Source of the DNA: an uncultured Roseovarius sp. | GTDB lineage: Bacteria > Pseudomonadota > Alphaproteobacteria > Rhodobacterales > Rhodobacteraceae | Assembly (NCBI GenBank): GCA_947499555.1 | Contig: CANMOU010000002.1 | Location: 868,029 to 932,028, forward strand | Reading direction: 5' to 3' | Length of the DNA: 64,000 nucleotides | Part shown: piece after piece, positions 1 through 64,000 of the stretch | How positions within the stretch are numbered: position 1 is the first letter of the stretch | Layout: every line of letters begins with the position of its first letter | Translations under genes and position numbers: made by a program | Notes under the pieces: model-generated | What the model was told of the DNA's origin: nothing | The model's input: the letters and a program-made list of their open reading frames with translations, nothing else | Databases searched by the model: none

Positions 1-1310
1 CGCTCTTTATGTACATGGCGAACATGTCGTGGAACTCGTCGATGAACACAAGCGGTGTGATCGACATGCTGACCGACAAAGATGAGAGTGGCGAGTATGT
101 GATCCCGCGCATCATCTATTCGGATGCGTATAGCTCTGAGATGGTCGCCTATGCCGACCTCATTCTTCCTGATACGACCTATCTGGAGCGGCACGACTGT
201 ATCTCGCTTCTGGATCGTCCAATCTGTGAAGCTGATGGTGCTGCGGATGCCATTCGCTGGCCAGTGGTAGAGCCGGACCGGGATGTGAAGGGCTTCCAGA
301 CCGCACTCATCCTTCTGGCCAACAAGATGGGCCTTCCGGGATTCACAAACGAAGATGGCACGGCCAAGTACAAGGACTATGCCGACTACATCGTCAACCA
401 TGAACGCAAGCCGGGCATTGGCCCGCTCGCAGGCTGGCGCACGGGTGAAAAAGGTGTGAGCCATGGACGCGGTGCACCCAACGAGGCGCAACTGCAAAGC
501 TACATCGACAATGGCGGCTTCTTCGTGAAGCACATCCCAGAGAATTGCGCCTATATGAAGCCGTGGAACATGGGCTATCAGGACTGGGCGGTAGAACTGG
601 GTCTCTATGACACGCCACAGCCTTACATCTTCGATCTCTATGTCGAGACGATGCGCAAATTCCAGTTGGCCGCCGAAGGCCATGGAGAACGGCAGCCCCC
701 CGATCACCTGCGGGAACGCATCAAGAAGATGCTCGATCCATTGCCAATCTGGTATCCGCCTTTCGAGGATGACGCGGTCGATTTAGAGGAATACCCCGTT
801 CACGCTCTTACACAGCGGCCTATGGCGATGTATCACTCTTGGGGTACGCAAAATGCCTGGCTGCGGCAAATTCACGGGCGCAACCCGCTTTATCTGCCAA
901 CCAAGATCTGGGAGGCCAACGGGTTTGAAGAGGGCGATTGGGCCACGGTGACCTCCGTCCACGGCGAGATCACGGTGCCAGTGGCGCATATGGCGGCTTT
1001 GAATGAAAACACCGTCTGGACGTGGAACGCGATTGGGAAACGCAAGGGGGCCTGGGCGCTCGACAATGACGCGCCGGAGGCCACGAAGGGTTTCTTGCTC
1101 AATCACCTCATTCACGAGCTTCTGCCACCCAAAGGAGATGGGTTGCGCTGGTCCAACAGTGATCCGATCACCGGGCAGGCGGCCTGGTTCGACCTGCGCG
1201 TGAAGATCAAAAAGGCGCAGGCCCCTGCCGAGGCGCAGCCAGCGTTTGATCCCATCAAATCGCCGGTGGGGCATGGCCCGGATCAGCTGACATGGAAGGT
1301 GGGCAAATGA
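1..1310 (+). CDS. soeA: Sulfite dehydrogenase molybdopterin subunit SoeA, C-terminal part (5' truncated)
   Basis: The reading frame is open from the first bases of the window (frame of position 3) to TGA at 1308-1310, so only about the last 435 residues of a large molybdopterin oxidoreductase are present. The visible part has the late catalytic-domain region and the C-terminal dinucleotide-binding domain of the DMSO-reductase family (SWGTQNAWLRQIHGRNPLY around residues 275-300, then EEGDWATVTSVHGEI). The Fe-S binding N-terminus lies outside. The call as SoeA, rather than another CISM molybdoenzyme, rests on the order A-B-C with a 16-Cys ferredoxin subunit and a DmsC-like anchor, and on how common SoeABC is in Rhodobacterales. 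SoeABC oxidises sulfite to sulfate at the cytoplasmic face of the inner membrane and passes electrons to quinone. A polysulfide or DMSO reductase is the alternative. Confidence 0.75.
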   Translation, partial: LFMYMANMSWNSSMNTSGVIDMLTDKDESGEYVIPRIIYSDAYSSEMVAYADLILPDTTYLERHDCISLLDRPICEADGAADAIRWPVVEPDRDVKGFQTALILLANKMGLPGFTNEDGTAKYKDYADYIVNHERKPGIGPLAGWRTGEKGVSHGRGAPNEAQLQSYIDNGGFFVKHIPENCAYMKPWNMGYQDWAVELGLYDTPQPYIFDLYVETMRKFQLAAEGHGERQPPDHLRERIKKMLDPLPIWYPPFEDDAVDLEEYPVHALTQRPMAMYHSWGTQNAWLRQIHGRNPLYLPTKIWEANGFEEGDWATVTSVHGEITVPVAHMAALNENTVWTWNAIGKRKGAWALDNDAPEATKGFLLNHLIHELLPPKGDGLRWSNSDPITGQAAWFDLRVKIKKAQAPAEAQPAFDPIKSPVGHGPDQLTWKVGK

Positions 1311-1315
1311 CCAAA

Positions 1316-1366
1316 GCCCAAAACTTTTCGAAAAAGTTTGGGCAAAAGTCTTTTGAAGACTTTTGC
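1316..1366. repeat. Two adjacent inverted repeats between soeA and soeB
   Basis: The 70-nt gap between soeA and soeB is filled by two near-perfect palindromes. The first, 1316-1343, has arms GCCCAAAACTTTT and AAAAAGTTTGGGC around CG. The second, 1342-1366, has arms GCAAAAGTCTT and AAGACTTTTGC around TTG. They share two bases. Neither is followed by a T-run, and the operon continues, so a simple terminator is unlikely; an mRNA-stabilising or processing element, or a dispersed REP-like unit, fits better. Confidence 0.7.
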
Positions 1367-1380
1367 GACGGAGGAAAGGC

Positions 1381-2148
1381 ATGACAACGCTTCCTGAAAA
1401 AACCCAACGCAAAATGGGTCTTGTGATTGACCTCGATACCTGTGTCGGGTGTCACGCCTGTGTTGTTTCCTGCAAAGGCTGGAACACGGAAAACTACGGT
1501 GCGCCTCTTTCGGATCAAGACCCCTATGGCGGCGATCCATCTGGCACATTTCTTAATCGCGTACATTCCTACGAAGTGAAACCCTTGGCCGAGAGCGCGG
1601 CGGCGCAGCTTATTCACTTCCCGAAATCCTGCCTGCATTGCGAGGACGCTCCTTGTGTGACCGTCTGCCCGACCGGCGCCAGCTACAAACGTGTTGAAGA
1701 CGGTATCGTCTTGGTCAATGAGAGCAACTGCATCGGCTGTGGTCTTTGTGCCTGGGCCTGTCCATATGGCGCGCGCGAGATGGATGCGGCGGAAGGTGTG
1801 ATGAAGAAATGCACCCTTTGCGTGGACCGCATCTATAACGAAAATCTGCCTGAGGAAGACCGCGTGCCAGCCTGCGTCCGCACATGCCCGGCAGGTGCAC
1901 GGCATTTCGGCGATCTGGGTGACCCCGAGAGCGATGTGTCCAAGCTGGTGGAAGAGCGCGGGGGCATGGATCTTATGCCCGAGCAAGGCACGAAGCCCGT
2001 CAACAAGTACCTGCCGCCGCGTCCGAAAGACCAGGTCATGGCGGCGTCTGAGGCCGAGATTGACATTCTCGCCCCGCTGCTCGCCCCTGTTGCCGAAGAG
2101 CCAAAAGGCTTTATCGGCTGGCTCGACAAAGCTCTGGAGAAGATCTGA
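1381..2148 (+). CDS. soeB: Sulfite dehydrogenase iron-sulfur subunit SoeB (4x[4Fe-4S] ferredoxin-like)
   Basis: A 255-residue electron-transfer subunit. ATG 1381 is chosen because GGAGGA (1370-1375) precedes it; an in-frame TTG at 1363 has no ribosome site. Sixteen cysteines form four cluster motifs: C21/C24/C27/C31, C84/C87/C92/C96, C117/C120/C123/C127 and C144/C147/C165/C169, the pattern of DmsB/PsrB-type subunits with four [4Fe-4S] clusters. No signal peptide is present, in keeping with a cytoplasmic SoeAB facing the membrane anchor. The stop overlaps the soeC start by one base (TGATG), so the two are translationally coupled. Its role is to carry electrons from the molybdenum centre of SoeA to the quinone site in SoeC. 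Confidence 0.82.
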   Translation: MTTLPEKTQRKMGLVIDLDTCVGCHACVVSCKGWNTENYGAPLSDQDPYGGDPSGTFLNRVHSYEVKPLAESAAAQLIHFPKSCLHCEDAPCVTVCPTGASYKRVEDGIVLVNESNCIGCGLCAWACPYGAREMDAAEGVMKKCTLCVDRIYNENLPEEDRVPACVRTCPAGARHFGDLGDPESDVSKLVEERGGMDLMPEQGTKPVNKYLPPRPKDQVMAASEAEIDILAPLLAPVAEEPKGFIGWLDKALEKI

Positions 2149-3020
2149 TGCATCCAGCACCATCTGTCATCGTATTCACCACCCTGTCGGGTCTGGGTTT
2201 TGGTCTTTTGTTTTGGCTGGCTTTGGGTTTGCCAGATGTGACCGGGTGGGTCGCGTTCGTGTTCTTTGCCATCGCCTATGCGCTGGCCGTTGGCGGCCTG
2301 ATGGCGTCGACATTTCACTTGGGCCACCCAGAGCGCGCGATGAAAGCCTTTACGCAATGGCGATCGTCCTGGCTGAGTCGCGAAGGGCTATGTGCCGTTG
2401 GTGCTCTTTTGGCCATGGCTGTCTACGGGGCGGCGCTTGTTTTTCTTGAAATGCGCTTGGCCACTGTCGGGTTGATCGGGGCGATCCTGTGTGTTGGTAC
2501 GGTCTTCACGACATCGATGATCTACGCGCAGCTCAAGACGGTGCCACGCTGGAACACACCTTTGACGCCGCTTTTGTTTTTGTCACTTTCCCTTGCAGGT
2601 GGCGCGTTGTTGGCCGGTCAGGCCATTATTGCCCTGGTGCTTCTGCCTGTTGCCGCCGCTGCACAAGTCGCCTGGTGGTTTCGTGGAGACAAAGCGCTTG
2701 CGGAAAGTGGGACAAACCTTGCCACCGCCACGGGCCTGGGCAACATCGGCTCCGTTCGTGCCTTCGAGCCGCCTCATACTGGCACCAACTATCTGCTGCG
2801 TGAATTTGTACATGTCGTCGGGCGCAAGCATGCCGCCAAGCTGCGCATGATTGCCTTGGCATTCGGATTCACCGCGCCGTTTGTTCTGTTGCTGGTTCCG
2901 TTTTCGCATTTCGTTGCCCTGATCGCCGTGGCGAGCCATCTGGCCGGTATTGCAGCGTCACGCTGGCTTTTCTTCGCCGAGGCGGAACATGTCGTGGGGC
3001 TGTATTACGGCAAGCGGTAG
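2148..3020 (+). CDS. soeC: Sulfite dehydrogenase membrane anchor SoeC (DmsC-like)
   Basis: A 290-residue very hydrophobic protein with about eight predicted membrane helices, starting with ATG inside the TGATG overlap with soeB. It has DmsC-family features: an early conserved THFHLGHPERA-like segment (here STFHLGHPERAMKAF, around residues 55-70), a central stretch with charged loops, and a C-terminal FFAEAEHVVGLYYGKR. Anchors of this family bind quinone and hold the A and B subunits at the membrane. It closes the soe operon; the next gene lies on the other strand with 23 bases between the two ends. Confidence 0.8.
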   Translation: MHPAPSVIVFTTLSGLGFGLLFWLALGLPDVTGWVAFVFFAIAYALAVGGLMASTFHLGHPERAMKAFTQWRSSWLSREGLCAVGALLAMAVYGAALVFLEMRLATVGLIGAILCVGTVFTTSMIYAQLKTVPRWNTPLTPLLFLSLSLAGGALLAGQAIIALVLLPVAAAAQVAWWFRGDKALAESGTNLATATGLGNIGSVRAFEPPHTGTNYLLREFVHVVGRKHAAKLRMIALAFGFTAPFVLLLVPFSHFVALIAVASHLAGIAASRWLFFAEAEHVVGLYYGKR

Positions 3021-3043
3021 AATACCGAACCGAGGTTCCGTCT

Positions 3044-3619
3044 TCACCCCCAGCCATCTGTCCATTCGTCCACGACAGGATTGATCCGGTTCTTCCGGAA
3101 CCGCACCCATCTGACGCGGATGGCCCAGAATATCGCGAAGAGCACCACCAGGACGAAGATTGTGAACCAGGGTATAATCCGGACATCTGGTCCCTCGACC
3201 TGACGAACAGACACGGCGTTTGGGAAAATCGAGATCAACTCGTTGCGCCAACCGTAATGCTTGATTGCAACCCACTTGGGCGCTTCCACCGTTGACTTCA
3301 GATCGGCCGCTTCTGCCTGTAGGTTCGAGGTGTCGAACTTGAAATAAGGCGGCCAACCCCAGCCGGTGTCCTCATTGCGGTAGACCATGACCCGCCCGTT
3401 GCTTCGCACCGCCTGAATAAAGAATACGTCTCGGTTGGTCGCGGTTGCGTCATTTCCAACATCCGGGGCGGCCCAGAAGATGCTGTTCTCGCCAAAATCG
3501 ATGCGTTTTGTATAGGTGTCGCTGACGCGCGCGATATCTGTCTGAGGCAGCGTGTAGTGTAAAAAACTGGCGATCAGCACCCAAAATAGCAGCCAAAAAA
3601 CGACCCTTATGTAAACCAT
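3044..3619 (-). CDS. DUF1523 family membrane protein
   Basis: A 191-residue protein with a hydrophobic segment at each end: residues about 5-24 (VVFWLLFWVLIASFLHY) and about 150-170 (FTIFVLVVLFAIFWAIRV). Between them is a roughly 120-residue domain, probably periplasmic, with DUF1523-like features (YTKRIDFGENSIFWA, FFIQAVRSNGRVMVYRNEDTGWGWPPYFKFDT). ATG 3619 is preceded by GAGGAT at good spacing. It converges on soeC and diverges from the cyclase gene. The family is widespread in Rhodobacterales but its function is not known; nothing here ties it to the soe genes. Confidence 0.75.
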   Translation of the reverse strand: MVYIRVVFWLLFWVLIASFLHYTLPQTDIARVSDTYTKRIDFGENSIFWAAPDVGNDATATNRDVFFIQAVRSNGRVMVYRNEDTGWGWPPYFKFDTSNLQAEAADLKSTVEAPKWVAIKHYGWRNELISIFPNAVSVRQVEGPDVRIIPWFTIFVLVVLFAIFWAIRVRWVRFRKNRINPVVDEWTDGWG

Positions 3620-3724
3620 TCGTGATCCTCATCGCGATGCGCGGTCCTGCATTTGACCTGCGGAGTTCTTCTGCCATGTTACCAGAGGAGAAAAGATTGA
3701 ACATAACCAACAGGAGGTACGACC

Positions 3725-4540
3725 ATGTGCGACATCTGCGTCATGAACGCTGTAAAGGAAAGGATGCTGTCTCGGCGACAGTTTTTCAGTGTAAGTGCTG
3801 CTGCTGGCGCTGCCGCGGCGGTTGGAACGGTGACGGCCCCCCCGGCGCTGGCCGATGGTCACGCCTCGGTAGAGGACATGACCCACACCTATGATGCCGA
3901 TTTTCCAACCTATTTCGGTGCGCCCGGCATTGAGATGGAGCAAAAGTTCAACTTTGCGGAAAACGGTTTCAACTTGATGCAGCTTTCGGTCAATGAACAC
4001 ACCGGCACGCATATTGATGCGCCGCTGCACTTTTCCGCAGATGGCAATGCCGTCGACGAAATCCCGGTGAGCACTCTGGTTGCGCCACTTTGTGTGATTG
4101 ATATCGCCGCCAAGGCCGAAGCTGATCCGGATGCGCAGGTTACCCCTGATGACGTCAAAGCCTGGATGGCGTCGCATGGCGACATTCCCGACAATGCCTG
4201 TGTGGCGATGCATTCGGGTTGGGGCGAAAAAACTGCCACGGATTCCTATCGTGGGTTTGATGGCGAAAAGATGCATTTCCCCGGGTTCCACATTGAAGCG
4301 ACGCAGATGTTGATTGAGGAAACTGGCGCGCAATCCATGGCGGTGGATACGCTGTCGCTGGATCACGGACCATCAGCGGACTTCGTGACCCATTATGCCT
4401 GGCTGCCCAGTGGCCGGTTTGGGATTGAGAATATCGCCAATCTCGGGAGTGTCCCGGCTGCGGGTGCAACCTTGGTTATTGGTGCGCCAAAGCATCGCGG
4501 TGGCACCGGAGGCCCGGCGCGCATTTTCGCGATGGTTTGA
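3725..4540 (+). CDS. Tat-exported cyclase-family metal-dependent hydrolase
   Basis: A 271-residue protein starting at ATG 3725, six bases after AGGAGGT. A twin-arginine signal (SRRQFF at residues 16-21, then an alanine-rich stretch ending ALADG) predicts export of the folded protein. The mature part has the cyclase-family (PF04199) metal motif HTGTHIDAPLHF (residues about 92-103) and a later DTLSLDHG. Relatives include bacterial kynurenine formamidase KynB and isatin hydrolase, which open or hydrolyse amide rings with Mn or Zn. The substrate cannot be read from sequence. KynB is cytoplasmic, so a Tat-exported version probably has another substrate. It is followed by a terminator shared with the convergent creatinase gene. 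Confidence 0.8.
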   Translation: MCDICVMNAVKERMLSRRQFFSVSAAAGAAAAVGTVTAPPALADGHASVEDMTHTYDADFPTYFGAPGIEMEQKFNFAENGFNLMQLSVNEHTGTHIDAPLHFSADGNAVDEIPVSTLVAPLCVIDIAAKAEADPDAQVTPDDVKAWMASHGDIPDNACVAMHSGWGEKTATDSYRGFDGEKMHFPGFHIEATQMLIEETGAQSMAVDTLSLDHGPSADFVTHYAWLPSGRFGIENIANLGSVPAAGATLVIGAPKHRGGTGGPARIFAMV

Positions 4541-4571
4541 TGGCCGTCACACCAAATGTAAATAAGATGCA

Positions 4572-4606
4572 AACTCGGCCAGGTCCGCCCTGGCCGAGTT
4601 TCTTTT
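4572..4606. terminator. Bidirectional intrinsic terminator between cyclase and creatinase genes
   Basis: A perfect 12-bp stem (AACTCGGCCAGG 4572-4583 with CCTGGCCGAGTT 4589-4600) with a 5-nt loop, followed by TCTTTT. It sits between two convergent genes and overlaps the creatinase stop codon at 4605-4607, so it can serve both strands. Confidence 0.85.
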
Positions 4607-5843
4607 ACCCAACGATATTATATTCGGGTCCGTATGGATAACCAGTGATGTTGTCGTTTCCGTTCTCGGTGATGATCAAAACATCATGCTCACGGTATCC
4701 TCCAGATCCTGGCTGACCATCAGGAATGGTGAGCATTGGCTCCATCGAGATCACCATGCCAGGCTTAAGGACGGTGTCGATATCCTCTCGCAACTCCAAA
4801 GCCGCCTCGCGACCATAGTAATGCGACAGCACGCCAAAGGAATGACCATACCCAAACGTACGGTTTTGAAGTAAGTCACGTTCAGCAAGAAAATCGTTGA
4901 TCTTATAAGCCACCTCGGCGCAGCTGATCCCAGGTTGCAAAAGTGACATGCCATACTCATGCGCGGCAATGTTGGCCTCCCAAATCGCCATCGACGCCTC
5001 ATCAACCTCGCCCACGAACAAAGTGCGCTCAAGCGCCACGTAATAGCCCGAAATCATTGGGAATGTATTGAGAGACAGGATATCACCCCGTTTTAGCTTA
5101 CGGGCTGTGACCGGGTTGTGTGCGCCGTCTGTATTGAGCCCGGACTGAAACCAGACCCACGTATCCCGATACTCTGCATCGGGAAATTCCTTGGCAATTG
5201 CACGCTCCATTGAATCGCGTCCCGCCATGGCGACGTCAATCTCGCGCGTGCCTTCTCGGATAGCGTCTCGAATGGCATACCCACCGATATCTGCAATTGC
5301 TGTGCATTTGCGAATATGAGCGATCTCATCAGGTGATTTTTCCATACGCTGGCGCATTGTCATCGCAGCGATGTCGACGACCTTTCTTGGTGACAAGAAC
5401 GCATCTAAGAGCCCGCGCTGCATAAGCGTCAGGTGATCGCCCTCGATGCCGATCGTCTTGTCTTTGCCAGTGACGGACCGCACCGCGCGCCAGTAGTTGT
5501 CGCGTTGCCAGTCAGAGTAGGTAATGTTGTCGCCGTGACAGCGCCGCCAGGGTTGCCCCGCATCGATTCCGGCAGAAATTGTCACACTCTCCGTCAATGT
5601 GACGACAAGTGCATATGGCCGGCCAAAGGCGCAATAGAGGAAACCAGAGTAATAGGCGATATTGTGCATGGATGTGAGCACGGCAGCCTCAGCCCCGGCC
5701 TCACGCATGATTTGTCGCAACCCCGCAAGGCGCGCCTCATACTCTTCTGATGCAAATGGCAATGGGGCCTTTTCCCCGTTGTGGAAGCGGTAGAAATCCG
5801 GACGTGTGCCCGCAAACTCGGTGGAGTGGATAGGTGCAGTCAT
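4605..5843 (-). CDS. Creatinase (creatine amidinohydrolase), M24 pita-bread family
   Basis: A 412-residue protein that hydrolyses creatine to sarcosine and urea. From memory it resembles Pseudomonas putida creatinase along its whole length, including FGRPYALVVT, GQPWRR, SDWQRDNY, WFQSG-NTDGAHNPVT, GYGHSFG-LSHYYGREA and GGYREHD. The catalytic residues known in that enzyme (His232, Glu262, Glu358) fall at H242, E272 and E368, all offset by exactly ten. Metal ligands of M24 aminopeptidases are not expected in creatinases. ATG 5843 is chosen because GGAGGG (5849-5854) lies five bases upstream; the frame extends to a TTG at 5861 without a ribosome site. No creatininase or sarcosine oxidase gene is nearby. 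A related proline dipeptidase activity is the main alternative. Confidence 0.85.
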   Translation of the reverse strand: MTAPIHSTEFAGTRPDFYRFHNGEKAPLPFASEEYEARLAGLRQIMREAGAEAAVLTSMHNIAYYSGFLYCAFGRPYALVVTLTESVTISAGIDAGQPWRRCHGDNITYSDWQRDNYWRAVRSVTGKDKTIGIEGDHLTLMQRGLLDAFLSPRKVVDIAAMTMRQRMEKSPDEIAHIRKCTAIADIGGYAIRDAIREGTREIDVAMAGRDSMERAIAKEFPDAEYRDTWVWFQSGLNTDGAHNPVTARKLKRGDILSLNTFPMISGYYVALERTLFVGEVDEASMAIWEANIAAHEYGMSLLQPGISCAEVAYKINDFLAERDLLQNRTFGYGHSFGVLSHYYGREAALELREDIDTVLKPGMVISMEPMLTIPDGQPGSGGYREHDVLIITENGNDNITGYPYGPEYNIVG

Positions 5844-6005
5844 AGTGACCCTCCTTCGCAAAGAAAGGTCCCGGCGTTCAGGACTGATTGGATGATGGAT
5901 CCAGGTTGTTGAACGACGCCATCGTTCGTGGATCTATTCTTCTTGTTGCCCTCTTGGCGCGATCTGGCAAGATGTTTTGCGACAAAGAGAGGGCGGAAAC
6001 GAACC

Positions 6006-7004
6006 ATGAGCGCACAGCCGGGCAAACGGAACCTGATCACGGATGTGGCGGGCATCTACGTGGGTCAGGCGCAGGATGACCGGATCAAGACGGGCGTGAG
6101 CGTGGTGGTCGGTGACGCGCCCTTCACGGCCGGAGTGCATGTAATGGGAGGCGCGCCCGGAACGCGCGAAACGGATCTTTTGGCACCTGACAAGCTGGTC
6201 GAGCAGGTCGACGCGCTGGTTCTGTCGGGTGGCTCGGCTTTTGGGTTGGATGCGGCTTCCGGCGTTGCAGATGCGCTTCGGGCTGAGGGGCGCGGCTTTG
6301 CGGTCGGTGATCAGCGCGTGCCAATCGTACCCGGAGCAATCCTGTTCGATTTGCTCAATGGTGGGCAAAAGGACTGGGATACAAACCCCTATCGGAGCCT
6401 TGGCGCCGATGCCTTGGCTGCGCGCGGCGAGGGTTTTGATCTGGGCTCGCATGGCGCAGGCGCAGGGGCCACGACGGTCAATTTCAAAGGCGGCATCGGC
6501 TCGGCCTCTTTGGTTTTGCCTGATGGCACCACGGTCGGGGCACTTGTCGCAGTCAATGCGCTTGGCTCTGCCGTTGCAGGAGACGGACCCAATTTCTGGG
6601 CCGCACCGTTTGAGATCGATGATGAGTTTGGTGGCTTGGGCCCCGCTCAGGATTTCGGTGACACGCAGACGCCACGCACGAAGTTAGGTCAGCATCAGGC
6701 AACGACCATTGGCATCGTTGCCTCCGATGCCGTGCTCACACAGGCGCAATGCAAGCGCCTGGCCACAGCCGCTCATGATGGATACGCGCGCGCTCTGGTG
6801 CCATCCCATACGCCAATGGATGGAGATTTGATCTTTGCCGCATCAACGGGCCTGCACGCGGCACCGGATGTCTCTGCTCAACTGGCGATTGGACATGCCG
6901 CAGCGGTCTGCGTCAGCCGGGCGATTGCCCGAGCCGTGTTCGAAGCGCGCCCTGCAATAGACGACACGCTCCCATGTTGGGCCGAGACATTTGGGCATTC
7001 ATGA
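6006..7004 (+). CDS. P1-family (S58, DmpA/NylC-like) peptidase
   Basis: A 332-residue protein starting at ATG 6006; the frame is open upstream but only that ATG gives the family N-terminus (NLITDVAGIYVGQAQD). It shows P1-family blocks: VHVMGGAPGTRETDLL, DALVLSGGSAFGLDAASGV, VNALGSAV, then TTIGIVASDAVLTQAQ and SHTPMDGDLIFA near the C-terminus. These enzymes are Ntn-like hydrolases made by self-cleavage of a precursor. In NylC-type members cleavage occurs before a threonine in an N-T-T context; here the matching position reads A-T-T, so the cleavage-site Asn seems replaced by Ala. Known members are L-aminopeptidase/D-esterase or oligoamide hydrolases; the substrate is unknown. It is divergent from the creatinase gene and overlaps the end of the next, convergent gene. 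Confidence 0.82.
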   Translation: MSAQPGKRNLITDVAGIYVGQAQDDRIKTGVSVVVGDAPFTAGVHVMGGAPGTRETDLLAPDKLVEQVDALVLSGGSAFGLDAASGVADALRAEGRGFAVGDQRVPIVPGAILFDLLNGGQKDWDTNPYRSLGADALAARGEGFDLGSHGAGAGATTVNFKGGIGSASLVLPDGTTVGALVAVNALGSAVAGDGPNFWAAPFEIDDEFGGLGPAQDFGDTQTPRTKLGQHQATTIGIVASDAVLTQAQCKRLATAAHDGYARALVPSHTPMDGDLIFAASTGLHAAPDVSAQLAIGHAAAVCVSRAIARAVFEARPAIDDTLPCWAETFGHS

Positions 7005-7820
7005 CAAGAAAGAAGCGACTGTGTCTTTGACCAGGATGTCCTGCATCATGTCACTCGTGGGATCGGCCAGCGCATCAATCACATCGAAATGATGTTTCCC
7101 GGGTGCGATGTTTAATGGGCAAGACCATGCCTCACTTTGCCATCGGGCCTGATCCAGAAAAGCTGGTCGTTCATCTGCGCCAACCCAGACCGACACAGGA
7201 ATGGCGAGACGATCTGCCATGAAAACCGGGCTTTCTGCGGCGGCGGTTTTGTCTGTGAGCTGAAACAATTCGTTCATGGATGTGCGCAACAGGGGGCGCA
7301 GATCAGAGACGGGGGAGATCGGGATGATACGCCTGATCCTTTTCTCCGTGGTGTCTTGCAGCCGCCCCGGTTCGCACATGCGCGACACAAGATGCCCACC
7401 GGCAGAGTGGCCAGTCAGAACAAGAGGCCCGGAGACCTGCTTGGCGATCACCTCTGTCGCGAGGGTGATCTGATCCGTTATCTGCGCGATGCGGACGTTC
7501 GGGCACAGATCATATGATGGCATGGCAACCGAAAACCCATGCGCCAAGGCGCCTGCGGACAGATGGGACCAATAGCTGCGATCAAAACGCCGCCAGTATC
7601 CGCCATGAACAAAGACCACCGTTCCGATGGCCGTGCCTTCTGGTAGGAAGAGATCAAAGGCCTGACGTTCCGTCTCTCCATAGGGCACGCCAAGCGCTGC
7701 CCGACCTTCAGCTTGCAGATTATCACGAAACGCCTGTGCAACGTCTGACCAGCGCGGCGGATAGGCCATGGCATCCGGAATGTGCCCGACATTGTCATAT
7801 GCGTCATCAAGGTCCATCAT
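6999..7820 (-). CDS. Alpha/beta hydrolase, arylformamidase-like
   Basis: A 273-residue alpha/beta hydrolase without a signal peptide. It has the oxyanion-hole motif HGGYWRR (residues about 72-78), the nucleophile elbow GHSAGG (about 137-142), and a late GKHHFDVIDAL block that supplies the catalytic His. HGGYW plus GHSAGGH is typical of the kynurenine formamidase (arylformamidase) group of the hormone-sensitive-lipase-like hydrolases. The start at ATG 7820 follows AAGGAA. Its 3' end overlaps the P1-peptidase gene by six bases on the opposite strand, and it diverges from the aldehyde dehydrogenase gene over 79 bp, so those two may share a control region. The true substrate is uncertain. Confidence 0.75.
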   Translation of the reverse strand: MMDLDDAYDNVGHIPDAMAYPPRWSDVAQAFRDNLQAEGRAALGVPYGETERQAFDLFLPEGTAIGTVVFVHGGYWRRFDRSYWSHLSAGALAHGFSVAMPSYDLCPNVRIAQITDQITLATEVIAKQVSGPLVLTGHSAGGHLVSRMCEPGRLQDTTEKRIRRIIPISPVSDLRPLLRTSMNELFQLTDKTAAAESPVFMADRLAIPVSVWVGADERPAFLDQARWQSEAWSCPLNIAPGKHHFDVIDALADPTSDMMQDILVKDTVASFLS

Positions 7821-7899
7821 GCTTTCCTTATGAGGTAACCCTAGACATTCCTTGCCTCAAATGCTTAGCCAACACGAGATGTTTCTGGGAGGACGTGCC

Positions 7900-9378
7900 A
7901 TGCTTGATACCACGACAAATCTTAAATCGCTTTTGAAAGACCCCGAGCTTCTGGCCGAGCGCGCCTATGGCGCGGGCGAATGGATGGACGGTGACGATGG
8001 CACGTTTGAAGTCACGAACCCCGCGCGGGGTGATGTGATCGCCAATGTGGCCGACATGAGCCGCGCGCAGGTGGCGGCTGTGATCGCGCAGGCCGAAGCG
8101 GCGCAGAAAGACTGGGCCACATGGACAGGCAAGGAACGCGCCGCGGTGCTGCGCCGTTGGTATGAGCTGATGATGGAACATGCCGACGATCTGGCGATTA
8201 TCCTGACCGCCGAACAAGGCAAACCGCTGGCCGAAGCCAAGGGCGAGATCGGTTACGGAGCAAGCTTCATCGAGTTCTTCGCTGAAGAGGCCAAGCGCAT
8301 CTACGGTGAGATGATCCCGGGCCATCAGCGTGACAAGCGCATCATGGTGATCAAACAGCCCATCGGCGTGGCGGCGTCGATCACGCCTTGGAACTTCCCC
8401 AATGCGATGATCACGCGAAAGGCCGGCCCGGCGCTTGCGGCGGGCTGTTCCTTTGTTGGGCGTCCGGCGAAAGAAACCCCGCTGTCGGCGACGGCGATGG
8501 GTGTTCTGGCCGAACGCGCTGGCATCCCGAAAGGCGTGTTCAGCATTGTGACCTCGTCGAGCTCTTCGGCCATTGGCAAGGAGTTCTGCGAGAACCCGGC
8601 TGTGCGCAAGCTGACCTTCACCGGCTCAACCGAAGTGGGGCGCATCCTGCTGCGGCAGGCGGCAGATCAGGTGATGAAATGCTCGATGGAATTGGGTGGC
8701 AACGCGCCCTTCATCGTATTTGATGATGCTGATCTGGATGCCGCCGTCGAAGGTGCCATAATGTGCAAGTTCCGTAACAACGGTCAGACTTGTGTTTGCG
8801 CCAACCGCATCTATGTGCAGGCCGGTGTCTATGACGCCTTTGCCAAAAAACTGCAGGATGCTGTTTCTAAAATGAAAATTGGCGATGGTCTGGAGGACGG
8901 CACACAGCTTGGTCCGCTGATCAATGCCGACGCAATCGATAAGGTGCAGGAACATGTCGCCGATGCCACGGCCAAAGGTGCCAAGATTTCCATGGGTGGC
9001 GGTGAGCCAATGGAAGGCGCGGGGTATTTCCTGCCGCCGACGATCCTCACAGATGTCACTCAAGACATGATGGTGAGCCAGGACGAAACCTTCGGTCCAC
9101 TTGCACCGCTCTTTAAATTTGAAGATGAAGACGCCGTAATCGAAATGGCCAATGACACGATCTTTGGTCTGGCGAGCTACTTCTATGCCAAGGATCTGAG
9201 TCGCGTCTACAAGGTGGCTGAGGCGCTGGAATACGGTATTGTCGGCGTGAACACAGGCATCATTTCGACCGAGGTAGCACCCTTTGGCGGGGTCAAGCAA
9301 TCGGGTCTTGGTCGTGAAGGCAGCCATCATGGCATCGAGGATTACCTTGAGATGAAATACGTCTGCATGAGCGTCTGA
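7900..9378 (+). CDS. gabD: NAD(P)-dependent succinate-semialdehyde dehydrogenase
   Basis: A 492-residue aldehyde dehydrogenase starting at ATG 7900 after GGGAGGA (7888-7893). Catalytic residues are E264 (MELGG) and C298 (NNGQTCVC), 34 apart as in E. coli GabD. The NAD-binding ITPWNFPNAMI segment is at about residues 162-172. The GabD-type GQTCVCANR around the catalytic Cys, with a second Cys two residues on, points to succinate semialdehyde. One oddity: the nucleotide-binding Lys that usually reads V-x-K-P-A is Arg here (FVGRPAKETP), which I believe recurs in marine relatives and may shift NAD/NADP preference. It is followed after 36 bases by the PEP-mutase-like gene, probably in one operon. 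Glutarate-semialdehyde is a possible alternative substrate. Confidence 0.82.
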   Translation: MLDTTTNLKSLLKDPELLAERAYGAGEWMDGDDGTFEVTNPARGDVIANVADMSRAQVAAVIAQAEAAQKDWATWTGKERAAVLRRWYELMMEHADDLAIILTAEQGKPLAEAKGEIGYGASFIEFFAEEAKRIYGEMIPGHQRDKRIMVIKQPIGVAASITPWNFPNAMITRKAGPALAAGCSFVGRPAKETPLSATAMGVLAERAGIPKGVFSIVTSSSSSAIGKEFCENPAVRKLTFTGSTEVGRILLRQAADQVMKCSMELGGNAPFIVFDDADLDAAVEGAIMCKFRNNGQTCVCANRIYVQAGVYDAFAKKLQDAVSKMKIGDGLEDGTQLGPLINADAIDKVQEHVADATAKGAKISMGGGEPMEGAGYFLPPTILTDVTQDMMVSQDETFGPLAPLFKFEDEDAVIEMANDTIFGLASYFYAKDLSRVYKVAEALEYGIVGVNTGIISTEVAPFGGVKQSGLGREGSHHGIEDYLEMKYVCMSV

Positions 9379-9414
9379 GCCTTCAGCTTCTGCCCCTAGG
9401 AAAGGATCAAGCCT

Positions 9415-10194
9415 ATGAAATCGCAAGCTGATCTGGCGCGTGACTTTCGCGCGCTCCACGTAAAGGGTGATCCGGTTATCCTCTACAACATCTGGGATGC
9501 GGGCAGTGCCAAGGCGGTTGCGGAGGCCGGAGCAAAGGCGATTGCAACAGGCAGTGCGCCTGTAGCTATGGCGAATGGGTACAGTGACGGTCAGGCGTTG
9601 CCGCTTGACCTTGCGCTGGCCAATATCGCCCGGATCACTGCGGCTGTGGACCTTCCGGTGTCCATGGATTTCGAAGGTGGGTATGCCCTTGATCCCGAAG
9701 CTGTGACAGCCAATTTTTCCCGTGCGGTTACAGCGGGCGCTGTTGGGTTCAATTTTGAGGACCAGATTGTGGGCGGGAATGGCCTGTATGCGACTGACGT
9801 ACAGGCCCGTCGTATCCAGGCCGTGCGGCAGGGCTGCGATACAAACGGTATCGGCGCGTTTTTGAATGCGCGGACTGATGTCTTTCTCAAGGCCTATGCG
9901 GCCAAGCAAGCGCCGACGCGAGAGATGCTTGCGGACGTCGTGGCTCGCGCGGGGACCTATGCCGACGCTGGCGCGGATGGGTTCTTTGCGCCGGGGTTGC
10001 TTGATCTGGATATGATCACCGAGCTTTGCTCGAAGGTTTCTTTGCCGGTGAACATCATCGCATTGCCTGGCGCGCCGTCAAATGCCGATTTGGCCAAGGC
10101 GGGTGTGGCGCGGATCAGCTATGGGCCAGTACCCTATCGGCAGATGTCAGCATGGCTGGCGGAACAGGCGAAAGCTGTTTTCGAAGGTAGTTAA
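9415..10194 (+). CDS. Isocitrate lyase / PEP mutase family protein
   Basis: A 259-residue TIM-barrel protein of the PEP-mutase/isocitrate-lyase superfamily (PF13714 type). Visible blocks are YNIWDAGSAKAVAEAGAKAIATGS near the N-terminus, the metal-binding region VSMDFEGGY (about 80-88), FNFEDQIVGG (about 111-120) and FLNARTDVF (about 150-158). The KKCGH loop with the catalytic cysteine of isocitrate lyase and 2-methylisocitrate lyase is absent, so it is probably not a true lyase of either; oxaloacetate decarboxylase or a C-C/P-C lyase on another small acid is possible. It probably shares a transcript with gabD. No substrate can be assigned from sequence. Confidence 0.72.
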   Translation: MKSQADLARDFRALHVKGDPVILYNIWDAGSAKAVAEAGAKAIATGSAPVAMANGYSDGQALPLDLALANIARITAAVDLPVSMDFEGGYALDPEAVTANFSRAVTAGAVGFNFEDQIVGGNGLYATDVQARRIQAVRQGCDTNGIGAFLNARTDVFLKAYAAKQAPTREMLADVVARAGTYADAGADGFFAPGLLDLDMITELCSKVSLPVNIIALPGAPSNADLAKAGVARISYGPVPYRQMSAWLAEQAKAVFEGS

Positions 10195-10260
10195 GCCAAT
10201 CCAAATAAAATATCTGAGTGCCGCCAAGGATTGACCTCTGGCGCGCGTCCAACAATCGTG

Positions 10261-10803
10261 ATGCGCATGGAAGTGACGGATGAAAGCCTTGCAAGGGCGG
10301 CGGCGGAAGGGGACGCGGAGGCGTTTACGACCCTCCTGCAGCGCCATTATGAAGGCGTCTTTCGATTGGCGTTTCGTCTGACCGGTGCGCAGGCGGAGGC
10401 CGAAGATCTGACACAGGATGTCTGTGCGGCTTTGCCCGCGAAACTGCAGGGATTTCAAGGTACTGCACGATTTACCACCTGGCTTTATCGGGTGGTTGTG
10501 AATGCGGCGCATGACCGTCGTCGTCGCAGTGCGACGCGGGCAAAATACGCTGAAGGTTGGGGCGACTGGGAGGTGGATCGCCGGGCGTCTGATGCCGAAG
10601 CAGCGGAGGCGCTGGATTGGCTGACGCAGGCCATGCGCGCCTTGCCAGAGGATTTACGAGATACGCTGGCCCTGGTGCTGGATGACATGAGCCATGCCGA
10701 GGCTGGTGAGGTTCTCGGTGTTTCTGCTGGCACTGTAAGCTGGCGCATCTCGGAGGCAAAGAAACATCTGCGCGCGCTGCGCGAGAATGAGGAAAGCTCA
10801 TGA
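10261..10803 (+). CDS. ECF-type RNA polymerase sigma factor
   Basis: A 180-residue two-domain sigma-70 family protein. Region 2 (FRLAFRLTGAQAEAEDLTQDV with a downstream FTTWLYRVVVNAAHDRRRR) binds the -10 element and core enzyme; region 4 near the C-terminus (LPEDLRDTLALV, then AEAGEVLGVSAGTVSWRISEAKKHLR) is the helix-turn-helix for the -35 element. The start is taken as ATG 10261; ATG 10267 is equally possible and no clear ribosome site separates them. The stop overlaps the next gene by four bases (ATGA), so sigma factor and vWA protein are made together. That is the usual place for an anti-sigma factor, but no classic anti-sigma gene is present. Confidence 0.85.
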   Translation: MRMEVTDESLARAAAEGDAEAFTTLLQRHYEGVFRLAFRLTGAQAEAEDLTQDVCAALPAKLQGFQGTARFTTWLYRVVVNAAHDRRRRSATRAKYAEGWGDWEVDRRASDAEAAEALDWLTQAMRALPEDLRDTLALVLDDMSHAEAGEVLGVSAGTVSWRISEAKKHLRALRENEESS

Positions 10804-12809
10804 GTGATGATCTTGATGACCTGAAGGCGGCGATGCAGGCTGCGACACCACGCCCGGACGCGGCACGCAAGGCCGAGGATATTGCCCTTGCGCGGAAAAA
10901 CCTTGCAGCGCTCCAAGAAACGCAGGCTGCTGCGCGTCAAACCTCTGAACGCCCCAGACCGGGGCTGATCAGAGGAGTGATGGATATGATCATGCGGATG
11001 AACACGCGCGGGGCGCTGACGGCAACCACGGCTTTGGTGGCGCTTGGATTGGTGGCGGTGGTGCCGGATTGGCAGAACGCGCCGCGCCTTGATGGGCCCC
11101 AGCCGGTGGTGTTGGAGTCGGATGGTGCGCGTGAGGAGCGCAGTGATGACCGGGCGCGCGATGCATTTGTCGAGGAGGTCGCGCCGGAGATTGTCGCGGA
11201 GCCTGTACCCGTAGAACGCCTCGAGTCTGAGATTGCGCAAGAGGCACTGAGCGCGCCTGCGCCGCAATCGAGCGCGACGTTGAAACGAGAGCAGGCACCG
11301 GCGGACGGGATCATGCTTGGCGGGCAGGTGCAAGGGTTTGATGCGGAGCAAATTGAGCGTCGAAGTCTGGTTGTACCTCTTCCGCCGCAGAATGATGATA
11401 TCTACATTCAACCTGAAGCCAACACCGAGGCCTTTCCCGATGCCGACCCGAATCCATTGAAGGTCACGGCCGAGGAACCGGTTTCGACCTTTTCCATTGA
11501 CGTGGACACGGCCTCTTATGCTGTTGTCCGGTCGTCCTTGATGGCAGGGCAGTTGCCACCGAAAGAGTCGGTGCGCATCGAGGAGCTGGTGAACTACTTC
11601 CCCTATGACTATGCCGCACCTGAAGGTGACGTTCCGTTTCAGCCGACCGTGACGGTGACGGGAACGCCATGGAACGCTGATACGCAGCTGGTGCATATTG
11701 CGATCCAGGGGGAAAACAAATCCTTAACAGAGCGGCCCCCGCTCAACCTGGTGTTCCTGATTGACACGTCCGGGTCGATGAACTCTGCGGCGAAGCTTCC
11801 GCTTTTGAAGCAATCTTTGGCACTTATGCTGCCGGAACTGACCGCGCAGGACAGTGTTGCGATTGTCACCTATGCCGGTAGCGCGGGGCAGGTTCTGGAG
11901 CCGACACCGGCCACCGAACGGGCGCAGATTCTGGCCGCGCTCGACCGGCTGGATGCGGGTGGATCGACGGCAGGACAGGCCGGATTGCAGCAGGCCTATG
12001 CGGTGGCCGAAAGCATGGCGGCAGACGGCGAAGTCACCCGTGTTCTGCTGGCCACGGATGGGGATTTCAACGTGGGTCTGTCGGACCCGGAAGCGCTCAA
12101 AGACTTTATCGCGGAGAAGCGTGAGAGTGGCACATACCTGTCTGTTCTGGGCTTTGGCCGGGGCAATCTGGATGATGCGACGATGCAGGCGCTGGCGCAG
12201 AACGGCAATGGGCAGGCGGCCTATATCGACACGCTCAGTGAGGCACAGAAGGTGCTGGTGGATCAGCTCTCTGGTGCACTTTATCCCATTGCGAATGATG
12301 TGAAAATCCAGGTGGAGTTCAACCCCGCGGCGGTCGCGGAATATCGTCTGATTGGCTATGAGACGCGGGTTTTGCAGCGTGAGGATTTCAACAATGACAA
12401 GGTGGATGCCGGCGACATTGGCGCGGGTCATCAGGTGACCGCGCTTTATGAAATCACGCCGGTGGGCTCACCTGCGCGGCTCACGGATCCGTTGCGTTAT
12501 GGTGAGGCGGAATTGGCGGGAGATGTTAGCGAGTTGGGCTTTCTCAAGCTGCGCTATAAGGCGCCGGGTGAGAGCGAGAGCAATCTCATTGAGCGACCGA
12601 TTGTGCCGGGCAGCTCGGCCAGTGCCGATATGCAGTTTGCCGCCGCGATTGCTGGCTTTGGGCAGCTTTTGCGGGGTGAGGCGTACTTGGGTGATTGGGC
12701 GTATGAGGATGCCATTGCGCTGGCCAATGCGGCGCGAGGTGAGGATGCGTTTGGGTACCGGGCAGAAGCCGTGCAACTGATGCGGTTGGCGCAGAGTTTG
12801 CAGCGATAA
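10800..12809 (+). CDS. Membrane von Willebrand factor A protein (YfbK-like)
   Basis: A 669-residue protein overlapping the sigma gene by four bases. The first 70 residues are charged and cytoplasmic, residues about 71-88 form one membrane helix (GALTATTALVALGLVAVV), and the rest should be periplasmic. After an acidic, proline-rich linker comes a vWF-type-A N-terminal domain (STFSIDVDTASYAVVRSSL, region about 225-245) and the vWA domain with MIDAS motif DTSGSM at residues 322-327, followed by a YfbK-type C-terminal domain. vWA domains bind metal and mediate protein contacts. Function is unknown; the short cytoplasmic tail, made together with an ECF sigma factor, could act as an anti-sigma element. 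Confidence 0.8.
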   Translation: MSDDLDDLKAAMQAATPRPDAARKAEDIALARKNLAALQETQAAARQTSERPRPGLIRGVMDMIMRMNTRGALTATTALVALGLVAVVPDWQNAPRLDGPQPVVLESDGAREERSDDRARDAFVEEVAPEIVAEPVPVERLESEIAQEALSAPAPQSSATLKREQAPADGIMLGGQVQGFDAEQIERRSLVVPLPPQNDDIYIQPEANTEAFPDADPNPLKVTAEEPVSTFSIDVDTASYAVVRSSLMAGQLPPKESVRIEELVNYFPYDYAAPEGDVPFQPTVTVTGTPWNADTQLVHIAIQGENKSLTERPPLNLVFLIDTSGSMNSAAKLPLLKQSLALMLPELTAQDSVAIVTYAGSAGQVLEPTPATERAQILAALDRLDAGGSTAGQAGLQQAYAVAESMAADGEVTRVLLATDGDFNVGLSDPEALKDFIAEKRESGTYLSVLGFGRGNLDDATMQALAQNGNGQAAYIDTLSEAQKVLVDQLSGALYPIANDVKIQVEFNPAAVAEYRLIGYETRVLQREDFNNDKVDAGDIGAGHQVTALYEITPVGSPARLTDPLRYGEAELAGDVSELGFLKLRYKAPGESESNLIERPIVPGSSASADMQFAAAIAGFGQLLRGEAYLGDWAYEDAIALANAARGEDAFGYRAEAVQLMRLAQSLQR

Positions 12810-12863
12810 GCCCAAATACGCGCGAATCATGGTTAACAGGCTGATTTGGCGGGATTTCGGGCT

Positions 12864-12907
12864 TTCGGTATTACGTCGGTATTACGTCGGTATCGCGTCG
12901 GTATTTT
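12864..12907. repeat. 11-bp tandem repeat, four units
   Basis: Four consecutive copies of an 11-base unit with consensus GTCGGTATTAC: 12864-12874 (TTCGGTATTAC), 12875-12885 (exact), 12886-12896 (GTCGGTATCGC) and 12897-12907 (GTCGGTATTTT). The 11-bp spacing keeps every unit on the same helix face, as in an array of protein-binding sites, but no role is known. It lies downstream of the vWA gene. Confidence 0.75.
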
Positions 12908-12959
12908 TTCGCAGTCGATGGGCGTGACTTGCCCGGTTAACGGGGCGCTCGGTGCTTCT

Positions 12960-13001
12960 AAGACAAAATAAAGCGCCCCGTGGAATGCTCCCGGGGCGCT
13001 T
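12960..13001 (-). terminator. Intrinsic terminator of the hsp20 gene
   Basis: Inverted repeat AAGCGCCCCG (12971-12980) and CGGGGCGCTT (12992-13001), followed on the minus strand by TATTTTGTCTT. It lies just downstream of the hsp20 stop at 13033, reading in the same direction. Confidence 0.75.
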
Positions 13002-13032
13002 CAGAATTTCTAAGGCGTGTTGTGGCCGAGGC

Positions 13033-13500
13033 TTAGTTGACCGCTTTGGCGTCCACTACATCCTTGGTCACAGCATTGCCGCGGGCAATCTCGATCTGAC
13101 GCGGTTTGAGGGCTTCGGGCACCTCGCGGACGAGATCGATATGCAGCATGCCGTCGGCATGGCTTGCGCCATTGACGCGGACATGATCGGCAAGCTGGAA
13201 CTTGCGTTCAAACGCGCGCGTCGCGATGCCGCGATGCAGGTAGGTGCGTTCGCTTTCATCCTCGGACTTGCGGGCCGAGACGATCAATGCATGTTCGCGG
13301 ACCTCGACAGAGAGATCTTCATCGGCAAACCCCGCGACTGCGATCGAAATACGATACGCATCATCAGCGGTTTTCTCGATGTTGTAAGGCGGATAGGTGG
13401 GTTGGTTGACATCGCCGGACAAAACACGGTCCATCATGTCAGCGATTTGGTCAAAACCAATGGATGCGCGGTATAGTGGCGCAAGATCAAAGTTTCGCAT
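13033..13500 (-). CDS. Small heat-shock protein, Hsp20/IbpA type
   Basis: A 155-residue chaperone of the alpha-crystallin family. The N-terminus RNFDLAPLYRASIGFDQIADMMDRV is IbpA-like, and the alpha-crystallin domain runs from about residue 38 (YPPYNIEK) to 130, with VAGFADEDLSVEV and a late HADGMLHIDLVREVPE. The usual C-terminal I-x-I motif is represented by RQIEIA. Such proteins hold unfolded clients as large oligomers. The start at ATG 13500 follows GGAGGA. The control region is clear: an RpoH-type promoter about 100 bp upstream and a leader that can fold the ribosome site into a ROSE-type hairpin, so both transcription and translation should respond to heat. Confidence 0.9.
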   Translation of the reverse strand: MRNFDLAPLYRASIGFDQIADMMDRVLSGDVNQPTYPPYNIEKTADDAYRISIAVAGFADEDLSVEVREHALIVSARKSEDESERTYLHRGIATRAFERKFQLADHVRVNGASHADGMLHIDLVREVPEALKPRQIEIARGNAVTKDVVDAKAVN

Positions 13501-13590
13501 GGGTCATCCTCCATTGAGCGATAACGATATGTTTTTGCCTTCCCTTATGGGACAGGCAGACAGGCCCAACCCGCATTGCGGCGTCGGACA
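13501..13590 (-). promoter_or_regulatory. ROSE-like RNA thermometer in the hsp20 leader
   Basis: The roughly 90-nt leader (minus strand) can form successive hairpins: CCGC-AAT-GCGG, CCC-ATAA-GGG, and a last one pairing AUCGCUC (13516-13522) with GGAGGAU (13506-13512) across a 3-nt loop. The last hairpin hides the Shine-Dalgarno and contains UCGCU, matching the U(U/C)GCU anti-SD motif of ROSE elements, including the expected G opposite G. This element class controls ibpA-like genes in many proteobacteria. Assignment is by motif and hand folding only. Confidence 0.6.
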
Positions 13591-13596
13591 TCCCTT

Positions 13597-13625
13597 ATGT
13601 GGGGCGTCAAATTTGCGGTTTCAAG
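13597..13625 (-). promoter_or_regulatory. RpoH (sigma-32) type heat-shock promoter for hsp20
   Basis: On the minus strand CTTGAAA (13619-13625), a 14-base spacer and CCCCACAT (13597-13604). This is close to the sigma-32 consensus CTTGAAA-N13-15-CCCCATNT, and it sits at the right distance for a 90-nt leader. Confidence 0.8.
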
Positions 13626-13646
13626 AGGGTACGAAATCTATGTAAA

Positions 13647-14465
13647 TCAGGGTTTTGCGAATTTTGCACCCGACGCACCACCGCCTTGTCCGACGCGGAC
13701 GCGCTTGTGCGCCTGAGGTTCTGTCTGGGCAGGTGGGGCGCTGCGCAGCTTGCTTTTGAGCGCGCTCAGAACCGGGGGCAGGTGCATGCCGTAGGCCGTG
13801 GTGCTGCCGTCTGGATTTTTTGACCCGCCCACCACCAGCGATACGATCTGTGCACGGTAGGCGCCATCGGTGAAGACCGGTGCGCCGGAGGAGCCGAAGG
13901 TGACGTTGCAATCGAACGAAACCAGACCTTGTTGTCGCCAAAGAATGTTGCATTCGCGCTGACGAGAGGGGGCTCGATCGCGGCTCTGGCCGTAGGATAC
14001 GACGCTGAGCTTGTCGCCCGGCCGGGGGTTTTCATAAGGCACGAACGGCCCGGCGACGGCGGTCGGGATCGCCTCTGTCAATTCCAGCAGGGCGGCATCG
14101 GTGCGGATGTTGTCAATTGTCATGCCGACACCCGGAGTGTAGCCGTCGGCGACAACGAAACGTCCAACGCTGCGCGTGGCGATTGCCGTGCCATTGCTGA
14201 GACCGGCCCGGAATTGCAGGGACGAGGCGTCGCGCCTTTTGCCGGTGTGATCGAAGACGCAATGAGCCGCTGTCAGGACGAGGTTGCTGGCCACCAGCGA
14301 GCCCGTGCAATAACCGCCATCGGCGATGTCGACTCGGCCCACGGCCTCCCATCCGAATAGATCATCGCGGTCGGTGAGTTTGGTCAGACTATCGGCTTGC
14401 GCCGAGAGCGTGGTCACGCCAAGCGCTAGTAGGAAGAGCGCGGATATGGCGCGCAGCGAGATCAT
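13647..14465 (-). CDS. Secreted trypsin-like serine protease (second of a tandem pair)
   Basis: A 272-residue S1-family protease with a Sec signal peptide (SALFLLALGVTTLSAQA, residues about 9-25). The catalytic triad is visible: His in LTAAHC (about 68-73), Asp in RTDAALLEL (about 121-129) and Ser in FGSSGAPVF (about 197-205). It is a diverged homologue of the upstream gene, with which it overlaps by four bases (ATGA), so the two are co-translated. Both proteins end in a short conserved tail, here GAKFAKP. Periplasmic or secreted location is expected; the substrate is unknown. Confidence 0.85.
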   Translation of the reverse strand: MISLRAISALFLLALGVTTLSAQADSLTKLTDRDDLFGWEAVGRVDIADGGYCTGSLVASNLVLTAAHCVFDHTGKRRDASSLQFRAGLSNGTAIATRSVGRFVVADGYTPGVGMTIDNIRTDAALLELTEAIPTAVAGPFVPYENPRPGDKLSVVSYGQSRDRAPSRQRECNILWRQQGLVSFDCNVTFGSSGAPVFTDGAYRAQIVSLVVGGSKNPDGSTTAYGMHLPPVLSALKSKLRSAPPAQTEPQAHKRVRVGQGGGASGAKFAKP

Positions 14466-15280
14466 TCTGACTGCGGCTTGGGACGGGCAAACTTGGCGCC
14501 GGTGTCGCGGCCCGACCCGTTGGAAAAGAAGCTCTTGCGCGGCTGAACCTCAAGGCGCTTGGTGGCGCGAAGTTCCTGGCGCATGTTCTCAAGCGGTGTC
14601 TGCAAATGTGCGCCGAGCGCGACCTTCTCGCCATCCACTTCGGCCATGGCCGAGACGACGGAAACAACCCGGGGTGTGCCATCGACAATGGAGAACACCG
14701 GTGCGCCCGATGAGCCGTAATTCACGTCGCAGGACATGACCAGAACGCCATTTTGGCGCGCGAGTACTTCGCACACTTCCTGTAGAGACGGTGCCTCGGA
14801 CCGGTCGCGCGCATAGCTTACCACTCCGATCTGATCGCCCTTCTTGGGGCGTTCATCGGTGCGGAATGGCACGACGCCGGATTTTGAAATGGGATGCTGA
14901 AGTTCGAGCAAGGCGATGTCATTTTTCACGCGATGCGCTTCGACATCGGTGGAAAAGGCATAATCCGGATGCATGACTGCGCGCCGCACGCCGCGATAGG
15001 CCGAGGCGCGGCCATTGCGCCAGCCGGCCAGAAACTGGATCTGCGAGATGTCGACGGCCTTGCCGGTATGCTTGTTGTAAAGGCAATGCGCCGCGGTCAG
15101 CACCAGGTCGGGCTCAATAAGCGCACCGGTGCAGAACCCCTCGCCGTCGATATCGAGACGTCCTACGCCCTCCCAAAGGCGCGTGTCGTCGCCGGTGTCC
15201 AGACGTTTGAGTGCGCCTTCGTCAGCAAGCGCGGCTGTTGAGGCCAAGCCAAGCCAGGCCAATACCAATAACTTACGCAA
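14462..15280 (-). CDS. Secreted trypsin-like serine protease (first of a tandem pair)
   Basis: A 272-residue S1-family protease with signal peptide (RKLLVLAWLGLASTAALA, residues 2-19). Triad positions: His in LTAAHC (about 62-67), Asp in KNDIALLEL (about 119-127), Ser in YGSSGAPVF (about 188-196). GFCTGALIEPDLV before the His motif is the standard S1 disulfide region. It is followed by a paralogue with a 4-nt overlap; the two share length, domain plan and the C-terminal GAKFA-R/K-P motif. It starts 59 bases downstream of glcF on the same strand with no obvious terminator between, so read-through is possible. Confidence 0.85.
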   Translation of the reverse strand: MRKLLVLAWLGLASTAALADEGALKRLDTGDDTRLWEGVGRLDIDGEGFCTGALIEPDLVLTAAHCLYNKHTGKAVDISQIQFLAGWRNGRASAYRGVRRAVMHPDYAFSTDVEAHRVKNDIALLELQHPISKSGVVPFRTDERPKKGDQIGVVSYARDRSEAPSLQEVCEVLARQNGVLVMSCDVNYGSSGAPVFSIVDGTPRVVSVVSAMAEVDGEKVALGAHLQTPLENMRQELRATKRLEVQPRKSFFSNGSGRDTGAKFARPKPQSE

Positions 15281-15339
15281 ACCCTTACCTCCTACTTCGA
15301 CTTGGGCTTACGCGTGTTTTAGGGCAAAATTAGGGCCTT

Positions 15340-16635
15340 TCAGAGCCCCGCATTGGCCAAGGCGGGTGGTTTTGGTCCACCTGTTGCCCAATCGAGCAAC
15401 TCGACGGTGTGCACAATCGGGATCTCCGTGCCGGAGCCGATCTGCATCATGCAGCCAATATTGCCAGCCGCAATGATGTCTGGGTTTTTGGCTTCCAGCG
15501 TTTGCACCTTGCGGCTCTTGAGCTGGCCAGAGATTTCGGGCTGCATCAGGTTATAGGTGCCTGCCGAGCCGCAGCAGAGATGCGAATCCTTGGGTTCCAC
15601 AACCTCAAAACCGGCTTTTTTGAGCAGGGTTTTCGGGTGTGTTTTGATCTGCTGACCGTGCTGTAGCGAACAGGCGGCATGATAGGCGATACGCAAGCCT
15701 TTGTCGGCGCCTTCGGGGATTTCAAGCTGCATCAGCAGTTCCGAGATGTCCATCGCGATACCGGAGACGCGCGCGGCATCCTCGGCAAGGCCTTCATTGC
15801 GGAACATGTGGCCGTAATCCTTGACCGTCGTGCCGCAGCCGGATGTGTTGATGACAATCGCATCGAGACCGTCTCCGTCCATCTCGCGCGCCCAGGCTTT
15901 GATGTTTTTGCCAGCTGTGCCGTGGCTCTCTGCGGTTTTGCCCATATGATGGGTGAGCGCGCCACAGCACCCTGCACCTTCGGCTATCACGACTTCGCAC
16001 CCCAATCGGGTCAGAAGGCGGATCGTGGCATCGTTGATATCTGTATTGAGCGCCTTTTGCGCGCAGCCGGTCATGAGCGCCACGCGTTTGATCTTTTGCG
16101 CCTTGGCCGGGAAAGTCTGCGGGTCATCATTGCGGCTGACGGGTGGGATGTTTTTGGGGGCCATCGCCAGCATGGCGCGAATGCGTGCGTCGGGGATCAG
16201 GCGGGCGAAGGGTTTGGCCATCTTCGCGCCCAGCATCGCCACGCGAAAGCGCATCGGATAAGGCAGAATGCGTGCCAGCGTCCAGCGCAGCAGGCGTTCA
16301 AAGAGTGGGCGGTCATAGCGTTCTTCGATATATTCCCGCGCGTGATCCACCAGGTGCATATAATGCACGCCCGAGGGGCAGGTGGTCATGCAGGCCAGGC
16401 AACTGAGGCAGCGGTCGATATGTTTGACCGTTTTGGGATCAGGATCACGGTCATTCTCCAGCATATCCTTTATGAGGTATATGCGGCCGCGGGGGCTGTC
16501 GAGCTCATCGCCCAGCACTTGGTAGGTGGGGCAGGTGGCGGTACAAAAGCCACAATGCACACAGGTGCGCAGGATTTCGTTCGAGCGCTGGATTGCGGGA
16601 TCTTTGAGCCGTTCAGGGGCGAATTCGGTTTTCAT
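15340..16635 (-). CDS. glcF: Glycolate oxidase iron-sulfur subunit GlcF
   Basis: A 431-residue protein with two [4Fe-4S] ferredoxin motifs, C25/C28/C31/C35 and C76/C79/C82/C86, then two CCG domains (GCCGALTHH around residue 220 and LCCGSAGTYNL near 355), the architecture of GlcF and related heterodisulfide-reductase-like subunits. It passes electrons from the flavin subunits GlcD/GlcE to the respiratory chain during oxidation of glycolate to glyoxylate. It is the last gene of glcDEF, 24 bases after glcE. Length and motifs are normal for the family. Confidence 0.93.
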   Translation of the reverse strand: MKTEFAPERLKDPAIQRSNEILRTCVHCGFCTATCPTYQVLGDELDSPRGRIYLIKDMLENDRDPDPKTVKHIDRCLSCLACMTTCPSGVHYMHLVDHAREYIEERYDRPLFERLLRWTLARILPYPMRFRVAMLGAKMAKPFARLIPDARIRAMLAMAPKNIPPVSRNDDPQTFPAKAQKIKRVALMTGCAQKALNTDINDATIRLLTRLGCEVVIAEGAGCCGALTHHMGKTAESHGTAGKNIKAWAREMDGDGLDAIVINTSGCGTTVKDYGHMFRNEGLAEDAARVSGIAMDISELLMQLEIPEGADKGLRIAYHAACSLQHGQQIKTHPKTLLKKAGFEVVEPKDSHLCCGSAGTYNLMQPEISGQLKSRKVQTLEAKNPDIIAAGNIGCMMQIGSGTEIPIVHTVELLDWATGGPKPPALANAGL

Positions 16636-16659
16636 ATCAGCTGTGTCTTTCCCAAAAGA

Positions 16660-17802
16660 TCAGGCCGCCTGGCCCATGAGGCCCGGGTTGAGGATGCCGC
16701 GCGGGTCAAAGCGCGCGCGCAGACCGTCCTGCAGGGTGGCAATGGCGGGGGCGAGAGGCTGGAAGACCCCGGCGGCACGGTTGCCGCGGATCAGTGTGGC
16801 ATGTCCGCCCTTGGCATCGACAGCAGCGCGAATTCGTGCGCCTTGGGTGTCTTGCGGAACCTGTAGCCAGACAAGGCCGCCGCCCCAATCATAAATCGCA
16901 TCAGCCCCGTCGATTTGTGCGACAATGCCGGGCGCGTCCGAGGGTTTGACGGACAGTCGCCAGACGTCTGTTTGCACCGCGTGAAACGGTTCGACGTTCT
17001 GAATGTAACGCCAGCCCGCCCGCGTCTTTTCAGGGTCTGTTTCGGTTCGGCCGGTGCCGAATTTGCCGAGCAGTTTCTGCAGTTCTCCCAAGCGGTAAGC
17101 GACTGATTTTTCCGTACCCTCGACACGGATCATTGTGACAGGGTCGCCATCCATACCGGAGGGCAAATGCGCGGCGCCTGTCACCTCGAAAGGAGAGCCA
17201 AGCGCGCGGGAGAGCGCTGCGACGGCATCCCGATCAGTCAGCCCATCAAATAGAAGAACGCCAGTGGTGTGCGTGTCGGGGAGAACCTTAAAGGACACCT
17301 CTGTCAGCACTCCCAGCGTGCCATAGCTGCCCGCCATCAGCTTGACGACGTCATAGCCGGTGACGTTCTTCATCACGCGCCCGCCATTGCGGGTGATCTG
17401 GCCCTGGCCGTCGACAAATCGCACGCCCAGAAGGAAATCGCGTGCGGCACCACATTGGATGCGGCGGGGCCCGGAGATATTGCCCGCAAAGACGCCGCCT
17501 ATGGTTGGCTCGCCCTTGGTGCCCAGAAGACCACGATGATCCATCGGCTCGAAGGCGAGGCGCTGGTTTTCCTTGGCAAGCGTTTTTTCAATCTCGGCCA
17601 CCGTTGTTCCGGCTTTGGCAACCATTGTCAGCGCGCCGGGCTCGTAGAGCTCGATGCCTTTGATCTTGGCAGTGGTCAGCGGCTGTCCGTTGACCGGCAC
17701 GCCGATCGGGCGCGTGCCACCGCCCATGACTCGCAGGGGCTCGGTGGTGCTCGCAACCAGCTCGGCCAGCTCGGCCTCTGTTTTTGGGGCAAGTGGGGTC
17801 AT
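16660..17802 (-). CDS. glcE: Glycolate oxidase FAD-binding subunit GlcE
   Basis: A 380-residue protein with a PCMH-type FAD domain: MGGGTRPIGVP near residues 26-36, AGTTVAEIEKTLAKENQRLAF (about 63-84), GGVFAGNISGPRR (about 101-113), GGRVMKNVTGYDVVKLMAGSYG (about 140-161) and LTEVSFKVLP. The C-terminus ends DPRGILNPGLM. It starts three bases after the glcD stop. GlcE is the second flavoprotein of the three-subunit glycolate dehydrogenase and is needed for activity with GlcD. Nothing is missing. Confidence 0.92.
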   Translation of the reverse strand: MTPLAPKTEAELAELVASTTEPLRVMGGGTRPIGVPVNGQPLTTAKIKGIELYEPGALTMVAKAGTTVAEIEKTLAKENQRLAFEPMDHRGLLGTKGEPTIGGVFAGNISGPRRIQCGAARDFLLGVRFVDGQGQITRNGGRVMKNVTGYDVVKLMAGSYGTLGVLTEVSFKVLPDTHTTGVLLFDGLTDRDAVAALSRALGSPFEVTGAAHLPSGMDGDPVTMIRVEGTEKSVAYRLGELQKLLGKFGTGRTETDPEKTRAGWRYIQNVEPFHAVQTDVWRLSVKPSDAPGIVAQIDGADAIYDWGGGLVWLQVPQDTQGARIRAAVDAKGGHATLIRGNRAAGVFQPLAPAIATLQDGLRARFDPRGILNPGLMGQAA

Positions 17803-17805
17803 GGG

Positions 17806-19245
17806 TTACTCGGCAGCTATGCGGCGCGCGTCGGAGGACGCCAGCGGAAAGACTTTGGCGGGGTTCAAGAGCCATTTGGGATCAAACACGTCTTTGACGG
17901 CCATCTGGATTTCAAGGTCTGCCGGATCGTATTGATGCAGCATCAGATCGCGTTTCTCGATACCGACGCCATGCTCTCCGGTGAGACAGCCATCCACCTC
18001 GACACAGAGCTTGAGGATTTCCGCTCCAAAGGCCTCGCAGGTTTCCAGATCGCCGGGCTTATTGGCGTCAAACAGGATGAGCGGGTGCATATTGCCGTCG
18101 CCTGCGTGGAAGACGTTGGCGACATCGAGGCCGAATTCCTTGGACATTTCGCCGATGCGTTTGAGGACATGGGGCAGTTGGCTCACCGGGATGGTGCCAT
18201 CGAGGCACATGTAATCGTTGATCTTGCCCATGGCCCCAAAAGCGGATTTGCGACCGAGCCAGATTTTCGCACTTTCCTCTGCTGAGGAGCTTTCGCGCAG
18301 GGCCACGGGGTTGTGGCTGCGGGCGATCGTCATGATCGTCTCAAGCTGTTCGTCGATTTCGGCATCCGAGCCTTCGACCTCAACAATCAGGAGCGCCTCG
18401 CAATCCGGGTATCCCGCTTGTGCAAAGTCTTCGGTTGCGCGGATGCAGGGGCGGTCCATGTACTCGATGGCCACAGGCAGAACGCCCGCCTTGATGATGT
18501 CCGAGACGCATTGACCGGCGACCTCGTTCGAATCAAAGCCCATCAGCACGGGTCGCGCGCCTTCGGGTTTGTGCAGGATGCGCAGGGTGGCCTCTGTCAC
18601 GACACCAAGCTGGCCTTCGGAGCCGCAGATAAGCCCCAAGAGGTCATAGCCTTCGGCATCAAGATGGGCGCCACCGATATCCATGACTGTGCCATCCATG
18701 GTCACCATCTTCACACCCATCAGGTTGTTGGTGGTCACGCCGTATTTCAGGCAATGCGCGCCGCCTGAATTCATCGCGATGTTGCCTGCAATGGCGCAGG
18801 CCAGCTGTGATGACGGATCAGGGGCGTAGAAAAACCCGTCTTCTTCTACCGCGCCGGTGACCGAGAGGTTTGTGCGCCCGGTCTGTACGCGGATGAAACG
18901 GTTGTCGTAGTCGGTTTCCAAGACATCGTTGAGCTTGGCCACGCCAAGAATCACGCTGTCTTCGGTTGGTAGGGCCCCACCGGCAAGAGATGTGCCCGAC
19001 CCGCGCGGGACGACCGGGACATTCATGTCGTGGCAAATGCGAAGGGCGGCGGCAACTTCTTCGGTGCTGGCGGGCAGGACAACCGCCAAAGGCGGGCATT
19101 TGTAGGCGGTTAGCCCGTCGCACTCATAGGCGCGCGTCTCGGACGGATCATGGATCACGGCATCTTCCGGCAGGACCTGCTGCAGACGATCAATCAGTTC
19201 GGCTTTGCGCGACAGGACCTTTGGGTCCGGGTTTGGCATTTCCAT
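17806..19245 (-). CDS. glcD: Glycolate oxidase catalytic subunit GlcD (FAD-linked)
   Basis: A 479-residue FAD-linked oxidase of the GlcD / D-lactate dehydrogenase family. FAD-binding motifs VPRGSGTSLAGGALP (about 79-93) and IAGNIAMNSGGAHCLKYG (about 134-151) are followed by the C-terminal FAD-oxidase domain with VFHAGDGNMHPLILFD and GEHGVGIEKRDLM, the family signature that includes substrate-binding and catalytic His residues. It oxidises glycolate to glyoxylate, allowing use of phytoplankton-derived glycolate. ATG 19245 follows AAGGAG at a normal distance. A palindrome upstream (19260-19284) is a good operator candidate. Confidence 0.93.
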   Translation of the reverse strand: MEMPNPDPKVLSRKAELIDRLQQVLPEDAVIHDPSETRAYECDGLTAYKCPPLAVVLPASTEEVAAALRICHDMNVPVVPRGSGTSLAGGALPTEDSVILGVAKLNDVLETDYDNRFIRVQTGRTNLSVTGAVEEDGFFYAPDPSSQLACAIAGNIAMNSGGAHCLKYGVTTNNLMGVKMVTMDGTVMDIGGAHLDAEGYDLLGLICGSEGQLGVVTEATLRILHKPEGARPVLMGFDSNEVAGQCVSDIIKAGVLPVAIEYMDRPCIRATEDFAQAGYPDCEALLIVEVEGSDAEIDEQLETIMTIARSHNPVALRESSSAEESAKIWLGRKSAFGAMGKINDYMCLDGTIPVSQLPHVLKRIGEMSKEFGLDVANVFHAGDGNMHPLILFDANKPGDLETCEAFGAEILKLCVEVDGCLTGEHGVGIEKRDLMLHQYDPADLEIQMAVKDVFDPKWLLNPAKVFPLASSDARRIAAE

Positions 19246-19259
19246 AACAAGACTCCTTG

Positions 19260-19284
19260 AATTGGTAAAATAATATAACCAATT
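19260..19284 (-). promoter_or_regulatory. Palindromic operator and promoter region of glcDEF
   Basis: AATTGGT (19260-19266) and ACCAATT (19278-19284) form a perfect 7-bp inverted repeat with an 11-base spacer, 15 bases upstream of the glcD start. On the minus strand TTGCCT followed after 16 bases by TATTAT could be the promoter, placing the -10 element inside the palindrome. TTGGT/ACCAA half-sites are typical of FadR-subfamily GntR regulators such as GlcC, LldR and PdhR. No such regulator gene lies beside glcD. Confidence 0.55.
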
Positions 19285-19390
19285 TTGAAATAGGCAAGAA
19301 AAATCCCATTTCTGCTCTGTAACGCATTGGTCATCGGGCGAGATAAGGACGTGACTACAGTTCGGAACTAACTACAGTATAGTGTGTCTT

Positions 19391-19750
19391 ATGAGAAAAC
19401 GACTGTCTGCACTTCTGTTTCTTTTTGGCCTGGGACCTGCCTTCGCGCATGAGCCGGTTATCAAGGACGTGATGGTTGCCAAGGTTGGCATGGTCTGGAA
19501 TTTCAAAGTGACGGTGGAGCATCCCGACACGGGGTGGGATCATTATGCCGATGGCTGGGAAATTCTGGACAAAAATGGCAAACAAATCGGCTATCGCAAG
19601 CTTCTTCATCCGCATGTGGAAGAACAACCTTTCACACGGTCCCTGACGGGTGTGGTGATCCCGGATGGAACGCGAGAGGTTTTTGTGCGCGCCAAATGCT
19701 CGGTTGATGGGTGGTCGAGCGAGAAGGTTCGGGTTGAGCTTTCGCCCTAA
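19391..19750 (+). CDS. Small secreted protein, unknown function
   Basis: A 119-residue protein with a Sec signal peptide (RKRLSALLFLFGLGPAFAHE, cut probably after AFA). The mature part of about 100 residues looks like one beta-rich domain: VMVAKVGMVWNFKVTVEHPDTGWDHYADGW, then ILDKNGKQIGYRKLLHPHVEEQPFTRSL. ATG 19391 is chosen over an in-frame GTG at 19382 because it puts the charged residues directly before the hydrophobic core. It converges on the amidotransferase-like gene. I recall similar proteins in other Rhodobacterales but know of no function. It is not a lipoprotein. Confidence 0.7.
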   Translation: MRKRLSALLFLFGLGPAFAHEPVIKDVMVAKVGMVWNFKVTVEHPDTGWDHYADGWEILDKNGKQIGYRKLLHPHVEEQPFTRSLTGVVIPDGTREVFVRAKCSVDGWSSEKVRVELSP

Positions 19751-19756
19751 AGGGGC

Positions 19757-21805
19757 TTAGCGTCGGCCTTCGCGCAGCCAGGCCCCGACAATAAAGACAG
19801 ACATAAGCAGCAAGACAAGCCAGGGTGGCAGCAGGTCGGTCTGGCGCACCGAGCGTGTCTCATAGGCGCCGCGCGGTGTGATGCCGATCCAGCCGCGCCC
19901 AATGGCCGCGCGCCCCTCTCTGACCGCACGGATGCGCGGCGTGCCATCAGCCAAGGCATAGGTGCCGCCGCCGGTGGCATCGAGCACGGACGCCAGTGTT
20001 TCGGTGTCTGCGATCGTGTTGACGAATTCGACCGGTGCGGCAGGGCCCAGGCCTATGACCGCTGTATGCTCTTGATTTTCCAGACGGTAGAGTCCGATAT
20101 CGGGACCGTCGTAGAGCGCTTCGAAACGGCCGGGCGAAACTTCTTCCAGGGACATTTCGATCTGCTCGCCGCTTGGTGTGGTGATTGTCACGGGTCCAAC
20201 CGTGTCTTCCAGTGACCGGCGGATGATGCGCATTTGCTGCCCGGTGGCCTCGGCCCAGAGCGCCTCTTCCTCAAGCTCTGGTTCTTTCATCATCCAATGG
20301 GCGAGCCGCCGCAGCAATTCCAATTGCGGGCCGCCGCCTTCATAGCCACGATTCCAAAGCCATGCGTGGTCAGAGGCCAGCAAGGCGACTCGGCCTTCAC
20401 CAACCCGGTCAAGCACCAGCAATGGGCGGTCATCGACGCCGGTCATCACCGTGTCTCCCGAGGCTTGTTCGACTTCAATCTGGCGTAGCCATCTGCCCCA
20501 TTCAGCGCCAAATTCCTGTTCGAGACCGGATGTGACCGGATGGCGTTGGCCGAGATCCGTGATGGCCGGGCGATAGCGTTCTTCAAGAACACGCGCCGTG
20601 GGGCGCGCCGGAAGGATTGCTTCGAGCGGTGTGCGATAGAGACTGTCGGCAGAGGCAAAATCAGGACCAGCCGCAATGAGAACAGCGCCACCGTTTTCAA
20701 CGTAGCTGCGGACGTTTTCCAGATAGACCGCGGGCAAAATACCACGGCGTTTGTAGCGGTCAAAAATGATCAGGTCGAAATCCTCGATCTTTTCGAGGAA
20801 GAGCTGCCGTGTCGGGAACGCGATCAGCGACAGCTCTCGTACCGGCACACCATCCTGTTTCTCTGGCGGGCGCAGGATGGTGAAATGCACAAGATCCACG
20901 GAGCTGTCGGATTTCAGGAGGTTGCGCCATGTCCGCCCTCCGGCATGCGGCTCGCCGGAGACCAGCAAAACCGACAAACGGTCGCGCACACCGTTTATCT
21001 GAACCAGAACGGTGTTGTTGCGGTCGGTCAGTTCGCCGTCGACCGTTGGTGTCGAAAACTGCAGGACATTGCGGCCACCATGGGGCAGGCGGACAGGCAG
21101 GGTCACATCCTCGTTCAGGGGGATCTGAAAGCGCTGTGGCGGGTCACCGTCGATAGAGATGTCGACCGATACGCTTGTGGTATCCGCCGGAGCCGCGCCG
21201 AGATCGGATACCCGCAAGGTCATTGAGATGTCTTCACCAAGAATGCCAAAAGCAGGCGCATTGTTAACTTCGATCTTGCGGTCCCAGTCGTTTTCCGTGC
21301 CGGTGTGAAGCAGGTGCAGCGGGGCGGGCATGTCGGGCGTGCGTTCAAGATCATGCAGACGACCGTCTGATATGAGGATGCCTCCGGCGATGCGGCCTCG
21401 CGGCTCTTCGGCCAGGGCCTCGGACAAGGCTGTCATCAGCCGCGTGCCTGTGTTATCGATGCCGTCCTTCAGGGTCACGCGGCGCAGCTCGGTGTTGGGC
21501 CGGGCTTCAATCGCGGCGGCAAGAGCGTCTGCGGCATCTGATGTGGTCGTGCTCCGCTCTGCCAAAGTCTGGCTTGCAGTTTCATCCTCGACCATCACGA
21601 CGATGTCGCTTAGGGGTTCACGTTCTTCAAGCTGGTAGACCGGGCCAAGCAGGGCGCCAATCATCACAAGCCCGCCAAGCGCGCGCAGAGCCCAACCAGA
21701 CAGGCCGCGCCAATAGGCCGTCAGGATACCGAGGGTCAACAGAACGCCCAGCGCGGCAATCAGCCAGATATTCAGCAAGGGATCAAAGAGGATGCTACCG
21801 ATCAT
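19757..21805 (-). CDS. Membrane protein with glutamine-amidotransferase-like domain
   Basis: A 682-residue protein with two N-terminal membrane helices (residues about 8-30 and 37-58) and one at the C-terminus (PPWLVLLLMSVFIVGAWL, about 660-677), leaving a large periplasmic part. That part holds a vWA-like segment (IVVMVEDETASQTLAERS), a beta-sandwich, and a class-I-amidotransferase-like fold (LSVLLVSGEPHAGGRTWRN, VENGGAVLIAAGPDFAS, VALLASDHAWLWNRGYEGGG). The catalytic Cys of true amidotransferases is not apparent at the expected place, so it is probably non-enzymatic. It is the last gene of a four-gene operon with MoxR, DUF58 and DUF4159 proteins, overlapping the gene before it by four bases. 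Confidence 0.72.
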   Translation of the reverse strand: MIGSILFDPLLNIWLIAALGVLLTLGILTAYWRGLSGWALRALGGLVMIGALLGPVYQLEEREPLSDIVVMVEDETASQTLAERSTTTSDAADALAAAIEARPNTELRRVTLKDGIDNTGTRLMTALSEALAEEPRGRIAGGILISDGRLHDLERTPDMPAPLHLLHTGTENDWDRKIEVNNAPAFGILGEDISMTLRVSDLGAAPADTTSVSVDISIDGDPPQRFQIPLNEDVTLPVRLPHGGRNVLQFSTPTVDGELTDRNNTVLVQINGVRDRLSVLLVSGEPHAGGRTWRNLLKSDSSVDLVHFTILRPPEKQDGVPVRELSLIAFPTRQLFLEKIEDFDLIIFDRYKRRGILPAVYLENVRSYVENGGAVLIAAGPDFASADSLYRTPLEAILPARPTARVLEERYRPAITDLGQRHPVTSGLEQEFGAEWGRWLRQIEVEQASGDTVMTGVDDRPLLVLDRVGEGRVALLASDHAWLWNRGYEGGGPQLELLRRLAHWMMKEPELEEEALWAEATGQQMRIIRRSLEDTVGPVTITTPSGEQIEMSLEEVSPGRFEALYDGPDIGLYRLENQEHTAVIGLGPAAPVEFVNTIADTETLASVLDATGGGTYALADGTPRIRAVREGRAAIGRGWIGITPRGAYETRSVRQTDLLPPWLVLLLMSVFIVGAWLREGRR

Positions 21806-24570
21806 TGACCCAACCTGTCGAGAAGGGCGGGAACGTGGACCTGATCGGATTTGTAGTTGCCGGTCAGCACGTGCATCACAAGGTTCACGCCGAAGCGAAA
21901 GGCCAGTTCGCGCTGTCGTTCCCCGGCAAAGCCGCGACCGACGGGGAACATCGCATTGCCGTTGGGGTCTGTCGCCCAGGCCGATGCCCAGTCATTGCCG
22001 CCGATCACCACCGGTGTCACGTTGTCATTGAGATTGCGGAACGGCATGCCTTCGACTTGCTCGGCATCGGGAGGGGCGGCTTCTACCCAGACACCACGCC
22101 CGGCATGGCGGCCCGGAAAATCCTGCAGCAGATAGAAGGTTCGGGTCAGAACATGGTCTTGCGGGATGGGCTCTAGCGGAGGCACGTCCAGCGGGGTGGC
22201 GAGGCGCTGCAGCTTCTGACCATTCGGTGAGGCGGCGCCGAAGCTGGCAATATTGGCGTCGCGCGTGTCAAAGAGGATCATTCCGCCGGTGCGGAGATAT
22301 GTGTTGAGCTTGGCATAGGCTTCGGCCGAGGGGATCGGCTGATCAGGTGTGATCGGCCAATAGATGAGCGCAAAGACAGAAAGCTCATCGGTTTCCAGAT
22401 TGATGCCAACCGGGGTATCGGGTTCGACGGAGGTCCGGAAATAGAGCGTTTCGCCAAGCCCGCGCAGGCCAGCTTGCGCTGTGCGGTCAAGTTGCGGATC
22501 ACCGGTCAGGACATGGGCCAGCACAACCTCGGAGGCGGCAAGCATCGTCTTTTCTTCAGACGTCAGGTCGCTTTGGGCCTCGGCGATTTGCGGGGTAAGC
22601 ATCATCGCAAGCAGAATGGCCGTCAGCTTGGCCCCGGCGGAGACCAACCGACCGGAAAGTGCCAGAGAGGCAATGATATCAGCCATCAGGAGCGCCAGCG
22701 CAGCGGCCAGAAGCCAGCCGCCCAGCGGTGTTTCGGGCAGGCGCTCGAGCCCCAGCACGGGTACCGTGGCTGGCCAGGCCATCGGGCGCAGAACCGTGTC
22801 AGAGGCCAGCACGTTTAGTGCCAGCCGGCGATCAGGGCCCTCGTAGATGCCCGGCCGAAAATCAGGGCCGAGGGGGTCTTGCAAAAAGCGCTCTCCATCG
22901 ACGCCCGGCAAGGTGCCCGCATCGACAAGTGTGCCAAAGCCGTTGAGCACACGAATGGGCTGCCATGTGGTGCCTTGAAGCTCGCTCAGATCGGGGAGCG
23001 CAAGAGTTGAGGACACGGCGAGGCGTTCCAGCATCTGCACAAAAAGGCCCGACAGGGGCAGTGTCGACCATTCGGCATTTGCGGTGATATGGAAAAGCAC
23101 CACCTGGCCAGCGCCGATGCGCTTGCGGGTCACAAGAGGTGTGCCATCGGAAAGCTGGGCAATCACACGCTCGGCCAGCGTTGGATCAGGCTGGGCCATG
23201 ACCTGTGCGGCGACCGTCACATCCGGTGATAGCGAGAGGCCAAAGAAGGGGCTGTTTTCGGCAAACGGCGCAAGTTGCTTGGGTTCACCCCAGCTCATCG
23301 CGCCGCCGACAGTGCGCCCCCCGGCGCGCAGACGCACGGGCAAGAGCGCGCTTTCTGTGCTTCGCGAGACATCTGATGCGGCCAGGCGGGGACCGGCAAA
23401 GCGCAAGAGCATGCCGCCTTCGTTTGCCCATTCGAGTAGGGCGTCTTCCTCGGCCTCTGAAAGCGTGGCGACATCGGCAAGAACAACCACATCGGGATTT
23501 GCAGGCAGAATGTCCAGAAGATTGCCTTCCAGAATATCGGCCGTCGGTTCAAGCGCCTGTTCCAGATAGTGGAGCGGCGACAAGAGCTCGAGACCCTCGC
23601 GATCTTCTCGTCCGGCGATCAGAGCCACTTCACGGCGTTTGAGGCTGTCATCGGTAAGTGTCACCGCGCCGGCATGGCTTTGACCGGCAAGCTCAAAACG
23701 GGTGAGGCGGGCACGAAGCTCTGATGGCAGGCTGAGCAGGCCTGTCGCTTCCGTCTCGCCGGTTTCAAACCGCAAAGTGAGATCTGCCAGTACACGAGAG
23801 GCACCTGAAGGGTCGCGCCCATGAGCTTCGACGCGGACCTCGCGCGTGTTTCCGACAACGGCGCGGATGGCTGTCAGGCGTATGTCGCCATCTTCCACCA
23901 GAGCGGGTTTGAGCGCGATGACCGGGACCGGGCTTTCGTAGACGGTCACGGGTCCGCGATCTTCCAAAGCGTCGAGAAGCGTCGTGCGCCCGGATCGGTC
24001 AAGACCATCCGAGAACCAGCGCGTTTCAAAGCGCTCGTCCCCCAACATCTGGGCGGCCTCGGACATTGCGGCAGGGGTCGCAGACCACGCCGAGGGCGCG
24101 AGGCCGGAAAGAAGCCTGCGCCAGGCTTCGGCGGATTGGAAAACCGGGGGCTCTATGTCTGACAGGCGCAGAATGGCCACCGGTCGCGTGTCACGACCGG
24201 CTTCAGCCAACATGGCGTCGAGCAGCTCGGACTTTTCCGGCCAGTCGCGGGCACTGGCCCAGCTTGCATCAAGGACAACAAGAAGCGGGCCCGAACTTGG
24301 GGTTTCCGCGGTCTGACGGGGATTAAGCACCGGGCCGGCCAGCGCAATGATGGTGGCGGCCACGGCCAGCATGCGTAAAAGCAAGAGCCACCAGGGCGTG
24401 CGGTCTGAGACGGTGTCGTCATCCTTAAGGCCCAGCAGCAGTGCCACGCCGGGAAACCGACGGCGGATCGGTGCGGGTGGCACCGCCCGCAGGATGATCC
24501 AGAGAATGGGCAGGACCAGAAGCGCGGCCAAAAGCCAAGGTGTTGTAAATCCAATGGCACCGAGGGTCAT
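21802..24570 (-). CDS. BatA-like N-terminal and DUF4159 domain membrane protein
   Basis: A 922-residue protein. ATG 24570 gives an ATGA overlap with the upstream DUF58 gene and the typical N-terminus (TLGAIGFTTPWLLAALLVLPILW); the frame is open further up but without support. Residues about 8-25 and 60-80 are membrane helices (BatA-type aerotolerance regulator N-terminus), followed by a vWA-like region (LLVVLDASWASARDWPEK) and an amidotransferase-like region (VVVLADVATLSEAEEDALLEWANEGGMLLRF). After further helices near 640-690, the C-terminal 220 residues are a DUF4159 domain (FALIYWPITPDQPIPS, TGGMILFDTRD). The operon context suggests cell-envelope assembly or stress, as for other MoxR/DUF58/vWA loci. 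Confidence 0.8.
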   Translation of the reverse strand: MTLGAIGFTTPWLLAALLVLPILWIILRAVPPAPIRRRFPGVALLLGLKDDDTVSDRTPWWLLLLRMLAVAATIIALAGPVLNPRQTAETPSSGPLLVVLDASWASARDWPEKSELLDAMLAEAGRDTRPVAILRLSDIEPPVFQSAEAWRRLLSGLAPSAWSATPAAMSEAAQMLGDERFETRWFSDGLDRSGRTTLLDALEDRGPVTVYESPVPVIALKPALVEDGDIRLTAIRAVVGNTREVRVEAHGRDPSGASRVLADLTLRFETGETEATGLLSLPSELRARLTRFELAGQSHAGAVTLTDDSLKRREVALIAGREDREGLELLSPLHYLEQALEPTADILEGNLLDILPANPDVVVLADVATLSEAEEDALLEWANEGGMLLRFAGPRLAASDVSRSTESALLPVRLRAGGRTVGGAMSWGEPKQLAPFAENSPFFGLSLSPDVTVAAQVMAQPDPTLAERVIAQLSDGTPLVTRKRIGAGQVVLFHITANAEWSTLPLSGLFVQMLERLAVSSTLALPDLSELQGTTWQPIRVLNGFGTLVDAGTLPGVDGERFLQDPLGPDFRPGIYEGPDRRLALNVLASDTVLRPMAWPATVPVLGLERLPETPLGGWLLAAALALLMADIIASLALSGRLVSAGAKLTAILLAMMLTPQIAEAQSDLTSEEKTMLAASEVVLAHVLTGDPQLDRTAQAGLRGLGETLYFRTSVEPDTPVGINLETDELSVFALIYWPITPDQPIPSAEAYAKLNTYLRTGGMILFDTRDANIASFGAASPNGQKLQRLATPLDVPPLEPIPQDHVLTRTFYLLQDFPGRHAGRGVWVEAAPPDAEQVEGMPFRNLNDNVTPVVIGGNDWASAWATDPNGNAMFPVGRGFAGERQRELAFRFGVNLVMHVLTGNYKSDQVHVPALLDRLGQ

Positions 24571-25445
24571 TTGTGATGCTCCCCGTCGATGGCGTTGTAA
24601 AGCCACAGAAGGGCTGATTGCGCGCTTTCGGCGGTGCGATGCAGGCCATATTGCCATCCGGTGGCGATACAGAGTGCCTGCAGCTCATCTTTGCGAGCGG
24701 CCAGCCGGGCCAGATACCGGTCGCGCAATTCAGAGGCCTTCAAGGTCTCATGTGCCAGACTGCCGCCGACACTTTCAAAGATAGTGCGCCCGCGATAGGG
24801 AAAACTTTCCTCGGCCGGGTCCAGAATCTGGTAAAGTACGCCGCGAACACCGCGATCTGCCGCGCTCGTCAACGCGTCCTTGACCGGGCCGATTTCACCA
24901 AGAAAATCGGAGAGAAACACTCCTCTGCCATGAGACAGCATGCCTGTGGTCTCTGGCGCGCCGTAGTCCGCTTCGTCATCATGCAAAAGCGCCAGGGAGA
25001 TACGTTCGACCTGAGCCTCACCTCGCCGTGGCAAAAGGTTTGCGCCCGACAAACCGACCCGCTCTCCGCCGCGATTGAGCAAGATGGCCATGGCCAGCGC
25101 CAAAAGACGGGCGCGGTCGGACTTTTCGGGCAATGCGTTATCGGATGAAAATCGCATGGATGCCGCGCCATCGACCCACAGCGTCACGCTTTGGGCAATC
25201 TGCCATTCGCGCTGGCGCAGGAATTGGCCGTCGGACTTTGCCGAGCGCCGCCAGTCGATATGACGCAGCTCGTCTCCGGCCTGAACGGGGCGGTATTGCC
25301 AGAAATCATCGCCCATCCCGGACCGCCTGCGCCCATGTTCGCCCAGCAGCACCGTGCCAGCCAGATGTTCAGCGCGCGCCAACAGCGCGGGAAATCTGGC
25401 GGCTTCGGCCTCGGCCTTGGCGCGGAGAGGGGCGATTGGGCTCAC
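24567..25445 (-). CDS. DUF58 domain protein
   Basis: A 292-residue soluble protein with the DUF58 signature: GEHGRRRSGMGDDFWQYRPVQAGDELRHIDWRRSAK at residues about 35-70, followed by a vWA-like segment (VTLWVDGAASMRF, about 86-98). The MIDAS serines are partly replaced (DGAAS). It overlaps moxR by four bases at its start and the DUF4159 gene by four bases at its end. In MoxR operons DUF58 proteins are partners or substrates of the ATPase; the molecular role is unknown. Confidence 0.87.
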   Translation of the reverse strand: MSPIAPLRAKAEAEAARFPALLARAEHLAGTVLLGEHGRRRSGMGDDFWQYRPVQAGDELRHIDWRRSAKSDGQFLRQREWQIAQSVTLWVDGAASMRFSSDNALPEKSDRARLLALAMAILLNRGGERVGLSGANLLPRRGEAQVERISLALLHDDEADYGAPETTGMLSHGRGVFLSDFLGEIGPVKDALTSAADRGVRGVLYQILDPAEESFPYRGRTIFESVGGSLAHETLKASELRDRYLARLAARKDELQALCIATGWQYGLHRTAESAQSALLWLYNAIDGEHHK

Positions 25446-26449
25446 GCAGCGGCCTCGGACCGGGTGAAGGAGGCGACTGTTTCCGTGATAAGCGTGTTGA
25501 GTTTCTCGCCCCGCGCCCGCGCGGCAAAGTTGAGTGCCATGCGGTGCGTCAACACCGGTTGCGACATCGCCGTGACGTCGTCGATATCAGGCGCCAAACG
25601 GCCATGGAGCATGGCACGCGCACGCACGGTCAGCATCATGGCTTGTGCCGCGCGGGGACCTGGACCCCATGCGACGGTCTCGCGCACCTTTTCGGACGCT
25701 GTCGGATCTTCGGGACGGAAGGCCCGGACAAGATCAATAATCTGGTTCATGACCGCCTCTCCCACCGGCATGCGGCGCAGCAGATTTTGCGCGTCAATCA
25801 ACTCTTCAGGTGTGAAGACCTGATGCGACTCGTCCTCGGAGACGCCTGTCGTCGCAAGAATGATGTCCCGCTCGGTGTCGCGATCGGGATAGGGCACGTC
25901 GATCTGCACCAGGAAACGGTCAAGCTGAGCTTCTGGCAGCGGATAGGTGCCTTCCTGCTCAATCGGGTTCTGTGTCGCCAGAACATGGAAGGGCGGGGAG
26001 AGAAGGCGATCCTCTCCTGCGACGGAGACTTTACGCTCTTGCATCGCTTGCAGCAGGGCGGACTGGGTCCGGGGGCTGGCGCGGTTGATCTCATCCGCCA
26101 TCAGAAGCTGGCAAAAGATCGGGCCGGTGATGAACTTGAACGCGCGGGTTCCGTCAGCACCGGTCTCAAGCACCTCCGAGCCAAGAATATCGGCGGGCAT
26201 CAGGTCGGGGGTAAACTGTATCCGGTTGGAATTCAGGCCCATGACCGTGCTGAGGGTCTCGACAAGCCGGGTTTTTCCGAGCCCCGGCAGGCCGACCAAA
26301 AGCCCATGGCCGCCGCAAAGCAAGGCAGAAAGCGCCAGGTCAACGACCTGTTCCTGACCGATGAACCGCCGTGTGATCGATGCCCGCGCCTGCGCCAGCT
26401 TTTCTTCCAGCGCCTCGATCCCTTTGAGCAGATCGGTGTCTTCGGTCAT
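25442..26449 (-). CDS. MoxR-family AAA ATPase
   Basis: A 335-residue AAA+ ATPase. Walker A is GLPGLGKT at residues 53-60, Walker B is LLMADEINRASPRTQSALL (about 119-137), and sensor-1/MoxR features follow (VLATQNPIEQEGTYPLPEAQLDRF). It is the first gene of the operon; MoxR ATPases act as chaperone-like remodelers for metal insertion or complex assembly together with vWA-domain proteins, which fits the three downstream genes. It diverges from the DUF1285 gene across about 60 bp. Confidence 0.92.
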   Translation of the reverse strand: MTEDTDLLKGIEALEEKLAQARASITRRFIGQEQVVDLALSALLCGGHGLLVGLPGLGKTRLVETLSTVMGLNSNRIQFTPDLMPADILGSEVLETGADGTRAFKFITGPIFCQLLMADEINRASPRTQSALLQAMQERKVSVAGEDRLLSPPFHVLATQNPIEQEGTYPLPEAQLDRFLVQIDVPYPDRDTERDIILATTGVSEDESHQVFTPEELIDAQNLLRRMPVGEAVMNQIIDLVRAFRPEDPTASEKVRETVAWGPGPRAAQAMMLTVRARAMLHGRLAPDIDDVTAMSQPVLTHRMALNFAARARGEKLNTLITETVASFTRSEAAA

Positions 26450-26507
26450 GGAAAGTCTCCGTTTGGGTCTATATCTGTTTGGTTAGAATGTATCGTTTGT
26501 GTTCGAA

Positions 26508-27101
26508 ATGGCAAAAGCTATGAGCAAAGAATCCATCACGACACCGTCAGCAGAGCGTTTGGCCGAGGCTGCGCGCAAAGAGATGTCGAACGGATTGCCA
26601 CCTGTGCACCTTTGGGATCCTCCGTTTTGCGGGGATCTGGACATGCGGATTGCCCGAGATGGAACATGGTATTACCTCGGCTCGCCAATCACACGCCCAG
26701 CGCTTGTTCGCTTGTTTTCCACGATATTACGGCGCGAAGATGGCAAGTATTTCCTTGTCACACCCGTCGAAAAGGTCGGGATTACTGTCGACGATGCGCC
26801 GTTTGTGGCGGTTGATTTCGACGCTGCAGGACAAGGTGACAGCCAGATCCTGGTGTTCGAGACAAATGTCGGTGACAAGGTTCTCGCCAGCCTGGACGCG
26901 CCGCTGCGGGTTGAGATTGATGCAAAAACCGGCGAACCCGCGCCTTATGTGGTCGTTCGATCAGATCTTGAGGCGCTGATTGATCGGAAATCATTCTATC
27001 GGTTGATTGATATTGCCACCCACCACAACGGCAATTTCGGAATTTGGTCGGACGGCACTTTCTTTCCGATCGTGCCTTCCGAAGATGCTCTGAATGCGTG
27101 A
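26508..27101 (+). CDS. DUF1285 domain protein
   Basis: A 197-residue soluble protein with DUF1285-family blocks: PPVHLWDPPFCGDLDMRIARDGTWYYLGSPI near residues 30-60, LVRLFSTILRREDGKYFLVTPVEK (about 65-90) and SDLEALIDRKSFYRLIDIA near 150-170, ending in a FGIWSDGTFFPI block. The start could be ATG 26508 or ATG 26520; neither has a clear ribosome site. Structures of family members are known but no function is established. It is divergent from moxR. Confidence 0.75.
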   Translation: MAKAMSKESITTPSAERLAEAARKEMSNGLPPVHLWDPPFCGDLDMRIARDGTWYYLGSPITRPALVRLFSTILRREDGKYFLVTPVEKVGITVDDAPFVAVDFDAAGQGDSQILVFETNVGDKVLASLDAPLRVEIDAKTGEPAPYVVVRSDLEALIDRKSFYRLIDIATHHNGNFGIWSDGTFFPIVPSEDALNA

Positions 27102-27252
27102 TGCACGCGCAATCCGGACTGTTGCGCATCGTTTTCGCCCAGAAGTAAGCCGTTGATTCCTAAAGCTGCCTTCGAAAAATATGAAGGTAAAACAAAAAAT
27201 CCCACCACAATCAGGCGGGGCGGGCATCGTTCAAAGCAGAGGCTGAAAAATT

Positions 27253-27299
27253 TTCGGGACGAGAGCGTATGGCGAAACCGCCATATCTCCCGTCCCGAA
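27253..27299 (-). terminator. Strong intrinsic terminator of the small lipoprotein gene
   Basis: A long hairpin of about 21 bp with one mismatch and a short loop (outer arms TTCGGGACG and CGTCCCGAA, inner arms ATGGCG and CGCCAT), followed on the minus strand by AAAATTTTTC. It lies 24 bases downstream of the stop of the 40-residue lipoprotein gene. Confidence 0.75.
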
Positions 27300-27322
27300 G
27301 AATTCTGAAACGCGTGAGCGTT

Positions 27323-27445
27323 TTAGAGTTTTGTCGAAACCGGCTCAGGCTCGATCGGCACGGGCGCGGGTTCTTCTTGTTGTGCACAGGCTGCTACGCC
27401 AACGGTTGCAACGAGTGCTGCAATGATTGCGAGTTTATTTGTCAT
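27323..27445 (-). CDS. Small lipoprotein, 40 residues
   Basis: ATG 27445 to TAA 27323-27325 encodes a 40-residue protein. A lysine-containing N-terminus (MTNKL), a hydrophobic core (AIIAALVATVGVAA) and a lipobox with Cys20 (V-A-A-C) make a type-II signal; the mature peptide would be only 21 residues, starting CAQQEEPAP and rich in Pro and Glu. GGAGGG lies 11 bases before the ATG. A TTGACA-containing promoter region and a strong terminator flank it, so it is a free-standing transcription unit. It resembles entericidin-like or other tiny envelope lipoproteins in plan, not in sequence. Function is unknown. Confidence 0.7.
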   Translation of the reverse strand: MTNKLAIIAALVATVGVAACAQQEEPAPVPIEPEPVSTKL

Positions 27446-27471
27446 GTGAATAGTTTCCCTCCAAGTGACAT

Positions 27472-27504
27472 CTTATACATTTCGATAAAGGGAATCGTTG
27501 TCAA
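27472..27504 (-). promoter_or_regulatory. Possible promoter of the small lipoprotein gene
   Basis: Minus strand TTGACA (27499-27504) is a perfect -35 hexamer; TATAAG (27472-27477) follows after 21 bases, longer than the usual 16-18. The 177-bp gap to polA is AT-rich and holds no other gene. Confidence 0.4.
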
Positions 27505-27622
27505 CACTAACGCTTTGCGATTAGGCGGATTCCCGGCTATGCGCGGCATTTTTGACAACGTTTCGGGTAAAAGTCACTACATTGTTTCACAAAAGATAAC
27601 AACCTGTTGCAAATAAACGATT

Positions 27623-30427
27623 TCAGTGCGCTTCTGCCCAATTTGCACCCTGACCGGCATCGACAACAAGCGGCACATCGATCTTTAGAGCGGGCTGTGC
27701 GGCGTCTTGCATGACATCTCTGGCCACCTCGATGACGCGCTCTTCAGCACCTTCTTGCACCTCAAATAGAAGTTCATCGTGCACTTGCAGCAACATCTTG
27801 CAGGGAAGGTCAGATATAGCGTCCGGCATTCGAATCATCGCTCTGCGAATGATATCGGCGGCGGTGCCTTGAATCGGGGCGTTGATGGCGGCGCGGCGTG
27901 CAAAACCGGCCCGTGGTCCTTTCGCGGCAATCTCGGGCGTATGGATCTTGCGGCCAAAGAGGGTTTGCACGAAACCCTGTTCTTTGGCGAACGCGATGGT
28001 GTTGTCCATATAGGTGCGAATGCCGGGAAAACGCTCGAAATACCGGTCGATGAAGGCCTGAGCCTCGGCGCGTGGGATGCGCAGGTTTCGGGCCAGACCA
28101 AAGCCGGAAATGCCGTAGATGACGCCAAAATTGATGGCCTTGGCGCGGCGGCGCACGTCGGGTGTCATTTCGTCAAGCGGAACGTCAAACATTTCCGATG
28201 CGGTCATCGCGTGAATGTCGAGCCCATCGGAGAAGGCCGTTTTGAGCGCCTCAATATCGGCCATATGGGCCAGAATGCGCAGCTCGATCTGGCTGTAGTC
28301 GAGAGACACCAGAGTATTGCCCGGCTCGGCGACGAAAGCTTCGCGAATGCGGCGGCCTTCTTCGGTCCGGATTGGAATGTTCTGCAAGTTCGGATCGGTC
28401 GATGCCAGACGCCCCGTAGATGCGCCTGTCTGAACGTAGGACGTATGCACGCGACCCGTGTCCGGGTCGATATGATCCTGAAGCGCGTCTGTATAGGTTG
28501 ATTTAAGTTTACTGAGCTGCCGCCAGTCCAGAACGCGCGCGGGAAGCTGATGTTCTGTGGCAAGGTCCTCCAGCACATCGGCGCCGGTGGCGTAGGCCCC
28601 GGTCTTGCCCTTCTTGCCGCCCTCAAGTCCCATCTTGTCGAACAGTATTTCACCAAGCTGTTTGGGTGAGCCCACGTTGAAGCTTTGGCCCGCCAGTTCA
28701 TGTATTTCGGCTTCGAGCCCTGCCATTTTCTGGGCAAAAGCGTTGGACATCCGGCTGAGTGTTTCGCGGTCAACCTTGATGCCATGCCGTTCCATCTGGG
28801 CCAGAACGGGGACCAGCGGACGTTCGAGGGTTTCGTAGACCGTGGTCACATGCGCGCGGTGCAGCTGCGGTTTGAACGTGTGCCACAGGCGCAAGGTGAT
28901 ATCGGCGTCTTCGGCGGCATATTTGACAGCGTCGTCAATCGGCACACGATCAAACGTGATGGCGGATTTGCCGCCGCCCAGAAGATCCTTGATCGGGATT
29001 GGCGAGTGCGCGAGATACCGTTCGCTCAGCGTGTCCATCCCGTGATTATGGACACCCGAATTGAGGGCGTAGGACATGAGCATCGTGTCGTCGATCGGCG
29101 CGATTGTGATCTCGTAACGCGCCAGCACCTTGGCGTCATATTTCATGTTTTGCCCGATTTTGAGGATTGCGGGGTCCTCAAGGACGGGTTTGAGCGCTGC
29201 AAGCGTTTCTTCGAGCGGAAGTTGTCCGTCCAGGATGGCATCGGAGCCGAAGAGATCATCGGCGTTGCCGTCTTTGTGCTGCAGCGGAATGTAGCAGGCT
29301 TCCCCGGGATCCACGGACAGGCAGATACCGACCAGATCGGCCTGCATCTCGTTAAGCGAGGTGGTTTCGGTGTCGAAGGCCACATAGCCGCGCGCGATTA
29401 CGCGATCAATCCAGCGCTGCAGGGCATCATTGTCTGAGACACGCTCGTATTTTGCGGGGTCGACTGGCGGCCATTCCGGTGCGCTTTGGTTTGCGTTATC
29501 CGCTGCGGGCGCGTCCGGTATGACCGGAGGTTCGACGCCAAGGGCATCGGAAATGCGCTTGGTCAGAGTGCGGAATTCCATTTCGGCCAGGAAGGCCATT
29601 AGCGTGTCGGGGTCAGGGTCGTGGACCTCGAGATCGTCGAGCGTAAAATCCAGCGGCGTCGCACAATCGAGTTGCACGAGCCGTTTGGAAAGCTCGATCT
29701 GCTCGCGTTTCTCGATAAGGGTTTCGCGGCGCTTGGGCTGCTTAATCTCTTCGGCACGATCAAGCAGGTCTTCGAGCGTGCCAAATTCATTGATGAGAAG
29801 TGCCGCTGTCTTGACGCCAATGCCCGGCGCGCCGGGCACGTTGTCCACACTGTCACCGGCCAGGGCCTGAACGTCGACAACGCGATCCGGACCGACGCCG
29901 AATTTTTCCATGACGCCGTCGCGGTCAATGCGCCGGTTTTTCATAGCGTCAAACATCTCGACCCCGTCACCGACAAGCTGCATGAGGTCCTTGTCCGAGC
30001 TGATGATCGTGACACGCCCGCCGGCGTCTCGGGCTTGAACCGAAAGCGTGGCGATAATGTCGTCGGCCTCGTACCCTTCGAGCTCTTTGCAGGCAATGTT
30101 GAAGGCTTCTGTCGCCTGCCGGGTCAGGGGAATTTGCGGGCGCAGATCCTCTGGCATAGCCTCGCGGTTGGCCTTGTATTCTGAATACATGTCGTTGCGA
30201 AACGTGTGGCTGCCCTTGTCAAAAATCACCGCGACATGGGTCGGTGCATCAGGGCCCGTGTTGTCAGAGATGTAGCGCTGCAACATGTTGCAAAAGCCCG
30301 AGACGGCGCCAATCGGCAAGCCATCGGATTTGCGGGTGAGCGGCGGCAAAGCATGGTAGGCGCGAAAGATAAAGGCCGAGCCGTCAATCAGATGCAGATG
30401 ATGGCCTTTGCCGAAATGCGTGCTCAT
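27623..30427 (-). CDS. polA: DNA polymerase I
   Basis: A complete 934-residue PolA with three domains. The 5' nuclease (residues 1 to about 290) has YEADDIIATL, SSDKDLMQL and GDSVDNVPG plus a helix-hairpin-helix. The 3'-5' exonuclease (about 325-520) keeps its metal ligands: FDTETTSL at 351-358 and YAAEDADIT near 503-511, so proofreading should be active. The polymerase domain has motif A (SLDYSQIELRILAHM), motif B (RRAKAINFGVIYGISGFGL) and motif C (LQVHDELLFEV). It fills gaps in repair and removes Okazaki primers. It is transcribed alone. Confidence 0.97.
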   Translation of the reverse strand: MSTHFGKGHHLHLIDGSAFIFRAYHALPPLTRKSDGLPIGAVSGFCNMLQRYISDNTGPDAPTHVAVIFDKGSHTFRNDMYSEYKANREAMPEDLRPQIPLTRQATEAFNIACKELEGYEADDIIATLSVQARDAGGRVTIISSDKDLMQLVGDGVEMFDAMKNRRIDRDGVMEKFGVGPDRVVDVQALAGDSVDNVPGAPGIGVKTAALLINEFGTLEDLLDRAEEIKQPKRRETLIEKREQIELSKRLVQLDCATPLDFTLDDLEVHDPDPDTLMAFLAEMEFRTLTKRISDALGVEPPVIPDAPAADNANQSAPEWPPVDPAKYERVSDNDALQRWIDRVIARGYVAFDTETTSLNEMQADLVGICLSVDPGEACYIPLQHKDGNADDLFGSDAILDGQLPLEETLAALKPVLEDPAILKIGQNMKYDAKVLARYEITIAPIDDTMLMSYALNSGVHNHGMDTLSERYLAHSPIPIKDLLGGGKSAITFDRVPIDDAVKYAAEDADITLRLWHTFKPQLHRAHVTTVYETLERPLVPVLAQMERHGIKVDRETLSRMSNAFAQKMAGLEAEIHELAGQSFNVGSPKQLGEILFDKMGLEGGKKGKTGAYATGADVLEDLATEHQLPARVLDWRQLSKLKSTYTDALQDHIDPDTGRVHTSYVQTGASTGRLASTDPNLQNIPIRTEEGRRIREAFVAEPGNTLVSLDYSQIELRILAHMADIEALKTAFSDGLDIHAMTASEMFDVPLDEMTPDVRRRAKAINFGVIYGISGFGLARNLRIPRAEAQAFIDRYFERFPGIRTYMDNTIAFAKEQGFVQTLFGRKIHTPEIAAKGPRAGFARRAAINAPIQGTAADIIRRAMIRMPDAISDLPCKMLLQVHDELLFEVQEGAEERVIEVARDVMQDAAQPALKIDVPLVVDAGQGANWAEAH

Positions 30428-30515
30428 CCTGGCCCCCGCCGGTTGCGAAATGTCGTGCCAAACCTATTGCCACGAAGTGGCGGCGGCTTCCAGCGAGATC
30501 GCGCGGCTATTGCTG

Positions 30516-31394
30516 TCAGGCCATTTCAGCTTGCTGGTCAAAGAACGAGGTGGAGGTTGGCTTTTCAGGGATTTCCATCTCGTAAGATGAACAGCGCACG
30601 CGCCCTGTTTCGACACCACACACAAGTTCATGCGTGTGGCGGCTGGGCAGGTGATTGGGGCTGAGTTCAATTGCGTCTTCGGCATAGTATGTTGCGATAT
30701 AGAGCGTGCGAGGCTGATCCGACAGGTTGGGCGCAGAGCCGTGCAGCAGGCTTGAGTGCATCAGGCACACAGAGCCGGCCGTGCCGGTGCAATGCACGAT
30801 CCGGTCTTTGTGTTCGTTCAGAACATCATCGGAAACCGCGCCTGTGAACCGGCCGTCATGCCAATGCGAGTAGAGCGGGCCTTTGTGCGTGCCGGGGACA
30901 ACTTCGAGCGGGCCATTCTCAAGAGTCACATTGTCAACAAAAAGCAGCGCCGTGATCAGGTCATCATTGGTCATCGGTTGAAACGAGAAGTCCTGATGAA
31001 ATTTGACCTTGGTTGCGGCGCCGGGTTGCTTGGAGTTCACCTTGCCGTGGTGAAAGCGCAAATTGGGGCCAAGAAGATCGGCGATCATATCGACCGTTCG
31101 GGCCTTGCGCATTGTGGTCAGAAAAACCTCTGACACTTCTTCGGGCGACTGGACGCGGCGTAGGGCAGGTTTGTCTGCACTGTGGCCGGGCTCGACCGAG
31201 AACCTTGGTCTGCCATCCATCGTTTCCCCGTAGTCTTCGAGGTGGTCGCGGCTTTCCTTGACCCAGTTGTCAAACTCACCTCGAAGGGCTGCAAGTTGCT
31301 CGGGGGTGACGGCATTTTCGATGGTGATAACGCCGTCGCGCCAGAAGGCGTCGATCTGATCCTGAGAAAGTGCGGGCCGAGAAAGTGCGGGCAT
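30516..31394 (-). CDS. Phytanoyl-CoA dioxygenase (PhyH) family protein
   Basis: A 292-residue Fe(II)/2-oxoglutarate-dependent oxygenase. The metal ligands are the H-x-D of VKFHQDFSF (about residues 131-139) and the distal His in SSLLHGSAPN (about 217-226), followed by the 2-oxoglutarate-binding Arg in DQPRTLYIATY. ENGPLEVVPGTHKGPLY is the typical PhyH substrate-lid region. PhyH proteins hydroxylate a wide range of small molecules, so the substrate cannot be predicted. A second PhyH gene lies at 44.8 kb but is only distantly similar. The zinc-finger gene lies 98 bp upstream on the same strand. Confidence 0.85.
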   Translation of the reverse strand: MPALSRPALSQDQIDAFWRDGVITIENAVTPEQLAALRGEFDNWVKESRDHLEDYGETMDGRPRFSVEPGHSADKPALRRVQSPEEVSEVFLTTMRKARTVDMIADLLGPNLRFHHGKVNSKQPGAATKVKFHQDFSFQPMTNDDLITALLFVDNVTLENGPLEVVPGTHKGPLYSHWHDGRFTGAVSDDVLNEHKDRIVHCTGTAGSVCLMHSSLLHGSAPNLSDQPRTLYIATYYAEDAIELSPNHLPSRHTHELVCGVETGRVRCSSYEMEIPEKPTSTSFFDQQAEMA

Positions 31395-31492
31395 AACATA
31401 GCGTCCATTCTATTTCCTGGCGAAATGGAACAGGCTTGGGCGGATCGGTGTCAATGCTGTTTGCGCAACGCGCAGCGGGAAATCTGTCGGTT

Positions 31493-31672
31493 TCAGACTT
31501 TGCCTTCAAAGTCTTTGTGAACGAGCTTGGCGTCACAATAGGGGCATTCAACAAAACCGGTGTCGCGCGGGATGGAGAGCCAGACCCGGGGATGGCCCAA
31601 TGCGCCTTCGCCGCCGTCACAGGCAACGCGGTAGCTGTCGACAATGCGTGTTTCTGGGGCTTCGGTCACCAT
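31493..31672 (-). CDS. Small CHCC zinc-finger protein (NDUFS6-like domain)
   Basis: A 59-residue protein, ATG 31672 to TGA 31493-31495. Cys18 (VACDGG), His27 (ALGHPRVW), Cys43 and Cys46 ([10 protein letters not shown]) form the C-x8-H-x15-C-x2-C pattern of the zf-CHCC family (PF10276), the bacterial relatives of the mitochondrial complex I subunit NDUFS6. The spacing and the residues around each ligand match the family well. Alphaproteobacterial members are accessory to complex I. It diverges from the ABC ATPase gene over about 75 bp. Confidence 0.85.
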
Positions 31673-31747
31673 TGACGCATTTCCTTTTGGCTGCAGTTTC
31701 CCTAAAGCGCGACTATATCCATGCGCGCACCGGGGACAAGACCAGCA

Positions 31748-32677
31748 ATGCCATCAAACGCCATTGAAATTCGTGGATTGCAAAAAACCTATCCTGGCGG
31801 GCGGTCGGGCCCTGCCAAAGATGCCCTTAAGGGCGTGGATCTTGATATACCTGCTGGCTCTATCTTTGGATTGCTTGGTCCGAACGGCGCGGGCAAGTCG
31901 ACGATGATCAATATTCTGGCCGGTCTTGTGATTAAATCGGCCGGATCGGTTCGGATTTGGGGCTTTGATCAGGATGTAAACCCGCGTCAGAGCCGGGCGG
32001 CGATCGGGGTTATGCCGCAGGAGCTGAACCTTGATCCCTTTTTTACGCCGCGCGCCGCCCTGGAGGTGCAGGCCGGCCTTTATGGTGTGCCCAAGTCGCG
32101 TCGGCGTAGCGACGAGATACTCGAGATGGTAGGGTTGACGGACAAAGCCGAAGCCTATGCAAGAACATTGTCGGGCGGCATGCGGCGGCGGCTTTTGCTG
32201 GCCAAGGCTCTTGTGCATCAGCCCAACGTTCTTGTGCTTGATGAGCCGACGGCGGGCGTTGATATCGAACTGCGCCAAATGCTCTGGGAGAATATCCGCA
32301 GGCTCAACCAAAAGGGGATGACGATTATCCTGACGACACATTACCTCGAAGAGGCCGAGGAAATGTGTGACGAAATCGCGATCATCAACCAAGGGTCGCT
32401 GGTCGCGCGCGACAGCACGGTCAACCTGTTGCGGCAACTGGACGCACGGTGCCTTCTGGTTGTGCCAGAAACGGCACCTGAGACCTTGCCAGATTTGGGC
32501 GGTCTTGAAGTCACGCGCCGCGACAACGGCGAACTTGCCTTTTCCTACCGAGGATCCGAGCTCACCGCGAATGCGGTTCTGGAAGCGGTGCGGCAAGCCG
32601 GTATCGTGATCAAAGATGTTCGCACCGAACAGGCCAACCTGGAAGATGTTTTTCTGGCGCTGACCCGGTCGCGCTAG
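31748..32677 (+). CDS. ABC transporter ATP-binding protein (drug/export type)
   Basis: A 309-residue ATPase from ATG 31748; an in-frame ATG at 31721 would add nine residues without family support. Walker A is [12 protein letters not shown] (residues about 43-54), the Q-loop is VMPQELNLD, the signature is LSGGMRRRL (about 141-149), Walker B is [12 protein letters not shown] (about 163-174), and the H-loop is [11 protein letters not shown]. The long C-terminal extension is typical of DrrA/CcmA-type exporters. No permease gene is adjacent: the next gene converges with a 4-nt overlap and the previous one diverges, so the ATPase is an orphan here. Confidence 0.88.
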
Positions 32678-33513
32678 GTTTTACCACTGTCTTTCAGGCG
32701 CTCTTCGATGGCTTGCAGCCGGGTGAGGACTTCGTCGCGATACTCATCCGTTCGCTCCGCATCTTCGGCCCCATGCGCGTCTTGCATCGAGTTCACGATG
32801 AGACCCACAACAAGGTTCACCGTGGCAAAGGTCGTGACAAGGATGAAAGGCACGAAAAAAGCCCAAGCGTAGGGGTAGACCTGCATAATCGGACGCACAA
32901 TGCCCATGGACCAGCTCTCAAGCGTCATGATTTGAAACAGTGAATAGGCAGAGCTTCCGATGGTGCCAAACCAGTCCTGAAAGTTCGCCGCCTGTTCCGG
33001 TGTGCAGGGTGTGCAATCTCCGCCGAAAAGCTTCGTGGCCATGACCGAGCCGATATAGAAAATGATACCCATCAACAGAAAGACGGAGCCCATACCAGGC
33101 AGCGCGCTCATCAAACCCTCGACCACCCGCCTCAGTGAGGGCATGACCGAAACCACGCGCAGCAAGCGCAGTATGCGGAGCGCGCGCAGCACGCTTAGGC
33201 CTTGCGCCGACGGAACAAGCGAGATTGCGACGATGACAAAGTCGAAATTGTTCCATCCGTTACGGAAGAATGACCAACGGTAGACGAAAAGCTTCAGAAG
33301 AAGCTCCATCACGAAAATGCCAAGACAGACCGTATCGAGCGTCTCGATAAGCGGGCCCATCTTGCCCATCACGGTCTTTGAAGTCTCAAGTCCCAGGATA
33401 ACCGCATTGAACAGAATCACCCCCAGGATGAAGTTCGTGAAGGTCGCGGATTCGACCAGCCGTTTGATCCGGGACTGGCTGTCTGGGTCAGTGAAAGATG
33501 CAGGTTCGGTCAT
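32674..33513 (-). CDS. Voltage-gated sodium channel (NaChBac family)
   Basis: A 279-residue six-helix channel. S1-S3 lie at about residues 25-100. The S4 voltage sensor carries arginines every third residue (R110, R113, R116, R119). The pore has the filter TLESWSM at 197-203, the same as I recall for NavAb and NavMs, so Na+ selectivity is expected. S6 is at about 216-242 (FVPFILVTTFATVNLVVGLIV), followed by an acidic neck and a C-terminal coiled coil (about 255-275), which holds the tetramer together. Length is normal. In marine bacteria such channels are linked to motility, pH and salt response. The 3' end overlaps the ABC ATPase gene by four bases. Confidence 0.93.
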   Translation of the reverse strand: MTEPASFTDPDSQSRIKRLVESATFTNFILGVILFNAVILGLETSKTVMGKMGPLIETLDTVCLGIFVMELLLKLFVYRWSFFRNGWNNFDFVIVAISLVPSAQGLSVLRALRILRLLRVVSVMPSLRRVVEGLMSALPGMGSVFLLMGIIFYIGSVMATKLFGGDCTPCTPEQAANFQDWFGTIGSSAYSLFQIMTLESWSMGIVRPIMQVYPYAWAFFVPFILVTTFATVNLVVGLIVNSMQDAHGAEDAERTDEYRDEVLTRLQAIEERLKDSGKT

Positions 33514-33592
33514 GAAATGCGATATGTATCAAGGAAAAAATGCCAGCAAGATGGCGAAAGATAGACTTCAGGAATGGTGTGGCAAACCTTCC

Positions 33593-33976
33593 TCACTCGG
33601 GTTTGGGAACCATGCGGCCAAGGCTGCGCCCACCCAATATGTGCAGATGATAATGTGGCACATCCTGAATGCCAGCCTCGCCGGCATTGGAAATTGTCCT
33701 GTACCCGTCGTGACCTGCACCGGGCGAAAGTTCCAGCATGTCACAAAGCTTGGCTGAGGCGCGTATGAAATCGATGATTTCCGCCTCGCTTGCCTCGGCC
33801 GCAAAGTGATCATGACAGACATAAGCTCCCTTCGGAATGACCAGAACATGAACGGGGGCTTGCGGTTGAATGTCCCTGAATGCAAGCGTGTGCTCCGTTT
33901 CGAGAACAGTGTCGTTTGGTATCTCTCCGCGCAGTATCTTGGCGAAGATGTTCTGATCGTCGTAAGAATAGGACAT
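33593..33976 (-). CDS. HIT-family nucleotide-binding protein
   Basis: A 127-residue histidine-triad protein. The active-site motif is HYHLHILGG (about residues 108-116), preceded by the conserved FAKILRGEIP near the N-terminus and ISNAGEAGIQDVPH. ATG 33976 is preferred to a TTG two codons upstream. Members hydrolyse nucleoside phosphoramidates or dinucleoside polyphosphates. It starts eight bases downstream of the DUF5928 glycosyltransferase stop codon, so the two are probably co-transcribed. Confidence 0.92.
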   Translation of the reverse strand: MSYSYDDQNIFAKILRGEIPNDTVLETEHTLAFRDIQPQAPVHVLVIPKGAYVCHDHFAAEASEAEIIDFIRASAKLCDMLELSPGAGHDGYRTISNAGEAGIQDVPHYHLHILGGRSLGRMVPKPE

Positions 33977-33984
33977 AGGCAATC

Positions 33985-35562
33985 TCAGTCGGCAAAGAGG
34001 TGGTTGGTTTGTGCAATCTCCATCGCCTTGTCAGGCGGAATTTTCAGAAAATGCTCTAACTGTTCGGCGTTGGCCTCGGGCTCTCTTGATTGTTTGATGA
34101 TGCGGTGATTTTCAAATTCAGCATCGCGAATTCGGTCAGCTTCAAAATTTATGTCACCGCGGATCGTCGGCAAGAGGCGCTCAAGCGTTTCTCTGGGTGT
34201 GCGTTCGCCGGCAAGGCCCACGCGTTTGGCATGACCGATCAGATAGTCGTCTGAAAAGTCGCACTGGATTTCCAGGATTCGCGTTGTCGAACGGTCGCTG
34301 TTGAAATCTTCGAGAAGGTCAATGTTGCCAGGGTCCATGCAAACGATGAGCCGATCGGTCTCGAAGTAGTCGAAAAGCATGCGCATTAGGGCCCGCCGGT
34401 GTCGGGTGCGTTTTCCCAAACTGCCCTGAATGCCCCCTAGATCGGGCAGTTGGGTGTCGTCTTCGTTGAAGAGATATTCAACCGCAGGAACATTGGTGAC
34501 CTGCTTTATGCGTGCCAGAAGACGCTTGGCCACATGCCATTTCTTGCACACAAGGATCATGAGTTCTCTTTCGCGACCCAAAGTGCTTTCTGTTTCCCAG
34601 AACCGCAGCGCGAAGCGCCGACCGATGCGCCCTCTGCCTGACAGGAATTTAAAAAGACTGCGTCCCTCGTCGGAGATTTTGAATTCAGCTTCGTCATTGG
34701 CGTAAAGGGCGCCCAGTCGCGTCTTCAACTCCGTTGCCTCGGGGCTGATCTTGCGCGCAAAGAGCGCGTCCTGGCTAAGAAGCAGATCATAATGATCATT
34801 GTAGAACGTCACCGGCATCCCGTAATCGGTGAACATCAGGAAGGTCAGAGTGCGCGTACGAATTTCATTTTCGGGCACGAGGTGGCGCACAAGTGTCTGG
34901 AAAAAAGTTTCATCGGGGATCCAAGTTGTGCGGAAAAACCGCATCACGTCGCGGCGTTTTCGGGTGAAATCAAGGATCCACTCTATGGTGCGCCGCCGAA
35001 GGCACCACCATTGGCTGCCGATCATGATTTGCAGATCTGACGGGATCTTGCGGGTCAGGCCGAGTTTCTTTTGCAAATTGAAGGATCCGTAGAACAGGCG
35101 TTTGTTTTTCCGCTCATTGAAAAAATGGCGGTAGATCAGCCGCTCTTCTTTCATCCCTGTCTTGATCCAGTCGCTGCCGAAGTAGTCGAAACTTTCGATG
35201 TAATCGATGTCATCGCGATCAAGGAAATCATGCGCGAAATGCGCGGATTTGATCGCAGCACAATCACCCGACAGCATGTAGAAATGCGTGGCGCGCGGGA
35301 ACCGTTCAACGGCGGCTTCGATCGCGTTCAGCGTGGCCTGCACCAATGACCATTCACCCCAACCGCATTTGATACGTTTTCGCGCGAAAACAACATTGGG
35401 ATTGTCGGCAAGAGCCGCGCGAATTTTTTGATATGAGCTTGTTTTTGCGCGTGCATCGAAATGGATCGACATATAATCGCCTGCAGCCGTAAGCATCTCG
35501 GCCTGCCGGATTATGGCATCCGGATCCTTGTGACACAGAAGAATGAAGGCGATTTTAGCCAT
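33985..35562 (-). CDS. Core-2/I-branching (GT14) glycosyltransferase with DUF5928
   Basis: A 525-residue cytoplasmic protein. The first 290 residues form a GT14 beta-1,6-N-acetylglucosaminyltransferase-like domain: KIAFILLCHKDPDAIIRQ, MSIHFDARA, KRIKCGWGEWSLVQATLNAI, THFYMLSGDCAAIKS and the acceptor region GSQWWCLRR with WIPDETFFQTL. The C-terminal 230 residues match DUF5928, which I know only from this architecture in Rhodobacterales. The product is probably a modified surface or exported glycan. A sulfotransferase gene is divergent from it across 147 bp, so the pair may build and sulfate the same carbohydrate. Confidence 0.8.
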   Translation of the reverse strand: MAKIAFILLCHKDPDAIIRQAEMLTAAGDYMSIHFDARAKTSSYQKIRAALADNPNVVFARKRIKCGWGEWSLVQATLNAIEAAVERFPRATHFYMLSGDCAAIKSAHFAHDFLDRDDIDYIESFDYFGSDWIKTGMKEERLIYRHFFNERKNKRLFYGSFNLQKKLGLTRKIPSDLQIMIGSQWWCLRRRTIEWILDFTRKRRDVMRFFRTTWIPDETFFQTLVRHLVPENEIRTRTLTFLMFTDYGMPVTFYNDHYDLLLSQDALFARKISPEATELKTRLGALYANDEAEFKISDEGRSLFKFLSGRGRIGRRFALRFWETESTLGRERELMILVCKKWHVAKRLLARIKQVTNVPAVEYLFNEDDTQLPDLGGIQGSLGKRTRHRRALMRMLFDYFETDRLIVCMDPGNIDLLEDFNSDRSTTRILEIQCDFSDDYLIGHAKRVGLAGERTPRETLERLLPTIRGDINFEADRIRDAEFENHRIIKQSREPEANAEQLEHFLKIPPDKAMEIAQTNHLFAD

Positions 35563-35709
35563 ATCTCAGCGAAGGTCTGCTCTTTTTACGTTTGCTTATA
35601 GTGATAGTCGTGAACAGGCGTTGAATAAACAGCCTTTCTTTGGTTTTTTGTAAGCGGTATTCAGGTGTCACCCGACGCATGCAAAAAGAGCGGGTTTGGA
35701 GGCAGGGAC

Positions 35710-36528
35710 ATGAGCTTTCCCGGGACATGGATGACGGAAAGCGAGAGCGTTGTTTATCGCGTCGTGCCGAAATGTGCGTGTTCGACAATTGGTCAAATCA
35801 TGTATTATTCAGATCACGGCGCATTTTTTGACGGCGACATTCATGATGCGGTCGATGGTTTGCACAAATGGGCTCGTGAAGACAGCCAGCCGTTGATCAA
35901 GGCCAACGTGCGCACGCATACGTCCTATGCTTTCACCTGCGTACGCAATCCCTACACGAGGATCTTAAGCTCGTTTTTCGACAAGATTTGCGGCATTCAG
36001 CGCAACGGGAAACGATATCGAGGCAAGCTCGTTCCGCTTCTTATTCAGAAATATGGCATCGATGTCGGGGGTGAGGACGGACAACAGGAGTTTGATCAGA
36101 TCAAGAGTTTCCGGCGATTCTTGCTTTTTGCACGAGACACGATCCGGTGGAAGCGGCCCATGGATCCGGATATTCACTGGTCTTCCATGTCCGGGCATAT
36201 CTCGACGTTCATCGTGAACGGCGGCACCTATGACAAGATCTTCTGGACCGAGCATTTCAACGATGGGATGGGTGAGGTCCTGAAGCAGATCACCACACCC
36301 AAAAAGATCAATCTGAAGAAAATTCCGCGCTTCAACGAAAGCGAAGGTCACGGGCCGAAACGGTTGCATCCGGTCGAAGATTACTTTGACGATCTTTCAA
36401 TGCATCTGATCAAGGAAATCTACCACCGGGATTTCGAGCTTTTTAAGTATGATTTCGAGAATCCGGGCAACAAGATGCCGATTGGCGAAATTGATCTCGC
36501 TGAGGTGCATGCGAAACTTGGCGAGTGA
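35710..36528 (+). CDS. Sulfotransferase family 2 (carbohydrate sulfotransferase-like)
   Basis: A 272-residue protein starting at ATG 35710 after GGAGG. The PAPS-binding 5'-phosphosulfate loop is VVPKCACSTIGQ (residues about 18-29), and the 3'-phosphate-binding segment is CVRNPYTRILSSFFDKI (about 77-93); together they define the family. EHFNDGMGEVLKQI and the late LIKEIYHRDFELFKYDF are also typical. It transfers sulfate from PAPS to a carbohydrate. Divergent from the GT14/DUF5928 gene. No PAPS synthesis genes are visible nearby. Confidence 0.85.
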   Translation: MSFPGTWMTESESVVYRVVPKCACSTIGQIMYYSDHGAFFDGDIHDAVDGLHKWAREDSQPLIKANVRTHTSYAFTCVRNPYTRILSSFFDKICGIQRNGKRYRGKLVPLLIQKYGIDVGGEDGQQEFDQIKSFRRFLLFARDTIRWKRPMDPDIHWSSMSGHISTFIVNGGTYDKIFWTEHFNDGMGEVLKQITTPKKINLKKIPRFNESEGHGPKRLHPVEDYFDDLSMHLIKEIYHRDFELFKYDFENPGNKMPIGEIDLAEVHAKLGE

Positions 36529-36661
36529 ACTGGCCGTTGCAGGCGCGAATTGCTCTTGCCCGCCGACGGCTTCTGCCGCTCGAACTATCATAGCCGCCGT
36601 CGACTAAGCCGCAGGGACATTGCGACTAGGCCGACCTCTGCTTGTCAGGCCTTTGCCATGC

Positions 36662-37648
36662 TTAGATTAAGCCTGCCTTTGCAAACATCGCCTTTACATC
36701 AGCCTCTGGCCTTGCGCCGTAATGACCGATTACCTCGGCCGCTGCTACGCATCCCATCCGGCCTGCAATATCCAGTGATCTGCCTGTCGCGAGGCCGTAG
36801 AGGAAGCCCGCAGCGAATTGGTCTCCTGCGCCTGTTGTGTCCACCGGAGCCACTTCGTGCACCGGAACAGTCACAGTATCGTTGCCTTCGACCATCACTA
36901 CATCATGGCCAGAGCGGGTGCAGACGATGAGTTTACTTTCTGAGGCGGCTGCCTCGAGAGCTGCGCCCAGATCTTCAGTCTCATAAAGTGATCGCCATTC
37001 GTGCTCGTTTCCGATGACGACATCAAGTTCTCGCGCGATTTTGCGGAAATCGGCGCGATGACGGTCAACGCAGAAAGGATCGGAAAGCGTGATCCCGGCT
37101 TTGCCACCGGCTTTACGGCACGTCCGTGCAGCGTTGAGTAGCGCCTCTTTGCCTTTGTCTTTGTCGTATAGGTAGCCTTCGAGAAATAGCAGCTGCGTTG
37201 ATCCGGTCACCGCTCGGTCCACGTCACCGGTGTCCAGCTCTGTGGATATGCCCAGATACGTGTTCATCGACCTCTCGCCGTCTGGTGAGACAAAGATCAT
37301 TGAACGAGATGTCGGAAGTTCACCATCAATGACTGGCTCATTCACAAAACTCGTGCCAGTTTCTTTCATTTCGGCGACGTAGTCGCGCCCGGCTTCGTCA
37401 TTAGCGACGCGACCTATGAAAGCCGTATCCAGACCCAGTGCGCCGATGCCGGCTATGGTGTTGGCCACCGAACCGCCAGCCATTTGTGTGCGATCTTCCA
37501 TGTTGTCATAGAGGAAGGCGCAGCGTTCTTCATCGATAAGCTGCATCACACCCTTTTCTATCCCCATGCGGTTCAGGAAGTCGTCATCGGCACTGGAAAT
37601 GATATCAACGACGGCATTGCCAATGCCGACAACTTGGTACTTGGTCAT
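36662..37648 (-). CDS. PfkB-family carbohydrate/nucleoside kinase (adenosine kinase-like)
   Basis: A 328-residue PfkB kinase. The N-terminal GIGNAVVDIISS, the substrate-binding MAGGSVANTIAGIGALG (about 56-72), and the C-terminal PfkB signature DTTGAGDQFAAGFLYG (about 277-292) with catalytic Asp in GAGD are all present. The N-terminal pattern resembles alphaproteobacterial enzymes usually called adenosine kinase; sugar kinase activity is possible. It follows nth with a 4-nt overlap (ATGA), so the two are translationally coupled. Confidence 0.88.
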   Translation of the reverse strand: MTKYQVVGIGNAVVDIISSADDDFLNRMGIEKGVMQLIDEERCAFLYDNMEDRTQMAGGSVANTIAGIGALGLDTAFIGRVANDEAGRDYVAEMKETGTSFVNEPVIDGELPTSRSMIFVSPDGERSMNTYLGISTELDTGDVDRAVTGSTQLLFLEGYLYDKDKGKEALLNAARTCRKAGGKAGITLSDPFCVDRHRADFRKIARELDVVIGNEHEWRSLYETEDLGAALEAAASESKLIVCTRSGHDVVMVEGNDTVTVPVHEVAPVDTTGAGDQFAAGFLYGLATGRSLDIAGRMGCVAAAEVIGHYGARPEADVKAMFAKAGLI

Positions 37649-38289
37649 AAGGTCTTTTCCTCAAAGGGGCACAGATCGCGGATAAGGCATGCGCCACATT
37701 TTGGTTTGCGCGCAACGCAAATGTATCGGCCATGCAAGATAAGCCAATGGTGGGCATGCAGTTGGAAGTCTGCGGGGATGTGGTCCTCGATGGCGCGTTC
37801 GACGGCATCAACATCCTTGCCAGGCGCAATGCCGGTACGGTTGCCGACCCGAAAAATATGTGTGTCCACCGCCTGGGCCGGATGACGCCACCACATATTC
37901 AGCACCACATTGGCCGTTTTGCGACCGACACCAGGCAGCGATTGCAAAGCCGCGCGTGAATTGGGCACCTCTCCACAGTAATCTTCAACAAGGATCCGCG
38001 AAAGCTTCATCACGTTCTTGGCCTTGTTGCGATAGAGGCCGATCGTCTTGATGTGCTCGATCAGTTTCTCTTCGCCCAGATCGAGCATCTTTTGGGGCGT
38101 GTCCACGATCTCAAAAAGTGCCTTCGTCGCCTTGTTCACGCCAGCGTCTGTGGCTTGTGCCGATAGTGCGACGGCCACGACGAGCGTGTAGGCATTCACA
38201 TGATGCAATTCGCCCTTGGGCGTCTCTTCGGCGTCGCGAAAACGCGTGAAAATCTCGCGAATGGTATGGTAGTCGAGCTGCTTGGCCAT
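37645..38289 (-). CDS. nth: Endonuclease III
   Basis: A 214-residue DNA glycosylase/AP lyase for oxidised pyrimidines. The helix-hairpin-helix with catalytic Lys is LPGVGRKTANVVLN (about residues 116-129), the catalytic Asp lies in AVDTHIFRVGNR (about 138-149), and the C-terminal [4Fe-4S] cluster ligands follow C-x6-C-x2-C-x5-C in the last 25 residues. ATG 38289 with GGAG upstream gives the usual family length; the frame extends further up without support. It diverges from the Ada-like gene, another DNA-repair enzyme, over 100 bp. Confidence 0.95.
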   Translation of the reverse strand: MAKQLDYHTIREIFTRFRDAEETPKGELHHVNAYTLVVAVALSAQATDAGVNKATKALFEIVDTPQKMLDLGEEKLIEHIKTIGLYRNKAKNVMKLSRILVEDYCGEVPNSRAALQSLPGVGRKTANVVLNMWWRHPAQAVDTHIFRVGNRTGIAPGKDVDAVERAIEDHIPADFQLHAHHWLILHGRYICVARKPKCGACLIRDLCPFEEKTL

Positions 38290-38389
38290 GATTGCTCCTA
38301 TGCCTGCTTCGCGCAGGATGCGCAATATTCGGGTCGCAGGGCCAGGGTGCTTCGCGTAGATTTGCATCATCAGAAAGATGAGGCACAAA

Positions 38390-39241
38390 ATGAACGCTCC
38401 TGCTCATGATGGATATCATTTCAACGTAATGCGGCGCGCCATCGACCTGATCGATGAGGCTGGTCCAGCAATGTCACTGGGCGAAATCGCAGAAAAAATG
38501 AACATGAGCCCGGCGCATTTTCAAAGGCTTTTTACGCAGTGGGTCGGGGTGTCACCCAAGCGATACCAGCAGTATCTTGCGCTGGGGCAGGCCAAAGACC
38601 TGCTCGCCGAGCGGTTCACAACTCTGGACACGGCGCATGAGCTGGGCCTTTCGGGGACCGGGCGTCTCTATGATCTTTTCTTGCGGTGGGAGGCCATGAG
38701 CCCAGGTGAGTTTGCCCGAAAAGGTGAGGGCCTGATGATCTACTGGGGGTGGTTTGACAGCCCGTTTGGTTTGGCGCTGGTGATGGGCACCGAGAAAGGC
38801 ATTTGCGGCATCGGCTTCGCGAATGAGATGGGCGAGGAGGCTTCTATGCAGGATCTGGTGTCACGCTGGCCAAAGGCAGAGTTTGTCGAAGATCCGATGA
38901 TGCTGCGCCCATGGGTGCTGATGGCCTTTGGCGCGGGTGATCAAACGACGGAGAAGACGCCGCTCTACATGATTGGGGCCCCGTTTCAGATCAAGGTATG
39001 GGAAGCCTTGCTGCGCGTGCCGTCAGGTCATGTGACAACCTATTCCGAGATTGCCGAGTCCATTGGACACCCCAAGGCAGTGCGCGCCGTGGGTACTGCG
39101 GTTGGGCGCAATCCGGTGAGTTTTCTGATCCCGTGTCATAGGGCCCTGCGAAAATCTGGAGGATTGGGTGGCTATCACTGGGGCCTTCCGGTCAAGCGCG
39201 CGATCCTGGCATGGGAGAGCGCGAGGGCGGAGGCAGGATAA
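38390..39241 (+). CDS. Ada-like methylated-DNA-protein cysteine methyltransferase with AraC domain
   Basis: A 283-residue protein starting at ATG 38390 after GAGG. The N-terminal 95 residues are an AraC-type helix-turn-helix (LGEIAEKMNMSPAHFQRLFTQWVGVSPKRYQQYL). The rest is an O6-methylguanine methyltransferase: FQIKVWEALLRVPSGHVTTYSEIA, then the active-site Cys in FLIPCHRALRKSG and GGYHWGLPVKR. The N-terminal zinc domain of E. coli Ada, which takes methyl groups from phosphotriesters and switches Ada into an activator, is absent. So it can repair O6-methylguanine but cannot sense damage in the classical way. A terminator follows the stop. Confidence 0.9.
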   Translation: MNAPAHDGYHFNVMRRAIDLIDEAGPAMSLGEIAEKMNMSPAHFQRLFTQWVGVSPKRYQQYLALGQAKDLLAERFTTLDTAHELGLSGTGRLYDLFLRWEAMSPGEFARKGEGLMIYWGWFDSPFGLALVMGTEKGICGIGFANEMGEEASMQDLVSRWPKAEFVEDPMMLRPWVLMAFGAGDQTTEKTPLYMIGAPFQIKVWEALLRVPSGHVTTYSEIAESIGHPKAVRAVGTAVGRNPVSFLIPCHRALRKSGGLGGYHWGLPVKRAILAWESARAEAG

Positions 39242-39244
39242 GAA

Positions 39245-39277
39245 AACGCCCGGGTGATTGGCCCGGGCGTTTTTTTT
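39245..39277. terminator. Bidirectional intrinsic terminator between the Ada-like gene and tauC
   Basis: A perfect 10-bp GC-rich stem (AACGCCCGGG 39245-39254, CCCGGGCGTT 39262-39271) with a 7-nt loop and eight Ts on the plus strand; on the minus strand the hairpin is followed by TTCTTAT. It lies between convergent genes. Confidence 0.92.
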
Positions 39278-39284
39278 GATCGCC

Positions 39285-40595
39285 TTAGATGCGGCCTTTC
39301 CAGGGGATGAGCCAGTTTTCCACCTTGCGCATACCCACTTCGATACCAAATCCGATAACGCCGATCACGATGATCCCAACGATGATGATATCTGTTTGCT
39401 GAAACTTTGAAGCAGTGACGATCATCTTACCCAGACCAACATTTGCCGCCACCAGTTCTGCCGCCACAACCGTGCCCCAACAGACGCCCATAGCCACCCG
39501 TGCACCAGTAAAGATTTCTGGCAACGAGTTGGGCACGATCACCCGGCTTAGAATCTGCCATTTGTTGGCACCCAGAGAATAAGCCGCATGCACTTTCGAA
39601 ATCGCGACCCCCGATACCCCGGATCGGGCAGCGATGATCATGATCCAAAGCGCGGCAAGGAACAGCAGGACGATCTTGCCGGTCTCATCGATACCAAACC
39701 AGATGATAATCAGCGGGATCAGAGCCAGCGGCGGGATAGGCCGCATGAACTCGACAATCGGGTCAAACCATCCACGAGACCAATTTGTCAGCCCCATGGC
39801 GTAGCCGATGGGGATACCAACCAACGCACCCAGGAAAAAGCCGACCAGAACGCGCATCACCGAATAGCCTGTGTGCGCCAATAGCGAAAACCCTTGATAG
39901 CCTTCGGTGTTCAAAAAGAAGAACCGTTCCACCACAATTTCAGGTGCAGGCAAATACAGGCGTTGCATGCGCAGACCAGTGGCAGGTGCGAAGGTGGGCG
40001 TGCCTTTGTCAGTCAGGCCAATTTCGCCTGCTGATGTTTTAATCTTGCCACCTGGCTCAATCGGCTTTCCGTTCAGTGCCGTAATGCGTGAGCCGTCTTT
40101 TTTGGAAACCTCGTCATTCTTCCAGACATCGATGACCTTGAAGCCATATCGCGCAACTGTCGTGCTGTCGTTTTTGGCAAAGCCATCTCCAGGCTCGACC
40201 TCGGGATCGCCGGGTGCCTGGTGCGGGTTACCGTCGGCATCTCGCGTCAATTGGATGTCTTCGCGATAAACCAGCACAGTTACTGTGCCTTCATCGGTGG
40301 TGCCGTCCTCAAGAGTTGCTGTGTATGTGAACGATGTCTCACCTAGAAACGGTCCGGGCATTTTGGGCAGGGGAATAGTAGAGTTTGTAAATGCCACCCA
40401 AAGCCAGAAAAGCGTGACAACTGACAGGATCGAGGCCAGCCGGTTTGCTACGACTGCGCTTTCGTCGCCAAATGTCACCGTCTTCAACTTGTTGAAGCCA
40501 GTGCGTTTGAAGAAGCTCGAAACCAGACGCGATAAGATCAGGTAGCTACCAAAAAATGCGCCGACATAAATCGCAAAGACGATGATTCCGGTCAT
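39285..40595 (-). CDS. tauC: Taurine ABC transporter permease TauC with long N-terminal extension
   Basis: A 436-residue permease; typical TauC/SsuC proteins have about 270-280 residues. The C-terminal 210 residues are a standard binding-protein-dependent permease domain with the EAA-like loop (YSLGANKWQILSRVIVPNSLPEIFTGARVAM). The extra N-terminus has two membrane helices (about 3-24 and 52-71) and a hydrophilic domain of about 140 residues (roughly 78-218), likely periplasmic, containing repeated TVT/VT strands and a GDGFAKND segment. It overlaps tauB by four bases. The extension could be a fused sensing or docking domain. Confidence 0.82.
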   Translation of the reverse strand: MTGIIVFAIYVGAFFGSYLILSRLVSSFFKRTGFNKLKTVTFGDESAVVANRLASILSVVTLFWLWVAFTNSTIPLPKMPGPFLGETSFTYTATLEDGTTDEGTVTVLVYREDIQLTRDADGNPHQAPGDPEVEPGDGFAKNDSTTVARYGFKVIDVWKNDEVSKKDGSRITALNGKPIEPGGKIKTSAGEIGLTDKGTPTFAPATGLRMQRLYLPAPEIVVERFFFLNTEGYQGFSLLAHTGYSVMRVLVGFFLGALVGIPIGYAMGLTNWSRGWFDPIVEFMRPIPPLALIPLIIIWFGIDETGKIVLLFLAALWIMIIAARSGVSGVAISKVHAAYSLGANKWQILSRVIVPNSLPEIFTGARVAMGVCWGTVVAAELVAANVGLGKMIVTASKFQQTDIIIVGIIVIGVIGFGIEVGMRKVENWLIPWKGRI

Positions 40596-41398
40596 GCGCT
40601 TTCCTCCGCTCGGCCCATGATTTCTTCTTCCATGTTCCAGATCATGGAGAGAATTTCTTCTCGGGTGGTGTTATAGTCCTTGTGTTTTTTGACTTCGCGC
40701 AGGTCTTGGCCCACACCCAAATCAGCAAAGGGCAGCCGGTACTCTTTGTGCACCCGGCCAGGGCGCGGGGCCATGACCAAGAGGCGCTCTCCGAGCAGCA
40801 GCGCCTCTTCGACAGAGTGGGTGATCAGGATTATTGTTTTGCCTGTGTCTTTCCACAGATCAAGAACCAGACTTTGCATTTTTTCCCGGGTCAGCGCATC
40901 CAGCGCTCCGAGTGGCTCGTCCATCAAAATCACGTCGGGATCATTGGCCAGGCACCGGGCCAAGGCCACGCGCTGTTGCATCCCACCTGACAGCTCGTAG
41001 ATGGCCTTTTCTTTGAAGTCCTGCAGACCAACGATCTCTAAAAGATGGTCCACTTTTTCCGTGTATGCAGATTTCTGCGCGCCCTTCATCCGGGGGCCGA
41101 AACTGACATTATCGCGGACGTTCATCCATTCAAACAATGCGCCTTGCTGAAAAACCATTCCGCGCTCTGGGTCGGGGCCCTCGACCTTATGCCCATTCAG
41201 CACAATCTGGCCCTCTGTGGGTGCGAGAAACCCTGCGACGATATTCAGAAGCGTGGTTTTACCACAGCCCGAGGGACCCAGAACGCTCATTAACTCGCCT
41301 GACTTGATGTCGAGCGTCACGTTTTTCAGCGCTTGAACATGACCGCCGTCTGGCAGGTCAAAGCGCATTGAGATGTCATCAATAAATAGACCGTCCAC
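40592..41398 (-). CDS. tauB: Taurine ABC transporter ATP-binding protein TauB
   Basis: A 268-residue ATPase starting with GTG 41398 after AGGGGA. Walker A is LGPSGCGKTTLL (residues about 39-50), the signature is ELSGGMQQRVALARCLA (about 135-151), Walker B is DVILMDEPLGALD (about 155-167), and the switch His lies in ILITHSVEEALLLG. These are the features of nitrate/sulfonate/taurine importers. It energises uptake through TauC. Confidence 0.92.
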   Translation of the reverse strand: MDGLFIDDISMRFDLPDGGHVQALKNVTLDIKSGELMSVLGPSGCGKTTLLNIVAGFLAPTEGQIVLNGHKVEGPDPERGMVFQQGALFEWMNVRDNVSFGPRMKGAQKSAYTEKVDHLLEIVGLQDFKEKAIYELSGGMQQRVALARCLANDPDVILMDEPLGALDALTREKMQSLVLDLWKDTGKTIILITHSVEEALLLGERLLVMAPRPGRVHKEYRLPFADLGVGQDLREVKKHKDYNTTREEILSMIWNMEEEIMGRAEESA

Positions 41399-41487
41399 AA
41401 GTGTCCCCTTTTTGGCAGGTCGTCTGGCGCTTTGTGCGCTCTAAAGAAAGACGGGCGCACTAGGCGCCCGCCTTAGATGCTCGTGAT

Positions 41488-42483
41488 TTACTGACCCAGT
41501 GGGCCGGTGTTCACGTTGTCTGCGTAAGATGCTTTTGCCGCATCAATGGAGCCCGCTTCCACAAAGACGTCGGCAACGCCTTTCATGAACTCCTGCGCAC
41601 CACCGCCGAGCCATTTTTCGCTCAACTGGTCTTCAACTGCTGGGAAGACGAATGTACTGATTGTCGCCATTGTGTCCTCTTCGGACATACCGGCGTCTTT
41701 CGCGATGACCGGCAGCATTTTGGCGTGGTTGGCTTCGTCTGCCCACATCGAGTTGGCTTGCGCCGTCACGTCGAGGAACTTGGCAACCATGTCGCCGTTC
41801 TCGGCCACGAATGAAGACGGAGCAGATGTCACGTCAAAGACGAGAATCCCAAGCTCTTCTTTCTCGGCGCCAGTCAGAAGCACGTTGCCGCTTTCTTTCA
41901 TGCGACGCAGTGCGCCACCCCAGCCACAGGCCATGTCGACGGACCCTTGTGCCAGAGCCGCCTGACCTTCGGCAGGAGCCATATCCACAACTTCGAGGCT
42001 GTCGAGCGAGACGCCAAAGTGGCTCATTTGCTTCAGGAAGCCGTAATGTGCAGCTGTGCCGAGCGGAACGGCGACTTTCTTGCCGGCCAACTCCGCAGCG
42101 CTTTCCTTGTCGATCTCAAGACCGGACGACACAACGCAGTTGTCATTGTCGGAGTAGGACACAGCCACGTCGATGATTTGCAGGTCTTGACCAGCGCTTG
42201 TTGCAACGACGAATGGCGGCACACCTTGGCTGACAGAGATTTGCACGTCGCCGGATGCCATCGCTGCGCTCATCGCGGTCCCTGTGTCAAAGCTGACCCA
42301 GTTGACAGTCGCACCGAGTGCTTCGTCATACATGCCCTGCTCTTTTGCAAACTGGAAAGGCATTGGCCATTCCAGGAAGTAGCCAACCGTGATCGACTCG
42401 TGGCCATCGGCCAGAGCAGCTTGCGATCCTGCCATTACGGCCAGACCAGCGGCGGCACCCATGAGTTTAGACTTGAGTGTCAT
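41488..42483 (-). CDS. tauA: Taurine ABC transporter substrate-binding protein TauA
   Basis: A 331-residue periplasmic binding protein with a Sec signal (KLMGAAAGLAVMAGSQAALA, cut near residue 25). The mature protein begins ESITVGYFLEWPMPFQFAKEQG and has the NMT1/SsuA-like fold (NWVSFDTGTAMSAAMASGDVQIS, SQGVPPFVVATSAGQDLQIID). Substrate assignment to taurine rests on the neighbouring tpa gene and on similarity remembered from Rhodobacterales. First gene of tauABC, reading away from tpa. Confidence 0.88.
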   Translation of the reverse strand: MTLKSKLMGAAAGLAVMAGSQAALADGHESITVGYFLEWPMPFQFAKEQGMYDEALGATVNWVSFDTGTAMSAAMASGDVQISVSQGVPPFVVATSAGQDLQIIDVAVSYSDNDNCVVSSGLEIDKESAAELAGKKVAVPLGTAAHYGFLKQMSHFGVSLDSLEVVDMAPAEGQAALAQGSVDMACGWGGALRRMKESGNVLLTGAEKEELGILVFDVTSAPSSFVAENGDMVAKFLDVTAQANSMWADEANHAKMLPVIAKDAGMSEEDTMATISTFVFPAVEDQLSEKWLGGGAQEFMKGVADVFVEAGSIDAAKASYADNVNTGPLGQ

Positions 42484-42882
42484 ATGAAGATTTCTCCCTA
42501 TACTCTTATGGTCACTTTATTGTTCTACACGTGCCCATGACCTCAAGACACGCGTATCAATACTGCGCGACTCCAAGCGAAGCCGCAACAGATGCGCCGA
42601 CATCCGATCCGAAATAACGATTCCGTTCAACGTTTTTATTCGGTTTGCCCGCAAGGTTCTGAACATCCGAAATCCTTTTTTTGAAAAACACGTTTAAAAA
42701 CATCTGATTCTAGGTGGTTTTGATGATTTTCGGGCAAGCAGTCCGTCATAATTGGACATAATCAAAGCTGCCGTCTGGCCCTATTGAAGAGACACGATTC
42801 CAGGCTGATATGGATAAGAATTAAGACAAGGTAATCGCTGGTGCCCGTCGATCTCGGCGGGCCGAACCTGATGGAGCTTCTT
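42484..42882. promoter_or_regulatory. tauA-tpa divergent intergenic region
   Basis: About 400 bp without a gene between two divergent taurine genes. It must hold both promoters. GTCC (42741-42744) and GGAC (42754-42757) form a short inverted repeat, and TTGGACATAA (42752-42761) and CTGGCCCTAT (42775-42784) resemble the CTGGAC-type half-sites I recall for the taurine regulator TauR, but their spacing does not match a known site. An A/T-rich block with TTTTTTTGAAAAA near 42676 is also notable. No tauR gene is present in the window. Confidence 0.4.
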
Positions 42883-44265
42883 ATGGATGGCAACCTTCTG
42901 AATGATATCGACAAAGTCGTTGATGCCGACCGTGCGCATGTGTGGCATCACCTGATTCAACACAAACCTTTTGAGACCGGCGCACCGCGGATCATCGTTG
43001 AGGGCAAAGGTATGCGGGTCTGGGACCAGCATGGCAAAGAGCACCTCGATGCGGTGTCAGGTGGGGTCTGGACTGTCAACGTTGGTTATGGGCGCGAACG
43101 GATCGCCAATGCGGTGCGAGATCAGCTTATCAAGTTGAACTACTTCGCAGGGACGGCCGGTTCGATCCCGGGCGCAATGTTCTCTGAGCGTCTGATTTCC
43201 AAGATGCCCGGGATGAGCCGTGTCTATTACGTGAATTCGGGGTCGGAAGCCAATGAGAAGGCTTTCAAGATGGTCCGTCAGATCTCGCATAAACGGTACG
43301 GTGGCAAGAAACATAAGATCCTCTATCGAGACCGCGACTATCATGGCTCTACCCTCGCGACGATGTCGGCGGGTGGTCAGGACGAGCGGAATGCCCAGTA
43401 TGGCCCATTTGCGCCCGGTTTCGTGCGCGTGCCGCACTGCCTTGAATATCGCGCGCAATGGGATTTGTCGGGCGAGGAATATGGAATTGCTGCTGCAAAT
43501 GCGATTGAGGAAGTCATCCTTGCAGAAGGTCCAGATACGGTCGGCGCGCTGTGCCTGGAGCCGGTGACGGCCGGTGGTGGTGTCATTACTCCGCCAGAAG
43601 GCTACTGGCCTCGCGTGCAGGAGATCTGCCGCAAGTACGACATCCTGCTGCATATCGATGAAGTCGTCTGTGGCGTGGGTCGGACCGGCACATGGTTTGG
43701 CTATCAGCATTACGGTATCGAGCCGGACTTCGTTACGATGGCGAAAGGCGTTGCGTCAGGCTATGCGGCAATCGCTTGCTGTGTGACCAATGAGCGTGTC
43801 TTTGAGATGTTCAAAGAGAATGTCGCGGATCCGCTAGACTATTTCCGCGATATCTCGACCTTTGGCGGCTGCACCGCAGGCCCTGCTGCAGCCCTTGAGA
43901 ACATGGCGATTATCGAGGAAGAAAACCTGCTGGAGAACACCACGCAGATGGGTGATTACATGTTCGATCAGCTGAGCGCGTTGGCTGAAAAACATGCTGC
44001 CATTGGTCATGTTCGTGGTAAGGGCCTCTTCCTTGGGGCCGAGCTTGTCGCTGATCGTGACAGCCGTGATCCAGTGGATGAGAAACAGGCGCAGGCAGTG
44101 GTTGCCGATTGTATGCAACAAGGTGTGATTATCGGGGTGACCAACCGGTCGATCCCCGGCTTCAACAACACTCTGTGTTTCTCTCCCGCGCTGATTTCGA
44201 CCAAAGACGATATTGATGAGATCGTTGCTGCGGTTGACAATGCGTTGGGCAGGGTCTTCGCCTGA
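42883..44265 (+). CDS. tpa: Taurine:pyruvate aminotransferase
   Basis: A 460-residue class-III PLP aminotransferase. ATG 42883 lies six bases after GGAG; GTG 42841 and ATG 42871 are less likely in-frame starts. PLP-binding features are YVNSGSEANEKAFKMVRQ (about 108-125), HIDEVVCGVGRTG (about 265-277) with the PLP-contacting Asp, and the Schiff-base Lys in VTMAKGVASGYA (about 286-297). Tpa converts taurine and pyruvate to sulfoacetaldehyde and alanine. Divergent from tauABC, it gives import plus first catabolic step; sulfoacetaldehyde acetyltransferase (xsc) is not in the window. A beta-alanine or GABA aminotransferase is the alternative. Confidence 0.85.
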   Translation: MDGNLLNDIDKVVDADRAHVWHHLIQHKPFETGAPRIIVEGKGMRVWDQHGKEHLDAVSGGVWTVNVGYGRERIANAVRDQLIKLNYFAGTAGSIPGAMFSERLISKMPGMSRVYYVNSGSEANEKAFKMVRQISHKRYGGKKHKILYRDRDYHGSTLATMSAGGQDERNAQYGPFAPGFVRVPHCLEYRAQWDLSGEEYGIAAANAIEEVILAEGPDTVGALCLEPVTAGGGVITPPEGYWPRVQEICRKYDILLHIDEVVCGVGRTGTWFGYQHYGIEPDFVTMAKGVASGYAAIACCVTNERVFEMFKENVADPLDYFRDISTFGGCTAGPAAALENMAIIEEENLLENTTQMGDYMFDQLSALAEKHAAIGHVRGKGLFLGAELVADRDSRDPVDEKQAQAVVADCMQQGVIIGVTNRSIPGFNNTLCFSPALISTKDDIDEIVAAVDNALGRVFA

Positions 44266-44290
44266 GGAACTGGCGTCTACTAATTCTGAA

Positions 44291-44322
44291 GTCACCCGGC
44301 TTGATGAGCCGGGTGATCTTTT
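44291..44322. terminator. Terminator after tpa
   Basis: An 11-bp stem (GTCACCCGGCT and AGCCGGGTGAT) with a 5-nt loop, followed by CTTTT on the plus strand. It overlaps the stop codon of the convergent DoxX-like gene. Confidence 0.85.
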
Positions 44323-44794
44323 AATGCCACCACGCCGTGCGGTGATGACGGTTCAGCCAGCCGCCAAGGCTTAGGTGATCGCGACGGATCAACAATACCA
44401 GCGCGATGAGCGCGCCGAGAACGGCAAGATCGATCACCGGATTTCGGTTGATAGGAAAACCGTTATCGTTGAGCGCGAAGGGATCGAGAAACCGCTCCCA
44501 TCTGCGGACCACCGTGAAAAAATGCATCACGAGTAGAGCCGCGTATGACGCATAGCGGAAAATTCCGATCGCGACACAGATGCAGATTGCGATTTGCAGG
44601 CCGCCCGCAAAATAGACCTGCCAGAGACTAAGGTCGACATCGTCGAAATGACGTGCCAGCTGCTGGTATTGGCCGGGCGTGATGATCTTGTGCGCGGCCC
44701 AAAGAAACATGAACCAAGCTAGACCAAGCCGCAGGACCAGAACCGCAATGCCATCGAGCCAGTCATCCTTTTGGAGGCGAAATTGTTCATCCAT
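44321..44794 (-). CDS. DoxX-like membrane protein
   Basis: A 157-residue integral membrane protein with four predicted helices (about 15-35, 60-78, 82-98 and 119-138) and the DoxX-like layout: an early LRLGLAWFMFLWAAHKI and a QLARHF loop before the second helix. The C-terminus is rich in His and Trp (RHHRTAWWH). DoxX-family proteins are poorly understood; some are linked to thiosulfate or redox metabolism. It lies 18 bases downstream of a PhyH-family oxygenase gene and is probably co-transcribed with it. Confidence 0.68.
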   Translation of the reverse strand: MDEQFRLQKDDWLDGIAVLVLRLGLAWFMFLWAAHKIITPGQYQQLARHFDDVDLSLWQVYFAGGLQIAICICVAIGIFRYASYAALLVMHFFTVVRRWERFLDPFALNDNGFPINRNPVIDLAVLGALIALVLLIRRDHLSLGGWLNRHHRTAWWH

Positions 44795-44812
44795 CGTTTC
44801 TGAAATCCGTCT

Positions 44813-45616
44813 TCAAGACGCAGGTGGCCAAATCACAGGAAACCAGTCTTTGCGCAACTGATCGCCCGGTTTCATGTCGTGGCCGGGGAAAGGCGGCGAC
44901 GTCGGGCCCTGTCGTTCGACATAGCGCGCGTCATCGCCGACAAGTCGCAGCGAAAAAGCGCGTCGCCGTCGGGTGGTTTCGTTTCCGCGAGTGCCATGCA
45001 GAATGCCGAAGTTAAACGCCACGGCATCACCGGGCTGCATTGGCCATTCTGCGATGTCCATTTCATCTTTATCCGGGTCCGGAACATTCATGAACTCACC
45101 GGGGTCCGGGTAAAAGTCTTCCTCACTAAGCCAGCGGGTTGGCAGCACTGGCTTTTCCCAAAGATGAGAACCTTTGACACAGCGAAGACTTGCCTCCTCA
45201 ACAGGGTCGACAGGGGCCCAAAAGCTTATCGTCTGCTTTCCTTCGACAAAGTAGTAAGGGCCATCCTGATGCCACGGTGTCGGCTTTGAGGTGCCAGGTT
45301 CTTTCACAAGGACATGGTCGTGAAAGACTTGCGCGGTTTGTGACACCATAAGGTCGGCTGCCACTTCGGCCACCGGCGAATTCTTGATGACCTCGGCAAA
45401 TTCCGGAATGGCCTGCCAATTGCAATAGTCGTCAAAGAACCGGCCTGCTTCGCCGGTCTTGAGATTCTCGGCAGCATAGGGCCCGGGGCAAGACATATTG
45501 CGTCCGATCCCCGCGCGAAGGGTATGGATCCAGTCGGCAAACAGACCCGGGATCATCACAACACCGTCGCGCTGATACGCGTCAACATGTGACGGGTTGA
45601 TCAAAGGATGTGGCAT
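44813..45616 (-). CDS. Phytanoyl-CoA dioxygenase (PhyH) family protein
   Basis: A 267-residue Fe(II)/2-oxoglutarate oxygenase. Metal ligands: H-x-D in TPWHQDGPYYF (about residues 113-123) and the distal His in FGILHGTRGNET (about 202-213); the cosubstrate Arg is in RRRRAFSLRLVGDD. It differs from the 30.5-kb paralogue in length and in most loops. Substrate unknown; the WHQDGPYYFVEG segment recalls members acting on small osmolyte-like compounds, but that is a weak hint. Upstream of the DoxX-like gene on the same strand. Confidence 0.85.
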   Translation of the reverse strand: MPHPLINPSHVDAYQRDGVVMIPGLFADWIHTLRAGIGRNMSCPGPYAAENLKTGEAGRFFDDYCNWQAIPEFAEVIKNSPVAEVAADLMVSQTAQVFHDHVLVKEPGTSKPTPWHQDGPYYFVEGKQTISFWAPVDPVEEASLRCVKGSHLWEKPVLPTRWLSEEDFYPDPGEFMNVPDPDKDEMDIAEWPMQPGDAVAFNFGILHGTRGNETTRRRRAFSLRLVGDDARYVERQGPTSPPFPGHDMKPGDQLRKDWFPVIWPPAS

Positions 45617-45676
45617 TATGCAGCTCCCGGTCCGGAGGCCAGATTACTGCATTGGTCAAAATGGTCTATCACAAAG

Positions 45677-45707
45677 AAAGACCGGGTGGATGGCCCGCCC
45701 GGTCTTT
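45677..45707 (-). terminator. Terminator of the OmpA-type lipoprotein gene
   Basis: Stem AAAGACCGGG (45677-45686) with CCCGGTCTTT (45698-45707), and on the minus strand the T-rich run TTTCTTTGT at its end. It lies about 20 bases past the stop of the ompA-like gene. Confidence 0.78.
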
Positions 45708-45728
45708 GTTGCTCTTGCGTGTGCCGGA

Positions 45729-46394
45729 TCAGACTGCGTTAGGCAGGATCACGATTTCGACGCGGCGGTTTTGCGCCTTACCCTCTGCGGTCAGATTTGA
45801 CGCAATGGGTTGGTCTTCGCCACGTCCGAAGGTTTGGATCCGGCTGAAAGCAACGCCACCATCAAGCAGCACATCAGCGACAGAGTTCGCCCTGCGCTCT
45901 GACAGCGACTGATTGTAGGCGGCACTGCCGGAATTGTCGGTGTGGCCAACGATCTGCACGTTGCTATCGGGGTATTCCTGCAAGTTTGATGCGACCTTGA
46001 GAAGATCTGTTCTGAGCGCCGGATAAACCGTCGCGCTGTCGACGTCGAAAAGAATGTCCTGAGGCAGCGAAACGATCAACCGATCACCCGTGTTGGTGAT
46101 CGTGACATCATCATTTCCAAGGCTCTGACGCAGCTTCGCTTCTTGTTCGTCAAGCAGGCCACCGGCGACGACGCCACCTGCGGCTCCGACAACGCCACCG
46201 ATCACGGCACCTTTGCCTTTGTCGTCGCTAACAAGTGCGCCGACGCCAGCACCTAGAATCCCGCCGAGAAGCGCGCCTGATTTGGCATTCTTGTTGGGAT
46301 CGTTTTCATTCAGATGCGCAGGGCTCGTGCAGGCCGCCAAAAGACCAAGCGACAAGCCCGCCGCGATAAAAGAAGTTTTGTGAGAAATGCTCAT
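45729..46394 (-). CDS. OmpA-family lipoprotein with glycine-zipper (YiaD-like)
   Basis: A 221-residue outer-membrane lipoprotein. ATG 46394 gives a proper lipoprotein signal (SISHKTSFIAAGLSLGLLAAC); the frame extends upstream without support. After Cys21 comes a glycine-zipper region (about residues 38-80, rich in GxxxG), then an OmpA-C peptidoglycan-binding domain (ILFDVDSATVYPALRTDLL, VQIVGHTDNSGSAAYNQSLSERRANSV, then GKAQNRRVEIVI). It links outer membrane and peptidoglycan. It is transcribed alone, with its own terminator. Confidence 0.9.
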   Translation of the reverse strand: MSISHKTSFIAAGLSLGLLAACTSPAHLNENDPNKNAKSGALLGGILGAGVGALVSDDKGKGAVIGGVVGAAGGVVAGGLLDEQEAKLRQSLGNDDVTITNTGDRLIVSLPQDILFDVDSATVYPALRTDLLKVASNLQEYPDSNVQIVGHTDNSGSAAYNQSLSERRANSVADVLLDGGVAFSRIQTFGRGEDQPIASNLTAEGKAQNRRVEIVILPNAV

Positions 46395-46583
46395 GTCCTG
46401 AAGCCTCATTGTTATGCCCATTTTTCCGGGTCTCGCGAATATAATATGCCTTTGTCGCTCAAATCCCAAGGCCAATCTGGGGGGAAATAGAGATGAACGG
46501 CGCCAAACAGGCCCAGAAAGAGCGCTTCGGAAGTGGCCATGGCTGCTGTGGTTCGTAACGCTTGCCTGTGCTAGCTGTCTCGT

Positions 46584-47216
46584 ATGATCGTTCATTTGGT
46601 TCATACCGCTGAGGTGCACAAAGCAACATTCGACCGTCTGCACGATGAGATCGCAGCCGGTGTCACGATTGAGCATCATGTGAAAGAGGCTTGGCTGGCA
46701 CGCGCTCGCGGGGATGATACGGGCAGGCTCCAATCGGAAATTGCGGATTATCTGGGCGGTCTGGCTGGGTCTGTCTTATGCACATGCTCGACAATCGGTC
46801 CCATGGCGGAAAAAACGGGTGCGTTGCGCATCGACTGGCCGATGATGCAAGCTGCCGCGCGTGCCGGTGACTGTGTTCTGCTTGTTTACTGCTTAAAGAG
46901 CACGGCGCACCCAAGCCGCTTGCTATTGCAGCGCGCCCAAGAGGAAGCAAACCTCTCACAAGAGATTGTCGAGCTTTATTTGCCTGACCATTGGACGCTG
47001 TTCGAACAAGGCCGCACAGATTCTTTTGTGGGGGCCGTGGCAAAGGACATTAAGGCAGCCGTTATGCGACGCCCCGATGTGAAGGCTGTTATCTTAGCGC
47101 AAGCCTCAATGGCCGGAGCGGCCGAGAAGCTTTGTAAGCTCAATATCCCCGTCTTCAGTTCTCCAAGGCTTGCTTTGCAGGCGGTAATGGCATTGGGCGG
47201 GGTGAAAGTCAGTTGA
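46584..47216 (+). CDS. Asp/Glu-racemase-like protein
   Basis: A 210-residue soluble protein that looks like one subunit of the aspartate/glutamate/hydantoin racemase fold. The first catalytic cysteine region is [17 protein letters not shown] (about residues 64-80). The second catalytic position, where a Cys is expected, reads [13 protein letters not shown] near 170-182, so one of the two acid/base residues seems to be Ala. A one-Cys enzyme (for example a decarboxylase or isomerase of this fold) is possible. It lies 49 bp before accA on the same strand. Confidence 0.6.
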
Positions 47217-47265
47217 AAGGGCCTGGGCATTCAATATATTCCTTCGGCCAAAGCGGAGACCGGTC

Positions 47266-48228
47266 ATGACCAATTATCTCGACTTCGAAAAGCCACTGGC
47301 CGAGATCGAAGGCAAGGCAGAAGAGCTTCGGGCCATGGCCCGAACCAACGAAGAAATGGATGTCGAAGCAGAGGCCGCGGCGCTTGACCGTAAAGCGGCA
47401 GACATGTTGGCCGACCTCTACAAGTCGCTTACACCTTGGCGCAAATGCCAGGTGGCCCGACATCCCGACCGACCTCACTGCCAGGACTACATCAAGGCAC
47501 TCTTCACCGAATATACGCCTTTGGCGGGTGACCGGAATTTTGCGGATGATCAGGCGGTGATGGGCGGATTGGCGCGGTTTAACGATACACCGGTGGTGGT
47601 GATCGGTCATGAGAAAGGCAACGACACCAAGAGCCGCATTGAGCGGAATTTTGGCATGGCGCGACCAGAGGGGTATCGCAAGGCAATCCGTCTCATGGAT
47701 CTGGCGGATCGGTTTGGCCTGCCCGTCATCACACTTGTGGATACGCCCGGAGCTTACCCAGGGAAGGGTGCCGAAGAGCGCGGACAGAGCGAAGCGATAG
47801 CCCGGTCGACGGAAATGTGCCTGCGCATCGGAGTGCCCCTTGTCAGTGTGATCATTGGCGAAGGGGGTTCGGGCGGCGCGGTGGCCTTCGCCAGCGCAAA
47901 CCGTGTTGCGATGCTGGAGCATTCGATCTATTCGGTGATCAGTCCTGAGGGGTGCGCATCCATCCTTTGGAAGGATGCCGAAAAAATGCGCGAGGCAGCT
48001 GAAGCATTGCGATTGACGGCGCAAGACCTGACAAAACTTGGTGTGGCCGACAAGGTGATCAAAGAGCCGATGGGTGGAGCGCATCGCGACCCGCAGACCA
48101 CGATAGCGGCAGTCGGACGAGCGATTGAACAGATGCTGAAGCAGCTTTCGGACAAGAGCCCGGACGCGTTGGTCGAGGATCGCCGCAAAAAGTTCTTGTC
48201 GATGGGCTCTCAGGGGCTGGCCGCCTAA
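47266..48228 (+). CDS. accA: Acetyl-CoA carboxylase carboxyltransferase subunit alpha
   Basis: A 320-residue AccA of normal length. Key blocks: the N-terminal [38 protein letters not shown], then the oxyanion/CoA region [23 protein letters not shown] (about 158-180) and [19 protein letters not shown]. With AccD it transfers CO2 from carboxybiotin to acetyl-CoA, the first step of fatty-acid synthesis. Its stop is directly adjacent to the stop of the convergent gntR gene. Confidence 0.96.
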
Positions 48229-48900
48229 TCAGCCGAGCAGCATCTTCAACCCTTGGGTCACGTCGGAGCGCACTGCAAGGCGCAAACCGGGTTCATCACC
48301 AGCTTTCAGGGCCGCGATGATAAGGCGGTGATACCTCGGCGGTTCCTTGTGGCGGAGGCGGCCATAAAGTGCGCGCATGGTTGGACCAAGTTGCAACCAC
48401 ACGGTTTCCGCCATCGCCAGCATAGCCGGGGCTTGCGCGCGGAGATAAAGGGTGCGGTGAAATTCGAGATTTGCGCGAATGTATCCCACTGCATCTTGTC
48501 GCGAAATCATGTCGCTGACGCGGGAATTTATGCTGTTGAGACGGTCGATAAGTGCGATATGCGCGCGTGGCAGTGCGCGGCTGGCAAGCTCAACTTCAAT
48601 GAGCGCGCGCAGGGCTGCCAATTCCTCGATACGGTCATTTACCAGTTCGGGCGCCGTGACACGACCTGAGCTTGAGACGCTGAGCGCGCCTTCGGCGGAA
48701 AGTCGGCGCACGGCCTCTCGGGCCGGCGTCATCGAAACCCCGTATTCAGCCCCGATCCCACGCAGGGTCAAGGGTTGGCCGGGACGAAGCTCACCATGCA
48801 TGATGCGAGCCCGCAAACCGCGGTAGACACGGTCATGAGCGGATCCGGATTGCGGAGCACCCGGCGCGGCGAAAGTTTCGGGGCGTTGAGACGGGACCAT
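48229..48900 (-). CDS. GntR-family transcriptional regulator (FCD subfamily)
   Basis: A 223-residue repressor-type protein. The winged helix-turn-helix covers residues about 22-85 (DRVYRGLRARIMHGELRPGQPL, IGAEYGVSMTPAREAVRRL), followed by an all-helical FCD ligand domain (ELAALRALIEVELASRA, then FHRTLYLRAQAPAM) whose conserved Asp/His residues usually bind a metal and an organic acid. Target genes are unknown; accA and the protease gene next to it do not suggest any. A perfect 12-bp palindrome seven bases upstream of the start could be its own operator. Confidence 0.9.
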   Translation of the reverse strand: MVPSQRPETFAAPGAPQSGSAHDRVYRGLRARIMHGELRPGQPLTLRGIGAEYGVSMTPAREAVRRLSAEGALSVSSSGRVTAPELVNDRIEELAALRALIEVELASRALPRAHIALIDRLNSINSRVSDMISRQDAVGYIRANLEFHRTLYLRAQAPAMLAMAETVWLQLGPTMRALYGRLRHKEPPRYHRLIIAALKAGDEPGLRLAVRSDVTQGLKMLLG

Positions 48901-48906
48901 ATGTTC

Positions 48907-48918
48907 TTGTGATCACAA
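48907..48918. promoter_or_regulatory. Palindrome upstream of gntR, likely autoregulatory operator
   Basis: TTGTGATCACAA is a perfect 12-bp palindrome starting seven bases upstream of the gntR start codon. FCD-type GntR regulators commonly bind such short palindromes, and the position would block initiation. Confidence 0.5.
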
Positions 48919-48930
48919 ATTCGGACAGCG

Positions 48931-49632
48931 TCAATCCCGATCCGCATCGAACTTGTAGCGATGTAGCTCGGCTCCGTGGTCGCGCAGCCATCGTCGAGGC
49001 TTGTCGTAGCCGGGATGCAGACCGTTGACGATTGACCAGAAGTTTGAGGAGTGATTCATCTCCACCAGATGCGCGACTTCATGGGCGGCAACATAGTCAA
49101 GGACATCAGGTGGGGCGAGGATTAAGCGCCAGGAATACATCAGATTTCCATCATGCGTGCATGACCCCCAACGAGAGCGTGTATCCCGCAATGTAAGGCG
49201 CGAATAGTGGCGTCCGATCTGTGCTGCACAGTGGTCAGAGGCCGAAGCCAACCTGTCGCGCGCGCGGGCCTTCAGCCAACCCAAGACCCGTGCTGCGGTT
49301 CTTTCTGGAGGGCCGGGAACATAAAGAAGCGACTCATCCTTTGTCACACGTGCAGCCGAGCCCTGAACAATTGTCAGGTTTTGCCCCTCAACAGCTAGCT
49401 CAGTGCCGATGCCAACCACCTCTAAAGCCGGTTTTCTGGTCAGGTTCTTGCGCAACCATGATGATTTTTCCTGCGCGAAGGAAAGACCTTCCCCATCGGA
49501 CACATGGGAGGGCAGCGTCAGCGTGACGCGCCCGTCAATACCCGAGATACGAAGGGAAATTCGGCGCGCTCTGCCTGACCGCCGTAGAGTTAATTCAATA
49601 GGGGGGTTGCCCGGCAGGACATGATGTCCCAT
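48931..49632 (-). CDS. SprT/YgjP-like M48-type metallopeptidase
   Basis: A 233-residue protein of the YgjP family (PF01863). ATG 49632 gives the family N-terminus (GHHVLPGNPPIELTLRRSGRARRISLRI). The zinc motif is AAHEVAHLVEMNHSSNFW (about residues 179-196, H-E-x-x-H), preceded by the family hallmark SRWGSCTHDGNLMYSWRLILAP (about 151-172) and followed by YDKPRRWLRDHG. YgjP-like proteins are putative zinc proteases with unknown substrates. It starts 114 bases from the divergent TIGR02300 gene. Confidence 0.88.
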   Translation of the reverse strand: MGHHVLPGNPPIELTLRRSGRARRISLRISGIDGRVTLTLPSHVSDGEGLSFAQEKSSWLRKNLTRKPALEVVGIGTELAVEGQNLTIVQGSAARVTKDESLLYVPGPPERTAARVLGWLKARARDRLASASDHCAAQIGRHYSRLTLRDTRSRWGSCTHDGNLMYSWRLILAPPDVLDYVAAHEVAHLVEMNHSSNFWSIVNGLHPGYDKPRRWLRDHGAELHRYKFDADRD

Positions 49633-49746
49633 ATGACCTCGCAGTTTGATGAATGCCGCCCGCGTCAAAGCCTTTGACACCTTGTTCGTGTTATGGCAGG
49701 GGACGCGGATCGTCCGCAAGACAAAGAGATGCCGGAGGGGATAAAA

Positions 49747-50076
49747 ATGCCCAAGGAAGAATGGGGTGTGAAACGTGTTTGCCCGACAACGGGAAAACGT
49801 TTCTACGACCTGAACAAAGACCCAATCGTGAGCCCGTATACCGGCGAGGTAATCGAGTTGCATGCTGGGAAGACCCGCTCAATCACGGCGGATGCCGAAG
49901 ACGCTGAAACCAAGAAGATGCAAGCGGCGGATGTCGACGACGATATCCTCGATGATGATGACGATGTCGATGTGGATGTCGACCTTGGAGATGATGTTCT
50001 GGAGGATGACGACGACGAGGATAACGTCTCGCTCGACGATATCGCCGACGTTGCTCAGGAAGACGACGACAGCTAA
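49747..50076 (+). CDS. TIGR02300 family protein with acidic tail
   Basis: A 109-residue protein starting at ATG 49747, seven bases after GGAGG. The N-terminal 45 residues are the TIGR02300 domain: EEWGVKRVCPTTGKRFYDLN and DPIVSPYTGEV, with a single CP-x-T-G-K motif that looks like half of a zinc site. The last 55 residues are extremely acidic, with runs of Asp and a D-V repeat, probably disordered. Conserved across alphaproteobacteria; function is unknown. Confidence 0.87.
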   Translation: MPKEEWGVKRVCPTTGKRFYDLNKDPIVSPYTGEVIELHAGKTRSITADAEDAETKKMQAADVDDDILDDDDDVDVDVDLGDDVLEDDDDEDNVSLDDIADVAQEDDDS

Positions 50077-50176
50077 TCGTGTGGTTAGTGATGCGGCGGA
50101 CTTTTCACTTGATCCGCTTCGGCGCTTTCCTTAGATAGCGGCGTGTGTTTCGTCTGCATGGCAAAGCGCATAACAT

Positions 50177-50252
<76 letters not shown>

Positions 50253-50391
50253 AATCTTCTTCGTAAGATATTGATTTTATGATGATTTTTGGCCCTGATA
50301 GATTCCATACCGCCGATTTTCCCACCACTTTCTTTCCAATATAGCCCTGTCCGAGCAATTGGACCCGTTAGTCGCCACTCGAAAACGCCAA

Positions 50392-50562
50392 TCAGTTGAA
50401 ATCTATCCCAGCAAGAGCGCTGTTAGCTTCCGCAGGTTGTTTTTCTTCTGAACCACTGGATGCAACACCTTCTTCTTTCCTTGAAGGAATCAAGGGCGGA
50501 AGTTCAACATCTTTTCTCGGAACCGGATCTGCAGTGAGTTCTCTTTTCTTAACTTCAGCCAT
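50392..50562 (-). CDS. 56-residue charged, probably disordered protein coupled to a proteasome-like gene
   Basis: ATG 50562 to TGA 50392-50394. GGAG lies seven bases upstream, and the gene overlaps the end of the Ntn-hydrolase gene by eight bases in another frame, so it is translated with it. The 56 residues begin MAEVKKRELTADPVPRKDVE and end ALAGIDFN; they are rich in Lys, Glu, Pro, Ser and Ala, have no hydrophobic core, and contain no cysteine or known motif. It may be a substrate tag, an inhibitor or an adaptor of the protease-like partner. It lacks the C-terminal Gly-Gly-Glu/Gln of Pup. No homologue is known to me. Confidence 0.55.
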   Translation of the reverse strand: MAEVKKRELTADPVPRKDVELPPLIPSRKEEGVASSGSEEKQPAEANSALAGIDFN

Positions 50563-51403
50563 GATTGGTCTCCAAGGGGTTTAGTTTGCTGTGATAGAAG
50601 TGCTTTCTATCTACCCATTTGAAATTTTCGTGTTTTGTCACCGTCGCAACGTCGATGTGACCACCCACTGAATTTGCGCCAGGAAGGAAACGCACAAACT
50701 GCTTTGTAGTTTCCGCCAGGAATCTGGCGAGCTCTATTGCATCGGATGTTGGCATTGCAGGATGCTCTAGGTTTGCTTGAGTAAACTGCGCAACCTCCGT
50801 CAGTGCATCATTCAACTTTTCTTCAGGAACGCCGCCTCGCATCAACGCTTGGCTCATTCCCTGACCGTAACCCAAGACCAAGCGATTTATTGCCTCGGGA
50901 GCGCCGCCCCAGCATACCCGACTTGGCTGATCGACACTTGCTTCACAAATAGGATCCGGGCAGTCGCCGTTATGTATTTCGATACGCCAAATTTCACCCA
51001 TCTCGGCTCCTGCCGAGTATCCACCCACCCAGAAGTGGAAAGTTCCCTCGGGTTTTGTTTTCAGCTTCTGGAACCGCTCGTCGAATAGATAACGACGCGC
51101 CTTTTCTGCCACCTCCTGGATGCTATAGGTGTCGTGCGAGATAAAAAAATCTCCGCCTTCTGCTTCAGTGAGTTTCCGAAAATCTTTGGCAATGGTCGAA
51201 ATAGACGAGTTGCCGAAGTTGCCTATGCCTGCCGTCATCGCGGCAATAGGGAGCCCCTTCTGCAAGTTAAATACCTTGTTGGCGTTGTCGTATGTATTGA
51301 TCGTAGCTGCAGAACCATCGGCCAATTGCGTCTGAAGCGAAGACGTGCTGTCGGCTGCGAAAACGAGACAGTCTTGTACTTTTACTGCCACACAGATTGT
51401 CAT
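50555..51403 (-). CDS. Proteasome/HslV-like Ntn hydrolase, unknown system
   Basis: A 282-residue protein. ATG 51403 is chosen because after Met removal Thr becomes residue 1, followed by ICVAVK and VFAADSTSSL, which places Asp at position 17 as in proteasome beta subunits and HslV. NANKVFNLQKGLPIAAMTAGIGNFG matches the region around the catalytic Lys (here Lys42, with an insertion before it) and the following strand. A later FHFWVGGYSAGAEMGEIWRIEI also fits the fold. It is about 100 residues longer than HslV and has no propeptide. No HslU, Mpa or other unfoldase gene is near. The Anbu family is the closest known relative I can suggest. A 56-residue gene overlaps its 3' end. Confidence 0.7.
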   Translation of the reverse strand: MTICVAVKVQDCLVFAADSTSSLQTQLADGSAATINTYDNANKVFNLQKGLPIAAMTAGIGNFGNSSISTIAKDFRKLTEAEGGDFFISHDTYSIQEVAEKARRYLFDERFQKLKTKPEGTFHFWVGGYSAGAEMGEIWRIEIHNGDCPDPICEASVDQPSRVCWGGAPEAINRLVLGYGQGMSQALMRGGVPEEKLNDALTEVAQFTQANLEHPAMPTSDAIELARFLAETTKQFVRFLPGANSVGGHIDVATVTKHENFKWVDRKHFYHSKLNPLETNHG

Positions 51404-51537
51404 GTCGCCCCCGCCAATGCACAGTGCTATTGAAGCAAAAAACGCCCAAAGATTCAATCAATGATTCCAAAGACTTGAGCCTGTGGAAAAGTTGGATTCT
51501 TTCAATGGCTTAGCAGACTTAGGGATCAACTTAGTAT

Positions 51538-52026
51538 TCACCCCCTTGCCACCACCAACGGCGGCTCCGGCGGAAACGACCGAATGTCGAACCATTTGAA
51601 CTTGGTACCATCAGCATTCTGCTTGTCTCCGTAAAGAATGGGATAACCGCCATGGGCATGCCGTATGAGGCCCGCCCGGAACGCCTTCAGATCCAATATC
51701 GTCCAGCTGGCAATGCCGCCTGAGGCATCCGCATGGCCGTAGAACATCCAATCCCCATGCCCGTTCACAATCTTCTTCAGCTCGGTATCTCCGCCACCTG
51801 CTGAGGCTGTTCTGACAGTGAACTGGTGCGGATAGCGCTCGGCATAGCCAGGACGACGTACACGGGCCGCTATGCGGGTGTCACGGGCGTCAAACATCAG
51901 CAGGTCCGTGGCCTGGTGCCAGTCCAGCTCATTGGGCGCTTCCTGAATGAGGTGAGCGCCAACAATGCGCTTGATCTCTGGCAGGTACTGGTCTGACCAA
52001 TGCCGGTTGTGGGAATAGAAATTCAT
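51538..52026 (-). CDS. Conserved hypothetical protein
   Basis: A 162-residue soluble protein, ATG 52026, with no signal peptide. It begins NFYSHNRHWSDQYLPEIKRI; the segment ATDLLMFDARDTRIAARVRRPGYAERYPHQFTVR has a D-x(n)-D/R pattern between predicted strands that could belong to a nuclease-like fold, but I cannot confirm a PD-(D/E)xK motif. The C-terminus (DGTKFKWFDIRSFPPEPPLV) is rich in aromatic residues. Last gene of a minus-strand group of four, 29 bases after the resolvase-like gene. Function unknown. Confidence 0.55.
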   Translation of the reverse strand: MNFYSHNRHWSDQYLPEIKRIVGAHLIQEAPNELDWHQATDLLMFDARDTRIAARVRRPGYAERYPHQFTVRTASAGGGDTELKKIVNGHGDWMFYGHADASGGIASWTILDLKAFRAGLIRHAHGGYPILYGDKQNADGTKFKWFDIRSFPPEPPLVVARG

Positions 52027-52055
52027 ATCACTGGTACAAAAACATAGGGGCCATC

Positions 52056-52406
52056 TTAGGGTGGGTGGCCTTCGAAGAAATCGGTCACGACAAAGGCGAC
52101 CCGAATGCCTTGGTCTTCCAGCTTCCGCTGATTGCGCCGGACATATTCGGGCTTGGAGCCCAAAGCTTTTGTGTCCAGCAGAAGGAGTTGGTCGCCCGGA
52201 TGCAGTATCTTGTTCAGGATGCGCCAGCCTGGACGATGGCGGAGATTGCCCTTGGGCATGTCTGAGAAGACACCTTCGGCTCCAAGGAAATAGAGCTTCC
52301 TAGCCCAGAGCGTGGCCATGTCCATGGTTGGAGCTACAAGATATCCAAAGACGCGGGCGCCATCGCTCTTGCGAAACATCTCAGGGGCGCAGGCACCGCA
52401 GGTCAT
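52056..52406 (-). CDS. Resolvase-fold protein without the catalytic serine
   Basis: A 116-residue protein from ATG 52406 (a GTG at 52442 is an alternative). It follows the N-terminal domain of serine recombinases: RVFGYLVAPTMDMATLW, then LGAEGVFSDMPKGNLRHRPGWRILNKIL, HPGDQLLLLDTKALGS and QRKLEDQGIRVAFV. The usual RVS of the active site is replaced by VAP, and the LDRLGRS motif by DTKALGS, so the serine nucleophile and several arginines are missing. The DNA-binding C-terminal domain is absent too. It should not recombine DNA; it may be a remnant or a repurposed dimerisation domain. The gene is intact and sits inside an operon, which favours function. Confidence 0.6.
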   Translation of the reverse strand: MTCGACAPEMFRKSDGARVFGYLVAPTMDMATLWARKLYFLGAEGVFSDMPKGNLRHRPGWRILNKILHPGDQLLLLDTKALGSKPEYVRRNQRKLEDQGIRVAFVVTDFFEGHPP

Positions 52407-52482
52407 GATGCGGCACCCGCGCAATGGCGTCTCCCTCGCCACAATGAGAAAGTAGCGCGAGATGAATGGATTGGTAGGCGCG

Positions 52483-52728
52483 TCATGCTGAGAAACTGTC
52501 TGCCCAGTGCGCCCGCCATGTCACACCAGCTTCTACGCAAAGCCTCTTCAGAGCGTCTGCTTTGACCACCTGATAACCATCCGCGTTGTGGGGTACGACG
52601 CTATCCAAAAGGTTATGCAACGCTTCCTGAGTGTCGGTCGTCTGAATAGGTGTCGCCCCGGCTCCAGCGATTGGAACTGCAGCCATTGCCACAAGTGCTT
52701 TGCGGCGGTTCAGATTGTTCGGTGTCAT
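52483..52728 (-). CDS. Small exported hypothetical protein
   Basis: An 81-residue protein with GAGGAAAG before ATG 52728. The N-terminus NNLNRRKALVAMAAVPIAGAGA looks like a Tat-type signal (R-R followed by a weakly hydrophobic, Ala-rich core). The mature part of about 55 residues (EALHNLLDSVVPHNADGYQVVKADALKRLCVEAGVTWRAHW) is predicted helical with one Cys. Third from the right in the minus-strand operon. No known family. Confidence 0.5.
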   Translation of the reverse strand: MTPNNLNRRKALVAMAAVPIAGAGATPIQTTDTQEALHNLLDSVVPHNADGYQVVKADALKRLCVEAGVTWRAHWADSFSA

Positions 52729-52779
52729 TGTCTTTCCTCATTGTGATTAGCTCGTTGAACTCGCTGCAGGTCCACTTCG

Positions 52780-53223
52780 CTACGCTTCGAATGGCGTGTG
52801 ATGTGGGCAAAACTGGCGCGCAATCGCGCGTGCTTTGGTGTGTTCCGCTTCCAGCACGCAGAGAGCGTCCTTCGCCTTGCACAAAAGCCAGTAAACAGAA
52901 TGCCTGACTTCGGTGTCTTGAAAGACGCCTTCTTTACAGGCCAGTTCATACAGAAGCTCTATGGATGCCTTGATCGGATAGTACCTGGAATCCAGGTCTT
53001 CCATACTATCAAGCGTATTTACGATTGCGCGCAGCGCTTCGACTGGGTCTTTTGGCAGGCTTTTCTCATAGGCTTCCTGCCGTTCTCTCAGCTTCTTTGC
53101 GCTCTCGATATCCTCCTCAAAGATGCGTTTGACTGAATGAGCCATGCCGTTGACCGCACGGTTTTCCCAATCTTGTACTGGCCGTAAATCTTCGTTCGCC
53201 CGAGAGGCGCTTTCATTGGTCAT
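52780..53223 (-). CDS. Hypothetical helical protein, first gene of an XRE-associated operon
   Basis: A 147-residue soluble, mostly helical protein with GGAG before ATG 53223. Middle part (RIFEEDIESAKKLRERQEAYEKSL) is strongly charged and may form a coiled coil; the C-terminal third has three Cys and ends ARQFCPHHTPFEA. It diverges from the XRE regulator gene, and two TGTCC palindromes lie between them, so it is probably the lead gene of the operon controlled by that regulator. No family recognised. Confidence 0.6.
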   Translation of the reverse strand: MTNESASRANEDLRPVQDWENRAVNGMAHSVKRIFEEDIESAKKLRERQEAYEKSLPKDPVEALRAIVNTLDSMEDLDSRYYPIKASIELLYELACKEGVFQDTEVRHSVYWLLCKAKDALCVLEAEHTKARAIARQFCPHHTPFEA

Positions 53224-53247
53224 TGCTTTGTTCTCCGTTGGTGGTAA

Positions 53248-53287
53248 TGTCCGTTATAGGACATATCAAAATGTCCGAAATAGGACA
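53248..53287. promoter_or_regulatory. Twin operators TGTCC-N6-GGACA between XRE gene and divergent operon
   Basis: Two near-identical palindromes, TGTCCGTTATAGGACA (53248-53263) and TGTCCGAAATAGGACA (53272-53287), with centres 24 bp apart. The second ends nine bases before the GTG start of the XRE gene, so binding would repress it and the divergent operon together. The paired 16-bp sites fit binding of two dimers. Confidence 0.7.
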
Positions 53288-53295
53288 AGAAGAAA

Positions 53296-53523
53296 GTGAC
53301 TACTGCACAACAATTGAGGGCGGCACGAGCATTATTGGGCATGTCTCAAGATGAATTGGCGCAACTTATGAACAGAACCACCAAGACGATCAGAAGGGCT
53401 GAAACTGACAAAGACACCGTCGCAGAAATCACTATCAATGAAATGCGCCTCGCCCTCGAAAAGGCCGGGATCGAGTTCATCGAGGAGAATGGCGGTGGGC
53501 CGGGTGTGAGGTTGAGGAAGTGA
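53296..53523 (+). CDS. XRE-family helix-turn-helix regulator
   Basis: A 75-residue single-domain DNA-binding protein starting with GTG 53296. The HTH is AARALLGMSQDELAQLMNRTTKTIRRAE (residues about 9-36), a standard Cro/C1 type; the C-terminus EKAGIEFIEENGGGPGVRLRK is common in small XRE proteins of alphaproteobacteria. Two palindromic operators lie directly upstream, so it probably represses itself and the divergent four-gene operon. No toxin partner is evident. Confidence 0.85.
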   Translation: MTTAQQLRAARALLGMSQDELAQLMNRTTKTIRRAETDKDTVAEITINEMRLALEKAGIEFIEENGGGPGVRLRK

Positions 53524-53539
53524 ACCGAGGAATACGCTT

Positions 53540-53656
53540 GTGAGCTTTTGGAAGACAGTTCTAGCTGTGTTCGTTGGAATGCTGCTATACAACGTGACCG
53601 ACAACTTGGTCAGCTTATACTGCGGCCAACCATCGGCCTGCCAATTTGCTAAATAG
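53540..53656 (+). CDS. Possible 38-residue membrane peptide
   Basis: GTG 53540 to TAG 53654-53656, 17 bases after the XRE gene, with GAGG nine bases upstream. The peptide begins with a hydrophobic stretch (FWKTVLAVFVGMLLYNV) and has two Cys near its end (LYCGQPSACQF). Plausible as a small membrane protein co-expressed with the regulator, but such short frames arise by chance. Confidence 0.35.
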   Translation: MSFWKTVLAVFVGMLLYNVTDNLVSLYCGQPSACQFAK

Positions 53657-53711
53657 GTAGCCGTGATCACGTACACTGGTCAAAAAACAAAACATATCCG
53701 GAGTTTCACCA

Positions 53712-54614
53712 ATACAAGATATCGTTAAAGAAATCTGGGACCATGTTGCCAATGCAAGTGTTCTACTCGCAATTCTTGGTGTCGTTGGCTACTTGTTTCG
53801 AGATGCCATTTCATCCTTTTTTACCAAATCTATGGAAGCGAGGTTCTTTGAACAAATTGAAAAGTTCAAAGCCGATATTCGTGAACGAGAAAGCGCGATA
53901 GAAAGGCAGTTCTCTGCGAAAGAACGAGAGGTGGATCGCATTGCGAACTATCTGTTTTCCGAACAACAAGCCAGAAACACCGTTGCCGCCACTAAGAGGA
54001 TAGAGGCGGCAGAAACGCTTTTGGCTAAATGCCACATACTTCAAAGACAACAATTTACTGTCGAAACCATGAAGTTGGTCGACGTCACAGCAGTACAAGA
54101 AAAACTCGACAAAAATGAAATGAGTCCGTTTTTCAAACAAATCGAAGAGATGACGGGGGCAGATAGCGCTTTGACTGAGTTGAAAGAAATCAATCACGCT
54201 GTTTGCGCCCTACATCTGAGCGATAGGTCTGTAAAGCTGTTCGACGCTTACCTGTCCGTTTTTGTCAGTGCCATTGCGTGGGTGAAACTAGCGGGTTTGG
54301 GGATGCCCCCGGCTAAGTATTTTAACGCTGATGGTATGGCGAAGGCTATCATTCCAGTCTTGCCATATACCGAAAAATCGTTTGAAAAACATGGTCCTGC
54401 TTTTGGCTTTTTTTGCGCCGATACTTTGTATCAAGAGTTGGTTCAGTCGCTACGTTCAGACATTGACGGCAAAGAAGCAGAGAAACGCGTTCAATCCACG
54501 GCGCTTCGCTACACCCTTGAGTCCCAACAAATCCATGTAGAGGCCAGGCAGAAATTGAAAGAGTTAGGCCTGCCGGACGATCTCACGCGAGATCAACCAT
54601 TGGTCAATGTCTAG
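53712..54614 (+). CDS. Membrane-anchored coiled-coil protein, possible AUA start
   Basis: A roughly 300-residue protein. The frame is open from a TGA near 53675. The first standard start codon, TTG 53793, would cut off a hydrophobic segment (ASVLLAILGVVGYLF) that is clearly part of the protein. GGAG (53700-53703) sits eight bases before an in-frame ATA at 53712, giving the N-terminus (M)QDIVKEIWDHV and then the helix, so translation probably starts at AUA, or an ancestral ATG has mutated. After the membrane helix comes a long coiled coil (about residues 48-110), then a helical C-terminal domain. No known family; the plan of anchor plus coiled coil suggests a structural or signalling role. Confidence 0.55.
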   Translation: MQDIVKEIWDHVANASVLLAILGVVGYLFRDAISSFFTKSMEARFFEQIEKFKADIRERESAIERQFSAKEREVDRIANYLFSEQQARNTVAATKRIEAAETLLAKCHILQRQQFTVETMKLVDVTAVQEKLDKNEMSPFFKQIEEMTGADSALTELKEINHAVCALHLSDRSVKLFDAYLSVFVSAIAWVKLAGLGMPPAKYFNADGMAKAIIPVLPYTEKSFEKHGPAFGFFCADTLYQELVQSLRSDIDGKEAEKRVQSTALRYTLESQQIHVEARQKLKELGLPDDLTRDQPLVNV

Positions 54615-54733
54615 TCGGTCTAGGCTATTCCATCCATGACGGCCAATCCGCCGCCAATTCGAACAACTTCGGTGTGATGGTATACATCGACGAAGGTGGC
54701 GAACAAATGTGTCCTACCAGATCCAACAGTCCC

Positions 54734-55090
54734 TCACCGCATCTCGATCTGATCAGCCGAGATCAGTATAATCTGCGGCTTGCCTTTATAGAGCTCAATC
54801 GTTCCGCTGATCGCGATGGTCTGGTCTTCCAGATCGAAGACATCAGGAAATCGGTGCGTTCGTCTTTCAAGAATCACACCGTAGAAAACATGGTTTGGAT
54901 AGCGACCGCCAAAGTTGACGAACCGTGTGCCGCCCGGGCTTTCTGAAACCTGGCTGACGACGCCGACCACGGTCTGTTGTGTGCCTACGTGGCTGTAGGC
55001 CTCGTTTGGTGTGATGCTTTCTGCAATTGCGGCTGTCGCAAGGAAAAGCGCGGCTGCGGCAAAGGCGGAGATCTTTGAAATATAGCTCAT
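54734..55090 (-). CDS. Periplasmic OB-fold-like protein
   Basis: A 118-residue protein from ATG 55090 with a Sec signal (YISKISAFAAAALFLATAAIA, cut near residue 24). The mature part (THVGTQQTVVG-like VGVVSQV, GTRFVNFGGRYPNHVFYGVIL, DQTIAISGTIELYKGKPQIIL) has the strand order of OB-fold proteins that appear in nucleic-acid-binding or exported BOF-like families. Unknown role. The frame extends upstream of 55090 but the signal peptide marks the start. Confidence 0.68.
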   Translation of the reverse strand: MSYISKISAFAAAALFLATAAIAESITPNEAYSHVGTQQTVVGVVSQVSESPGGTRFVNFGGRYPNHVFYGVILERRTHRFPDVFDLEDQTIAISGTIELYKGKPQIILISADQIEMR

Positions 55091-55250
55091 GGAGTTTCTC
55101 TCAGTCGTATAAAATGCTATGCTAGCCACGCTGATTTGGCATTTTTGCGGCGCTGTCCTCGATAGTTTTTGATTTGATATCATTTGGCAACGTCATTGAA
55201 ATGAGACTATTGCGTGGAAGGCGTCTTGAATAATTTCAGGAGGTCACACC

Positions 55251-56834
55251 ATGCTTTTTGGTTTCTCAAGCAAGACGCAGCCCAGAATTGCGCGCTCGAT
55301 ACGAAAACTCCATACGCGAAAAGTTCTACCGGCTTTGATTGCGGCTTTTCTCCTTCTTTGCTTCTCGACATTGGGCAGCAAAGCTAACCCATCAGTCGAA
55401 GAACTTGTGGCAGAAGGCGGCGTAAAAGTCCTGCGGGACAACGGACTTTCAGGCGCTTTTGATGATCAAATCAGACGTATGTCACCCAACATTCGAAAAG
55501 GTGAATCAGTGCCGGCTGCAGCTGGCACGCGCCTTCATGAAGAATACACTGAGTCATACCGGGAATACCTTGTTTCCCAAGACGCCGAACCACAAAGGCG
55601 CGACTTTTTGGGACGGCGTGCAAACAACAACAAGGTTTACAGGCTAGGCAACCTTGAGATTTGGCTTGAACATGGAAACGCAGCCAGCGGCGATAGGCAT
55701 AACCTGGACCTGACTGTTTGGGAGCTAGAGATCGATGGCAATGAGGTGAAACGTGCGAGAGGTGTTGGGACCGATCTGTTCACCAGGCATCCGCTCGACA
55801 AGTTGGCCGATGTTGACCATCGTGACCATTTCAGAAGAAAGGCATTTGCGGCTGAGGCGACAATAGGCGTAGCCGAAAAACTGGGCATAGAGGCTTCCAT
55901 CGATGTGAATCCTGACCGTTCATTTTATTACGTAGACAGCGTACTGGAACGAGACGCGACACCAGAGCATCGTTTCAACCCCTCAGATCTGGCTGATGAT
56001 AAGTATTGGACAAATGGCAAAGGCGGTAAAAGCCGAAGTGGTATTTACGCTGCACGCGCAATAGTTGGCGCATTGGACGACGGAAATGATCCCCGCGCGC
56101 TATCCACATCGGCAGATGCTTACTCTCCTGGCTCGGCGCCAGAAACTGAAGGAAAAAAAACAATAAGGAACTGGCTGCTTGGCATTGGCACAGGGGTTAT
56201 TTCATTTACGACCCAAGAAGCTCAGGCTGCCATCGAAGTTGTAAGCGATCGACGCACGCAGCTTTCGCAGGCCTACTATCATATTCTTGATGATAATTGG
56301 GATGAGCTAGCCGTCTTGCTGCAACAGGGTGACGTGGAAGCTCAGATGGCGGGCGAATTGGCTGCGTTGGGCTCCAAAGCAAGCGTGTTTTCCAGCGAAA
56401 TCATCAGGATGCTCTGGGAAAAATACAACGCGGCAAAAGCGGTTGAAACCCTCTTTTTCCTCGAGGGCGAAGGCGGAAAAGTACGACTGGGTGATGGAAA
56501 ATGGGCCAACACCTCGGCGGACGCAGCTCAGTTGAAAAATCAAAACATCTTGGATCAATGGGGCGGAAGAATGCCAATTCCGCAAGGCGTTTCAATGAGA
56601 GCCCCTCGTTTGGTTTTTGAACGTATTCTGGGCGCTGATCACGACGTCGATGTGTTTGTGAATGAGGTTAGTTTCGCCAAGATCGGGAATGGTCAAGACA
56701 TTGAGATAGCTTTGCCGAAGAACTTGGACGGAAGAACCATCCGCATTTTTGTTATTCCATTCCGAAACAATGGCGGAATTGACGATCTAGAAATTGTTTC
56801 ACCTGCCATCAAATACTATGCGTTTCCTGAATAG
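55251..56834 (+). CDS. Large secreted protein of unknown family
   Basis: A 527-residue protein with a strong ribosome site (AGGAGG) before ATG 55251. A hydrophobic segment at residues about 26-42 (VLPALIAAFLLLCFSTLG) followed by SKANPS suggests a long signal peptide. Three parts can be seen: an N-terminal domain (about 50-290) with many charged and His residues (HNLDLTVWELEIDGNEVKR, DVDHRDHFRRKAFAAEA); a weakly hydrophobic segment near 303-320 (NWLLGIGTGVISFTTQEAQA); and a C-terminal domain (about 330-527) with Gly/Asp-rich loops and strands at the end (IRIFVIPFRNNGGIDDL). I recognise no catalytic motif. It stands alone between the OB-fold and UspA genes, in an AT-richer stretch. Confidence 0.65.
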   Translation: MLFGFSSKTQPRIARSIRKLHTRKVLPALIAAFLLLCFSTLGSKANPSVEELVAEGGVKVLRDNGLSGAFDDQIRRMSPNIRKGESVPAAAGTRLHEEYTESYREYLVSQDAEPQRRDFLGRRANNNKVYRLGNLEIWLEHGNAASGDRHNLDLTVWELEIDGNEVKRARGVGTDLFTRHPLDKLADVDHRDHFRRKAFAAEATIGVAEKLGIEASIDVNPDRSFYYVDSVLERDATPEHRFNPSDLADDKYWTNGKGGKSRSGIYAARAIVGALDDGNDPRALSTSADAYSPGSAPETEGKKTIRNWLLGIGTGVISFTTQEAQAAIEVVSDRRTQLSQAYYHILDDNWDELAVLLQQGDVEAQMAGELAALGSKASVFSSEIIRMLWEKYNAAKAVETLFFLEGEGGKVRLGDGKWANTSADAAQLKNQNILDQWGGRMPIPQGVSMRAPRLVFERILGADHDVDVFVNEVSFAKIGNGQDIEIALPKNLDGRTIRIFVIPFRNNGGIDDLEIVSPAIKYYAFPE

Positions 56835-56989
56835 AGCCGACAGACACGAGGCTTTATCTTTCTTGGAGTGCAATATGCTTTCTTGTTTTCAAGAGGCCGG
56901 TCTATGGCAGGTTTGGACGCAAAGCACTAGCCTATGAGGACGGGGGGCTTGTCGCAGAACGAATTTCAAGGGGAAAGGAACCACGTCGC

Positions 56990-57403
56990 ATGCCTCGTAA
57001 TACAAAACTAATCATGAGCCCCATAAACCTTCGTCACGCGAACTTGGATTTCAGCGGATATGAAGAAGCTTTGGCGATGGCACGCCGCCGTGGCGCCAAG
57101 CTCCTTGTGGTAACGGTCGCACCAGAAATGGAGCGCAATCTGAATATCACGGACTCAAGAGAATACTGGGGCAAAGCACTAAAGAAGTTCATGGCGGCCT
57201 ATCCAGCTGAGGGGGTGGAAGTGGAAACGGTCGTTCTTTTGGGAGCAATCCATCGCCAAATCGTCAAGTATGCTGAAGAACGAAATGTCGACGTTATCGT
57301 GATGGGTTCGGCCAATCCGAATATCAAGGATTACATATTGGGAACCACCGCAAGCCACGTTGTCGCCCATTCAAAATGCTCGGTTTATGTGGTCCGGTCT
57401 TAG
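56990..57403 (+). CDS. Universal stress protein (UspA family)
   Basis: A 137-residue single UspA domain. The nucleotide-binding signature G-x2-N/G-x9-G-S/T is represented by MGSANPNIKDYILGTTASHVVAHS (about residues 103-126), so it is of the ATP-binding type, although one Gly is replaced by Asn. The N-terminus KLIMSPINLRHANLDFSGYEEALAMA is slightly atypical (no early Asp after the first strand). Usually induced in starvation or stress. It is followed after 69 bases by a small unknown gene. Confidence 0.85.
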   Translation: MPRNTKLIMSPINLRHANLDFSGYEEALAMARRRGAKLLVVTVAPEMERNLNITDSREYWGKALKKFMAAYPAEGVEVETVVLLGAIHRQIVKYAEERNVDVIVMGSANPNIKDYILGTTASHVVAHSKCSVYVVRS

Positions 57404-57472
57404 TGGAATTGGAGACCTATGCTGAAGAAGTGCCGCTAAAGCTCTTGTCACAAACAATCCGAGGATCCAGGT

Positions 57473-57718
57473 ATGACTATCAACAGAAGCGAAGCGGTGA
57501 AGAACCTCGCGCTGGTCAACACGTTGGCCTCCAGCTTGAAATTCAGCCTGGAGGATGACCTCACTCAGGAAGATATCGCTGCAGGCGCCGAACCACTGGC
57601 CCGAGAACAGATCCAGGCTGAGCTGGACAAAATCTGCGACCTGGTCACGACAATTGCCATTCTCAACCTTAAGGCGGAACCCGAGGAATGGTTGGCTGCA
57701 AAAAACAAGATTGAATAG
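57473..57718 (+). CDS. Small helical hypothetical protein
   Basis: An 81-residue acidic, helical protein, ATG 57473, with GAGG eight bases upstream. Sequence starts TINRSEAVKNLALVNTLASSLKFSL and has an EEDI-like acidic middle; no signal peptide, no Cys except one. It lies between UspA and the nuclease gene on the same strand. No family recognised. Confidence 0.5.
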   Translation: MTINRSEAVKNLALVNTLASSLKFSLEDDLTQEDIAAGAEPLAREQIQAELDKICDLVTTIAILNLKAEPEEWLAAKNKIE

Positions 57719-57773
57719 GCTCTAGAGTGAGACTGGTGGTCGCCGCATTCGACTATCCCCTAAAGGCAAGAAC

Positions 57774-58193
57774 ATGAAACCGCTGCTCTATTGGTTTTCC
57801 TTCGTTGTTTTAACTTCCCAATATTCCTTTGCTGGCGAATGGATTGAAGGCCGCGTTACCCATGTCCGTGATATTGACACCATCGAGGTCAACAACTTGC
57901 CAGTGAGGCTGCAAGGCCTAGACGGCCCTGAACTCAATGAACGTGGTGGTCGTGAAGGAAAGCGTTGGATGACCAAGCTTATTCTGCGCAAGCCGGTCAA
58001 GTGCTGGCTTACGGGTGAGAAGACCCATGACCGCTGGGTCGGACAGTGCTTTGACGCCTCGGAGAATGACCTTGCGGCGCTGGCCGTAGCTTCAGGATTG
58101 GCTAGGGATTGCCCGCGGTTCTCAGGGGGCAGGTACAGGCAGTTTGAGACAGCGGAAAGCAGGCGGCTACCTAGCAAGAGTTATTGTCGATAA
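57774..58193 (+). CDS. Secreted thermonuclease-like (SNase) protein
   Basis: A 139-residue protein with signal peptide (LLYWFSFVVLTSQYSFA, residues 4-20). The mature part follows staphylococcal-nuclease order: GRVTHVRDIDTIEVNNLPVRLQGLDGPELNE with the catalytic Arg in VRL and the Glu in PEL, then a second Arg in THDRWVGQCF, the equivalents of Arg35, Glu43 and Arg87. A Ca-binding Asp is present in RDIDT. It is short at the C-terminus for the family. It may degrade extracellular DNA. Confidence 0.8.
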   Translation: MKPLLYWFSFVVLTSQYSFAGEWIEGRVTHVRDIDTIEVNNLPVRLQGLDGPELNERGGREGKRWMTKLILRKPVKCWLTGEKTHDRWVGQCFDASENDLAALAVASGLARDCPRFSGGRYRQFETAESRRLPSKSYCR

Positions 58194-58456
58194 CTCCCAT
58201 CATGCTTCTCTCAAGCGTCCGGAGTACATTGCCAGGCACGCAGATTTGAATGAGTGCGGATCACACATTTATTCTTACAAAAGATAACATCTTTTTTACT
58301 GGAAAATCCAAAGCCACAAGGCTTGGGTTGCTATGTGTTTTTGTCAAGAAAACTATTCGACGATAGGCGAAATCCCCCCTCCAACGACCGCCGTATCACC
58401 AACAGTTCTTAGCAATACTGCTGAGAAGATATCCTAACCAAGTTGGAGACTAAAAA

Positions 58457-58942
58457 ATGCTTCGTAGAACCTTTCTTGCTTTCACGGCAGCCGCCTCATT
58501 GACATCCGCAACTGCCTTCGCAGGTGACGGTCCCAAAGACATTGTTGATACTGCGGTAGCAGCAGGGTCCTTCACCACGCTCGCCGCTGCGCTCGATGCT
58601 GCAGACCTTGTAGACACACTCAAGGGCGATGGTCCATTCACTGTCTTTGCCCCAACCGACGAAGCTTTTGCCGCCTTGCCAGAGGGCACAGTTGAAAGCT
58701 TGTTGTTGCCGGAAAACAAAGATCAGCTGGTAGCAATCCTCACTTACCATGTTGTGCCAGGTAAAGTGATGTCGACTGACCTTAGCGACGGTATGGCGGC
58801 AACAACCGTCCAAGGAGATGATCTGACAGTTGACCTGTCCGAAGGCGTGAAGATCAACTCAGTGTCGGTCACAACGGCTGACATCGAAGCTAGTAACGGT
58901 GTGATTCACGTCGTCGACGCGGTTATCTTGCCAAGTAGCTAA
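58457..58942 (+). CDS. Secreted fasciclin (FAS1) domain protein
   Basis: A 161-residue protein with GGAG eight bases before ATG 58457 and a signal peptide ending ATAFAGDG. The mature part is a single FAS1 domain: [48 protein letters not shown] (H1 region), [12 protein letters not shown], and the C-terminal [16 protein letters not shown]1 domains mediate adhesion or surface contact. A terminator follows. Confidence 0.93.
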
Positions 58943-58951
58943 GAGCGCGTT

Positions 58952-58990
58952 TGCCGGGGCGAAACTCTTAAGAGCCCCGGCATTCTTTTC
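58952..58990 (+). terminator. Intrinsic terminator of the fasciclin gene
   Basis: A 9-bp stem TGCCGGGGC (58952-58960) with GCCCCGGCA (58974-58982) around a 13-nt loop, followed by TTCTTTTC, ten bases after the stop. Confidence 0.85.
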
Positions 58991-59099
58991 CCTCAGCCAA
59001 AAACGCCCAAGGGCAGGACTGGGGTTGGTTAACTTACTCGCCTGAAGTGGCAGCTTCAAACCGCCAACATACCTTTCCATCATTCCGGAAAACCACCAC

Positions 59100-59753
59100 T
59101 CACACCTCCGGCGGCTGACTACCGCGCCCAACGACTGTCAGAGAGCCGTTCGGGAGCGGCTTCTGAAGCTTCAAGGCGTCTTCCGTCTCAGCAGTAAGCC
59201 ACGTCTCCACCTCCTGCTGTGTCGTCAGGATAACGGGCATGGCCTTGGGGTGGATGGCACCGACCTCGGCATTCGCCTCCGTGGTCAGGAAGCCATAGAG
59301 ATTGTCAGTGGTTTCGCCATCCTTAAGCTTTCGGACAGAGGTCCATTGCGTCCAGATACCCGCAAAGAAGGCCAGAGGCTGCTCTTCAGACAAGGCAAAC
59401 CACACAGGCTCGGATTTCTGCCCAGGCTCGTTGTGCGGCTCTGAGAAGGCCGTGAAGGGCACAACGCATCTGTTGCACACTCCCAGCCACCGGCGCCAAT
59501 GCGGGGATTTGGTGTTGCGGACATTGGTCACGCCTCGGTCTGTCTTCTTGCCCTTCAAGGCAAAGGTGGGTGACGGCATGCCCCATCGCATCATGGACAA
59601 GACATGCTCGTCTTCAGTGCGGTGCACCACAGGGGCCTGATAGTCGGGGTAGATACCCGTCAGAGGGGCCAGGTTGCCCACCTGGTCGTCAATGCCGCCA
59701 AACAGATCCCGGATGGCTGCTTGTCCCTTGGTCATAGAATAGAGGTTGCACAC
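59100..59753 (-). CDS. SOS-response-associated peptidase (SRAP/YedK family)
   Basis: A 217-residue SRAP protein that covalently traps abasic sites in single-stranded DNA. GTG 59753 is chosen because it puts Cys at position 2 (C-N-L-Y-S), the catalytic nucleophile exposed after Met removal, and GGGAG lies nine bases upstream. Other family blocks: MRWGMPSPTF, VTNVRNTKSPHWRRWL, NRCVVPFTAFSEP with the active-site Glu, FFAGIWTQW, and HPKAMPVIL with the conserved His. The frame is open for another 126 codons upstream with a coding-like sequence (see the separate entry), so longer start calls would bury the Cys. Confidence 0.85.
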   Translation of the reverse strand: MCNLYSMTKGQAAIRDLFGGIDDQVGNLAPLTGIYPDYQAPVVHRTEDEHVLSMMRWGMPSPTFALKGKKTDRGVTNVRNTKSPHWRRWLGVCNRCVVPFTAFSEPHNEPGQKSEPVWFALSEEQPLAFFAGIWTQWTSVRKLKDGETTDNLYGFLTTEANAEVGAIHPKAMPVILTTQQEVETWLTAETEDALKLQKPLPNGSLTVVGRGSQPPEV

Positions 59754-60080
59754 GCCAAACAACTCCCAGCCTTGCCACGTGCCACTATGGGCTGGAGAGG
59801 AATAAACATGACGCTGGGTGCCATCTGCAAGTGTGAGGTCGGGAAAGGCATGAACCATAGCCCGTGCGCCCTCAACATCTCTCAGGTAGACACCTATGGC
59901 ATCTGTCGCGAGTCCAGGCGAGGAATGCACTGCGTACTCACCCGGCCCAATCTCACAGCGCAGCCAACTGTGCAGATGATCCAACCTTTGCCCCAACCCC
60001 CATTCGGGTATCTGGAACCTGACCCGGACAGGAAATGCGATTTCATCGGTTTTCTTCTGGGGTGGAGAGCGTCGAACCAT
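59754..60080 (-). CDS. In-frame upstream domain joined to the SRAP gene
   Basis: From ATG 60080 the frame runs without a stop for 109 codons into the SRAP start. The sequence looks like a real protein: DEIAFPVRVRFQIPEWGLGQ, LDHLHSWLRCEIGPGEYAVHSS and ARAMVHAFPDLTLADGTQRH resemble an alpha/beta domain. It ends TWQGWELFG directly before the SRAP GTG-Cys. It may be a separate small gene whose stop codon was lost, or a fusion made from one of two starts. I know no family name. Confidence 0.45.
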
Positions 60081-60223
60081 CAAGAGAACATTACAGGAAC
60101 ATTTGAGTCGTGCAATGGGGTTGGTTGGCATTGCGTGGATGGATGGTAGAACGGCTGGGATAATCCAATTAGAGATATCTTTCTACTTTCCCACGCGTTT
60201 GCGGCAGCGATATACATTGTGTG

Positions 60224-60676
60224 ATGGATCAGATCCGATCATATCTGGGCGGATGTCACTGTAACAACATTCAGATTGAGTACTCTAGCTCGGTCCTTCC
60301 GTCAGATACGGAAGTTCGAGAATGCCAGTGCAGGTTTTGCCGAAAGCACGGAACCAAGGCGATTGCCGATCCGGCAGGGGTGCTTCTCATAAGAATTACT
60401 CAGGCCGAAAATGTCAGCCGATACTCATTTGGCATGCAGACTGCTCAGTACCTAATCTGCCGCGAGTGCGGGGTTTATGTCGCTGCAATTACTAACGACA
60501 AGGATGAGCCAAGGGGCATCGCCATCCTCAACACATTGAACGAAAGCTCTCTTTTCACATTGCCGCCCGTGCCAGCAGACTACAGCTCGGAAAGCCGGTT
60601 TTATCGGCAAGCCAGGCGACGTCAGAAGTGGACGCCAGCGTGGATCAAAGTCTCCGGAAAACAAAGGCAGCTTTGA
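60224..60676 (+). CDS. GFA (glutathione-dependent formaldehyde-activating) family protein
   Basis: A 150-residue protein of the GFA/CENP-V fold. Zinc-site motifs: GGCHCNN (residues about 9-15), CQCRFCRKHG (about 35-44) and CRECGVYVA (about 78-86). ATG 60224 is preferred to GTG 60221. These proteins bind one or two zinc ions and often glutathione; the name of the family does not prove the activity. It lies alone between the divergent SRAP gene and the transporter gene. Confidence 0.88.
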   Translation: MDQIRSYLGGCHCNNIQIEYSSSVLPSDTEVRECQCRFCRKHGTKAIADPAGVLLIRITQAENVSRYSFGMQTAQYLICRECGVYVAAITNDKDEPRGIAILNTLNESSLFTLPPVPADYSSESRFYRQARRRQKWTPAWIKVSGKQRQL

Positions 60677-60804
60677 GCCCAACCTGACTGTTTCTGCACG
60701 ATAAATGAAGGACCGCTTTAAGTTGATCCACACTAGGACTGCTGACACGCCGTTGGCCACAGGGTTGTTGTAGAAAGCTGCGTTAACAGCGGAAAGTTCA
60801 GAAA

Positions 60805-61677
60805 GTGCGTCATTCACGGTATTTGACTGGAATTGGTCTCGTGGCGCTTTCAGCGGTTGTCTTTAGTGTATCGGGTGTCCTGACAAAGATGATCGAGGCC
60901 GATGGATGGACCATCGCATGTTGGCGCGGGTTGATCGGAGGATTAGCCGTCATCGCTTATGTTGAGTTCCGACGAGGCGACACGACACGAAGTCAAGCCT
61001 TTGGATTGGGGTGGCGAGGTTGGATTCTGGCAAGCGTGGGCAGTGTCGCAAGCATCGCGTTTATCTATGCCTTCAAACTGACATACGTAGCAAATGTCGC
61101 CGTAATCTATGCAACGGCTCCGTTCTTTGCCGCTGGCCTGGCATGGTTTGCCATGCGTGAAATCGCCAAAGGTCGCACGATGGTTGCAGGCGCTCTTTCG
61201 TTGTTTAGTGTCTTGATCATCGTTTCCGGTGGTTTGGGTGCCGGCAAACTGATGGGCGACCTCTTGGCTGTAGCAATGACTTTGGGAAACGCCTCGTACA
61301 TAGTTCTGATACGCAAGTTTGCAAACGTACCAGTCGTTTGGGCGGGTGGAGCATCGGCTTTGCAGCTCTTCCTTGTTGGATCTCTGATCGGCGCACCCCT
61401 TGATGTCTCAGCCCAAGATGTCGCGCTGCTAATTTTGTTTGGAATAACATTTGCAGGGGCTGTCATCCTTTGGACCGAGGGCACGCGGTTTATCCCTTCC
61501 GCACAGTCGGCGCTCTTAGGAACGGTTGAGATACCTTGCGCAACGCTGCTTGCATGGATCATTTTGAATGAGTTTCCACCGATTGCTGCAGTCTTCGGCG
61601 GAGCCATAATCGTGTCAGCGGTCGTTTGGCATGCGACGATGGACTATCGACAAGAGAAACACGGCGACTTGCAATAG
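60805..61677 (+). CDS. DMT-superfamily (EamA) transporter
   Basis: A 290-residue protein with ten predicted membrane helices in two EamA repeats (residues about 7-140 and 150-285). It starts with GTG 60805. The first half carries WTIACWRGLIGGLAV and YVANVAVIYATAPFFAAGLAWF; the second half contains GTRFIPSAQSALLGTVEIPCATLLAW, the typical late DMT segment. Probably exports a metabolite; substrate cannot be inferred. Confidence 0.9.
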   Translation: MRHSRYLTGIGLVALSAVVFSVSGVLTKMIEADGWTIACWRGLIGGLAVIAYVEFRRGDTTRSQAFGLGWRGWILASVGSVASIAFIYAFKLTYVANVAVIYATAPFFAAGLAWFAMREIAKGRTMVAGALSLFSVLIIVSGGLGAGKLMGDLLAVAMTLGNASYIVLIRKFANVPVVWAGGASALQLFLVGSLIGAPLDVSAQDVALLILFGITFAGAVILWTEGTRFIPSAQSALLGTVEIPCATLLAWIILNEFPPIAAVFGGAIIVSAVVWHATMDYRQEKHGDLQ

Positions 61678-61768
61678 CAGACATTCGTACAGTTGCAGTA
61701 ACCCTCCGCTCCGTCCGCAGAGCAGACCTTCAGTGAATAAAACCTCGCCGCCAGTTGTTGTCATAACG

Positions 61769-61864
61769 TTAAAGGGTAAACGGTATTAATGATTGAGGCC
61801 CGTCAGTCTTGTCGATTGGCGGGCTTCCCACCCACTCCACCGGCACGATCCGCTCATGCACCAC
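61769..61864 (-). pseudogene. Possible 3' remnant of a lost gene
   Basis: A 31-codon open stretch ending in TAA 61769-61771 reads VVHERIVPVEWVGSPPIDK and so on, which looks like the C-terminal end of a protein rather than random sequence. No upstream part is present because the small secreted-protein gene occupies that place. Weak evidence; could be chance. Confidence 0.2.
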
Positions 61865-61871
61865 AAACAGC

Positions 61872-62054
61872 CTATTCTTCGATGCACGTAATCTTATTTC
61901 CGATGCTTGAACAGTATTTCACCTGTCCTGTTTCGGTGTCGACGATCCAGACTTCTCTTGAACCTCCAGTGGCGACACCCTGATACTTGCCTTGGGCTGA
62001 TGCTAGAGTTGCGCTAGCAGTCAAAATTGCTACGGCCGCTGTGAATGCCTTCAT
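61872..62054 (-). CDS. Small secreted hypothetical protein
   Basis: A 60-residue protein with a strong ribosome site (AGGAGGAG) before ATG 62054. Signal peptide KAFTAAVAILTASATLASAQG, cut after residue 20; mature part of about 40 residues (YQGVATGGSREVWIVDTETGQVKYC) contains two Cys that could form a disulfide. It looks like one small beta hairpin domain. It lies downstream of the coiled-coil membrane gene on the same strand. Confidence 0.7.
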   Translation of the reverse strand: MKAFTAAVAILTASATLASAQGKYQGVATGGSREVWIVDTETGQVKYCSSIGNKITCIEE

Positions 62055-62124
62055 TTGTTTCTCTCCTCCTTAAAAATCGTGATTAGAAATCTCCGTCCGC
62101 CAAATGATCGTTTCGGCCTGACAT

Positions 62125-63621
62125 TTACCGAAGGCTGATAGAAACAAAAGCGCGTGCCTTGCGATCGGTGCCGGTGTGCGATCCGTAAAGCTTTCCATCG
62201 AGGATCTCTATCTGCGGGTCTAATCCGCCGGGTTCTTGACCCGGAAGTGCGCAACCTGACACGGCCTCAGACATCAATTCGAGTGTCGCAAAACCACGCA
62301 GGTTCGGCAGATCTGCATTGGCGTATTCGCCGTTATCATCGCCAATATCACGCGGCTCAGTTTCCGCCAGAAAACGCCAATTCGCTAGGGGCGAGATCAA
62401 ATCAGGATTGGCCAACGGATGCGCCTCTAATTGCCTAGGAGTGTCTAATGGTAGTGGCCTCGACCATCCGGCTCGCTCACCATCAGCGTAGCCTCTGACG
62501 AAGACTTTCGCCTCGATCGCGAGTGCTTGGAGCTGAAGTTGGAGATAGGCGGATTCCGCGATCACGCGTATAGGTTCAGGAACTCCCTCATATTTCTCAA
62601 GCGACGGAATGCGGCGGATCGCATCATGAATAGAAATGTCATCAGCTATTGAAGCATTTACTGCCCCGCAAAGTGCCGGCCCTATTTCCGCCAGAAGCCT
62701 CTCGATTTCTCCCTCACTATAATAGTTCTCAACAGTAAAGCGCTCACTTTCAAATGCCAGCAGGCCAAATCCTCTATCAAGTGCATCCTCATCAGAACTA
62801 GCCAAACTGCGTGCATAGATCTCATAGTTCGCAACAGCGGGTTGCCCAACGATCTCCAAAAGCGGCGCTTCGCGCAAAGCAAGTCGATCAAGTTCACTAT
62901 TGATCTGATCTATACCCTCTCGCACCCGTCGAAGCTCTTCGCGCTCACCAGCGCTCAGGTCAGCTTCGTTTTCTGCAGAGGCAATATCCCTGGCAACTTG
63001 CATTGCGTTACGGGCTTCTTTCTTAGCGTCTTGCAGATCAGTACGGAGCGACATGATCTGTGTTTTGTTTCGTTCCAGCGCTCTGTCTCGAGTGCGCACC
63101 AGATCTTTGAGATCATCGATCTCCTGATCCTTTACTGTGATCGTCTGCGCCTTTCGTTCGATTTCTTTCTCTTGGCGCCTGGTCTTTGCTTTCAACCCCG
63201 AGATTTCGACATCCTTTTGTCCAATACTGGTATTCAAGTCGCCTATCTTTTGGTCCTTGCTCGAAAGGTCCTCTTCAAGTTCTCCAATCTTTTTGTCACG
63301 CTCTTCAATGGTGCCGTTAGCGTCCCTCAGATTGTTCTCGAGCGTTTCGATCCTTGATGTCCGTTGCGCCTGCTCCAGCGCTGGTACGCCAAAGTAGAAA
63401 ATGACCGCAGAGAGTATCAGCAGAAGTGTACCAACCGATACACTTACGCTTCCGATCGGCAAGCTAAGGAAGAACAGGTCGATTGTCTGGCGGTCGCCCG
63501 CCGGTGTGCGGCTTCCCTCGACGGTTCGTAGGAGGAAGATGATCCCTGCAATGGCAAAAAAAGCGCCGGCACCGCCGAGAAGCCAGTGTGCTGCTGTCAA
63601 AACCCAATCCCTTAAGCCCAA
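62125..63621 (-). CDS. Two-helix membrane protein with long coiled coil and C-terminal domain
   Basis: A 498-residue protein. Two membrane helices lie at about residues 8-31 and 57-80, followed by a coiled coil of about 130 residues (about 85-215; heptads with many K, E and D, including IERKAQTITVKDQEIDDL). The C-terminal 270 residues form a globular domain containing AKVFVRGYADGERAG, which resembles the VRGYADG-type core motif of OmpA-C domains, and ends ARAFVSISLR. It may be a cell-wall linked or signal-transducing protein. Family unknown. The gene follows another minus-strand reading frame at 63.75-63.94 kb. Confidence 0.68.
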   Translation of the reverse strand: MGLRDWVLTAAHWLLGGAGAFFAIAGIIFLLRTVEGSRTPAGDRQTIDLFFLSLPIGSVSVSVGTLLLILSAVIFYFGVPALEQAQRTSRIETLENNLRDANGTIEERDKKIGELEEDLSSKDQKIGDLNTSIGQKDVEISGLKAKTRRQEKEIERKAQTITVKDQEIDDLKDLVRTRDRALERNKTQIMSLRTDLQDAKKEARNAMQVARDIASAENEADLSAGEREELRRVREGIDQINSELDRLALREAPLLEIVGQPAVANYEIYARSLASSDEDALDRGFGLLAFESERFTVENYYSEGEIERLLAEIGPALCGAVNASIADDISIHDAIRRIPSLEKYEGVPEPIRVIAESAYLQLQLQALAIEAKVFVRGYADGERAGWSRPLPLDTPRQLEAHPLANPDLISPLANWRFLAETEPRDIGDDNGEYANADLPNLRGFATLELMSEAVSGCALPGQEPGGLDPQIEILDGKLYGSHTGTDRKARAFVSISLR

Positions 63622-63744
63622 CTACGTTAAAGTGTATCCGAGCATGGTTCGTTCAATCAAGTATCAACGTCTTTTTCGAATTGACGCTCTTTCGAGCAGA
63701 AGGCTGAGCGCTTTAGAAGACCAGCCATTCCTTAATTTCTGCCG

Positions 63745-64000
63745 CTACGGGTCGAAAGCGCTCTTTTGGTCAGCACCGTCGATAATCATCCGGAAAATCT
63801 CATCTCGGTTTTCGGCGCCGCGGTGCGCCTTTTCGGGATTTGCAATAATCGGAACCAAAGGAAAAGCTGTGCCCGCGTTCGAAAGCAGAACGTTGATAAC
63901 CTCATAACTACCCTTATCCGGGTTGTCTAACGTCAGCACCAATGGGACAGTTTAGGTCGATTTGATAAGGGAGGGTTTCTGGCACATCGTAACCACCAAG
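63745..64000 (-). CDS. Partial reading frame at the window edge, possibly frameshifted
   Basis: On the minus strand an open frame runs from about 63942 (TTG) to the stop at 63745 and reads VLTLDNPDKGSYEVINVLLSN and onward, ending DGADQKSAFDP. The region upstream to 64000 is open in another frame (GGYDVPETLPYQIDLNCPI) up to TAA 63914-63916, overlapping by 29 bases. Either two overlapping genes or one gene with a frameshift near 63940. The 5' end lies outside the window, so it cannot be decided. Confidence 0.35.

Follow-up and report, generated by a model that had tools for sequence, protein, structure and literature searches.

Beside a tRNA-Ala gene of an uncultured Roseovarius sp., two overlapping ORFs raise the question of whether a hydrolase of the proteasome type can be paired with a very small protein encoded at the end of its own gene, and of what that small protein might do. 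Throughout, the window is the whole 64 000 nt stretch of DNA that was analysed. Judged from the sequences compared here, the two ORFs are an overlapping two-gene module of a predicted proteasome-like Ntn hydrolase and a small, polar, fast-evolving partner.

Layout of the locus

The locus includes the following features, given by position in the window.

50555..51403, minus strand: gene for the predicted proteasome-like Ntn hydrolase, 282 aa from the ATG, a short form; assigned from relatives and profile matches (20S beta subunits, Anbu-type)
51398..51400, minus strand: codon of the predicted nucleophile, Thr2 (Thr1 without Met); Thr in 75/75 long-form viral loci, Ser in the acidobacterial branch
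51350..51352, minus strand: codon of Asp18 (Asp17); invariant in 19 short forms (profile A3), 17 long forms (profile A4) and 75/75 viral loci
51275..51277, minus strand: codon of Lys43 (Lys42), equivalent of proteasome Lys33; invariant in A3, the corresponding Lys invariant in A4
50392..50562, minus strand: small partner gene, 56 aa, polar and proline-rich; conserved stretch in the four nearest relatives, purifying selection
50555..50562, minus strand: 8 nt overlap of the two frames, ATGGCTGA; different reading frames
50570..50573, minus strand: Shine-Dalgarno sequence GGAG of the small gene, 7 nt upstream of its ATG and within the last codons of the enzyme gene
50177..50252, plus strand: tRNA-Ala(GGC), edge of a variable region, beyond the small gene

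The enzyme begins M-T-I-C-V, and T2, D18 and K43 become Thr1, Asp17 and Lys42 on removal of Met. These residues, the 8 nt overlap and the ribosome site of the small gene are all as given in a preliminary description of the sequence. The identical overlap of enzyme and partner genes is found in L002, L009, L010, L011 and L017, and comparable placement of the Shine-Dalgarno sequence is seen in relatives, e.g. AACAAGGAGCC in Acidobacteria. The overlap suggests that translation of the two genes may be coupled. RNA structure at the overlap was no more stable than that of shuffled sequences.

A scan of the genome for PF07724 (AAA_2) gave nine matches, none of them in the window, and a Pfam scan of 21 ORFs between 45.7 and 63.6 kb, the pair excluded, found no AAA domain, in agreement with the original statement that no AAA partner is near. 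The HslU-like AAA_2 match of this genome lies beside the true HslV gene (C2:573-574 kb), about 345 kb from the pair on the same contig.

The pair adjoins the tRNA-Ala gene, as was first described, and the site is variable. In nine relatives of the same genus with readable downstream sequence, other ORFs were recognised by eye after the tRNA-Ala gene; in two of the nine (L141 and L143) these are integrase-like and serine-recombinase-like, again by eye. A 22 nt exact copy of the 3' end of tRNA-Ala and the bases that follow is present on another contig of the same genome (G000:C4:234627-234648) and is possibly an old attachment site. No convincing direct repeats flanking the pair were found in the window. 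Further along are two larger variable-region ORFs (55251-56834 and 53793-54614) that had no convincing family match in Pfam, NCBIfam, PADLOC and PHROG scans, a fasciclin-domain gene (58457-58942) and an SRAP (SOS response associated peptidase) gene (59100-60131). The window neighbours scanned with PADLOC gave no convincing match.

Identity of the enzyme

As a single sequence, the window enzyme gave no Pfam match, no PADLOC match and, against the PDB, no proteasome match. An NCBIfam match (E 0.0024) is at chance level and was discarded. At the enzyme locus the Pfam proteasome model scored 11.2 bits (cut-off 22.4) and covered the first strands only; the C-terminal part matched PHROG 5990 (E 1e-11), a family of phage proteins whose function is unknown.

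Two profiles were used for comparison, A3, made from 19 short forms, and A4, made from 17 long forms. Against the PDB, 18 of the 21 sequences matched by A3 were proteasome beta subunits (best E 0.012, yeast beta type-4), amounting to two subunits of yeast and their relatives, and 15 of the 24 matched by A4 were beta subunits (best E 0.0054); these matches are weak per stretch, none is significant singly, and the same few subunits recur in many copies among the chains matched. The N-terminal Thr, the Lys and the strand GG-x-(I/V)-D-V-A of A4 are in register with the Thermoplasma acidophilum beta subunit, whose KKLF stretch aligns with the invariant Lys. The Pfam proteasome model also touches three of the 17 long forms, at best with E 0.006. 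A profile comparison joins the short and the long forms in a single family (probability 99.9, E 1.7e-34).

Compared with seven Anbu-type sequences, A3 gave a full-length profile alignment (probability 84.7) with the catalytic residues in register, and a class-wide search with A3 also matched an Anbu-type protein, G416, recognised by eye (E 5.6e-4). The remaining profile comparisons scored 4.2 (A3-HslV), 3.2 (A4-HslV) and 2.1 (A4-Anbu); the method is insensitive, HslV-Anbu itself scoring 0.2, and low scores mean little. In this insensitive test HslV is a weak candidate for the nearest relative. The names HslV and Anbu were assigned to the comparison sequences by reading them.

Thr at position 2 and Asp at position 18 are kept in all 75 of the viral long forms, and the acidobacterial short forms have Ser at the nucleophile position instead of Thr. 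The preliminary description had held that homologues with no Thr at position 1 would count against a Ntn hydrolase. The Ser1 branch weakens that reading and falls short of refuting it, because Thr1/Ser1 is given as the nucleophile of proteasome homologues in the 2021 survey (PMC8665760). Overall, profile matches to 20S beta subunits and the Anbu-type alignment suggest that the enzyme is, as originally proposed, a proteasome-like Ntn hydrolase, and by sequence its catalytic residues are all present.

Relatives and distribution

Full-length relatives of similar size were found in Rhodobacterales and other Alphaproteobacteria (57-81 % identity), in Acidobacteria (37-41 %) and on viral contigs (37-45 %). 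Longer relatives, of about 400-480 aa, were found via a common C-terminal segment. The family is patchy, with matches in 6 of 195 relatives, 11 of 337 genomes in the class (one being the Anbu-type match) and 11 of 398 in the phylum, counts that take in the window's own genome where it was searched and a few weak matches. In E. coli, each of two queries matched 22 of 5,426 genomes at the DNA level, over 12-21 % of the query length.

Some copies are rearranged. In L012 (about 6400-6950) there is apparently a partial tandem repeat downstream, made up of the partner gene and the enzyme gene's 3' end. In G113:C32 (L003, L007 and L008) the enzyme gene is in pieces, with N-terminal, middle and C-terminal parts separate and ~1.5 kb between the middle and C-terminal pieces.

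Frequency of the small ORF

A strict rule was applied to score a partner, namely an ORF of 40-110 aa with its start codon at -40 to +30 nt of the enzyme stop and one of four four-base Shine-Dalgarno words 4-16 nt upstream. The rule was fixed after most loci of the first set had been inspected; a set of eight loci and a set of 75 viral loci came later. It was satisfied by 39 of 51 loci of the first set and by 4 of 8 from a later search, 43 of 59 in total, and by 30/45 and 16/23 clusters at 70 and 50 % identity, respectively. With a relaxed rule (35-145 aa, -60 to +70) the cluster counts were 36/45 and 20/23. The partner overlaps the enzyme gene in 20 of the 43. Eleven of the 16 misses have another ORF of 35-139 aa near the stop, seen by eye (L004, L024, L027, L029, L040, L048, L055, L056, L071, L120 and L122). 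Five of the 59 have no small ORF in the ranges inspected (L030, L031, L074, L119 and L121), and L030 carries a longer frame (130 aa or more).

The loci left out of the 59 were duplicates (L008, L025, L033, L034, L061 and L131), broken or truncated (L003, L016, L017 and L020), too distant or weak (L063 and L064), lacking downstream sequence (L066), unparsed (L124), or omitted by oversight or as near kin (L041/L019, L077, L078, L079 and L080). When excluded loci were checked afterwards, L003, L017, L041, L063, L077, L078 and L079 satisfied the strict rule and L016 failed it, having a 66 aa ORF that lacks a Shine-Dalgarno word. The L080 and L066 records stop at the stop codon of the enzyme.

For the later viral set, 184 long forms were found and 80 were kept, of which five had already been seen, leaving 75. 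The strict rule was satisfied by 59 of these, by 38 of 50 clusters at 90 % and by 27 of 39 at 70 %. Twelve of the 16 misses were inspected (all but L189, L223, L250 and L251). Each of the 12 has a 34-71 aa ORF at +5 to +18; in six it is only 34-37 aa.

As controls, 30 HslV loci yielded 26 parsed HslV genes, on none of which the rule fired. It did so for six of the 62 annotated neighbour genes in the same records, for 22 of the 214 other long ORFs scored and for 5.7 % of shuffled sequences. A small polar ORF at the enzyme stop is a frequent partner across phyla, far above the controls. The check suggested at the outset, whether the small gene is always beside the enzyme gene, gave a divided answer: it is at most loci (43/59 and 59/75), not at all of them.

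The partner as a gene

In all 14 partner pairs tested, pN was lower than pS, e.g. 0.33 against 0.85 for the window and Marivita L009 (52 codons, the first four skipped). These proportions were taken in place of dN/dS, which had a value of 0.00 where synonymous sites were saturated. In the pairs tested, the partner ORF is a gene under purifying selection. The small frame is conserved in relatives, the opposite of the finding that the preliminary description had named as grounds for rejecting the pair.

The partner is annotated in six phage, satellite or plasmid records viewed (L065, L067, L069, L070, L072 and L079) and lacks annotation in the two E. coli prophages viewed, where it is 49 and 34 aa. 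That the small ORF is a chance open frame might be argued from those two unannotated cases, and from the rule having fired on 6/62 annotated neighbours, though four of these look like real small genes. We regard it as extremely improbable, as the rates are far above those of the controls, the substitution pattern contradicts it for the lineages tested, and the ORF was annotated as a gene in six records. The gene is easily missed, being tiny and sometimes unannotated, and it stands beside most members of the branch.

A profile of short-form partners was also searched against the 195 relatives for partners standing alone. It matched 34 genomes at E up to 0.1, the only match below 0.001 being the window itself, and the match in G095 (E 0.03) adjoins an enzyme gene. 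The fragments matched in the 32 other genomes (E 0.005-0.1) were dismissed as chance, and many fall in one conserved ~490 aa ORF (nine loci listed), labelled SBP56-like by recognition. Partner residues 5-26 resemble a stretch of this ORF (G000:C4:119662-119727), and mimicry of a host protein was considered and rejected, the resemblance being probably due to chance.

Composition, conserved stretches and possible roles of the partner

The residues V, I, L, F, W, Y and C make up 20 % of the 56 aa window protein (P0002), and the initial view that it lacks hydrophobic residues went too far. Among viral loci, 40 distinct partners satisfying the strict rule range from 45 to 74 aa in length, 35 of them carry a net positive charge, and 66 % of their residues are polar or disorder-promoting, compared with 53 % in the enzymes. 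On composition only, the partner is predicted to be disordered.

Conservation could be compared for both genes in 12 pairs, and in all 12 the partner is the less conserved, sometimes slightly. Identities for the window and L009 are 54 % (partner) and 81 % (enzyme), and for L069 and L076 they are 92 and 94 %. DPxPR...PP is kept in the window partner and its four nearest relatives. Among viral partners, LREWQK-FNP and K(S/T)-x-x-DFF are kept in groups, and (F/Y)F-(N/D/K)-(L/I/V)-(P/S) in six others. The viral patterns were picked after the sequences had been viewed and many of the carriers are kin, so that a shuffle test of them overstates significance. No motif common to partners of all lineages was found.

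These properties bear on two roles. The partner could be an obligate activator, assembly factor or substrate adaptor that replaces the AAA+ unfoldase, docking on the enzyme and opening its site or delivering targets. The frequent direct coupling of the two genes, the lack of an AAA_2 gene in the window and the resemblance of the lineage-specific conserved stretches to docking motifs would all suit such a role. However, we consider it rather unlikely, as the partner is the less conserved of the two in every pair and ranges from 34 to about 139 aa, which is unusual for a structural subunit.

Alternatively, the partner might be a dedicated substrate, either cleaved by the enzyme or joined by it to another protein via a Thr1 acyl intermediate in the manner of connectase, which would make it a tag with chemistry other than that of Pup. 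Connectase, a proteasome homologue acting as a specific protein ligase (PMC8665760), provides a precedent, and single lineages do hold one conserved stretch in an otherwise variable partner. Against this, a motif shared by all lineages is lacking, no consistent third gene was seen except the acidobacterial PIN gene (see below), and a C-terminal GG[E/Q] occurs in 0/40 distinct viral partners. The window partner ends GIDFN, bearing out the earlier remark that it lacks the Gly-Gly-Glu/Gln end. A substrate or tag is, in our view, unlikely.

Genomic settings of the pair

The enzyme-partner module is patchy across phyla and is often on prophages, satellites or plasmids, or beside tRNA genes. Three streptococcal satellite-phage records end with the enzyme gene and the partner gene; in Javan421, the pair is internal with a RelBE pair further along. 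Genes of the Gp49 and HTH types precede the enzyme in satellite Javan103, and genes with similar sizes and labels were present in the other satellites viewed. The Gp49/HTH genes speak for a link to toxins, but such pairs occur widely among mobile elements.

In the acidobacterial order, L014 has the enzyme, a partner (81-98 aa in this order) and then a PIN domain (PF01850, E 5.7e-5; the score of 24.2 bits just exceeds the cut-off, 23.6). Among 200 genomes of the order, the partner was found in three and the PIN gene was strong in the same three, with further PIN matches in three more genomes (E 2e-4 to 6e-4). The enzyme was found in those three genomes, with one divergent and one weak match in addition. 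Only a single lineage shows this link to PIN, which may reflect an independent toxin-antitoxin pair.

Of 10 plasmid records that carry the enzyme gene, at least five have multiubiquitin and ThiF (E1-like) genes at a distance of up to about 3 kb from it; a Mesorhizobium record and three from Rhizobium were viewed and a fourth Rhizobium was placed by coordinates. The long-form loci near these genes are L074, L075, L077 and L078, and the Rhizobium loci have a ClpP-like gene too. The Mesorhizobium and Rhizobium enzymes are 28.5 % identical, and therefore at least two lineages stand near multiubiquitin and ThiF. An E1-type gene was present in 110 of 72,556 plasmid records (60 of the 110 listed).

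Upstream neighbours, taken as the longest ORF ending within 900 nt upstream, were listed for 30 of 31 viral clusters; nine picked from them by eye, and one E. coli neighbour in addition, were annotated, so that the proportions are not estimates. Three are same-strand repressors or regulators (L188, representing a prophage cluster of seven members, L241, representing one of six, and the E. coli prophage L254), endolysin is upstream of the enzyme in six representatives (gaps of 105-813 nt), and a head gene is upstream in L187. The pair is among head and neck genes in L070, and a portal-like ORF, identified by eye, follows it in L020. In E. coli prophage L253, the enzyme gene is between a methylase gene and Q. 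Both there and in L068, the late genes next to it are on the other strand.

The positions among head or portal genes (L187, L070 and L020) fit a role in the lytic cycle, for example as a head-maturation or lysis-timing protease with its partner, and count against a defence role. The enzyme gene is also near lysis genes in several phages. However, the sites are diverse, L253 and L068 are on the strand opposite to the late genes, and elsewhere the pair is beside a repressor or on satellites, plasmids and chromosomes. A lytic-cycle gene is in our judgement improbable.

A model for the pair

Among the roles first suggested for the small protein (tag, inhibitor or adaptor), we would favour inhibitor- or antitoxin-like control, which fits the coupling of the genes, a partner that changes faster than its enzyme, the positions among mobile cargo and the PIN version in Acidobacteria. 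The best supported description, as far as sequence can tell, is that of a mobile module related to lysogeny or stress, whose partner, produced together with the protease, would control it. More specifically, it is quite possible, if somewhat short of probable, that the pair is a mobile toxin-antitoxin-like or prophage/anti-phage defence module with a coupled inhibitor. Against this, PADLOC gave no convincing match in the 10 enzymes scanned (one at E 0.0056).

In such a module the enzyme would act as effector. Synthesised alongside it, the partner would bind through a short linear motif as an inhibitor or pseudo-substrate and keep the protease silent. Loss or displacement of a labile partner on infection, host shut-off or the arrival of a competing element would then release the protease. 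In the acidobacterial version, with a PIN-domain gene behind the partner, the partner may act as, or have become, an antitoxin.

A broader proposal, tentative and on balance doubtful, is that this branch of the proteasome superfamily is a self-contained two-gene mobile immune or addiction module, in which a protease or ligase is set by a co-translated disordered peptide and not by an ATPase, with lineage variants that add an RNase (PIN) or adjoin ubiquitin-like conjugation genes. If the partner is an inhibitor or a tag, a proteasome-type enzyme would be under the control of a peptide, not an ATPase, in phages of several bacterial phyla.

Comparison with known systems

Fuchs, Alva and Lupas (2021, PMC8665760) described 22 new homologues of the proteasome, including the PMI families (proteasome homologue with multiple insertions), in which the insertions are long; PMI-4 is known from several bacterial phyla and from phages. 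The insertions in the present alignments agree with that account. They reported no informative genomic context for the new homologues and left their functions open for that reason; the small partner is a first candidate for a regulator or substrate. The PMI families resemble the present family in the Thr1/Ser1, Asp17, Lys33 plan, the long insertions and the lack of a reported AAA+ partner. They differ in that the available text of PMC8665760 does not mention a coupled small gene. By description, the only basis of comparison with the published families, the long forms are probably PMI-4, and we infer that the window protein is PMI-2-like or of an undescribed branch. The preliminary description had spoken of an undescribed protease system. 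This holds for the small partner as far as that text goes, and fails for the kind of enzyme, which had already been described. In one open-access library, without preprints, no paper on a small partner, the two-gene module or a defence role of such enzymes was found. The enzyme itself is not new, being a member of a known superfamily.

Connectase is likewise a Thr1 proteasome homologue that acts as one gene (PMC8665760), but it is archaeal and lacks helices H1-H2.

The Pup-proteasome system also combines a small disordered partner with a proteasome-type enzyme. The present partner differs in lacking the GG[E/Q] end and in varying among lineages, and the window has no AAA_2 gene. HslUV differs in that no HslU is beside the window enzyme, the HslU-like gene adjoining the true HslV of the genome. 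Anbu resembles the short form in its full-length profile alignment with catalytic residues in register. However, the same genome has a separate Anbu-type gene (G000:C1:71348) as well as HslV (G000:C2:572877), and we know of no partner gene of this kind for Anbu. RexAB and other prophage exclusion genes, and toxin-antitoxin pairs, consist of other proteins; they share with the present pair a place beside a repressor, a coupled two-gene layout and carriage as cargo of mobile elements.
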